A stretch of DNA of 41,123 nt from IMG/VR virus record IMGVR_UViG_3300020213_000050, positions 1 through 41,123 of that record; one strand, given 5' to 3'. The notes beneath the pieces are model-generated. The model was given only the letters and a program-made list of their open reading frames with translations, was not told where the DNA came from and searched no databases. Of the stretch, positions 1-41,123 are shown in pieces. The DNA is from a virus. The number at the start of each line of letters is the position of its first letter. Within the stretch, counting starts at the first letter, position 1. The translations under genes and the position numbers were made by a program.

Positions 1-192
1 ATGAGTAAGATAAAAAGAACAACACATCACGACACTCAAGAACGAACCGGACAGTGATCTTGATCTTGATCTTGAGGTTGATCTTGAGATTGGTGTTGAT
101 CTTGAGATTGGTGGTGATCTTGAGATTGATCTTGAGATTGAGGTTGATCTTGAGATTGAAATAATTTTATACGTAAAATCATTAATGAGTAA
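1..192 (+). CDS. (Gly-X)n repeat protein, copy 1
   Basis: With UGA as Gly this reads as a 63-aa protein. The N-terminus MSKIKRTTHHDTQERTGQ is followed by alternating Gly and Ser/Asp/Gly, interrupted by DWC and DWW where UGG replaces UGA, and a tail NNFIRKIINE. Nearly all repeat glycines are UGA. The stop (UAA, 190-192) overlaps the ATG of the next copy by eight bases. The tail codons are the same DNA that serves as the upstream leader in other copies, so this copy may have lost its own stop. It begins at base 1, so upstream control is not visible. No family recognised; a Gly-rich low-complexity structural or surface protein is a guess. Confidence 0.6.
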
Positions 193-475
193 AATCGAAA
201 GAACATTCTATCCAGACACGCAAGAACGAACTGGAGATTGATCTTGATCTTGATCTTGAGAGTGAGATTGAGATTGAGATTGATATTGAGGTTGATCTCA
301 ATATTGATATTGAGACTGAGATTGATCTTGATTTTGAGGTTGATATTGATGGTGATATTGAGGTTGATATTGATGTTGAGGTTGATATTGAGGTTGATAT
401 TGAGGTTGATCTTGAGATTGAGATTGAGAGTGATCTTGATCTTGATCTTGATCTTGATCTTGAGGTTGATCTTAG
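185..475 (+). CDS. (Gly-X)n repeat protein, copy 2
   Basis: A 96-aa protein in the UGA=Gly frame. The start MSKIERTFYPDTQERTG is a variant of the leader seen in the other copies. From residue 18 on almost every second codon is UGA (38 of 96), paired with Ser, Asp, Tyr, Gly or Glu codons, ending in UAG. Because the DNA has a 6-bp period, other frames on both strands are also open. The UGA frame is preferred because the start, leader peptide and phase are shared between copies. No homologous family is recognised. Under a standard code the product would stop after 18 residues. Confidence 0.65.
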
Positions 476-483
476 CATTAGAA

Positions 484-694
484 CAATGGAAATACTTTTA
501 AGGGAAATTATTTTAGATTTGAGATTTAGTTGAAAATGAAAACAGTAGATATACTAAGAAAACTGCATGTTACAGAATGGTTTGGTGAAGAAGACAGTTG
601 GACGATATCTTATGACGGGATCAACACAGATCATGACGTTGTAGTTTCTGAAGCTTTCGCAAAAGAATTGATCCAACTCAAATATACGATTTGA
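484..694 (+). repeat. 211-bp direct repeat, left copy
   Basis: Base-for-base identical to 39184-39394, at an offset of exactly 38700. It spans the end of one gene and most of the small gene starting at 536. The flanks differ abruptly on both sides. It may be a real duplication, a terminal redundancy, or an assembly effect at repeats near the contig ends. Confidence 0.9.
485..547 (+). pseudogene. 3' fragment of the 38958-39248 gene
   Basis: The last 20 codons (MEILLREI... to UAG) of the gene at 38958-39248 are repeated here exactly, without the first 76 codons. It is the left edge of a 211-bp duplication. An internal ATG could in principle start a 20-aa peptide, but a duplication scar is more likely. 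Confidence 0.65.
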
Positions 695-748
695 GTCGAT
701 AAAATTAGATGATTGACACCACGGGAGCGTCTGAGCTTAATAAAATAA
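536..748 (+). CDS. Small acidic protein, left copy
   Basis: A 70-aa protein (MKTVDILRKLHVTEWFGEED...) whose first 53 codons are identical to the gene at 39236. The duplication ends just inside the codon for Gly-53 (UGA), and this copy then has a different 17-residue tail (VDKIRGLTPRE...) up to UAA. Two in-frame UGA codons. Trp is encoded by UGG twice, showing UGA and UGG are distinct here. Function unknown. Confidence 0.6.
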
Positions 749-831
749 TGGCAGACAGAATGGATGTGCTTTTATCTGATGTAAAATGGAATGAAACTAA
801 ATCAAGACGATGTATTAGTGATAACAGATAA
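709..831 (+). CDS. Hypothetical 40-aa protein
   Basis: ATG to UAA without UGA codons (MIDTTGASELNKIMADRMDV...). It overlaps the end of the preceding gene by 40 bases and the start of the next by 41. The overlaps make it uncertain; no family recognised. Confidence 0.35.
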   Translation: MIDTTGASELNKIMADRMDVLLSDVKWNETKSRRCISDNR

Positions 832-1204
832 ATTTGTGCCCTTGTTTCTTTGAATGGAGGAAAAAGATATACATGAGATAAAATATAATGAAGATCATAT
901 TGTTTGATTTGATGAGAGAGGAAATAAAATATATGAAGAAAATGATATAGGTTATTGGTCTCTATCGGTCTATGATCAAAACGATAAATTAATATACCGT
1001 GAAGACTCTGAGAGGTATATTCAAAAACTAACTTATGACGACAAGGGGAATCGAACAAGCTGGAAAGACTCTAATTTAGAATACCGAAAATGCGAATATG
1101 ACGACAACAATAATGAGATATCTTTCGTAGACCATCGTGGAAATAAAACTATTAAAAAATATAATGAGAATAATTGACAGATATATTGGGAAACTATTAA
1201 ATAA
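791..1204 (+). CDS. DxxGN-repeat protein (paralog of 27918, 28340, 29707)
   Basis: A 137-aa protein containing FVPLFLGMEEKDIHEI near residues 14-29, then repeated units ending in DERGN, DDKGN and DHRGN. The same block (PLFLGM.EKD.H.I, then DERGN) opens the three minus-strand proteins at 27918-30213, so the family is present in both arms. The spacing of the D-x-x-G-N units suggests a small beta-hairpin repeat, similar in style to MORN or RHS units, but I cannot assign a named family. Three UGA glycines, one in the conserved FLGM motif. Confidence 0.75.
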
Positions 1205-1230
1205 CGAACTTTTATCAGAGGTAAAATAAC

Positions 1231-1452
1231 ATGAACTTAAAAAGAATAGGAACGGCAGCTGACATAGCAAGAAGGCTGCACGTATCGGAAAGGGCTATTG
1301 CTCACCGAAAAATAAAATGAAAAATACCTAAGAAATACAAGGAGGACATGAGGTCATTGATAGATGACAAGACCACTGAGATGCGAGAAGAATTCTATGC
1401 TCTCTTTTGAAAGAATGATCAGGGTGGAGAAAAAAAATGTTTTAGATGATAA
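1231..1452 (+). CDS. Putative small HTH DNA-binding protein
   Basis: A 73-aa basic protein. Residues 9-27 (AADIARRLHVSERAIAHRK) have the spacing of a helix-turn-helix, followed by a Lys-rich stretch and a polar tail. Size and motif suit a Cro-like or excisionase-like regulator; this is inferred from pattern only. Three in-frame UGA. The next gene's ATG overlaps its end by seven bases, suggesting coupled translation. Confidence 0.6.
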
Positions 1453-1778
1453 TCGACAGGATGCATAATACACAAGACCAAAAAAAACTCGACTCACTAA
1501 CGAGAGAAGAGAAACTAGCACTAACGACAGTGCAAGCGTTCCGCAACAGATGAACTCTCCTATACGATTTGAGTTGTTGGTATATCACCAAAAACGAGAT
1601 GATGCATGAAGACCGCTGAGATCTACAACTGATACTCCGAAAAAAGGAGGTCAGCTGTTTTGAAAAACAGGCTGTAGAGTTTCAACTTATAATAGACAGC
1701 TGTGTGTGATTATACATCAAAAGGCACGCTAAGAGTGAAACAAGCGTCGATAGAGAACATCGACATATTTATAATTAA
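1446..1778 (+). CDS. Hypothetical 110-aa protein
   Basis: It overlaps the end of the putative regulator and ends with UAA. Mostly helical and charged (LTREEKLALTTVQAF), with several Cys and three UGA glycines. No recognised domain. It sits in a tight plus-strand run of small genes (1231-2152), probably one transcript. Confidence 0.6.
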
Positions 1779-1786
1779 TTGTACAA

Positions 1787-2008
1787 ATGAAAGAACCTAC
1801 AAACAAAGAAATAAGAGACGCACAAGATGCTGTAGATAACTTCAATCAGCAGGATCTACTCTGACGTAACACAAAGATTTTGTCAGATGGTGAGACCTTC
1901 CAAAAGAGGCTATCCGATACGCTACGTGTACAGTTCACGGTTGATGAAAGCGGTAGCAAGGAAATACTCGACATATTTCATAAGGAGAACCACAAGAATA
2001 AGGGGTAG
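1787..2008 (+). CDS. Hypothetical 73-aa protein
   Basis: A charged helical protein (MKEPTNKEIRDAQDAVDNF...), one UGA glycine, ending UAG. The next ATG begins one base after the UAG (overall TAGATG). Eight bases separate it from the gene before. No family recognised. Confidence 0.6.
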
Positions 2009-2152
2009 ATGACTATGAATCAACGGGGGTACATTTTGTACCCCAGTCGGAATGCTAGCAAAAGCAAGTCCACATTGTGCAAAGTTCTAATTTGTGAGTG
2101 CTACTTACAAAAGACAGATCCACTACTTATCAAACCAATAGATATACGCTAG
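2009..2152 (+). CDS. Hypothetical 47-aa protein
   Basis: Starts immediately after the previous stop; basic, with three Cys (MTMNQRGYILYPSRNASKSK...). No UGA codons. It is the last plus-strand ORF before the terminator at 2243. Coding status rests on position and an open frame only. Confidence 0.4.
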   Translation: MTMNQRGYILYPSRNASKSKSTLCKVLICECYLQKTDPLLIKPIDIR

Positions 2153-2242
2153 TCCTCGACTATAGTCTTATTATATATTTTTATTTGTTACTTGCATATT
2201 TGTAAATAACTACTTATTAAACACCCACTTTAAATCCTTATA

Positions 2243-2277
2243 GAAAAAAATACACACTATCAAGTGTGTGTTTTTTA
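2243..2277 (+). terminator. Rho-independent terminator between convergent arms
   Basis: Stem ACACACT/AGTGTGT (2252-2258 with 2263-2269), four-base loop, A-run before and seven-base T-run after. It sits at the meeting point of the plus-strand genes and the minus-strand lysis genes and could serve both directions. 2153-2242 is A/T-rich with nothing recognised. Confidence 0.85.
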
Positions 2278-2352
2278 TTGCAGTGATACGACGATAACTA
2301 TGCATAATGTCACAATAAACGCTATCAAAGTAGTCAAATCAGAGTAGTTCAT
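2275..2352 (-). CDS. 25-aa single-TM peptide
   Basis: ATG to UAA on the minus strand: MNYSDLTT followed by a hydrophobic segment (LIAFIVTLCIVIVVSL) and one closing residue. Directly downstream of the amidase gene, so a holin accessory or antiholin role is conceivable. It is very short and the evidence is only the clean TM segment and position. Confidence 0.4.
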   Translation of the reverse strand: MNYSDLTTLIAFIVTLCIVIVVSLQ

Positions 2353-2404
2353 AGGTCACACCGTAGCTAAAAAAAATCTAAACGCACCTACATATCGTAG
2401 CTAA

Positions 2405-3004
2405 CTATACATTAGTCTTGCCCAGTTTTTCGACTAGAATTGCTAGAAGAAAAGTGCTTTCTGACAATCTTTCATCGTTATTCAGGTTTTTCATTCTTTC
2501 TATGAAAGCTTGCGGGTCTTTGAAAATTCTCTTCTCTTCATTTGTTTTTTTGTAGTTGTCTGTTCGGAGTTTCTCGTAGAATAACATAATGCTTTTTTCT
2601 ATTAAGGATAAATTGAAATTTTTTCACGGGCAAGACTTTTTTGCAAACTCGTTATGCGTGTGTAACTTAGCGTCGGGAAAGTTCTTTATGATCATTCTCA
2701 GGGTTTCGTACTGTTCTTCTGTCGGTGTTTCGATGTCAAAGTTTCATGTCAGGCATATCCCAATACTTTCTTTGTTTATTGCTGCATCACTTCCATGAAA
2801 TCCTACTTCACTAATGGGTCTTGTTTGTAGGAATGATCAATCACCCGCTACGACGAAGTGGTAGGCTATATAGTAATTAAGTGAATTTTTGGTCTTGTGT
2901 AACCTCTTATGGTTCTCATCAAAAGAAGCTATAGATTTTGCCAGTGTCTGATCTCTCGGACTCACTGAATGATGGATCACTATTTTACTGATTTTTCTTG
3001 TCAT
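2405..3004 (-). CDS. Endolysin, N-acetylmuramoyl-L-alanine amidase (Amidase_2 / PGRP fold)
   Basis: A 199-aa protein that would cleave the MurNAc-L-Ala bond of peptidoglycan at lysis. Residues 8-13 are IVIHHS; residues 45-59 contain YIAYHFVVAGDGSFLQ; 82-90 hold GICLTGNFD; 115-130 read HTHNEFAKKSCPGKNF. A His of the HH pair, His-117 and Cys-125 match the zinc ligands of the family. Three family glycines (56, 87, 127) are UGA, which is strong evidence for the code. The remaining ~70 residues are charged and helical, with no known cell-wall-binding repeat. No signal peptide, so release would need a holin; candidates lie just upstream in the operon. Confidence 0.92.
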
Positions 3005-3005
3005 G

Positions 3006-3329
3006 TTATTTTCTAGGTTTTAAAACTCAATTTTCGTAATAGTATTCATCGTCCGTTTCTTCAAGAACCTTGAGAATGTCGCTCTTAAATTCTGCAGACA
3101 ACGCTTTTGAATTAATAAACAGCAATTGTAATAATTGCTCTCTAGGCGTAGCATTGCCATACATTCTATGTAAAGCGTCATGGACAGACTGATACAACAT
3201 GATCTTGTTGTTGTAGTAGTTGCTTCATTGACGTGATGTAGGCAAGATGTGATGACAGTTTTGTATTTCTTTCGTTGAGTTACCGTCCTCTTTATTTATG
3301 AACGGTCTGTAGAAGTCGCCCTTTGCCAT
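3006..3329 (-). CDS. Small HNH-like protein
   Basis: A 107-aa protein. Residues 25-37 read CHHILPTSRQGSN and 49-54 VHDALH, followed by GNATPREQ. This is the usual layout of short phage HNH proteins (HH, N, H), with His-26/27, Asn-37 or Asn-41, and His-50/54 as likely metal and catalytic residues. One UGA Gly sits in the SRxGxN motif. One base separates its stop from the amidase start. It may be a nicking or homing-type nuclease or a degenerate relative. Confidence 0.7.
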
Positions 3330-3366
3330 GTCTATACAAATAACGCTATAAAAGAATTAATTCTTT

Positions 3367-3588
3367 CTATCTATATAGATGCAAAAACTCCTCACATCAT
3401 TCTATTGTATCAAAGTTGGCATAGACTTGCAAGTGTTTAGGTTCTTGTCACCTAATGTAGCAATATTTACTTGTTTCTCCAACTACAAACTGTCACACCA
3501 AGTAACCGTCAGATTTGCAATGATCTTGACTTATTTGTCAATACAACAAAGCACTCAATCATAAGCAGAATAAGATGAGTGCTATCAT
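3367..3588 (-). CDS. Small exported protein (signal peptide)
   Basis: A 73-aa protein beginning MIALILFCLGLSALLYGQIS, a hydrophobic signal sequence or TM anchor, followed by a polar domain with four Cys. Six UGA glycines. Lies in the lysis region between a TM protein and the HNH gene. It could be a spanin-like or exported accessory protein; no specific motif supports a choice. Confidence 0.6.
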
Positions 3589-3607
3589 GATTTTGTATAT
3601 CATATTA

Positions 3608-3829
3608 TTATTTTTTTGAATGAAAGTTTTCTATTTTTTCAAATATTTTGTCAGCCAGTTCGTAGGTCTTTTTGACAATACTTTCTCCTTGATCATTGTG
3701 TATAGAGCCATATATGTCGTCCACCTTCTTATCTGTCTTCCTATGCGAGAATATAACAAGAAACAAAACAACAATCAATAGGCACATGATGAGTACCAAA
3801 ATACTAGAGGGTTCTATCATTTCTTTCAT
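3608..3829 (-). CDS. Single-TM protein, candidate holin
   Basis: 73 aa: N-terminal TM helix (about residues 10-28, ILVLIMCLLIVVLFLVIF) then a charged tail. No UGA. Its start overlaps the 3' end of the next upstream gene by 16 bases, so the two are probably translationally coupled. Size, topology and closeness to the amidase suggest a holin or spanin-type lysis protein. Confidence 0.6.
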   Translation of the reverse strand: MKEMIEPSSILVLIMCLLIVVLFLVIFSHRKTDKKVDDIYGSIHNDQGESIVKKTYELADKIFEKIENFHSKK

Positions 3830-4194
3830 AACTTACAAGGCAAGGAAATAAAATTGGTTTTGATATTATCTAGCTCTACCGAGACCTTCTCTCTGTATCT
3901 CTTTTCTTCATTCTCGTTCTTTTCGATCATATCCGCAATCTTTTGGAGACTGTCGGTGACCTTATGGATGAAGTCAAACTGTTTGAGTTTGTCCTCGTTC
4001 TTCTCCATTCTCAAGATCTCTTTAGTTCTCTCAGTTTCGGTGTTAATTGTCTTCCGATCCTGGATAACACCGTCTTTCGTTGCAAGCAACACCTTGACTA
4101 CATAGATCAATCAGATCAAAGATAGTGCCAAGACAGTTCACATTGTACCTGATCCTATCAGGCTATCTAGAGCGGATATAGCACTGTCCTCCAT
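3814..4194 (-). CDS. TM plus coiled-coil protein, lysis region
   Basis: 126 aa: one TM segment (about residues 20-38, MGTVLALSLIGLIYVVKVL) then about 80 residues of charged helix with coiled-coil character. UGA encodes glycines around the TM and two near the C-terminus (GKKG). The layout resembles holins with long cytoplasmic tails or i-spanins. It is the first gene of a lysis group with 3608-3829. Confidence 0.6.
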
Positions 4195-4217
4195 GCTTAC
4201 TATGTTGATAAATTAAA

Positions 4218-4430
4218 TTAAATTTCCGTATCTCGTATGACTCATATTTCAGTCATCTTAGCTTTAATCTCTGTCTTAGCTGTCTCTTGATTATATGCAG
4301 GGTCGTATGAGGATTGGAAACCGTCTAGCACTCCGTCAAACACTGGTGCTATTTGCATTTGTGTAATTGCAGCTCAATCGTAGTCTGTGCCAGTTACGTC
4401 TGTATTTATAGCCCAAGATAATTGTACCAT
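4218..4430 (-). CDS. Hypothetical 70-aa protein, end of tail-fibre operon
   Basis: Starts MVQLSWAINTDVTGTD; acidic, two UGA glycines, ends UAA. Lies 23 bases after the lectin-like gene. Possibly a fibre-associated or tape-like small protein; nothing diagnostic. Confidence 0.55.
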
Positions 4431-4453
4431 TTTGGAATAATGAGTAAATAAAG

Positions 4454-4771
4454 TTATGGTCTTGCTGTAGCTGTTCGCTCTATATTCCCCGTCCAACTTG
4501 TTTTCATTTTCATAGTGAATCAAGACGAGGTTACAACAGATTTTCGGTCTGGACTATTTGCATCGTCCATGAAATTTGTTGTTATTCTAGGCGGTGTAGT
4601 GAAAGGAGTAGCAAACACAATATTCACATTCTTTGAACTTGTAAACATAGCTATACCTTGATCTGTGCGTAATTTACGAACAGTGTTTCAATCCCCTTTT
4701 CTGAGTGGTTCGTTACTTTCGGGTAGGTTCAGTATACTGTTTTGCATTTCAAGTATTGCTCTTCTTGTCAT
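4454..4771 (-). CDS. Small fibre protein with H-type-lectin-like fold
   Basis: 105 aa. The centre reads VNIVFATPFTTPPRI followed about 25 residues later by SGFTMKMK. This F-x-x-P-F-x-x-x-P pattern and later GF-strand are typical of H_lectin domains at phage fibre tips. Its place after larger fibre genes supports receptor binding. Two UGA glycines. Assignment is from pattern only. Confidence 0.5.
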
Positions 4772-4791
4772 ATCTATATAAGAAAAATAAA

Positions 4792-5451
4792 CTATAGGTT
4801 GTAGAAAACCTTATGGAACTTCTTGACGATATCGTTTGTATCGACTCAAGTAGCGACTACCTTTATAATCTGACTTATTGACATATCCACCGCTGTCGCC
4901 TCGAACCTATACTCATCAGGGAATAGGGTGACTTCATCAGAATATCATACATCCACCCCTATTTTCTGTGATGTTCAGTCCTTGAACACCTTAGCAATCA
5001 GCCTAAAACTTCAATCGTTTTGCCCCTGTGCTAGTGTATCATAAATTAAGGATGTTCAAAGGTATACCTGTACTCTTTTTGAGTTTGCATTTGCAGCAAA
5101 TGTTCACACTATGTATAGCTCTATATTGTTTCCTTCGTCAAATAGTATTCATGCAGGTATAGTATATGTCGCTATATCTGTAGCTACCGCTAGCACGTTT
5201 CATTCATCCGTCACACTTGCATCAAGCTGCGTCGCTGTAGTATACGTACGAGTAGATATTAGATAAGCATCAATAACAGCGTACAATAATATTAATTCAG
5301 GTCAGGTCAGAGCGAGTGTAAACTCAACAATAATCAGTTGTGAAGTCTTATTTCGTTCAACATTCAGTGGCGTTTGCCCTACTCCAGAGATAATCAACGG
5401 TCGTAATTCTGTAGGGTTTGCCTGCAGTAAATATGCCCTTTCGTAGATCAT
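4792..5451 (-). CDS. Tail-fibre or baseplate-type beta protein
   Basis: A 219-aa, beta-rich, Thr/Val-rich protein (MIYERAYLLQANPTEL...). Many UGA glycines, e.g. in PAGILFDEG and YLGTS. Its ATG overlaps the UAA of the upstream gene by one base (TAATG). Composition and position fit an accessory fibre or receptor-binding protein; no named family. Confidence 0.65.
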
Positions 5452-6149
5452 TATGCTACTTTAGTTACGGATAAAGTTCTAGCATACAAACTAGATATTC
5501 AAGTACCGTTAGTTTTCCATTGTAGCTCTATAGCTTGTGAGCCATTAACCGTCACTCTTGCCTGTGTCGTAAATCAACTGATATGGTTAGCTAATTGGTT
5601 TGCTGTGTTATTTGATTGTCTCTCACTGTTTGCCACCCTCACACCACCTGAATATATACTAACTAAAGTACGTCAACCATTCAAAGAGTTAGACATAGAT
5701 CAAGAAGAGATCACAAGATATGTTCAAGAAACTGGAGTGATAGTCATTGTTGTTGCTAGAGCGTCGGTAGCTAATGCTCTAGTAATTATTGTAGCACTTG
5801 ATACCTCCGTAGTTGTCGTAGTTGAAACAGCCCCTATAAAACTAGCGTCCCAATCCAACAAACGTAAAGCGGTCAATACTAATGTACCCTCTACAGAAAA
5901 TGTGTAAGACGCTTGCCCATTGATAAGATCAGAGCCTACAGGTGCTATAGTAATAGCGAAAGCCCCCTCATTGATGATTTTTAGTTCCACTCAGATATTT
6001 CAAGACATAGTGGAAGATATGGCTGGAAGAGTGATAGTTGCTGCTCCAGTAACTTCTAGTATGTAATCGTCGTTAGTGATAGTTACAGCACCTACAACTT
6101 GTCTGATCTGCGTGTTTATCTCTGCAGATTGTTTATACGTTTTTCACAT
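5451..6149 (-). CDS. Fibre-region structural protein, Thr-rich
   Basis: 232 aa. Its first part (QVVGAVTITNDDYILEVTG, then ATITLPAIS) resembles the short beta-prism-like modules in phage fibres. A Ser/Thr run TTTTTEVSS lies near the middle. Nine UGA codons including the second codon (MGKTYK). Stop overlaps the next start by one base. Probably trimeric fibre material; inference from composition and position. Confidence 0.65.
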
Positions 6150-6167
6150 GCTTGCTATTCTCAAAAA

Positions 6168-6494
6168 TTAAATACAGTTGTTTGTGTCTAGTGTTGTGAT
6201 GAATGCCTTGATATTTGAGACAGTTGCTTCAGACAATTCGGCATTAGCAACATCATATGAGTCAAAAAGAGTTGCTCATACATTTTGTCTTGGGCTTTGG
6301 ATCATAGTTGTAGGATCGATAAACATTCCTCTCTTGTACTGTAATCTGACTATTTGGGTTTTAGCTATTTCTCCAACATTGAGATAGTTTATCTTACAAA
6401 CAATTTCTACCATACCGCCCAAAAAATCGTTGCTGAATGATGATACTTCTACTGTTCTATCTAGTCCACAATGTGAACAAATTGATATATTCAT
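6168..6494 (-). CDS. Hypothetical 108-aa protein
   Basis: Starts MNISICSHCGLDRTVEV; a single C-x-x-C pair near the N-terminus might bind metal. Middle part beta-rich (GEIAKTQIVRLQYKRG). One UGA. Lies between two fibre-type genes with short gaps. No family recognised. Confidence 0.6.
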
Positions 6495-6515
6495 TTTGAA
6501 AGATTATATAATAAA

Positions 6516-7700
6516 TTAAACGTTTACGTTCAGTATATCGTCCACAAATATAGCGGAACTACGTCAAGTAGTGCTCCAATCTTTGCTGATCCTTGATTGA
6601 CTCTTAATACTTACTCTTGAGCCTGCTGCTCAAGTCCACTCTATCAGATCTCAGGTGGTGGCTCTCCTCAATGTATTATTGTATGACTCTACATTAATAG
6701 TATTTGTTCACGTTCAATATATCAGTGCTGCTCCAGTGATAATTGTACAGTCTCATATCTTGATTAATGCTCAACTATTTAGTGGTGCACACGTAAATGT
6801 CTCTTCAGACGTAATACATACTGGCACATCGTGAACATGAACAGTGGTTCATATTTCGTCTATGCCTGTAACAAGAGATGTACAACTAATATATCCGATA
6901 TCCCTAATCCTAACGTCCTGCAATCATCAAGCAGCTGGTCAACAAGCTATCAGAACATTACTAATATCTATATTATAGATATTAGACATTGAAACCTTAC
7001 CTCACCCGCTGAGTGTCGATGCGTACGGTAGTCATGAGTAACTATATATATATCAAATATTCCTGATATCTGCATCGAAAATAGAAAAAATAGATCAAAT
7101 GTGAGAAGCTAATCAACTCATGTTTAGTATCACATTTCATGAAGTTCATATATCTCACTGTATATAACAATCTCAAATTCCCTGTATTGTGATGATCTTA
7201 AAAATTGATGTTATAATGTTTCCCGCTATAGTAGCATTATATAGAGTTAGACTGATCTGGAAACCCGTTGGCGTAATGTCTTCCACATATGTTCCATCAT
7301 ATATATGCAATAAATTTGCACCCGCATCAATAGCTCCTTGTATTGTTAAAAAGGGCTTTGATACTGTACCGACCACGCCCGTCAAATCGTCTCACCCCTT
7401 GTTGACTATAGCCGCTGTAGGTGACATTGCTATGTTAGATGCAACTGGAGACATATTGTCCAAAAGAACTTTTCTATGTAGCCCCGCTGAAGCGTCGTAT
7501 ATAACCCCAAAATCTGCAGCAGTATCCACAACAGTCTCTTCTACCAGTCAATTAATATCGAGCTGGATAGGTGTAGCAATAGATCAGTCGCCCTGTGCTC
7601 ACTCTGTTGTATTCTGCCCACCCGCTACAGGAACACCTGCTAGCGGTGCATCTGTAAACAAATCAGGGTCTACTAGTTGTCAAATATCTATACGTACCAT
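6516..7700 (-). CDS. Tail spike, right-handed beta-helix
   Basis: 394 aa. Around residue 105 the sequence VSKPFLTIQGAIDAGAN then LHIYDGTYVED matches the start of pectate-lyase-like parallel beta-helices (DUF1565 type), where a PxxTIQxAI segment opens the helix. The rest is short Ile/Asn/Gly strands as expected for stacked coils. Very rich in UGA glycines (about 30), often at turns. Such spikes bind or cut surface polysaccharide; no catalytic pair can be named. Confidence 0.75.
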
Positions 7701-7727
7701 TATTATATTGTTATTATAAATAAATCA

Positions 7728-7991
7728 TTACGCGTAGGCGTAAGCCGCCCTTTGTGACCACTGTTGACCTAACGCATCAAAGTATAGCGATGTAGTTGGG
7801 TTTATTGGTTTGAGCATTTCCCCGTTTGCGTTGACTCTATAGATATATCGTGACTTGTCTGCCACTCTACCAGAGACAGGGGTGATCCCCGCCGCTATCT
7901 TACCTACGATTGTGTCTCCTGCAAATGTTATTGTGTCTGTTCGTACTATTTCCTCTCTCGATAGGTTGAGGATGTCTATAACTGGTTGCAT
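7728..7991 (-). CDS. Hypothetical 87-aa virion-region protein
   Basis: MQPVIDILNLSREEIVRT..., with GRVADKSRYIYRVNANGEM near the middle and a Tyr/Ala tail. No UGA at all, unlike its neighbours, which may mark high expression. Possibly a small fibre or baseplate component. Confidence 0.6.
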   Translation of the reverse strand: MQPVIDILNLSREEIVRTDTITFAGDTIVGKIAAGITPVSGRVADKSRYIYRVNANGEMLKPINPTTSLYFDALGQQWSQRAAYAYA

Positions 7992-8015
7992 GTTTTATAT
8001 TGATACAATAAAGGG

Positions 8016-10967
8016 TTAGAATGCTAGTACTTCGATGTTTTCTATAGCTATCTGAGCTCATCCACCAAACCAACGAAATCTGAAATATTTAGATCATGTG
8101 ATAGTGAAGCTTTTGTTGATATTTGTGTCTCATATAGCAATATCGATATCGTCTCTTCATATAGACTTCCAGTTCACTGAGTCTATACTAGTTTCGTAGT
8201 TCAGTGTAGATCAACCTGATCAGCCTGTTTGTCTATACGAGAAGTCAATAAACGCTCATCAAGTAAGAAAGAAGTACTTGTATTGGGTTACACTAGGTGC
8301 AACGAATGACGCGTTTGCTACATCGAATGTCGGTAGATTTAGATCTGCAACACCTCTGATTTGTATTATTCAAGTGCTATATCATCTTCCAACAAAAGTT
8401 AGATCTGTATCTGGTGTTGTCGACAATACTCCAGGAGTTGTAGATGCGTACCACGCCTGGCTGCTGTTGGTAGCTCATGTTTCACTCACTAATCACCTTA
8501 CTTTTGTTGTTACATTTGCTCCAATGGCTGCAGTATTTGTCGCTACTCCTGCGTATGTGTAGTATAGTGGTAATGAACTGTCAGATAATATGACTTTGTC
8601 TCAGTTGTCAAACAAGATCACAACTTTCATAGCTTCCGAATTAGAAGCGACATTGTTCTCTAAGAAGTTAGTGTCTGGGAACGCTGATGATATACCCTTC
8701 ACATTGAAATCAGAGTTTAATCAAATTGTGTTAACACTGAATTGTATAACATAATTTCAAACAGACAGTGTCGGGCTATCCCATAAGTGCTCGAAAGTCA
8801 TAGCGTTAAACCCTATAGTACTAGATAATGTAACAGAAAGTGGAGCGGGCGTATCAAGTGATGGTCAAGTAGCTATAGCTCATGCTCAAGGCGTTCAAGA
8901 AGCAGCATACAGATTTCAAGTTAGAGTGTATTCATTAGTTCATCCCCCCGTTCTCCATCCTTCTGTATAAATAATAGTGCTTATTATTTTTCTAGCTGTA
9001 GTGTTCACGAAAGCCGTTCAAAAGTTTCCTACACTACCTGTTCATGGAAGATTTAATATCACTCAAGAGTCAGTCGGTTGAGTGATTGTGTTATCTCTAT
9101 AGAGATGTTCGCCAGCTGTTATCGCTTCTCAAGCTACATAGGTAACGTTTTCATCCACAACAAGATTGCTTGCTGTTGGCACGATTACTCAGTTAACAGT
9201 CAAACTAGTGACATTCACAGTATTTAGTACTGTTGTTCCGTTATTGATGAATGTGCTTGTGTTGTCGTATACTTGGGTCACTCACACGTTGCTCTCGTAA
9301 GTGTTTATATTCTCTGTGATATCTCAGTTGTGTATGTGTATTTTGTTCTGATAGTTGTTTACCGACACTCCATTATACCAACACCAAGCCTCTACTAGAT
9401 CAAAAGAGAAGAACGCAGCATTACCGCTTGTTATATTTAGTGTCGCATCACCTGCAGCCCAAGAAACCTCGACAGTACCGCTAGTTGTCGCCGTGTTAAA
9501 CACTATACTTTGTGTATTTCAATTGAATAGAGATATGATAGTCTTTGACACTACCGCATCAACGGTGTTGTCATAGTCAACTTTAATTTCCACCCATTGC
9601 GTCGCTACTGGAGCGGTGAAATTTGTAGCAAATAACGGTGTAACCTCACAAGAAATCTGATTAGGTGTGTCTGTGAAATTCTGCGTGATTTGTGTATAAT
9701 TCATTGTACTACCGTCGTAATTAGATATGTAGTTATTATCAAAGTTTTGTATACCTGTAGTTGTAACACCTCACATATCTATAGTTGGGACAGGTAACGC
9801 TGTATACGATATAACGCTTTCGTCGATAGTGTCTGCATTGACACCTATAGAGAATACAAGCCTATTACCTATTGAAACAGGAGTAGTAAGATAACTGATT
9901 GTTCCAGTAGATCAAGATGTATTAGCTACCCATACTGCACCATCCCATATATATATATTACCATTGGCTGGATCAAAACGTCACTCTCCTACAATAGTTC
10001 AAGCTACCGCTGGACTTCATGCAGTTACTGGGAACACTAGCGGGGAAACATACAAGTTCCATGTCGCACCATCCCAGATATATAATTGGTTGTTCACATT
10101 ATCAATGTATAAGTCACCTACACTTGTTCCAACTAACACTGGCACTCCTGCACCTGTAGTAACAGAAACACCGCCTGGCATTCACCCTGTACCTATTAGC
10201 GTCCAATAACCCAATGCTAGATCAGCAGCAAAAGACCCGCTAGATTGATGATTTACCGTACATAAATACAAGTTTCACCCAAAAACAACTATAGACCTAA
10301 TATCATATGTAGTTGACGACACAAAGTTAAACCTATAATAATTAATCGACGTACCCCAAACTTGACATAACGAAGCTTTCCATATTAAGTCAGTCTTGTT
10401 TGTAACTTTCTTAATTATATTTAGGTCGTCGCTATCCTGTACAACAAAAAGGTCATCCAAATGCTGTTGGATGTCTGATTTTTCTACAAGTGAAGAAAAA
10501 TTTCACGCTGTCGTAGACAATTGTACATCGTTAGTTACATTACCAATACCTATATTAGCAGGTGTCGTTTGATGTGGGTTATTTAGGTCTGATAAATGGT
10601 TAGTCGCAGCGTTTAGCTCTGCTACCTTTACCGCAGTGAAATTATTCTCTGTCCTAACATACGTTGAACCGTCTGGTATATCGTCTTGATCAAGCAGGAC
10701 TGTACCTGTTTGCCCGTTCACGCTGTCAACACTGTTGACTTGTGCCCCTGTCTGTACTCCAGCTAGTTTTACTTTCTCTCCTGGCGTCATATATAGATTA
10801 ATCGCACCTGCTGGTAGCATGTCTGTAGTGTTTCACGGCAATCCTGCACCCACGATATTAGACGGGGTGTTTTTCTTTAGATTGTCGCTATCAGAAGTGT
10901 CAGAGAACAACAGGAAGTCTGTATTGTCTGATCAAACCGTAGGTGTCGTTGTTGGGAATATCGCCAT
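8016..10967 (-). CDS. Large tail-fibre protein
   Basis: A 983-aa protein, the longest ORF. The N-terminus (MAIFPTTTPTVGSDNTDFLL) probably attaches to the tail. About residues 50-150 carry collagen-like and NLNNPHQT-type fibre motifs (NSVNGQTGTVLLD, HLSDLNNPHQTTPANIG). Around 284-300 and 336-350 are two Y-x-WDG-x-W units (LYIWDGATWN, IYIWDGAVWV), common in fibre shafts. The long C-terminal half is beta-rich and full of UGA glycines. Receptor recognition is inferred. The first 150 residues use few UGA, the last 500 many. Confidence 0.88.
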
Positions 10968-10968
10968 T

Positions 10969-11112
10969 TTATTGTCGCGTAGGGTTAAATGGTATTGATG
11001 GTCAAATGAAGTAGATCTGGTCTCATGATGCGTCTAGCACCTCGTCTCAGTTCACATCCTCCAATATATACAAATCTGTGTAAGCAACTACGTTTGTCGG
11101 ACTTCGTGTCAT
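10969..11112 (-). CDS. Hypothetical 47-aa protein before the tail fibre
   Basis: ATG to UAA (MTRSPTNVVAYTDLYILEDV...) with three UGA glycines. One base separates its stop from the fibre ATG, so it probably leads the fibre transcript. No family recognised. Confidence 0.55.
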
Positions 11113-11121
11113 TTTTTTATC

Positions 11122-11151
11122 CAAAAATAAATACACTTTTTGGGGTGTATT
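11122..11151 (-). terminator. Terminator-like hairpin upstream of the fibre transcript
   Basis: On the minus strand AATACAC pairs with GTGTATT around an A/C-rich loop and is followed by TATTTTT. It would end transcripts coming from the upstream virion genes, leaving the fibre genes with their own promoter. Confidence 0.55.
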
Positions 11152-11203
11152 GTGTTGGATACTCACGGGGGTCTGTGAGCATCCAGCACAACACACCCCC
11201 GTG
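11152..11203 (-). ncRNA. Strong hairpin with an exclusive alternative pairing
   Basis: Segments 11152-11160 and 11181-11189 pair (GTGTTGGAT with ATCCAGCAC), continued by CTCAC/GTGAG (11162-11166 with 11175-11179). A competing eight-base stem CACGGGGG/CCCCCGTG (11164-11171 with 11196-11203) uses the same bases. Lies in the only long gap of the virion operon (11113-11273). Could be a terminator partner, a processing site or an attenuator. Confidence 0.55.
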
Positions 11204-11273
11204 TTCTATAAAACTGCCTATATCATACGGTTATATATTCATTTTTCAAATGATTTGTGCTTGTTTTGTGTTT

Positions 11274-11486
11274 CTAGTGATACAGGTGGTTCATATCTAT
11301 GAAATCAGCACGTAAATCAGCAACACCTTTAGTGTTCTCGTGGAGTATCTCCGTCTTCCGTACTAGCTCCTTTTGTACCATTCCAAGATCAAATTCAAGG
11401 TCTTCAATCCTATATGTAAGCCCTCTGATCACAAACAGAATAACTATTGTAGATCAAATTAGAAATCACTTTGCCCAATTATCCAT
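11274..11486 (-). CDS. Single-TM coiled-coil protein
   Basis: 70 aa: TM segment near residues 8-24 (FLIGSTIVILFVIRG) followed by a charged helix. Two UGA glycines, both at the TM. It follows the virion protein genes, so it may be a minor virion or membrane-insertion protein, or a holin-type protein away from the amidase. Confidence 0.6.
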
Positions 11487-11492
11487 GTATGG

Positions 11493-12074
11493 TTATATTA
11501 GTTGTAAAATGTTATTTGTTCCCCTCATCTGGTTTGTGTTCGATGTGGTTCTAGTAGGGCTTTTCAAAGATAAGTTTTTTGGTAATATATGCCTATTTCT
11601 TCTTCTATTATTATTGATAGTATCATACATATCGCTAGCGGCAAATTGATCTAGATTGAAATCCTCACTGATACTTTCGATAACCCTCTCTTTTTTTATT
11701 ATCCAATCTTTCTCTTGTTTTCTATTATATTCTTTACCTACTTTTTGCCTTCAAACTTTACCAATCCTTTGTTCTATATTCTCTATTGTTTCAATCTTTT
11801 TTGAGTATTCATCGTATCTTGTGTCTAGACCCGCTATCTCTCTTTCTATCTTTATATAGAAATCTTTTACCTCGTCAGAGTCTGGGTTATTTACCATCCA
11901 CTCCGTTTCTTTATCATCAGTCATCTTTTTTAGTTGTTTTTGCATGGCTGGGTTAGTATATAGTTTGTTGTTTGCTAGCTCATTCATTGCAGACTCAAAT
12001 GCTTCATAAGCATCGTCGTCTACTGGCTTGCTTATAGCTGTATTGTCAGCCTCTCTTGTCAAGCGACCACCCAA
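11493..12074 (-). CDS. Helical virion-region protein, probable TTG start
   Basis: About 193 aa, highly charged and helical (YEAFESAMNELANNKLY, QLKKMTDDKETEW), with one UGA Gly. No ATG is available in the open stretch. TTG at 12074 (LGGRLTRE) or 12062 are the candidates; a purine run AAGAAGGAG lies just before 12074 and suits the later one better. Placed among internal virion protein genes; could be a core protein. Function unknown. Confidence 0.6.
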
Positions 12075-12098
12075 CTCCTTCTTTTTTATATTGAAAGA

Positions 12099-14387
12099 TT
12101 AAAGAGCATCACTATTTGTTGACCTCTCCATAGCCTCTGTGGCTCTTTGTAAATATCTAGTCTTAATGAAGTCGGGGGTGATCTCTTGTATATTTCTTCT
12201 TACCTGTGGTGCTTGACCAACAAAGACCTGCTTCTGTCATTCAGGTAGATCGTATGTCTTTCATACTGTAAGTTCTCATTCAGAGACTGGCACTAGAGAC
12301 ATAGACTCTTTCACCTTCGGGTTATCCTGTACTATTTTTTGTAACGCTTCAGCATCTGTTTTGTTGAATGAACCGTCCAAGACCTTTGTCTCTAGCCCTT
12401 CACTAAATACTTTTGCGGTAGTCTTTGTGCCTTTCAATCTTCATTTTACCTTCGCTATCTTTTGTAATAGATCCATCATAACCCTAGGATTAGTCACCGC
12501 AAGAATAGCCAGACCTACAGAACCTGCCTGTAGCAAATTATCTCAATCAAATCATGAAGCAGCTCCTCATATTCATCAAGCCACCAATATTGATTGTGTG
12601 TACTTTCATACGCTATTTCAGATAGCCGCTTCTACATCCTCAAAAGCTAGTATCGCATCAGATATGTGTTCCGCATTAGGGTTTAGTTTCATGATACGTT
12701 TCAATCTTTCACCGTTGTTCTCTTTCGCAAGGTTTCTGAACTTGCTGAGTGCTGTGTCTTTCAATGTTCAATCTCTATTGTAGAAGTCCTTTTTAACTGC
12801 ATCATATGTTCTCTTTGATGATGCGAATTTGCTATCCAAATCATTCAGACCTTCTATGTTTTCTTTCAATATCTTGTCAAAATATCTCCTTATCTGTTTT
12901 ACGACTGCTTGCCCTTTCGGTGTTATATCAATATTGTAGCTCACTAGATCATCTAACCCACTTCTTAGGTTCAGGGCAACGTCTGGTGTCATACTACCTC
13001 TTTTATACATATCTCCAAAAGCTTGTTGTATTACCTTTTGTGATGCTAGATTTTTAACAGAACTATTTGAAAAGTCTAGCCCCTCCTTTGTGATCTTGAT
13101 ACTGTATTTGCTAAAGATATCGTCTATGTTTGATTTCATCATAGAGACATCTACAGGTTTTGTTATACCTCTTATCGGGGTGTATGCCTTTCATAGATCA
13201 GACAGATCCTTTCAAGCCTTATCAACCGATCACATAAATCTTTCAAACAGTTCTGTGCTAGACACCTCGCCACGCTTCATTGTGTTGTATACATCAGTCG
13301 CTTTACCTGATCAGAGTCAAACTCTCTTAGCTCTTTCGGATAATCACGTAACTTTCAAGAAAGCTGAGTCCGACATATCCGCTATAATCTTTCTTGTTCA
13401 TGAAGTAGCTGTTGCCATTCATTGTCATACACTCTTAGCTCAGGCTGGTATTGATGCAGGCAGCATACTTGCACCTTTATTTATAGCTCACCTTAGCCCA
13501 CCAGTAGGTATTTTTGATACTCATTGTTTGATGAGGTTTTTAGTAACACCAAGTGTAGCAATATCCAGTACTCACATAGCACCAGCAAAAGCGTTTCATA
13601 GGTTCTTAGCAGCCCTTGGGTGTTGTTCCGCTAGTGCCACTATATCCTCGATAGGTAGCCTATCCGCTATTCATTGCATCATCTCTTTAGCACCTTTACT
13701 TTCCATAGCTACATACACATCCCTACTTGCCAATCCTCCATTGACTAGGTTATCAACAAATTCTATTGCTCCTATACTTCACTCTCCGATCACGGTAGAT
13801 GCGACACCCATGAGAGCACCAAAGGTAGATAAGGCATTCTCTGCACTCTGCATAGCTGAACGTCAAGACGACATTCAGGCGGTATCTAATTCTAAGTCTT
13901 GTCAATACTCATTTGCTATCTTTGCAAGAGCTGTTTTGGTGTTTGTCGCTCTTTTCCATAGATCTTTACCCGTTCTTTTGAATGTTCACATTTTGTATTC
14001 ATCAAGAGCTCACTCTATACCCTCATTCTTTTTTATAAAGAACATAGCTCTTTTTGTAGCGTCTGAGTCAGCAGGCAATCACATTTCTTTTGTTGCTCTC
14101 TCCGCTATCGCGTCTATTTTATCGGGGTCTATATTGTATCTGTTCTCGATATCAGATGACACATTCTTGAATATACGATCCTGTTTTTCGGTGTCTATTG
14201 GCGTGTATGTAGGAGATTGCAATGTTCCTGATCCCTGCTGTTTTGGTTGAAAAAAGTCTGTAGACTGCAACGGTCACGCTGGTCTCTGTGGCATCAGCGG
14301 TGATGCTCACATAGGTATCATTCACTTTGATACATTCAACATAGGTATTGCTGATTGAAGTGGTGATTGAAGTGGTGATTGTACCAT
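12099..14387 (-). CDS. Large internal virion protein, glycine-zipper helices
   Basis: 762 aa. Starts with a Pro/Gln-rich repeat (MVQSPLQSPLQSAIPM), then long helices with Gly/Ala-rich hydrophobic stretches (e.g. FAGAMGVLDIATLGVTKN; near the C-terminus GGIGGAASGFDGDN followed by VGLAILAVTNPR), the kind found in phage ejection proteins that enter membranes. About 40 UGA glycines. Gene order (after nozzle and M23-like protein) matches internal core proteins of T7-like phages; no enzymatic motif seen. Confidence 0.7.
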
Positions 14388-14396
14388 ATTTGTCTG

Positions 14397-17249
14397 TTAA
14401 TAGTTAAACTGGTTGTTGTACTCTTCGTCAAATGCTGCAAACTCGTTTTGTGTGCTTTGTTGGTTTGCTTGGTTTTCTTTTGCTTTTCTTTGTGCTATCA
14501 GGCTAGGATTGTAGAGTAATCAATATGATCCTGCTTTTTCTGCTACAGCGTCGTTGAAAGTATTTCTAGCATTTTCAAACTGTTGTATAAGTCTAGCCTT
14601 CGATTTGAATTTTGCTGACAAGTTTGTTGGTCTACCACCAAGCACTTCCTCCATTATCTCCAAATCGGGTCAGTTTAGGACTCACAGATTGTATATTTCC
14701 TTACCTTGTAGTAGTATATCTTCGTATAGTTGTGTCATCTGATCCTTAATTTGTCCTGGCATTACCTCTGATCAATACTGTTCAACTAGTGCTATAAGCT
14801 TATCAAATGAAGGTTGGGCAGAAGCAGTTGCATCAATACTAGCTAATAGCTTTTGTTTAATAGCATTAGGCGTTCTTGTAAGTGTTCCAGCATTTGTAAC
14901 ATCAAATCACTTCATAGCGAAATCTGATTTTGCTGTCTTAACAAAGTCTTTGTTAGCCTCTGTAACAAATTTGTAACTATCCATTCACATACCTTTGAGG
15001 GTCGCGGGTGTTGGCATAGTTCAAGACTCGATATACTTCGTGAACATTGGTGAGTATCACGACAGATCCTTGTGTGATGCGGACATTTGCTTCAGCATTT
15101 GGTCAGCCTGTTGTACCGAGTACATTTTACCATCAGTTCCATATATAGATACACTAGCGTGTGTCCCTCTATGTGCTAGATCAGGTCTTAGCAATACCCC
15201 ATCTTTTCTAACCCAAGTGTATTGTCAAGTGTTTGGGTCTTTAGTCTTGACGTTACCAGTATTACCAACAAACCCTATGGTCTCGCCTGCTGAAACTGGT
15301 ATGTTTAATACTTCTCTTCAAGAAAATTCCTTTCATTGTAGTAGATGTTGTATAGTCGTTTCGTCCATGTGATCAGTCGTCATAGTTCTACCGTCAGCAA
15401 ACCTCATGCTGACCCTTATCTCTCATGCTTTACCTTTTGATAATCATGTCACTACTCCATCTTGCGGTGCAACAAAAGCAGTCCCTTTTGGGGCTGGATA
15501 ATCAGCTCCAGTGTTTCATGGGTAGTCGTTTGCTTGTTGTCAAAACAAAGAAAATGTGCTATCAGTTATTTCGGGGTATCAAGCCTCTGTCTGTCAAGCT
15601 ATTGATCATTGTCAAACTGGTATGTCATATCTCCCAGTCTCGGGGTTGAATTGGTAGGTTACGTCTCATGATTTCACTGTTTCCATAAGCATTTTACTAT
15701 CAAAACCAGACTTTTGGAACTTAGTTTGGTTTAGCATGTTAGCAAGAATGTCTTGTGGTGCGTGTCCTTGCTGTAGAGCTTGGTTCATGAAGTCCATATC
15801 ACCATTATCAGGGTTACCGTATTTTGCTAGTGTGTTGTATATTAATCACTCTTGATAGTTTTGGTACATATTAGAATAACCTTCTGGTATCTGTCCGTTT
15901 TGTTCCATCTGTGTTAGCTCCTCAAATCACATACCGAAAAGAGCTGCACCGTCTGACGCTGCCAGGAAGTCCATAGTCTGTTTCTGTTGTTGTAGGCTTC
16001 TTTGTAGCTCCTGCTCTTTCTCTTGTCTTACCCTTTCATAGTCCGCCACTTTAGCCTCACGTGTAGCTAGTACTGTTTGTAGCTTGTTGTTTATACCGAT
16101 CTGTCTATCGTAAGTGATAGCGTTCAATGCTGATTTGCTGATGCTGGTTGGGAACTCCGCCTCTATGTTTGTCTTTAGATTTTGTAGCTCCTGTTGTAGT
16201 CAGGTAATTTCTGTATCAGTCGTGCTGATCTCTCATGACAATGTTCTCAATCTATCATCGCCAGTGATTGCTGCTATAGCCTGTGTCGTTTGAGCATCAG
16301 GATTGGTTATACCTAACGACTCTCTTACGCCTTGTGCTGTTGTTTTCGGTGCGACATATCCTCACCTACTATCTGAGACCTCGTCATTAAAAAACTGTAC
16401 TCTGTCTTTTTCACGCTTAGCAGCTAGTGCCGCCTTGTATTTCTCTGATCCAAATATTCATTGTTTCACTGCTGATGGTATATCAGACATTTTCATAGCT
16501 TGTAGCATCGTCTCGTCATCCATATTCATCAGGACGTCTGTTACTTGTTGGTTCTTAGCTATCTGCTCTTGTGAAAGTGTAACCTCGTTAGTTCCTTTCT
16601 CATCAAACCTTTTACCTAGAAAAAACATAGCATCTTGTGCCATTTCAGGTGTCCCGCCTACCTCAGCTAGTTTGTCCACTATCTGTTTTCTTGTCGACTC
16701 GTCAAGCTCTCTTCCATTAGCAGCAGCATCAGATATTAGTTTATAGGCTTTGTCTGCAAGCTTCACCGCTCACGATTTGTTCGTACTGAACGCCTCACCA
16801 ATTGCTCCTTGATTTGGTGTGTTTTCTGTGAGTGGTCATATATCTCTTGTCGGTGTGTTATCTGTCAGTGGTCATATATCTTGTGTAGGTTGTTGTGTGG
16901 TTGGCGTAGCCCTTTGACCAGGCACACCTGCTGAAGGTCTTTGTGGAGGTGTTGACTGTTGTAGCTCTGTTAATTGTTGTGGAGGTGTAGGAGTTTGTGC
17001 TGGTGAAGAGAATGACTGATTTTTTGGAACTGGTGACGGTGACTGCATCATTGGTGATGAAAGCGGTGCGTAAGATATGTTAGGTCAACGTGGGGTTGCT
17101 GGCATTCACGCCATAGCACCTGCTCAGACTAACGGTTGCGACGGGTTCAAAAATCATCCAGAAACATTGATGTTCTGTAATGGTTGTCATTCTTTCTTTG
17201 GTATTGTTCCCCTCACTTCCTCTGTGGGGCTTATCATCGATTTTGCCAT
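14397..17249 (-). CDS. 950-aa virion protein with M23-like peptidase domain
   Basis: The N-terminal ~160 residues are Pro/Gln/Ser-rich with a repeat (TQDIGPLTDNTP, TRDIGPLTENTP). A helical middle follows, with a coiled coil near residues 380-440. About residues 570-710 resemble an M23 metallopeptidase: DYPAPKGTAFVAPQDGVV, then AGETIGFVGNTGNV and RGTHASVSIYG. In active M23 enzymes the first motif is HxxxD and the last HxH; here the first His is Asn (NTGAD) and the last is THAS, so zinc binding is doubtful. The C-terminus is helical. Likely an ejected virion protein that locally opens or binds peptidoglycan. ATG overlaps the preceding stop by one base (TAATG). Confidence 0.75.
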
Positions 17250-18157
17250 TATTGTGCTATAATACTAAATCATGTTTGGTATTGTGTAGATGTTGGGAAT
17301 GTTGTTCAAGGTGTAGCGGTTAGATCTGATCATGCATTATGTCTTACTTCTACTGATATAATGTCTCATTCTTCCAACTTTCCGTATCGTACGACTTTTT
17401 GACTCACATAGTCGAGAGCTGAAGATGTAGATGTTGTTGTTGCCGTTATCGGTCAACCAACACTATCTGTTCACGTGGTTATAAACGCCATTGCGGGTAT
17501 CTCGTGCATATCATATGCTATTTGTTGTACACCCTTCATAAGCCTTAGTTCTGTCTTGGTCTCACCTTGCTTTTGTAGCCATGACACGTTTCAAAGTAGT
17601 AAATAGTATCATGTGTAGGGTATTATTCATGTTTTTATGCCCCTACTGTCTGGTAGTGTGCTAGTTACGTAGTCAAGAGATAGTCATCATATCTGTGTAT
17701 ATACTCATGTCGGTATAAGTTCGTCTATGATTGCGTAGTTCCTAAGGAAGTAGCTTTGTTGCTCCGCCCAAAAGCTAATCGTGTTTGTTCTTTCTCGATC
17801 CGATGGAGCTGGCATCAGTGGAGTTCAAGCCCCTGTCTCTGTATACCAAAGCACTCAAGCAACGTCCGCATAGTCTCACGGTTGTGCGATATACGCATTT
17901 GATACGGTTGGTACAGTTCATCAGCGGTAGAACTCGCTTACATATATTTCTATCTTTCTCGTCTTAGTGTTGTAGATCATATCTCAACGCCTAGGTTTCG
18001 CTGGTCTCTCTGCCCAAGCCCCAAGAAATCTGAATCACATTTGATTGACCTTTTGATTGTTCGCCTCAACTCAAAATCATGGTGTCGTATCCGTAACAAT
18101 AGGGTCAACATTGACAGCATTTGTATCTATATGATCTCTATTGCTCAGCTTGTTCAT
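17249..18157 (-). CDS. 302-aa tail-region virion protein
   Basis: MNKLSNRDHIDTNAVNVD..., beta-rich with Trp/Tyr clusters (FRFLGAWAERPAKPRRG, FWAEQQSYFLRNY). About 25 UGA glycines. Its start lies 20 bases inside the end of the nozzle-like gene and its stop abuts the 950-aa gene, so all are co-translated. Could be a tail knob or adaptor; no named family. Confidence 0.7.
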
Positions 18158-19577
18158 ATTCAACACTCATAGAGTAGAGTAAAGGTGTGACTGATGTATT
18201 GGTAGTGGTCATTTCTATTTTGTACTGGAATTCATAACCCTGTCTCACTATATTTGGAGACGATATCTTTATATTTCTATCTGTTCATGTGATAGTTTTG
18301 AGTAGTTCATATGTCTTTCATCCGTCCACCGCAACGTATATACTTAGTGTTGTGTTGGCTGGCGTTTCTTTTCTGACTACTACCTCCTTTATTCTCACTC
18401 TATACACTCACATAACATACTTCTTTGTGTAGTATAGCCCGCTTGCTTGGTATGTCGGGGTTGGTGTCCTAAAGAATGGTATCCTAATTATAGATCAATT
18501 AAGATTAGCGTCCTGTACTGAAGCATAAAGAACGTCTGGGGTTGCCGGCTCAAACCAAACACCGCCAATATACTGTCGTGCGTCATTCAATATCTCTATA
18601 ACTGTGCCTTGCGGTAATCATGGAGTCTTGTTACCATAACTCTCTATAGCACGCATCCATGAGTTCGGTATAAACACTGACTTCTCGTCTGCTACCATAC
18701 TCATATTTCAGTAAGGAGTTTTCAATCAATAAGCATGTCTTCGCTGTTCTTGTGATCCATAAGCGTCATCAAGCGTGAACTGTCAAGTTCTTAATAACTG
18801 GAACGATTGCCCTTGTGACATAAAAAATTTTGAGTAGATATCTGCCGCCGCTCACGCTACAACGTAGTCATAGTTTCTTGTAGTGTATACAAATCTAATC
18901 ATCAGTCAAAGATCTACGTATCAGTCGTGTTGTTCACTGAATCAGTCCCAAAAATATTTCCTACCGCTTTGTAGATATATAGATATCTGTTGTCACTGTC
19001 TAGTCACTCATACAACATTACTCTCAAGCGTCAAACTAGGCGATATCAAAGGTAGCTGAGATATAAGTACAGAGTATACAACATTTTTTCAAATAAAATA
19101 TAGTACATCTTCGCTGTCGTTTACAGCAGGACAGTATAGATGACCTTGCACATCGGGTTGGAATTGTGTTAAATCTGGGTTGATACCGTAATCAATAGCC
19201 GTAGCTAACCAGTTAGGCGTTCAAGAAGAACTAAGCGGTGTCTGTGTCAGTTTGAGCCTCCCAGCTTGAATGTAAAAACCTATAAAGTTAGCTCAAAACT
19301 TTATAGCGTTATAGAATTTTCAGGCTGGTAGAGCATACACAACAACACCAGAAGAGTTGTACACCTCACCTGCATCAGTCCAGTAGTAGCTATTTGTCTG
19401 TGCTACAGTCACTCCTAATCATGTGTTGATTTCTAATTCCATAGCCCTATTCAACTTCAAGACTTCTGGTTGTGACATTCAATCAAGATTTTGTTGGTAT
19501 GAAGACATAGCCTCAGATGTATAAGCATCTGAGTCCGACATCCCCCCATAAAATTTGTTGATTGCTAGCTTTTGCAT
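18138..19577 (-). CDS. Tail tube / nozzle-like protein (T7 gp12 or P22 gp10 position)
   Basis: 479 aa. Beta-rich with repeated short blades (DVLYFIGKNVVYSVL; IRFVYTTRNYDYVVAG; ILNDARQYIGGVWFEP) suggesting a beta-propeller, as in podovirus nozzle or stabilisation proteins. It follows the adaptor gene by two bases, the usual order. C-terminal ~120 residues form a separate beta domain (RIKEVVVRKETPAN...). About 20 UGA glycines. Identity inferred from order and fold impression. Confidence 0.65.
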
Positions 19578-19579
19578 AT

Positions 19580-20281
19580 CTAGTATATGTATTCATTAAA
19601 TGTAGCGTTGAATCACTTCATAGGTCTTATCAATCTTTTCTTTAGCTGTGTCAACATCGGTCTTTTCTTCAACTCCAGCTGTTGCTGGTAATAAGCTACC
19701 CTATCGTCTTGCTGTCTATGCTGGTATACATACGGTATTACAGCGAAAGCGATAACATCGTGATACTCTCTCTCAATCAGTATGTCCGCTTCAGTCATTG
19801 TGCTTGTCAAATCGTACGGTCTTTGGTTGGCTGTCATAATTAAACCAGCGATCACGGTATCCGTTGGTGTTGGGAAAATTTGTACAGAGTTATCCGTGAT
19901 AATATAGAAAGGGTTAGCTGTCGATTGATTAACTGCGTACCATTCGGGTGATCTATCCAAGTTGTCCCAATCACGGTATATAGCCCTGACAGGGTACGTT
20001 ATAGAATTGTAATATTTGATGTGTAGCGTATCAATCTTGATTTGTCCTGTAGCTACCACTCACGGAGCTTGCACGGGTAAACTTAGTGCATACGAGGAAA
20101 CACCTGTAACAAGGTTAGTTGTCAAGGTGCGTAGTTTGTAGTTCTTATCAATACCAGCGACGTCTTGCCGTAGCTTCCTATACTCTACGTTTAGGTATCT
20201 GTATAGATCAGCATCTGGTATCTCGTCGACTCTACACCCTGAGAGTGTTCTGGCATATTGTACGATTTCACTAGGAGTCAT
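19580..20281 (-). CDS. Head-tail adaptor (gp11/gp4-like)
   Basis: 233 aa. N-terminus MTPSEIVQYARTLSGCR then EIPDADLYRYLNVEYRKL is the helical start typical of podovirus adaptors (T7 gp11, P22 gp4), followed by a beta region and a C-terminal helix (LIEREYHDVIAFAVIPYVYQ). Two UGA glycines join the two halves and the tail. Between capsid and nozzle genes, as expected. Confidence 0.75.
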
Positions 20282-20313
20282 TATCTATACTTATGTGCTA
20301 AACAAGCCCCCAA

Positions 20314-20610
20314 TTATCTGTTTCTTTTGTTCTTTGTCTCTACAGTAGGATTTACTATTTCTATAGCGGGTTTCCCTAATGCAGGCTCTTCAGCAATATC
20401 TACTCCACGAATATTTACATGTTCAACAGATGTTAGTAAATTAGTTCCATCAGTAATAACGTCATCATTTACAACAGCTACTTTAGCTTTCACCGCCTTC
20501 TTAGCTACTGTTTCTTTGTTTGCTTCTTTGCTTTCTTTTGCAAGTCTGTCTTTTAATATTTGGCTAGCTGGAACCATAACTCAATTTCTTTTGAAGAATG
20601 CATTGTTCAT
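20314..20610 (-). CDS. Hypothetical 98-aa head-region protein
   Basis: Starts MNNAFFKRNGVMVPASQ; the first part is Lys/Ala helical (KEANKETVAKKAVKAK), the rest acidic beta. ATG at 20610 is chosen over 20577; a TATAAT box four bases before it suggests a very short or leaderless message after the capsid terminator. One UGA. Could be a head completion or minor capsid protein. Confidence 0.6.
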
Positions 20611-20652
20611 AATGATTATAGTGAGATAATAAAGATTATTTTAATAATAAGA

Positions 20653-20684
20653 AAAAAAAGACGGAATTCAACCGTCTTTTTTAC
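20653..20684 (-). terminator. Terminator after the capsid gene
   Basis: Perfect 11-bp stem (20654-20664 with 20672-20682, core GACGG/CCGTC) with a T-run on both strands, starting 16 bases beyond the capsid stop. It would cut most capsid transcripts before the tail genes. Confidence 0.92.
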
Positions 20685-20697
20685 TTTATTTTGTTGT

Positions 20698-21672
20698 TTA
20701 GGCTCAAAGTGACCCATACATTCAAATTGGAATATTGATTACTCCAGTCTTGTAGTAAGAAACGTATGTAATCTCGTGTGTAAGTGTGCCCACATGGTCG
20801 TCATATCCGTAGATAGTTGGTCTTTGGTGGAAACCAAGATACATTGGGTTTTTCAACATACTGTTGTTATAGTCTTCAGTGATGAAGTAAGCCGTAGAAG
20901 AAGTAATGTATGGACATTCAATAAGCTTGTACTCTCCTTCGTAGATATTTACACCGTTATTAGTACCACTAATCACGATTGGTTGGTATCTGTCAGGGAA
21001 TAGAATTTTTTTGAACTCTCTGAATGCCTTACCTCCTCTTTTCACTAAAATACATTTTGGATTAAGTGACATTGGTCTACCACCAAGATCAACGAAAGCA
21101 CCAGCTCTTTGTTCTACTTCAGCAAGAACATCAAGCGATGGAGCTGCAGCAGCAAGAAGGTTATCGAATGTAACTGCAGGTATATTATCAGTAAACTTAT
21201 GTGCAGCAGAGAATAGAATTTCTCCATCTGGCGATAGTGTCGTAGTGAAACCGTTGTTGAATAGAGAGAAGAATTTAACATTTACATCATTGTATAGACC
21301 CCACATTTTACTTCTTGCATCTTGGTTATACTCTTGCATGATTTTTTGTGTCTCATCCCTCTTTCCTTGTGTGTACTCGAAAGAATATAGAATACTGTCT
21401 GTTGTCTTGTCGTGAGGAGATAGAATAACTGTATATCCTTCATAAGAATTGCTAGCACCTACGTTTTGACCTTCTGGAGTCGTTTGTGGGTTAGAATCTC
21501 TTACTGTTGATACGAATTTCTCATTGATTTCAGTAGTGTCTACAGCGTTAACCATCGCAGCATATGCTTGACGGTCGTTATTGAGCTCAACACTATTGTC
21601 AATCAACATTTTTGTTTCCTTGGTTAGGTCATTGATGAACGCCAAGAAATTTGGTGAAGATAATTGTGACAT
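20698..21672 (-). CDS. Major capsid protein (HK97-like fold)
   Basis: 324 aa. Contains an early helix, a flexible Gly/Asn segment (TTPEGQNVGASNSYEGY), a helical spine (QEYNQDARSKMWGLYNDV), an A-domain-like stretch with LGGRPMSLNPKCILVKRGGK, and a late beta region; this order fits HK97-type capsids. Only the last residues depend on UGA: the tail after PI reads GMYGSLGA, with two UGA glycines. All other 20 glycines are GGN, as expected for the most abundant protein avoiding UGA. Flanked by decoration, scaffold and portal genes. Confidence 0.85.
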
Positions 21673-21691
21673 GTTCTTGTCTGGTTATAAA

Positions 21692-22117
21692 TTATAAAGA
21701 GATCGGTTTGTTGATCATAACTAGTACTTCCAATGCAGAACCTACAGTCCCAGCGTCTTCAGATGAGATAACTTTGAATACGTCTGTAGCAGAAGCTCCA
21801 ACGTCGATTGTTTGGTTTCCTGATCCGTCGATAGCGATATCAACCTCAGTATTTCTTTGTGTTAGAGCAAATGGAGCGTCAGCAGTTCCTTGAAACACAG
21901 TTGATGCATCGTTCAACACAAGAACTCTAGTACTACTTAGTACAGCCATTACGTATGCAATAGATGTGTGAGCAGCAAGTGCTTTGATAGCTAGCCCTGT
22001 AGCTGCATCAATAGTACAAAATTGACCTTGTACGATATCTGTAGTTGCAGCTGATTTCTCCAATACAGAGGTGCTTGCACCGTCTGAATTTTGTCTTTTT
22101 ACTACGAAGTTTGGCAT
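21692..22117 (-). CDS. Head decoration protein
   Basis: 141 aa, small residues (Ala, Thr, Val, Ser) dominate; beta-rich (VQGQFCTIDAATGLAIKALA). Sits between scaffold and capsid, the usual place of gpD- or Hoc-type decoration or cement proteins. No UGA codons. Family not recognised; role inferred from order and composition. Confidence 0.65.
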   Translation of the reverse strand: MPNFVVKRQNSDGASTSVLEKSAATTDIVQGQFCTIDAATGLAIKALAAHTSIAYVMAVLSSTRVLVLNDASTVFQGTADAPFALTQRNTEVDIAIDGSGNQTIDVGASATDVFKVISSEDAGTVGSALEVLVMINKPISL

Positions 22118-22138
22118 GTTTTGATGGTGTTTTTTTAT

Positions 22139-22165
22139 AAAAAAAAGTAGGGCGAGTCCCCCACT
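22139..22165 (-). terminator. Terminator after the scaffold gene
   Basis: On the minus strand AGTGGGGG and CCCTACT form a G/C stem with loop, followed by eight T. It lies five bases past the scaffold stop, separating it from the decoration/capsid transcript. Confidence 0.85.
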
Positions 22166-22169
22166 CTTG

Positions 22170-22625
22170 CTAAATTAGACCTAAAGCTTTTTTTCTAGCT
22201 TCTAGATAGTCTGTTGTTTTTGTTTTCGGTGCTGTTACTTCCCTTCCCACCATAGTCTTTCACGCTGTACCTAGAAAAGACATAGCTTCATCCATTGTGA
22301 CACCCTTCCTTTGACTGATCGCTTGCACAACCTCATAGTCAATACCTGGGTTTTCGCTTTGGAACAACTCTTGTTCTTTCTTTAATTGATAGAACGCTTC
22401 CATCTCTGCCATATAGACAGATTTTCTTGATGATTTGTCGATTGCTGACCTTTTCTTCAACTTGAGCTTATCGTTCTGGCTTTTCAGTCTTGCATTCTCA
22501 GCTAATATCCTTTGCGTCTCATTTGATATACCCTCATCTTGGTCTTGGTCTTGGTCTTGGTCTTGGTCTTGGTCTTCATCCTCAATTTCCTCTTCTTCTT
22601 CAATAATGTCGAAGTCTTTTTCCAT
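22170..22625 (-). CDS. Scaffold protein
   Basis: 151 aa, extremely acidic start (DIIEEEEEIEDED) running into Asp-Gln repeats encoded by GACCAA, then coiled coil (ILAENARLKSQNDKLKLKKR) and a C-terminal basic helix (YLEARKKAL). Acidic coiled-coil proteins between portal and capsid are typical scaffolds. One UGA (LGTAGKTM). The repeated hexamers could vary in number. Confidence 0.8.
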
Positions 22626-22718
22626 TTCGTATCATTACACACGATAAAACGGTCTTATTGGCGTTGCCTTACCTTAAATAATACACAATTACTGTATAAT
22701 ATCAAGTCTTTTATTGTT

Positions 22719-23018
22719 CTATTGTAATATATCTCTTTTCTCTAATGCGAACTTTGCCACTAGAGCTCCATACTCTAGCGTTTTTTCCTCGCTTAATCAA
22801 GATTGGGCTGAGCTTCTCACTTGTTCTTTGACCGCTCTAATTAGGGCTAGTTTAATATCTCTTAGATCGTTAATCATCATCTTATTGAGCGTGTTAGCTG
22901 TATACTTCACAATATCATTTTCAGGGTTTGTGTCTGTTGCAATAGACATAACAAGATCTTTTACCTTCTTGTTGATGAAGTCTACTGCTATGTGTAATGC
23001 TTTGTCTTGTGTATCCAT
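22719..23018 (-). CDS. Hypothetical 99-aa helical protein
   Basis: MDTQDKALHIAVDFINKKVKD..., all helical, one UGA. Four bases separate it from the portal stop. Position between portal and scaffold suggests a head-assembly role, for instance a portal or scaffold partner. 22626-22718 has no gene. Confidence 0.65.
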
Positions 23019-23022
23019 GTTT

Positions 23023-24951
23023 CTACATTTGAGGTAAAGCTTCTTGTCTTTGTTTGATATCGGATGATAGTGCCTGTGCTCACATACTAGCCGCAACACC
23101 TTGCATTGCACCTCATTGTCATTGCGGTTCTGCTTTCATGAGTCAGTCTGTTATCATCTTGATATTCAATAGATTGAGTATCTCTTGCTTCACATCGTTA
23201 TCTAAAGCTGCATTAACATATATCCAGAGCGTCTCTATATCTAGCCCTTGTATGATCAAATTCTTAGGTTTTTGACCTAGATTGATAATGTTTTGCATTT
23301 CTTTTGAGTGACGTTCGGAAGGTGTCATTGCGTAGGTCGTCTTGATGAATGACTCATCAAGCCCCTGTAGATACGCAAGCTCACGCTGATACATAGTCTT
23401 GCTTATCTGGCTAACGTTTGGGTCTGCTTGTAGTAGCGGTAACATAGCCTGCATTGTCGCTACTTTCCTGCTATTCTCTTCAGCCTCTTTCCTTTTACTT
23501 TTGACTGTTATATAAGGGGTATTGAATCCTTTTAGCTCTGTGTTCTTCAACACAACTATGTCTGATCAATCAATTCCCAATATAGCCGTCTTGTTTTGTA
23601 TCATCGGTAGATTCTCTTTCAGCGATCTATAATACATATTGATCCAGAACATTCTTTCTCAATGTAATAGTGTTCAAGCATCTACAGAGAATAAGGCATT
23701 ACTCTTTTGCATCTGTATCTCCGTTTCTCATAGAGTGCCAGCGTCAGATGATAGCCCCCTTACAATACCAGTCAATGATGTTGTGTTCTCAGCGTAATAC
23801 TCTAACTGTTGGATATATCCTTGTGCTTGATTGTTGTTATTGTCCTCTATTACAGATTGAGTTATAGGTCATTGACCTAGTCCTGTGACTGGTATAAATA
23901 GTGGTCATCAAGATGGTTTCACTAGGAAATCAGCAGGGTTATCTACTCTATCTATATCATACAAAATTGCATTATGACCAAGGTCTCTAAGCTGCTTGCT
24001 CTCCATAGCGTTGATAGTCTTGGAGATAGATATCTGAGTCGCGTATGTTTTCTCTCTATAGCTGATACCCCAAGCATCGTAAGCGTCGATGAATGAATTT
24101 GAAATAGATATCTTGAATGGTACAAGTGTTCAGTCTAGCCTTTCCTCACTTGTTCTAGGCAATAATCTTTCTCGTTTGATAATACGTGATAGATCATTAG
24201 CTATGATACAAAAGTATCTATGCCCATTTAATGTCAAGAAGCAATTGTAAATATAAACTGTATCGTTTGATGAGTCTTCACTATTCTGTAGCCTCTGTTG
24301 TCTCCCGTTAATATTGGTACTAGACCTTGTATATGTTCCTGTCTTCACATCATCAAGCCCAAAGTATCATCCAGACAATGCGTCAGTATAGCGTAGGTCA
24401 GACAAAGATGTTTGACGCTCAAAGAGGTGGTAGTCAAAGTCAACTCAAAGTACTGATCAGTTAGGGTCGTAATACCAGGAAAGCGGTGATGGTGTGATAT
24501 ATGACAAGCATTTGTTCACCTTATCGAAACCATCATACACACGCAATCAAACACCGTAATCAAAAATATCAGACAATACCTTCTTGTCCTTGATCTCCTT
24601 GTCCATGTTCTCTATATCAAACTCAGCTACCTTGTTCAACTTCTGTACGATATCTCTATCAAAATAATCTCTCTCAGAGAATACGGGAGTCAATCACTCA
24701 CCCTGGAACATAGCTATGAAAGACTTCTTGTAGCTGAACAAAAGATCATACACCAACCTATCATCTATGTGTAGTTGTTTCACTGCCTCGTCTATCCTTC
24801 TGTGGTAAGCACGTTTTAGCGACTGCGAACTTTCAGAGTTTTGAAACGCAATCTGTATCAACGAACATATATCGTCATGTACAGTCTCATCCTCTTTCTG
24901 TAGGTCTTCTGTAGTTATTATCTTTGTTAGTCATCGAGATTTCACGAACAT
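23023..24951 (-). CDS. Portal protein
   Basis: 642 aa. Forms the dodecameric vertex through which DNA enters. Seen: helical N-terminus (RRIDEAVKQLHIDDRLVYD), wing beta segments (YITPSPLSWYYDPNGS; TVYIYNCFLTLNGHRYF), a clip/stem region, TSLTGIVRGLSSDAGTLGE before the long crown helix (a portal hallmark: helix and loop before the C-terminal helices), and a Gln/Gly-rich end. UGA glycines occur throughout. Length is between T7 gp8 and P22 gp1. Follows TerL, precedes scaffold. Confidence 0.85.
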
Positions 24952-24995
24952 TCAATATTTTTATGCATGTAAAGCCCCCTCTTTATAATATGTTA

Positions 24996-26219
24996 TTATC
25001 GTTTTGCTTGTTGAATTCAAGCCTTTCACTGTTTCATTCTTCATAGCATTTTCATACAAATGTATCTTCAGGCGTCAATACAGTGATCAGGTGATGAAGC
25101 AGGTGAGTTTATTGCCTCTCATTTCTTGTTCTTGTCTCGTACATATCATTTCAGTTCTCTCCTTAGGTTTGAGCTTCTGGATGTGATATATATACAACTC
25201 TGTTGCAACATCGTCTGTAGACCATACATGATACTATCAGGTCATTTCTTGACTCATTCAATATTCAATCACATACGGAATAGCTCCTCTATACTTTTAG
25301 GCTCTGCACTATCAGCGACATACTTTTCTTTGAGTCAAAGCCCCCTTGATTTGATCCTGGCAAATATGTCAGTATTCATGAGTCAATACTCGTAGAATTC
25401 CTCATCAAGAATGATTCATCAATTGTATTGGTATAGCCCGACCAGTGTTGACGGGTCATTAGTGAACCCAAAATCCAATCAATACCCTAGCAATTTAGCC
25501 TCATCAGGCACTGCCTCTATATCTATCACACTAGGGAATATAATACCCTCTAGCTTTCCATACTTTCACAATCAGTAGATCTGTCGGTAAGCTGGGTTTG
25601 CTAACTCCAGCCTTTCAATCTCTCTCACTAGCTCGACAGGCAAAAAAGTGTTATCTTTATATGTCGACACTATCACAGCAACATCTCATTCCTCTGTCTT
25701 CCTCTTTTGCTCAAGTTCTGTGTTTATCCGTACATATTCATTATCTGGGTTGAAATCAAGGAATATCTTGTATGTTGTACGTATCAGCAGCTGGAAGAAT
25801 TCTTGATCATATAGCAGCTCGTTAGCCTCATTACAGTACAGAATATCTCTCTTTCAACCTCTTAGCTTCTGTTGATCATCTGCTCAAAGAAACTCAACTA
25901 CACGTCATTTGTACGTATATGTTCTATCCGTCTTATTCCTACACTCTTTATCTAGTAGGAATAGATCTCAAGAGTCTTCTATGATACTCTCCCAATCTCT
26001 CATCACCGTTCATTTTAGTGTGCTTTTATGTTTTCTAACAATAGAACAAACTCAGCTAGTGAACACCCTTGTATTATCTATCTTTCAAGTTTTCAATCGT
26101 ACGAAAATAAGCTGTAACAAGGCATAGGTCTTACTCGATCTTGTTCATCACCTATTTATAGTAATCTTTTTGTCTGTGTCGAAATTCTTCTTGAAAACAA
26201 TAGTACTATTTATCTCCAT
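24996..26219 (-). CDS. Large terminase (ATPase and nuclease)
   Basis: 407 aa; the packaging motor. Residues 22-31 NRGGTRSSKT form the Walker A loop with both glycines written UGA-UGA; 125-131 DILYCNE is Walker B with Glu-131 catalytic. The RNase-H-like nuclease follows: GLDFGFTNDPST (Asp-249), YVADSAEP (Asp-303) and SPDHCIDAGRY (Asp-378/382). This is the PBSX/Terminase_3-like layout. 26 of 34 glycines are UGA. Overlaps TerS by 14 bases. Confidence 0.92.
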
Positions 26220-26652
26220 TGGTGATGATATTAATTGATATATTTCAATCTATGCTTCAGCTATGCATGGTATCCTGCTTAACTTCCTGCTTCATCTTAA
26301 GATTTCGTTCATCAAACTTTCTCTCCATGATCCAAGCAAACTTCTGTCGGTGATTGTCAGTATCCATTAGTTTTTTAAGTACTGTTGTCCTCTGACCGAC
26401 CAAAGCTCTTTTGTAAAGAGTGCAAAATTCTTCAATCAGGGGCGTTTCTTTCTCAGAAAGTGATCACGCTTTGTATCTTTTGAAAGAGTCCTCTGAGATC
26501 CTTTCTTCCTCCTCTAGTTTCTCATTAAGGAGTAGTAAAAGCTCAGCATCAGTACAAACCAATACATTCATACCAGTATCTAAAACCTCTTGAAACTTAG
26601 CTAAGAGGTTTTGTGTTAGTTTTGTTGGTCTACCACGTTCACTCACAACCAT
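26206..26652 (-). CDS. Small terminase
   Basis: 148 aa. GRPTKLTQNLLAKFQEVL at residues 7-24 is the common start of terminase small subunits, followed by helices (LLLLLNEKLEEEERISEDSF) that would form the DNA-binding and oligomer parts and a charged C-terminal helix. Three UGA glycines near the ends. Overlap with TerL and order support the call. Confidence 0.8.
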
Positions 26653-27179
26653 ATCTTGACTTTAGTAAATAAACTTATCTTGTAAGCTTGCATAATAGAT
26701 TGGTATGCTGGTGTATCTACAACGCCACTCATTCCTTTTGCTGTCGAACCTTCTAGGTGTCAATCGCGTAGGAAGTCCTTAAGGTATTTAGTCATAACGA
26801 GTAGTACACGATTTGTAACCTTCACAGTTACTAACTTTCTGTCTAATAATATACTTTCTTCTTTATCATTCTCCACTCCAGCTTGTACAGTCTCTAGCTC
26901 TTGCTCGTACTTAGTAAGCGTTTTAGATTTCTTGTTAGCCTTTTCTAAAGCAACTCTTCTTGATAGATCCGATATATCTCTACCGTAGGACTCAAGAGAC
27001 ATGTTTAAATGTTTTCGTTTAGTCATATAATCAGACACTATATCCGATATACCACAGTCTTTTATATATGTCAATATAATAGAAGAAACCTCAATCTCTT
27101 TGGTGGTTCTTGCTCTATAAGAGTTAGCGACTCTAGCAAGAAGAAACAAATCATAGTTTTTTAGTGTTATGTTTTTCAT
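26616..27179 (-). CDS. Hypothetical 187-aa protein before TerS
   Basis: MKNITLKNYDLFLLARVANSY..., a long charged helical region in the middle (SRRVALEKANKKSKTLTKYE) and a C-terminal stretch with LEGSTAKGMSGVVDTP. Two UGA. The stop lies 37 bases inside TerS. Could be a regulator or DNA-binding late gene activator; not recognised. Confidence 0.6.
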
Positions 27180-27212
27180 TTGTCTTGTCTTATATAGGAT
27201 AAATACTACCAA

Positions 27213-27434
27213 CTATAACAATTCTTTCTCTATATACAAGAGTAATGTGTGTAGGTTCACATCACACATTTCTATATAATCGATAGTATCGGGATCAACA
27301 CCCCTATTCATTTCATCTAGCAACTCAAACACAACACATCTAGCATTTATAAGTCTTTGTGTTTTTCTTGACACCCTTCTCTCTTTCTCTTCTTTGTTTG
27401 TTATCCTTCAATAAACCTTTCTCCTGTCGTACAT
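27213..27434 (-). CDS. Small basic protein, 73 aa
   Basis: Starts MYDRRKVYGRITNKEEKERR, then RLINARCVVFELLDEMNRGV and an acidic end, stop UAG 33 bases before the next gene. One UGA Gly. A partly overlapping frame starting at a TTG (27534) is open too but lacks ATG. Possibly nucleic-acid binding by charge; no family. Confidence 0.5.
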
Positions 27435-27814
27435 AGTATATATATAATAAGTAAACTCCAGGCATGGAGGTCAGAGCTATAGGTTCAAAACCCTTTAATA
27501 ATATGAGTGTTATAGCAAGAAAACATTGAGACAATATGAAAATCTATTGCCGTATGTGCTATTTGATCATACTAGAAAAGTGTATTGAACCGTATTATCA
27601 TGAATAGACAAACTCCAGTATAAGGAGATCGTCGCTACAGTGTGTTGATAGACCCTTTGAAACTATCAACACTATAAGCCTTTAGGGCTATATTCTTTGT
27701 TGTTATATATTTGTTATTTTATTATGCAAGAAGAAATGCAGAGACATTATCTCTTTCTATTGTATTGTGAGAAATAATATATATGATAACTCCGCCCTGT
27801 AAAGGAAAAACCCT
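27435..27814 (-). other. Intergenic leader with hairpins
   Basis: About 380 bases without a convincing gene, upstream of the late genes. It holds a perfect 10-bp hairpin (27642-27672, GTGTTGATAG with CTATCAACAC), a smaller CTCCA/TGGAG hairpin (27456-27469) and a related AACTCCA-GGAG segment near 27611. A likely site for the late promoter and its control. Confidence 0.5.
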
Positions 27815-27857
27815 TATATACAAAAAAGCACCCGCAAAGGTGTTTTTTTGTATATAG
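27815..27857 (-). terminator. Long bidirectional terminator
   Basis: A near-perfect stem of about 18 bp (TATATAC plus A-run and GCACC against GGTG, T-run and GTATATA) with a six-base loop and T-runs on both strands. It would end the resolvase/repeat-protein transcript before the late region. Confidence 0.9.
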
Positions 27858-27865
27858 AATTATAT

Positions 27866-27917
27866 TTATTGTCCAAATACTTTATGTCCGTTAGTGTCTT
27901 TACATGATATCTCATAA
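27866..27917 (-). pseudogene. Remnant of a DxxGN-repeat gene
   Basis: Minus-strand codons read NYEISCKDTNGHKVFGQ then UAA, matching the NEIFFKDRNG unit of the neighbouring paralog. No start; most likely the eroded end of another family copy. Confidence 0.5.
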
Positions 27918-28337
27918 TTATTTGTTTCTAATTACAATATCCGCTTCTGCTCAGTCAATATAGAATTTTCAATCTCTATATTCAACTTCTTGCCCGTCAA
28001 CCATTTGCATTCGGTCTCCATTAGTGTCTGCTCTATAAACTATTTTATAATTTTTGTATTCTTGAATACGCTTGTATCCGTTACGGTCTTTAAAAAATAT
28101 CTCGTTACCGTCTTGATTATGTTCTCGTTCTTCTGTGTTTCCTCGTGAATCTTCAGAATATACAGGCAAACCTTGAATATCATGTTTCCAGATTTTTCGC
28201 TTGTGTTTGCTCTCACTATATATTAGATTTCATCTCTCATCAAGTCAAATAATATAATCTTCACAATATCTTATCTCATGAATATCTTTCTCTTTCATTC
28301 AAAGGAATGTAGGCACAAATTTCTCAATAGTTGTCAT
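27918..28337 (-). CDS. DxxGN-repeat protein, paralog A
   Basis: 139 aa. Opens with FVPTFLGMKEKDIHEI, then LDERGNLIYSE, EDSRGNTEERE, NQDGNEIFFKDRNG and ends YRDGKFYIDGAEADIVIRNK. The closing part (Y-x-IDG-x-EAD) is shared with the gene at 29707. Five UGA glycines, several at the conserved GN or FLGM sites. Two bases separate it from paralog B (TAAttATG). Role unknown; expansion suggests host- or defence-related adaptation. Confidence 0.75.
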
Positions 28338-28339
28338 AA

Positions 28340-28888
28340 TTATTTGATATCTGATATGAATTCGGCTTCCTGCCCATCAATGTAATACACTCAATCTATG
28401 TGGGATATTGTTTTTTCTCCTATAGTCTTACATCGCTCTCATCTCTCATTCTCCCAATATATCCTTGTATTTTGTTTATTATATTCTTGAATAAGCTTAC
28501 GTCAGCTAGCGTTTTCAAAAAATATCTCATTATCGTTGTTGTCGTAAGTACGTATTCGGGAATATAACGAACCATCATTACAACATGTATAGTTACCCCT
28601 ACGGTCATACTTGTTTTTAACAACTCTTCACTTAGAGTCCTTGGAATATGTTACCTTGTTGTTCTTGTTGTATTTCCAAAGAGTCCAGTTTTTATGTTCG
28701 TACTCCTCATATATTCTATTTCATCTCTCATCACGACCTATTATACCTGTACGGTCTCGGTTATATACGATCCTATGCATATCTTTCTTTTTCATCCCTA
28801 GAAACAAGGGCTTGAACTTCTTTTTCTTTACTTCCACCACTTTTTCCACCTTCTTTATCTTAAAATCTTTTAGTCTTGCATCTCTCAT
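28340..28888 (-). CDS. DxxGN-repeat protein, paralog B
   Basis: 182 aa. A Lys/Val-rich N-terminus (DFKIKKVEKVVEVKKKKF) precedes PLFLGMKKKDMHRIVY, DERGNRIYEE, KYDRRGNYTC and YDNNDNEIFFENASG, ending YYIDGQEAEF. Five UGA glycines. Same family as 791, 27918 and 29707, with an extra N-terminal basic segment as in 29707. Confidence 0.75.
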
Positions 28889-28889
28889 G

Positions 28890-29111
28890 TTATTTATTAT
28901 CAGTTAAGAATTTCTTTTCTTTTTTTTCTTGGTAATATTTTTTATTTTGTTTGCTCACTTTTTCTTTGTTTTCTTTGTTATAATTCCTGTAATACTCTTT
29001 TCTCTTATCTTTGTTTGCTTGGTATCGGTTTTTGTCATACTCTTTAGCCTTAGCTTTAGCTTTTTCTTTCTTTATTTTGTCATAATCTGATAGTATCATA
29101 GGGGTTGTCAT
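28890..29111 (-). CDS. Lys/Glu/Tyr repeat coiled-coil protein
   Basis: 73 aa, dominated by Lys, Glu, Tyr and Asn (YYRNYNKENKEKVSKQNKKY). Similar to the 54-aa protein at 29543. No UGA. Such segments often precede zinc-HNH domains in phages, but no HNH is present. Two bases after the resolvase stop. Confidence 0.65.
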   Translation of the reverse strand: MTTPMILSDYDKIKKEKAKAKAKEYDKNRYQANKDKRKEYYRNYNKENKEKVSKQNKKYYQEKKEKKFLTDNK

Positions 29112-29113
29112 AA

Positions 29114-29536
29114 TTATTTAATATCTGTTAAAATGATTGAAAACTCTATATACGACTCTTCGCCCCGTTCCTTACTACAATTGATTGTGTGTATAGCTCT
29201 ATCGTTATTTTCTGTCTTGTAGAACACCGTGTCCGTAAAGGCTTTGTACAGATTATCAAGATCAGGTGAAAATATGTGCGGTGACCCTAGAGCCTCAAGC
29301 TTCTGTTTCTCTTTCCATCATTTCGTTACTTGTAGAACAAACTTGATATGATAGTTTCATGCTAGTAGTGACTCGATGATTTCTGTCTTCGTTATACTAT
29401 CGTTGTCATCAATCATAGCCCTAAGACTATTCATCAGCTCGTGATAATATTTTGCCTTCGGTGTGAACCTTCATCATAGCCCATTGACACGGACTGCAGG
29501 GAATGGTTTGATCATATATTTTGCCTTTTTCATCAT
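29114..29536 (-). CDS. rusA: RusA-type Holliday junction resolvase
   Basis: 140 aa. PAVRVNGLGGRF opens the fold and FSPDLDNLYKAFTDTVF (residues 89-105) is the RusA signature, with Asp-92, Asp-94 and Asp-102 as metal-binding candidates, and NDRAIHTI after it. Cleaves four-way junctions during replication or recombination. Four UGA glycines, including GG in the first loop. The start uses the first of two ATG codons. Confidence 0.88.
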
Positions 29537-29542
29537 TACTTC

Positions 29543-29707
29543 TTATCTGATAAAAGTTTCTTTTCTTTCTTGGCGACATTTATTTTGGTACTCTTTAATC
29601 TTTTCCTTGTTTTCTTTGTAATAATTCCTGTGATACTCTTTAGCTTTTTCTTTGTTTTCTTTATAATATCTTTTCTGGTATTCTTTAGCTTTTTCTTTGT
29701 CTCTCAT
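29543..29707 (-). CDS. Short Lys/Glu/Tyr repeat protein
   Basis: 54 aa in about three 17-residue units of the form KEKAKEYxxxYYKENKE. No UGA. Starts inside the stop of the upstream repeat protein (TAATG). Related in composition to 28890-29111; together they bracket the resolvase gene. Confidence 0.65.
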   Translation of the reverse strand: MRDKEKAKEYQKRYYKENKEKAKEYHRNYYKENKEKIKEYQNKCRQERKETFIR

Positions 29708-30213
29708 TATGTTTTGCTTCTAATTACAAGGTCAGCCTCTTCTCAGTCAATATAGTATTTTAAGTCTCTATATTCAACTTTTGTCCCGTCAATCATTTGC
29801 ATTCGCTCTCTATTGCTATCTGCTCGATAAACTAGTCAATCACGATTTCATTCTTGAATACGTTTGTATCCGAAAGAATCTGTAAAGAATACCTCATCAT
29901 CATCATTATGGTGTTTTCGTTCTTTTATTTTCCCCCGTGAATTTTCACAATATACAGGCGAACCTCGAATATTATGTTTCCAGAGTGTTCGATCGCTTTT
30001 GTACTCCTCATATATTTTATTTCATCCGTTATCAAATCCATCTATATGGTCGCTATCATATACTATGTGATATATATCTTTCTCTTCCATTCAAAGGAAT
30101 AGGGGTTTGAACTCAGGAAGTTTTACTTCTACCACTCATTCGTTCTCTTCCGCTTCTTCTATTATTTCTTCCTTTAATCTAAAATCAGATAGTTTTATTT
30201 TTTTCTTTTTCAT
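29707..30213 (-). CDS. DxxGN-repeat protein, paralog C
   Basis: 168 aa. A charged N-terminus (KEEIIEEAEENEGVVEVKL), then PLFLGMEEKDIYHIVYD, NGGNKIYEEY, ENSRGKIKER, FFTDSFGYKRIQEG and the shared end VEYRDLKYYIDGEEADLVIR. Six UGA glycines. Closest in its C-terminal half to paralog A. Confidence 0.75.
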
Positions 30214-30463
30214 AATTATTTATTATTTAATTAAAATTATTTCTTTTTGGTACTTTGGCTTTGTTCTGTTATATTGTTGGATTTAATAAACGTGCTATCA
30301 AACGATTGGATAAATACTACACATCATATATGGTCTGGCGGAAATATTTTTTCTTGGCTAGATCTTCATATAGGTTTCGCAGTGTTTATCTTGGTGATAA
30401 ATATCTGATTTTGTCTATTCTACATAAACTTTCAATGTTTCTATAGCTGCTTTGTTTTTTTGA
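30214..30463 (-). other. Unassigned gap between helicase and repeat genes
   Basis: 250 bases with several partly open frames but no minus-strand ORF with a normal start. A plus-strand frame 30255-30446 (TTG start, Lys/Tyr-rich, 63 codons) is open but antisense to the operon. I see no confident gene. Confidence 0.35.
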
Positions 30464-31681
30464 TTACTCAATTAGAATAGTTGCTCACTCTACAAGCATG
30501 TGTGCGTAGTTTATATCTAGTTCAATCTTTCCTGTTTTTCAATTCCTGTTCTTTGCGACAATTAGCACTTGAGATCAGTTAAGTTCGTCTCTGTGTAGCA
30601 AAAGTACTACGTTTGCGTCTTGTTCTATGTTTCAACTGTCTCTTAAGTTTTGTAGTGTCGGTTCTGTCTTTTGTCAAGCCCTGTTCAACTGAGATAACAG
30701 CACAATACATACACCTAATTCCATAGCAAGCACCTTGAACTCTCTTGTCATTATGCCGATCTTTTCATTTTTGTTGATGTTTCAGGCGTTGAAAGAGATC
30801 AGCGTCAAATAATCTACTACAAACAATTTAGTTCAGTCTTGTATATACGACTTGCGGATTGATGCAAGAATTTTGTATAGATCAAATGTGTTATCAAAGA
30901 TAGTCAACATATTCTCTTGCATGTAGTCGGGCAAACATCACATATTTTGACTCACGCTCAGCTCGTTCACTGGCTGTTTAGACCGCATAGCAAACATTCT
31001 TTCGGTTATCTCAAATCTAGTCATTTCAGTAGAGAACAGGCAGCATTTGACTCACTGCTCCATAGATTTATGTAGCACATTGATAGCTAGTAGCGTTTTT
31101 CAAGCTCAGGTTCACGCTCATAAAACAACTAGCTGACCCTGTTTTATTCAGTTTGTTATTTCATCTATAGCCTCAAACCCGTAAAAGGATATTTCACTTT
31201 TGTACTCTTCGCCTTCGTTGATGTACTCAGAGATAACGTCTCATAGGTAGCTTCAATCACTTGTAGATAGTCAGTTAGACGCCATTTTTGTTATATGTTT
31301 CTTCACTTCATCTACTCCTGGAGAAGAATAGCACAATCAAGCAAGATAGTTACACTGTTCTATTGTGTCTCTGTATATTAGCATCTCGTCGAGTAGTTGC
31401 TCATGTGTTGTGTATCATGAGTGTGTATATACTCATGACGTTATTTCTCGCAATAGCTCCTCGCTAACTCATTTTGCGGACAAAGAAACAACATCTACAT
31501 TCATCTTGTTTGTGAATAGCTCTACCGCAATAGTGAATATATCTCTATACTCTTTTTTGTAGAAATGTTTAGGAGTGAGTGTAGTAGTTCAAATTATATT
31601 GTTATCAAACAGTAGGCATCGTATCACAGCCCTTTCTAGCTCGATTGAGTGGGGTGGTAGCTTTATTCAAGAGAGATCCAT
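30464..31681 (-). CDS. dnaB: Replicative DNA helicase, DnaB family
   Basis: 405 aa. N-terminal helical domain (LPPHSIELERAVIRCLLFD), linker, then the RecA-type motor: Walker A GAGTGAGKT at 188-196, in which all four glycines are UGA; STEM at 217-220; Walker B FVVDYLTLI with Asp-290; SQLNRA at 330-335; DSGNIEQDA at 348-356; and KNRNGKTG near 377. This is the full DnaB motif order. 23 of 30 glycines are UGA. It would unwind the phage fork; the upstream DUF6291-like gene may help load it. Confidence 0.95.
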
Positions 31682-31697
31682 TTTGTTTATATTTATG

Positions 31698-32414
31698 TTA
31701 TAAATAGGCGTACTGTGATTTAGCTATTCAGTCTTTTTTGATCCAGTCACAGACAACAAGGAAATGGTCTTTATATGTGTCTTTGCCTTGTAACTTATTG
31801 ATAATGTGATTTTCTAGCCTGTTGATGTAGTCGTGTGTTATAGATCATCCATACCGCATGATCAGATTTTTATAATCTTTATCACAGATCTTGATTGATG
31901 TGTGCTTTCATCAATATTTTAGGAATTGTCATTGCATTACTATGTTGTCTGCAATCTCACTCTCATTATCTTTCTTACTCTCATTATCATTATCATTATC
32001 GGTACTTTTGGTACTGTTTGGTACTACTTGGTACTGCTTGGTACTCTTTGGTACTTTTAAAGTACCATTTGTACCAGTGGTACTTTTGGTACTGTTTGGT
32101 ACTTTTAAAGTACCATTTGTACCAGTGGTACTTTTGGTACTGTTTGGTACTTTATCCGCTCGCCTTTTTTCAGCAATAACTCTATTTTTTTCACAAGTCT
32201 CTTGATAACTGTCATTATCCCTGTCAAATTGGTTTTTGAATGGTATAAATACCGCCTTCATCAACCCCGCTAATTTTGCCTCCTCTCACAAATTATAGTT
32301 TTTTATGGCTATGAATAGATCTCATATTTCTTCTCTTGATAACTCATCAAGAACATCGAGACTATCAATATGCAAAATGAAAGACCTTTTCTTGTTATTT
32401 TTAACCTCCGTCAT
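31698..32414 (-). CDS. DUF6291-like replication protein
   Basis: 238 aa. Residues 10-75 (SFILHIDSLDVLDELSREE, IGDLFIAIKNYNLGEEAKL, VFIPFKNQFDRDND) match my memory of DUF6291, often next to phage replication genes. A Thr/Ser/Asn-rich linker contains two copies of KVPNSTKSTTGTNGTL and is followed by an Asp/Asn/Glu stretch. A C-terminal domain (KYGGKHTSIKICDKDYKN) could bind helicase. Seven UGA glycines, all outside the linker. Directly precedes dnaB, so a helicase loader or initiator role is plausible. Confidence 0.7.
32050..32145 (-). repeat. Two 48-bp tandem repeats in the linker
   Basis: Two identical 48-base units (32050-32097 and 32098-32145) encode 16 residues each, flanked by partial units down to about 32000. 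Each unit contains TTTAAAGTACC-type palindromes (GGTAC with GTACC). Codon phase is kept. Confidence 0.9.
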
Positions 32415-32432
32415 TAGATCAAATAATGTTAC

Positions 32433-32480
32433 AAAAAATAAAAACACTCCACAAGAGCCGTCAGCAACTCATAGAGTGTT
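32433..32480 (-). terminator. Terminator before the DUF6291-like gene
   Basis: On the minus strand AACACTC (32474-32480) pairs with GAGTGTT (32443-32449), with additional pairing in the loop, and is followed by TTTATTTTTT. It separates the ssb transcript from the helicase transcript. The rest of 32481-32650 has two short hairpins and no gene. Confidence 0.7.
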
Positions 32481-32650
32481 CTTATTTGTGACCCCGTGAG
32501 GGTTTCATATCTAGGTGTTCTCAGTTTTGCACCCACCCCGAAATTAAGAGGTTTTCAACTATCACAATCAAAGTTTGACGGCTTTTGATTGAATACAGTA
32601 TACTTTTTTAGTTTTCAATAGCAAGAGATTATTATATACTACTATTATTT

Positions 32651-32812
32651 CTAGTTTCCTTCTCTCCTGAGTCTTTCTTGTGTAGCCTGATTTGCTTTGA
32701 CCCGTTGGCGTTCACCTTTCCATATTTCTTGGCTGGTTTTCATCAAACTTCTTTTTAGCTTTTGTTCCTTCAATATCCTATCTCTGTTTTCGAGATATCG
32801 TTTTTTACTCAT
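32651..32812 (-). CDS. Small basic protein, 53 aa
   Basis: MSKKRYLENRDRILKEQKLKR..., Arg/Lys-rich single helix, no UGA, stop UAG. 14 bases after the SSB-like gene. May bind nucleic acid; no family recognised. Confidence 0.6.
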   Translation of the reverse strand: MSKKRYLENRDRILKEQKLKRSLMKTSQEIWKGERQRVKANQATQERLRREGN

Positions 32813-32826
32813 TAGAATAAAGCGTA

Positions 32827-33162
32827 TTAAAATGGTAAATCATCTATACTTTCATCAAGTAGGTTTCAATTAGGGCTAGCTTTCTTTTCAGTCTTGTTCA
32901 CCCTCCATCAAGAGACTGAGTTATACCAAGTGCCATTATACTCCCTAGATTTGAAAGCAACGCCAACCTCTACGGTATCACCTACCTTTATTCAGTATAT
33001 TTTATCCATTTTTTCACCGTAAAACTCTATAGTCAGTGAGTTTGGATAATCACCTGCACTTTCTTCTTGTATAACAAGATATTGTTTGTTGTTTCAATTT
33101 GCCAATGCAACCATCGCTGTGATAGCAATTACCTTACCAACCGCTATTCCGTCATTTATCAT
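32827..33162 (-). CDS. SSB-like protein (DUF3127-like OB fold)
   Basis: 111 aa. Beta strands of an OB fold (AVGKVIAITAMVALANG; LTIEFYGEKMDKI; VEVGVAFKSREYNGTWYNSV) and the acidic end DESIDDLPF, which is the classic SSB tail that recruits replication proteins. ATG at 33162 is chosen because the other nearby ATG is out of frame. Four UGA glycines. First gene of the leftward arm. Confidence 0.75.
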
Positions 33163-33318
33163 CTATCATATATATGTTATAAAACACTATATGTATACTT
33201 ATTTCCTCAAATATTTTAAGCCTTTTTTGGGATTTATTGATAACAAAACGTTATCGGTTTTTTCTCACTTGTTGTTCTTTTTTTGTTTTTCTTGTGTATA
33301 CTGTAACTAATCAATCAG
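33163..33318. other. Divergent control region, left part
   Basis: A/T-rich spacer upstream of the SSB gene. A small hairpin GATAAC/GTTATC near 33237-33257 followed by GGTTTTTT looks like a plus-oriented terminator. Promoters for the leftward arm should lie here, but I cannot define them. Confidence 0.4.
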
Positions 33319-33548
33319 TAACAGCGGATCAGTTGTTGCAAGGGTAACCGCTGTTATTGATACGAATAGAGTAAGAGTAAGAGTAAGTAAGTAGCCAATA
33401 GAGGTTAGTAACTCTATTTGGCGGGTCGAGGTAGGCGACCAATCAAGAACCTATATGTTCCTTTAAGGGTGCGGTAGAGCACCAATATAAAATAACAGCG
33501 CAACGAGCAGCGCTTTACCAACGCAAAATCAGGTGGCACTTCTACCTG
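33319..33548 (+). ncRNA. Chain of hairpins between divergent arms
   Basis: Seven short stems in 230 bases: TAACAGCGG/CCGCTGTTA (33319-33356), CCAATAGAG/CTCTATTTGG (33395-33421), GGTCG/CGACC (33424-33440), GAAC/GTTC (33447-33460), GGTGC/GCACC (33468-33483), AGCGC/GCGCT (33497-33514) and CAGGT/ACCTG (33530-33548). No ORF with a start runs through. Most stems are G/C-rich in an A/T-rich setting. Candidate structured RNA or replication origin; strand unknown, plus assumed. Confidence 0.5.
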
Positions 33549-33664
33549 CTAGACAGATTAAGTTTATTTCTGTTGGATTAATAATCCTTTACTATGCAAT
33601 ACGGCTTTTAAAGCTAGAAGAATGCAACGCCCTAACGGGTTTGGTTTATGTATAAAATATAAAT

Positions 33665-33726
33665 TCAAAGACCTTCTTTATGCGGAGGATTTTTGAACTT
33701 ATATTTTATGTTATAAATATATTATT
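33665..33726 (+). promoter_or_regulatory. Duplicated terminator-plus-leader element, copy 1
   Basis: A weak stem (CCTTC/GGAGG) followed by ATTTTTGAAC and an A/T-rich leader ending TTATAAATATATTATT just before ATG. Nearly the same 62 bases precede the paralog gene at 35167. Probably a cassette boundary: terminator of the previous unit, promoter of the next. Confidence 0.55.
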
Positions 33727-33966
33727 ATGAAAAATGTTACAATCAGTGCAGACTGATATAAATTAGAAAGAAAGTTTTCTTCTTGTTGAGAAGTGATATT
33801 CTCGGAGTCCTCAAGTCACGGAAAGTGTCTAGGACGATGGGAAAAGATAGGAGACGACATAACTGTCTACTATGAAAATTGAATTTTTGATATTTGCATC
33901 AACCCTTTGGCTCGTGAATATGCGGATCAAGGAGTGTGCGTACGTCAAGAATTTAAAATAAATTAA
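33727..33966 (+). CDS. Hypothetical 79-aa protein, paralog of 35167
   Basis: MKNVTISADGYKLERKF..., with GRWEKIGDDITVYYENGIF and a C-terminus VRQEFKIN. Most of it matches the 85-aa protein at 35167 nearly residue for residue; the N-termini differ. Three UGA glycines in conserved places in both. Beta-rich; function unknown. First gene of the rightward arm, so probably early. Confidence 0.7.
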
Positions 33967-33993
33967 GATTTTTTTATAAAATAAATAAATATT

Positions 33994-34161
33994 ATGACAG
34001 AGTATATCGCATTTGACCTCCTAACAGAGGATCAAAAAGAGGAAGTCCGTGTATTATACATGGACCGAAACAGAACAACTGAAATCGATGAGGATTTTTT
34101 CGACCGAATACAATGAAAAGTATTCGGTACGGAGGACGCTGAAGATATCAGAGACGCATAG
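33994..34161 (+). CDS. Acidic 55-aa protein
   Basis: MTEYIAFDLLTEDQKEEVRV..., very acidic, one UGA Gly. Small acidic early phage proteins often mimic DNA or inhibit host enzymes; there is no specific evidence here. Confidence 0.6.
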
Positions 34162-34284
34162 TATTTTATATAAGACCGCTTACTAAAAGCCGTCTATTGT
34201 CTCATATGGGTGGCATGTCCTATTCGATACTCAAGCCTATTTTGTGTGTAGTATACACAGAAGAAAGCAAACCAGCAATGGTTG

Positions 34285-34325
34285 CCCCTCCTCTCAGGAG
34301 CTAACAGGGGCTTTTATTCTTTTTC
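34285..34325 (+). terminator. Rho-independent terminator
   Basis: Stem GCCCCT/AGGGGC (34285-34290 with 34307-34312), inner CTCC/GGAG pairing, then CTTTTATTCTTTTTC. Ends the first rightward unit. A smaller AGAC...GTCT hairpin lies near 34171-34193. Confidence 0.85.
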
Positions 34326-34335
34326 TTTTCTTATT

Positions 34336-35094
34336 ATGAGTGAAATTATATATTTACATGACAGATATCATTTGCGAGAAAAAGATGTGTTGTATATACA
34401 CGGGACTAAAGAGGAGTTAGAATCAAACGGATTCTCATTTTCTTCTTTCTTGTGACTATATCGTAATCATGATAGATGTTTGGATGATAGTGTTTATAGC
34501 GAGCATTCTATCCATGTTCTTGATTGGATAAAGTTAGAAAATAAAAAAGATAGAGAATATGGCTGTAGAAAGGGACTAAAAGAGAATTACAAAAAAAGAC
34601 ACGTACAAATATACAGAACCTCATCAAATCAAAAAGACAGAGAGATGTTGAGGAAAGAAAAAGAATTAAATTCAAAACCAAAAGAAAAAAGAGTAGTGAG
34701 CTTGAATTCTGCACTCATTGCTCTAAACGCATGCTTTACTATAAACAAGAATGTAAAGAAAAATGCATACAGCGATGAAATTATGTCTTGTTGTAATGAT
34801 GATTGTTGCGATAGATGTTATGGATGCGGTGAGTATATCCATACTACTGTAGACTACGATCTTAGAGACAATGAATACAAAAGAAAAACATTAATACTGA
34901 GATCTGTAATCCACGCAATAAGGGAGAACAGATTGCCAATCAAATACGGAAAGCTAGAGGGGATATTGTATTTTCAATACTTGTGAAATCAAGTATCGTT
35001 TCATGATCCTAAGGACCAAGTAAACGCAAAAGAATTTAATTGAATCTGGAATGGAATCAAAAATAAAAAAATACCATTTATTACAACCAAATAA
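34336..35094 (+). CDS. Cys-cluster protein, 252 aa
   Basis: MSEIIYLHDRYHLREKDVLY..., a central Lys-rich segment and, about residues 155-166, the cluster CCNDDCCDRCYGCG, which has the spacing of a zinc-binding knuckle. The C-terminal part includes ILRSVIHAIRENRLPIKYG. Three UGA glycines. Not recognised; a DNA- or RNA-binding early protein is possible. Confidence 0.7.
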
Positions 35095-35104
35095 AAAATC
35101 TTTT

Positions 35105-35166
35105 TCAAGGATCTTCTTTGTACGGAGGATTTTTGAACTTATATTTTATGTTATAAATATATTATT
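35105..35166 (+). promoter_or_regulatory. Duplicated terminator-plus-leader element, copy 2
   Basis: Matches 33665-33726 (offset 1440 bases) with differences only in the first third. The identical part starts at CGGAGGATTTTTG and runs into the ATG, so gene and leader were duplicated together. Confidence 0.6.
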
Positions 35167-35424
35167 ATGAAAACTGTAAAACTTACAGATGTAACTAGAA
35201 TCAGTGTAGACTGATATCAGTTAAAAAGAAAATTTAATCTTTCCTGAGAAGTGATATTCTCAGAGTCGTCAAGTTATGGGGAGTGTCTAGGACGATGGGA
35301 AAAAATAGGAGACGACATAACTGTCTACTATGAAAATTGAATTTTCAATATATGCATAAACCCTTTGGCCCGCGAATATGCGGATCAAGGAGTGTGCGTA
35401 TGTCAAGAGTTTAAAATAAATTAA
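35167..35424 (+). CDS. Hypothetical 85-aa protein, paralog of 33727
   Basis: Starts MKTVKLTDVTRISVDGYQL, then shares EVIFSESSS, CLGRWEKIGDDITVYYENG, NPLAREYADQGVC and QEFKIN with the 79-aa paralog. Silent differences dominate, suggesting selection on protein. Three UGA glycines at the same sites. Confidence 0.7.
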
Positions 35425-35452
35425 GAATTTTTTATAAATAAACAATATTATT

Positions 35453-35758
35453 ATGAGAAGCAAAGAAACATTAAATGAAATGATTGCAAATATGTTTGGT
35501 ACTAGCGACCAGATAGCAATATTCGCTAACGGTGCAATCTCGGATAACGTTCGAGATTGTATTACATTCCTTGAGTGTGAAGAAGGGATGGAATGGGATC
35601 GTGATGGAGAGCCAGTCACTTCCATAAGCTGGAGGCACTCGCTTGATAGGCAATTCGTTATGAACAACGAAACCTTCCTCAAGTCTGAGCTATTCACAGA
35701 GGTGGAGGCTCGAGCAGCTTCCATCATGGAAGCTAATAAAAGAAATATGGCGTTATAA
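35453..35758 (+). CDS. Hypothetical 101-aa protein, paralog of 39541
   Basis: MRSKETLNEMIANMFGTSDQI..., with ISDNVRDCITF, TSISWRHSLDRQFVM and EARAASIMEANKR. The gene at 39541 shares the same plan (TSDDARDHISF, TRITWRFDF, DTVARRVACANKR). No UGA here, four in the paralog, so the two have drifted in Gly codon use. Function unknown. Confidence 0.65.
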   Translation: MRSKETLNEMIANMFGTSDQIAIFANGAISDNVRDCITFLECEEGMEWDRDGEPVTSISWRHSLDRQFVMNNETFLKSELFTEVEARAASIMEANKRNMAL

Positions 35759-35762
35759 ATTA

Positions 35763-35820
35763 AAGGAGTGTGCGTACGTCAAGAATTTAAAATAAATTAA
35801 GATTTTTTTATAAAATAAAT
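35763..35820 (+). pseudogene. 3' remnant of a third 33727-type gene
   Basis: 56 bases (35765-35820) identical to 33931-33986, which there encode GVCVRQEFKIN, UAA and the following spacer. Here no gene precedes it in frame. It acts as the spacer before the gene at 35832. Confidence 0.7.
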
Positions 35821-35831
35821 ATATTATTATC

Positions 35832-36047
35832 ATGAAAAATCGAAATACCAAAAACGAAGAATGGAAAGAAAAGATATACGAAATGCGAAAAGAGCAGATG
35901 TTCTGGGAGCTTAGGGAGTCGTTTGAAGAGCAGCTAGCAGATGAGGATATACCTTGACCGCATTCAGAAGTTCAAGAATGATTTACTGAACATTGTCTTG
36001 ATAAATACAAGATAGAGTTTGGAGAAAATATGCTGCCAGTTTTATAA
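35832..36047 (+). CDS. Hypothetical 71-aa protein
   Basis: MKNRNTKNEEWKEKIYEMRK..., charged helix then a short domain with PGPHSEVQEGFTEHC. Two UGA glycines. Sixteen bases before the annealing-protein gene; no family recognised. Confidence 0.6.
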
Positions 36048-36063
36048 AAAAACCCTATAATTA

Positions 36064-36654
36064 ATGATCGAAAGTAAAGAAAGTAAAGTAATAGAAAGTA
36101 TCAAAGAAATAGGCTTGAAGTATGCTACAGCGGTAGTTATGCCTTTAACTGATGCTTGGATGCATTCTCCAGCTACGACGAAGCTAGCAATCTTTCAAAA
36201 GACGCCTCAGACTGTTGTAAAAACCAGAAAGGTTTGAAGCAAAGACGTTCCTTACGTGACTATTGGTTACGTAGAAAGGGTACTGAATTTTGTTTCAAAT
36301 TTTCAACGATGAATAAAAGTTGTTGAAAAATGAATAAAAATATATGAGCAAAAGAACTCCGCTTGATTTGAGGTAGAGCAATACGACGCTTGGGTGCAAT
36401 GTGATTGCTACATTGTGCTAGACTGACACAGAATAGAAAGGTCTGTATTTGGCATCTGGAAGATGTCAAAAAACAAGGCTATAAGCGATTGGGCGGTATA
36501 TGAATCCGCAAGATCACAGGCGACAAAATCGTTTGCTGATACGCTTTGAATTTGATCAGACAAATGATGGTCAGAGGCTGCCAATAACAAAAGAGAGTAC
36601 ATCCAAAAAGAGTTGGATGTTCTAGATTTATCACTGTTCCAAAAAAATGGATAA
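36064..36654 (+). CDS. Rad52-like single-strand annealing protein
   Basis: 196 aa. VPYVTIGYVERVLNFVSNF near residue 68, WVQCDCYIVLDGHRIERSVF in the middle and SFADTLGIGSDKGW near the C-terminus follow the pattern of phage Rad52-type annealing proteins (KxFADTLGIGSD is a family hallmark). It would pair complementary strands during recombination-dependent replication. Eight UGA glycines, one of them in LGIGSD. The next gene, a PD-(D/E)XK nuclease, overlaps it by eight bases, a classic pair. Confidence 0.7.
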
Positions 36655-37534
36655 CTATATCAATAACAATGAATGAAAAATCACAAAAAGTAAGCTCTGG
36701 CTATTCAAACAATGTCCAGAGGCGTACAAAAGAGTATACGAGGACAAAGAGGATACTAGCTTTATTGAGAAGTCGCCTTCACTCGAAATGTGAACAATGA
36801 TTGATCAATATATACTCGACCCGAAAGAGTTTGGGGAAAACTATGCATTCCCTTGTTGAGGAGGACTGAAGCAAGATTTTATTGATGCTTGTATAAGCCA
36901 AAACATACCAGTTATGCCCAAAGACACGGTCGATATGATCAAGGCAAAATTGTATGGTAATAAAAAAGTAATATCTGTTTGAGATGCAAAAAAACTAATC
37001 TGCATAGCAAAGGAGTTGAGAAGACAAATTCTTTTTGATTATCATACAGAGTATGAAGTACAAGTGGTAGTCGAGGCTACATATAAGGGGCTAGTCTTGA
37101 AAGGAACAATTGACAGATTATCTGTTGAGCTTTGACTTATCAGAGACCTGAAGACCAGCAAAGATATAGTGATGAGTAATTATCACTGAGTATCTATGTT
37201 CGAGAATATGCTCGTTAATAATGACGAGTATGGGTATATATTCCAGCTGTCATTTTATTGGTTACTATGTACAATAAAGTATGGTCAAGGGTTTGTCTGT
37301 ATAATAGACTGAGTCAAAACTAGTTGAAATTATGCAAGTCAATTCTTCCAAATAAGCCAAGAAACAATCCAAAAAACGGTCAATGATGAAATCATACCGC
37401 TACTTGATATGTTGGTCAAATACAAAGAAACTGGTAAAATAGAAGAGGTAGAAAGGGAAAATCTACTGGGTAATAAATACTACCCAATGCTAGACAACGC
37501 AATTCAAAAGGATTTTATTAGTATTACAAATTAA
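36647..37534 (+). CDS. PD-(D/E)XK exonuclease
   Basis: 295 aa. N-terminal KSKLWLFKQCPEAYKRVY is the usual start of RecB/Cas4-like nucleases. Residues 152-172 contain KGTIDRLSV and IRDLKTSK, giving Asp-156, Asp-167 and Lys-169 as catalytic candidates, followed by YIFQLSFYWLL. It probably makes the single strands used by the annealing protein. Nine UGA glycines. Confidence 0.8.
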
Positions 37535-37536
37535 GC

Positions 37537-37782
37537 ATGAAAAAAAGATTCAACGTAATAACGCTGACAGCCTCACAAAAAAAGCACTTGAAAAAAAGAA
37601 AGGTAGTAAATATAGACGTCATACATATCAATGACGTCCCTACATTTATGAAAAAACATGAAATGCTGATCACTGATAAGCAAATCAAACAGATTGTATC
37701 GTTGTTCTATAGTTGCGGTTATATCGTGCAAGATGGCAAGGTTGTTGACCTACATCAAAGGCACTTTAGAAATATTATGTAA
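37537..37782 (+). CDS. Hypothetical 81-aa basic protein
   Basis: MKKRFNVITLTASQKKHLKK..., basic, no UGA, two bases after the exonuclease stop. Contains DKQIKQIVSLFYSCGYIVQ, possibly a helical DNA-binding part. Likely in the recombination operon. Confidence 0.6.
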   Translation: MKKRFNVITLTASQKKHLKKRKVVNIDVIHINDVPTFMKKHEMLITDKQIKQIVSLFYSCGYIVQDGKVVDLHQRHFRNIM

Positions 37783-37820
37783 CTAACTGCTTGTGTTTTA
37801 TATCACAAAAAGAATAAAAA

Positions 37821-37967
37821 ATGATTGCAAAAATTATTGCGGAGTATTGAATGAATAGAGTTCTTATCGCTTGTGAAAAATTGACTGGATGCTACCCTAC
37901 AAATATTGGGGAGTTAAAGAAATGTTTGCTATGATACAACGCTAGCTCCCTTTATAACCATATTTAA
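37821..37967 (+). CDS. Hypothetical 48-aa protein
   Basis: MIAKIIAEYGMNRVLIACEK..., with three Cys and GCYPTNIGELKKCLLGYNA, similar in pattern to short HTH or zinc modules. Two UGA. One base before the next ATG. Confidence 0.5.
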
Positions 37968-37968
37968 T

Positions 37969-38349
37969 ATGAAAACATTATCAAAAATCTTGCTATCTAT
38001 ATGTTTATCACTTGTTATATATGTGATATACGCTTATATCACAGTTACACAAGTAAATAGCAAAGTTGAGCAAGAACTTGCGTATACAACAGACATGCTG
38101 ATTGATTCACAAAACCAATATGACACTACTATGCAAGTAGTCGGTGGGCTATCTGGAGTAACACTTATGCAACAATTTGAGGACATCAAACTGAGACTCA
38201 AAGCTACAAAGAATGATATTGAAGCACTAGATATTCAAAAGAAAAAGATTGAAAAAGAAGCCCAGAAAACACAAGACCAATACGGTGTTTTAATGCAGTC
38301 TGCGGAAATAATCAAAGACAAAGCAAGAATAGCTATGTGATTGAACTAG
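37969..38349 (+). CDS. TM-anchored coiled-coil protein
   Basis: 126 aa: N-terminal TM (ILLSICLSLVIYVIYAYI), then a long coiled coil (KLRLKATKNDIEALDIQKKK). One UGA near the end (MGLN). The lysozyme-like gene starts inside its last codons, so the pair may act together at the envelope, e.g. as an anchor or spanin-like partner. Confidence 0.65.
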
Positions 38350-38879
38350 ACCAAGCCCCTGTACTTATTGTACAACCTGCAAAAAAACTAGAGGTTGTGC
38401 AAAAGTTCACGGTCACAAGTCAGAAAACTGATCCTAAAGTTGAAAGTAAAGTTGTAGAAACAATCAAAGTAGCGACAATCAAAGCTTGAAATAAGGATAA
38501 GAAAGTATGACCTATTATGGTTACATACTGATTTAGCACAGATGAAGCAAAGTATATAGGTGAGTGGTGTTATCATAACACACAAGATCCGCTGCATTGC
38601 AAAGCGATGATCACTCATGCTTGCAAGCAAGAAACAAATTGCTGACTGGCTTGAGTCTGAACCAGAAACAATCTGTTTTGAGTGTACGACTCGAGTAGGC
38701 AAATATTCCCGTCATATGATACAAGGCTGGATAGTATCAAACAACGATTGATCAAATACAAGAGGTTTTGGCACAAAAACTCTTGTACTCAAATGCTATC
38801 AAGATCAAGATATTGTGTGTCAGAATGTAATGATCGAGTGCCAAACTGCTATTTTATTTTTGAAAAATTCAATGCTTAA
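38337..38879 (+). CDS. Lysozyme-like Cys-rich protein, GTG start
   Basis: 180 aa from GTG at 38337. A Val/Lys-rich N-terminus, then a domain with IGEWCYHNTQD, MITHACKQETNCGLAGVG, TRNNLFGVYDSS and FPSYDTRLDSIKQRL. The E-T-x-x-G then NNLFGV and later FPSY order is that of glucosaminidase or transglycosylase folds, with the Glu of KQET as catalytic candidate. Nine Cys suggest disulfides. Six UGA glycines. No signal peptide seen; export could depend on the adjacent TM protein. Away from the endolysin, so a role in entry, superinfection or host-surface change is possible. Confidence 0.5.
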
Positions 38880-38958
38880 ATTCATTCTACGCACGACAGG
38901 CGTAATTATCGTGCTATTCTTCGTGCATATGTACTTTTATATAGGTTACCCGTGGTAA
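38872..38958 (+). CDS. 28-aa membrane peptide
   Basis: MLKFILRTTGVIIVLFFVHM then YFYIGYPW and UAA: one basic end and one TM. Its start overlaps the previous gene by eight bases and its stop overlaps the next ATG (TAATG), which supports real translation. Small toxic or lysis-type peptide is a guess. Confidence 0.5.
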   Translation: MLKFILRTTGVIIVLFFVHMYFYIGYPW

Positions 38959-39248
38959 TGGCAAAAACAACAAAAAAACCTATCGGTGCTGGAGAATTGT
39001 TTTGAGAGTACACAAGCGAGATTAAAATATATCTAGGACAAGTGAAATCATTAGAGAAAGCTAAAAAGATATGCGGAGCATTGACTATACTTGAAGAAGA
39101 AATGTGTATTCATTCAACGAGGTTATATATAGAGTGATGTTTCTTTTGCCCAGACATAGATCTATCTCAGTTAGGGAATACACCAATGGAAATACTTTTA
39201 AGGGAAATTATTTTAGATTTGAGATTTAGTTGAAAATGAAAACAGTAG
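38958..39248 (+). CDS. Hypothetical 96-aa protein
   Basis: MAKTTKKPIGAGELFGEYTS..., helical (VKSLEKAKKICGALTILEEE) with C-x-x-C like CFFCPD in the middle. Four UGA glycines. Its last 20 codons are duplicated at 485. Overlaps the next gene by 13 bases. Confidence 0.6.
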
Positions 39249-39394
39249 ATATACTAAGAAAACTGCATGTTACAGAATGGTTTGGTGAAGAAGACAGTTG
39301 GACGATATCTTATGACGGGATCAACACAGATCATGACGTTGTAGTTTCTGAAGCTTTCGCAAAAGAATTGATCCAACTCAAATATACGATTTGA
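39184..39394 (+). repeat. 211-bp direct repeat, right copy
   Basis: Identical to 484-694. Here it lies in intact genes on the left side, so this is probably the parental copy. Confidence 0.9.
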
Positions 39395-39412
39395 ATCGGT
39401 AGATACGAATAA
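39236..39412 (+). CDS. Small acidic protein, right copy
   Basis: 58 aa; first 53 codons identical to the gene at 536, then a short tail IGRYE and UAA. One UGA Gly. Since the two copies end differently, one tail is probably a product of the rearrangement. Function unknown. Confidence 0.6.
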
Positions 39413-39440
39413 ACAGCTAACCTCTAACGTTCGCACTATT

Positions 39441-39479
39441 GCCCGTAGTAAAGTACGGGTTCTAGTCCCAATGTTGGGA
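39441..39479 (+). promoter_or_regulatory. Hairpin plus TCCCAATGTTGGGA element, copy 1
   Basis: CCCGT/ACGGG stem (39442-39459) followed by the near-palindrome TCCCAATGTTGGGA (39466-39479) and ACTTTA, 62 bases before a start codon. The same arrangement precedes the gene at 40662 with a different first stem. Operator or RNA element. Confidence 0.55.
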
Positions 39480-39540
39480 ACTTTAATAAATAGAAGTACA
39501 ATTAAAAAAAAGTCTTTATACTGTTATAGGAAATATTATT

Positions 39541-39849
39541 ATGGAAAAAATTGAGGAACTAAATAAACTAATTAAAGGAGTGTGCGGTAGCAATAATTAT
39601 ATGATAGCAATATTTGCAGAGGCATCCACCTCAGACGATGCCCGAGATCACATATCGTTCGGCGAATATGAAAAGAATTATACAGACTGGAACCCATGAT
39701 GCACCCCGATAACTCGTATCACATGGAGGTTTGACTTTTGACCTCAGTTTACTATGGATGGAGAAACTTATATCAGGTCCGAATTACTCGAAGCGGTTGA
39801 CACTGTAGCTCGTAGAGTGGCGTGTGCCAACAAAAGAAGCCTGGAGTAG
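39541..39849 (+). CDS. Hypothetical 102-aa protein, paralog of 35453
   Basis: MEKIEELNKLIKGVCGSNNY..., sharing the plan of the 101-aa protein at 35453 (aligned blocks DDARDHISF, TPITRITWRF, ANKRS). Four UGA glycines, including WNPG and FDFGPQF. Followed 40 bases later by a (Gly-X)n gene. Confidence 0.65.
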
Positions 39850-39889
39850 TTATTGAATATTAGAATAATTTATATATGTAAAATCATCA

Positions 39890-40198
39890 ATGAGTAAGAT
39901 AAAAAGAACAACACATCACGACACTCAAGAACGAACCGGACAGTGAGAGTGATCTTGATCTTGATCTTGAGGTTGATCTTGAGATTGGTGTTGATCTTGA
40001 GATTGGTGGTGATCTTGAGATTGATCTTGAGATTGAGGTTGATCTTGAGATTGAGGTTGATCTTGAGTTTGATCTTGATGGTGATATTGATCTTGAGGTT
40101 GATATTGATATTGAGCCTGAGATTGATCTTGAGTTTGATCTTGATGTTGAAGGTGATCTTGAAATTGAGCTTGACGTTGAGATTGACGTTGAGGTTAG
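39890..40198 (+). CDS. (Gly-X)n repeat protein, copy 3
   Basis: 102 aa: the leader MSKIKRTTHHDTQERTGQ, then about 83 residues alternating UGA-coded Gly with Glu, Ser, Asp, Tyr, Val, Arg or Asn, with the same DWC and DWW interruptions as copy 1, ending UAG. The first half matches copy 1 apart from one added GE unit; the rest is an extension. Preceded by a conserved leader (AATAATTT...TAAAATCATCA). Confidence 0.7.
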
Positions 40199-40229
40199 TA
40201 CTAAAATAATTTTATATTTAAAATTATCA

Positions 40230-40580
40230 ATGAGTAAGATAAAAAGAACAACACATCACGACACTCAAGAACGAACTCAAGAACGAACTTGAGAACGAAC
40301 TTGAGAGTGAACTTGACGGTGATCTTGAGATTGATATTGAGATTGATCTTGAGGTTGAAATTGAGCTTGACGGTGAGAGTGATGTTGAGGGTGAGGGTGA
40401 TCTTGAAATTGAGCTTGACGGTGATCTTGATGGTGAGGGTGATGTTGAGCTTGACGGTGATCTTGATGGTGAGATTGAGATTGATCTTGATGTTGAGGGT
40501 GATCTTGATGGTGAGATTGAGATTGATCTTGAGTTTGATCTTGATGGTGATATTGAGATTGATCTTGATGGTGAGATTAA
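40230..40580 (+). CDS. (Gly-X)n repeat protein, copy 4
   Basis: 116 aa: MSKIKRTTHHDTQERT with the QERT block repeated, then 47 UGA glycines alternating with Ser, Asp, Gly, Arg, Ala, Trp, Cys or Asn, ending GWGD and UAA. Its X positions are the most diverse of the family, including many UGG (Trp), which differ from UGA by one base. Leader sequence conserved with other copies. Confidence 0.7.
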
Positions 40581-40591
40581 CATAAGGACAA

Positions 40592-40630
40592 CTACCTGCA
40601 CGCAAGTGGGTAGCTGTCCCAATGTTGGGA
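40592..40630 (+). promoter_or_regulatory. Hairpin plus TCCCAATGTTGGGA element, copy 2
   Basis: CTACC/GGTAG stem with an inner CAC/GTG (40592-40613), then TCCCAATGTTGGGA (40617-40630) and ACTTTA, 32 bases before the gene at 40662. The stem sequence differs from copy 1 but the layout is kept, which suggests a conserved structure. Confidence 0.55.
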
Positions 40631-40661
40631 ACTTTATATATATTACAATAATAATAATAAT

Positions 40662-41030
40662 ATGACTACAACTATCATAATCAATTGAGTAGAATACATC
40701 AAGAAGTCAGAATGTTTTTCGTCAGTGGTGAACACCGAATGACTTGAATTCACACTGGTCCGCACAGCATCTGCGTGAGTATATGTAGGATATATGAAAG
40801 ACGAGTGTAATGCAACCAGTACATGCACACTGTTGCAAGCAAGAAGAATGCGAAGATGGGAGGGGGCATCCGAGTGTTGAGAGCTTGTTACAAGAGGGAC
40901 AAGCAAGCCTGATGAATGTAAATTCCCAAGCATAGTTCCATTAGTACGCTTGAAGGGGGTTGCCGAATGTATCCCTGTGTCAGCAGAGGCTAAGGCGATC
41001 ATCGATTCAGTACCTGTATGGACTGAATAA
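40662..41030 (+). CDS. Hypothetical 122-aa Cys-containing protein
   Basis: MTTTIIINGVEYIKKSECFS..., with eight Cys spread along it, GYMKDECNATSTCTLLQ and ECKFPSIVPLVRLKG. Four UGA glycines. It lies between two (Gly-X)n genes and behind the hairpin element. Family unknown. Confidence 0.65.
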
Positions 41031-41051
41031 TTTATATATGTAAAATCATCA

Positions 41052-41123
41052 ATGAGTAAGATAAAAAGAACAACACATCACGACACTCAAGAACGAACCG
41101 GACAGTGAGAGTGATCTTGATCT
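41052..41123 (+). CDS. (Gly-X)n repeat protein, copy 5, cut by the window end
   Basis: 24 codons: the leader MSKIKRTTHHDTQERTGQ, then GEGSGS. Same bases as copy 3 over this length. The window ends inside the repeat, and begins at base 1 with another copy, so the molecule probably continues or closes through these repeats. Confidence 0.7.

Follow-up and report, generated by a model that had tools for sequence, protein, structure and literature searches.

Phages that read UGA as glycine throughout their genomes (genetic code 25) have been described from Gracilibacteria and Absconditabacteria (PMC10746230, PMC13059738), and a phage of a related kind carries its own tRNA-Gly(TCA) (PMC13059738). 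A hypervariable PTD repeat gene is known from a Gracilibacterium, and TGA is not used in that repeat (PMC6851277). The accessible portions of the work on code-25 bacteria and phages, including PMC10746230 and PMC13059738, make no mention of UGA arrays. The other known element that concerns us is DUF6948 (PF22253), a family of unknown function in Pfam. The open-access literature searched makes no mention of it, and we found no description there of phage (Gly-X)n proteins of the type reported below.

The window analyzed in this study is one virus record from IMG/VR (IMGVR_UViG_3300020213_000050) at its full length of 41,123 nucleotides, and it carries genes in which UGA alternates with a variable codon, X. 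These arrays are very probably the code-25 form of a widespread phage gene pair, a (Gly-X)n gene and a DUF6948 gene, read in the frame of the leader ATG with UGA as glycine. Within the open-access literature, the gene pair seems to be undescribed and its UGA-coded form seems to be new.

The window phage, like the code-25 phages mentioned above, uses UGA for glycine genome-wide. In its conserved genes, among them those for terminase, DnaB helicase and amidase, TGA-encoded glycine is about as frequent as all GGN codons summed (199 TGA versus 212 GGN codons in eight main genes), and the mean ORF length is 381 in code 25 versus 105 in code 11. No tRNA gene was found in the window, and tRNA-Gly(UCA) would have to be supplied by the host. 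Searches with the array leader and with the exonuclease recovered no close relative of the window phage, and the nearest terminase relatives (L125 and L126) use code 25 but are fragments without arrays. As a separate observation, the terminase motif GAYTTYTGATWYACNMAYGAYCC, with TGA as glycine, pulled code-25 viral contigs cleanly when used as a single pattern, and 17 of 17 matches (L276-L292) had far longer ORFs in code 25.

The first-pass annotation had listed five array genes with a shared leader, starting at positions 1, 185, 39890, 40230 and 41052, and these starts and the leader are correct by the sequence and its code-25 translation. Four of them are genes that share the leader, which reads MSKIKRTTHHDTQERTG... 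in general and MSKIERTFYPDTQERTG... in copy 2, and the fifth is a 72-nt fragment at the contig end. All lie on the plus strand. Copy 1 (1-192) encodes 63 aa in code 25, and its upstream sequence falls outside the contig. Copy 2 (185-475) encodes 96 aa with 38 TGA and stops at TAG 473-475; copy 3 (39890-40198) encodes 102 aa with 40 TGA and stops at TAG; copy 4 (40230-40580) encodes 116 aa with 47 TGA, stops at TAA and has a leader lengthened by CAAGAACGAACT repeats. The earlier TGA counts, 38 of 96 codons in copy 2 and 47 of 116 in copy 4, were thus exact, while the in-frame stop then reported at the array end exists in three copies (TAG, TAG and TAA) and not in copy 1, whose array ends without a stop and whose frame, running over the first bases of copy 2, continues to TAA 190-192. 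Copy 5 (41052-41123) is a (Gly-X)n gene of which the contig, ending here, contains only the initial 72 nt; these match the beginning of copy 3 exactly, and the 99 nt around them duplicate 39863-39961. If the genome is circular, copies 1 and 5 could be one gene, which would give four genes. A DUF6948 gene at 40662-41030, between copies 4 and 5, had been overlooked.

The surroundings of the contig ends look shaped by recent duplications. A 223-nt direct repeat (98% identical) occupies 479-701, right after copy 2, and 39179-39401, ahead of the gene that precedes copy 3. The window also has a family of small paralogues, scattered on both strands (791-1204, 27918-28394, 28340-28888 and 29707-30213), that resemble RHS/YD repeats, with a weak PF05593 match (E 0.011) for 791-1204. 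Another recent paralogue pair, 33738-33980 and 35196-35438, is 88% identical over 243 nt and is accompanied by three occurrences of the short repeat AAGGAGTGTGCGTACGTCAAGAATTTAAAATAAATTAAG.

The composition of the arrays is strict. Among 145 units, TGA fills the fixed position in 140, TGG in four and CAA in one; GGA, a synonym in code 25, is absent. X ends in T in 120 units, in G in 23 and in C in two, and never in A. Runs of five TGANNT units were observed 39 times in the window, with none expected from shuffles. Ser is the commonest X in every copy, followed by Asp. Tyr, Ser, Asp and Asn together account for 27/39 X residues in copy 2, 23/39 in copy 3 and 22/46 in copy 4, a weaker bias than the 37/37 of the code-25 phage L244 described below, and much of the remaining X in copies 2-4 is Gly, Trp, Arg and Cys. 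The copy 3 protein is disordered in its AlphaFold2 model (mean pLDDT 46), and Pfam, PHROGs, NCBIfam and PADLOC returned nothing useful for the array proteins; in BLAST searches, (Gly-X)n sequences were masked for their low complexity.

Which frame of such an array is read has to be settled with care. In a TGANNK array, plus-strand frames other than frame 0 cannot hold a stop and are all open in the standard code, so openness proves nothing and the frame needs other evidence. Reading the window arrays in the +1 frame yields a clean Asp/Glu-Leu/Ile/Val protein, and the antisense frames are largely open too. TGANNK arrays are common in standard-code viral contigs, where the +1 frame is usually read, and we dropped their occurrence in public contigs as evidence per se, most of them being standard-code repeats of this kind. 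Among array genes of code-25 hosts, the +1 frame is used in L361, L363 and L368, and frame 0 in L294 and L365. The two frame 0 cases mix TGA and GGN in their Gly-X stretches: L365 (about 1500-1547) is a thioredoxin-like protein with the tail GGGDGSGEGCGSGSCGTGCSC, and L294 (about 1500-1540) is a secreted protein with NGNGQGLGYGSGNGSG after an apparent signal peptide.

That the window arrays are translated in another frame, as the acidic-hydrophobic +1 protein, or are noncoding would agree with the open plus frames and with the +1 usage in standard-code contigs and in the three host genes; moreover, amino-acid selection alone leaves the invariance of TGA unexplained, and folding of the plus strand is stronger than in dinucleotide shuffles (z -5.1). 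The folding excess, however, is gone when whole units are shuffled, and RNA hairpins (z about -5 against dinucleotide shuffles) were rejected as a candidate; no known RNA family was found. The start signals also speak against these readings. Of 38 confident window genes, 34 have TTTA at a distance of 13-27 nt before the ATG, a motif that precedes 6% of the 1380 other ATGs (p 6e-35). It is present at all four array copies that have upstream sequence, on the plus strand at 166-169 (19 nt before the copy 2 ATG), 39869-39872 (21 nt before copy 3), 40211-40214 (19 nt before copy 4) and 41031-41034 (21 nt before copy 5). Because the array copies are paralogues, these motifs do not count as four independent events. 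The motif is absent from the competing +2-frame and antisense starts of the arrays, and the +1 frame contains no ATG, GTG or TTG before them. Together with the Gly-X proteins that standard-code phages encode in the corresponding position next to DUF6948, this makes another frame or a noncoding role extremely improbable. The earlier argument that a shared start, phase and stop support coding was right in its outcome, since coding is upheld by the start motif, L244 and the DUF6948 pairing, although the shared phase itself is weak evidence. The motif, as TTTA(T), is also seen upstream of 26652, 31681 and 33162 on the minus strand and of 36064 on the plus strand and occurs often in L244. Its role in these phages may be that of a promoter for near-leaderless transcripts or of a start signal of non-Shine-Dalgarno type.

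L244 was the one other code-25 phage obtained in an IMG/VR scan for long TGANNK arrays, and it is unrelated to the window phage. Its array gene of 87 codons reads M-IKDFTTNN-(G[Y/D/N])37-KVIK from ATG to TAA, with 37 TGA units in which the second codon is TAT, GAT or AAT and, in the last one, TAC. The neighboring genes are on the same strand at distances of 12 and 22 nt, and a DUF6948 gene follows the array (PF22253, 3e-18, above the curated cut-off). The search of code-25 phages for the window leader followed by TGANNN arrays, which the first-pass annotation had proposed, produced an array gene in L244 and no leader match. The leader pattern found no match in viral contigs outside the window phage; conservation of the leader in relatives had been expected of a real family, and leaders are lineage-specific among the standard-code members too, so that leader homology does not define the group. 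(Gly-X)n proteins starting at the leader ATG with UGA as glycine are upheld by the start motif, the L244 gene and the standard-code (Gly-X)n/DUF6948 pairs.

The DUF6948 gene of the window (40662-41030, plus strand) encodes 122 aa with a predicted Sm/LSm-like barrel, matches PF22253 with E 9.4e-15 and scores 55.0 bits against a curated Pfam cut-off of 27, so that both it and the L244 neighbor are members of the family by score. Copies 4 and 5 flank it. DUF6948 lineages were collected by protein search of phage and plasmid records with arrays ignored (L385-L394), and two further DUF6948 queries gave no new lineage. In 9/9 standard-code lineages fetched, a (Gly-X)n run was present in a gene adjoining or overlapping DUF6948: a Chlorobiaceae phage, two Manatee Spring podoviruses, two faecal phages, Vibrio, Pectobacterium and Iodobacter phages and a Monoglobus plasmid. 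DUF6948 is also found beside arrays in two IMG/VR lineages that were fetched via their arrays (L338/L340 and L007/L241). The partner reads MSRLVNNKNGDGSGYGDGYGYGDGSG... in Iodobacter phage PhiPLPE and MSKLIKPEKYGSCYGYGSGSGSG... in Pectobacterium phage Taid. In L387, L389 and L393 a larger protein carries the run, of 6, 8 and 15 units respectively, as its N-terminal part, and in L386 it is split into short stretches. These larger proteins of the gut phages and the Monoglobus plasmid (L387:4258-4779, L389:2216-2836 and L393:3276-4037) share a domain, GIKTFNGDKVYIIDD...AHGETLHEAF..., for which Pfam gave no match.

The standard-code partners in Iodobacter phage PhiPLPE, Pectobacterium phages Taid and Sabo, Vibrio phage IKEMa6-1 and Chlorobiaceae phage CV-1-33 resemble the window genes in having a short leader, Gly at every second residue, X mostly Tyr, Ser, Asp or Asn, a single dominant Gly codon and X third base per array, and a position directly beside DUF6948. 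They differ in that Gly is GGC or GGT rather than UGA, in their leaders, and in the range of X, which is broader in the window through the addition of Gly, Trp, Arg, Cys and Ala. In many standard-code pairs the Gly-X gene comes after DUF6948 with its start overlapping the DUF6948 end, whereas in the window arrays lie on both sides. The tandem arrangement has parallels in L241, with at least three consecutive array genes sharing the leader MKEKHNM, and in L338, with one (Gly-X)n gene on each side of DUF6948. Leaders of different lineages lack homology, and the proposed common descent of the array gene therefore relies on its position and type and not on its sequence.

Among 775 kb of viral contigs selected without regard to arrays, no ORF reached eight (Gly-X) units, and elsewhere in 3.2 Mb of loci, most of them array-chosen, mixed-X runs without DUF6948 came essentially from one further family (L327, L329 and L332). 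That second mixed (Gly-X)n family has a leader ...ERCMSTLEGNGDGNGYGNG, and no DUF6948 was found in the stretch examined. In 77 genomes of a code-25 host order, a search for DUF6948 gave 0 matches, as did the control of that search, so the absence carries no weight. PHROG 18306 aligns with DUF6948 over 150-234 and with the Gly-X region of L393 over 58-136, the latter match being possibly inflated by low complexity; a family apparently made of a Gly-X region followed by DUF6948 would suggest joint action of the two.

The purity of the fixed codon is not peculiar to UGA. Standard-code arrays have fixed Gly codons of GGC in 36/36, 35/35 and 26/26 units and GGT in 46/46, GGC being the codon of most lineages. 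Most of these arrays keep a single third base in X, either C or T throughout, with X mostly Tyr, Ser, Asp and Asn; L393 is more mixed. The window and L244 show these codon habits of the family with TGA and T. A selection for UGA itself, making the genes a sink for the host's UGA-decoding tRNA-Gly or a switch working only in recoding cells, would fit 140 TGA among 145 fixed codons with no GGA despite its synonymy in code 25, and tRNA supply can matter, as a phage of a related kind with its own tRNA-Gly(TCA) indicates (PMC13059738). Standard-code members are, however, equally pure in another Gly codon and equally fixed in the third base of X, so purity is a property of array growth, and a gene with about 40% UGA would tax the phage too. 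One-codon purity whatever the code leaves no reason to suppose that UGA was selected as such, and neither a tRNA sink nor a code-dependent switch, both offered by the first-pass annotation, is needed; we regard selection for UGA as very unlikely. The missing GGA and the missing third-base A were dropped as signs of UGA-specific selection on the same ground. Nor does the claim survive that these proteins could not be made by a standard-code cell, as the same protein type is made from GGC or GGT in standard-code phages and only this DNA is unreadable there.

For the arrays as the code-25 form of the gene pair, the following course is probable. Each copy yields a short lineage-specific leader and, behind it, a (Gly-X)n tail predicted to be disordered. 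Arrays would lengthen and shorten in steps of 6 bp, so that one Gly codon and one X third base came to dominate in each lineage, and in a phage with UGA as glycine, the dominant Gly codon became UGA. Simple hexamer growth would also explain the codon purity if the arrays were translated but selfish expansions without function, caught in small ORFs; the order of units is unremarkable, and the genome is rich in recent small duplications. Against such functionless expansions stand the recurrence of the DUF6948 pairing in phages of very different hosts and in two codes, the convergence of X on Tyr, Ser, Asp and Asn, and the recurrence of tandem copies with a common leader (L241). We consider them quite unlikely.

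The position of the pair bears on its function. It is often near genes for ERF, RecE/RecT, SSB, RusA or exonuclease, and most records place it at a distance from virion genes; the window itself contains an exonuclease VIII-like gene at 36647-37534. A surface or structural polymer had been suggested by the first-pass annotation, which would place the (Gly-X)n tail in the virion or the envelope of the host, and its glycine-rich low complexity, together with the Gly-X tails of the two code-25 host proteins (L294 and L365), one with an apparent signal peptide, would suit this role. However, no signal peptide was found in any leader, and the pair keeps company with recombination and replication genes, mostly away from virion genes, which renders a polymer role unlikely.

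The DUF6948 model, built by AlphaFold2 from six sequences, has a mean pLDDT of 71. All 50 of the 50 PDB matches listed are Sm/LSm proteins or Sm-bearing complexes, with a best E of 0.015, and among viral models the best matches are DUF6948 proteins. Each match is weak, and the predicted Sm/LSm-like assignment rests on the consistency of the matches. DUF6948 is thus alike in predicted fold to Sm/LSm and Hfq-type RNA-binding barrels, to which no sequence relation was found. A disordered, self-associating (Gly-X)n protein would be the partner of this putative nucleic-acid-binding protein, and the pair would gather RNA or single-stranded DNA in the early recombination/replication phase. By analogy only, the (Gly-X)n protein recalls FUS-like condensate-forming low-complexity domains in its Gly-Tyr-Gly, Gly-Ser and Gly-Asp steps, in its predicted disorder and in its genetic link to a predicted nucleic-acid-binding fold; it differs from them in being non-homologous, in being a separate gene and in its strict alternation, and Tyr is low in window copies 3 and 4. 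A FUS-like (Gly-X)n partner that condenses with DUF6948 is accordingly offered as a tentative possibility, and still more speculative is the wider proposal that phages of distant hosts and of two codes share a ribonucleoprotein-condensate system around recombination and replication, with Sm/LSm-like DUF6948 and a FUS-like (Gly-Y/S/D/N)n scaffold. If this were true, code-25 phages would keep the amino-acid pattern of the scaffold though nearly every scaffold glycine is encoded by UGA.

The recurrent (Gly-X)n and DUF6948 pair has been concealed by standard gene callers and low-complexity filters, and its protein type is not restricted to recoding cells. Ordinary phages spell the same protein pattern, beside the same neighbor, in GGC or GGT, and the window phage spells it in UGA. 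This natural experiment supports UGA as glycine in the window phage without recourse to alignments of conserved genes. Since UGA makes up about 40% of their codons, the array genes would be sensitive reporters of UGA-glycine decoding. What persists across the family is the amino-acid pattern, not the codon.
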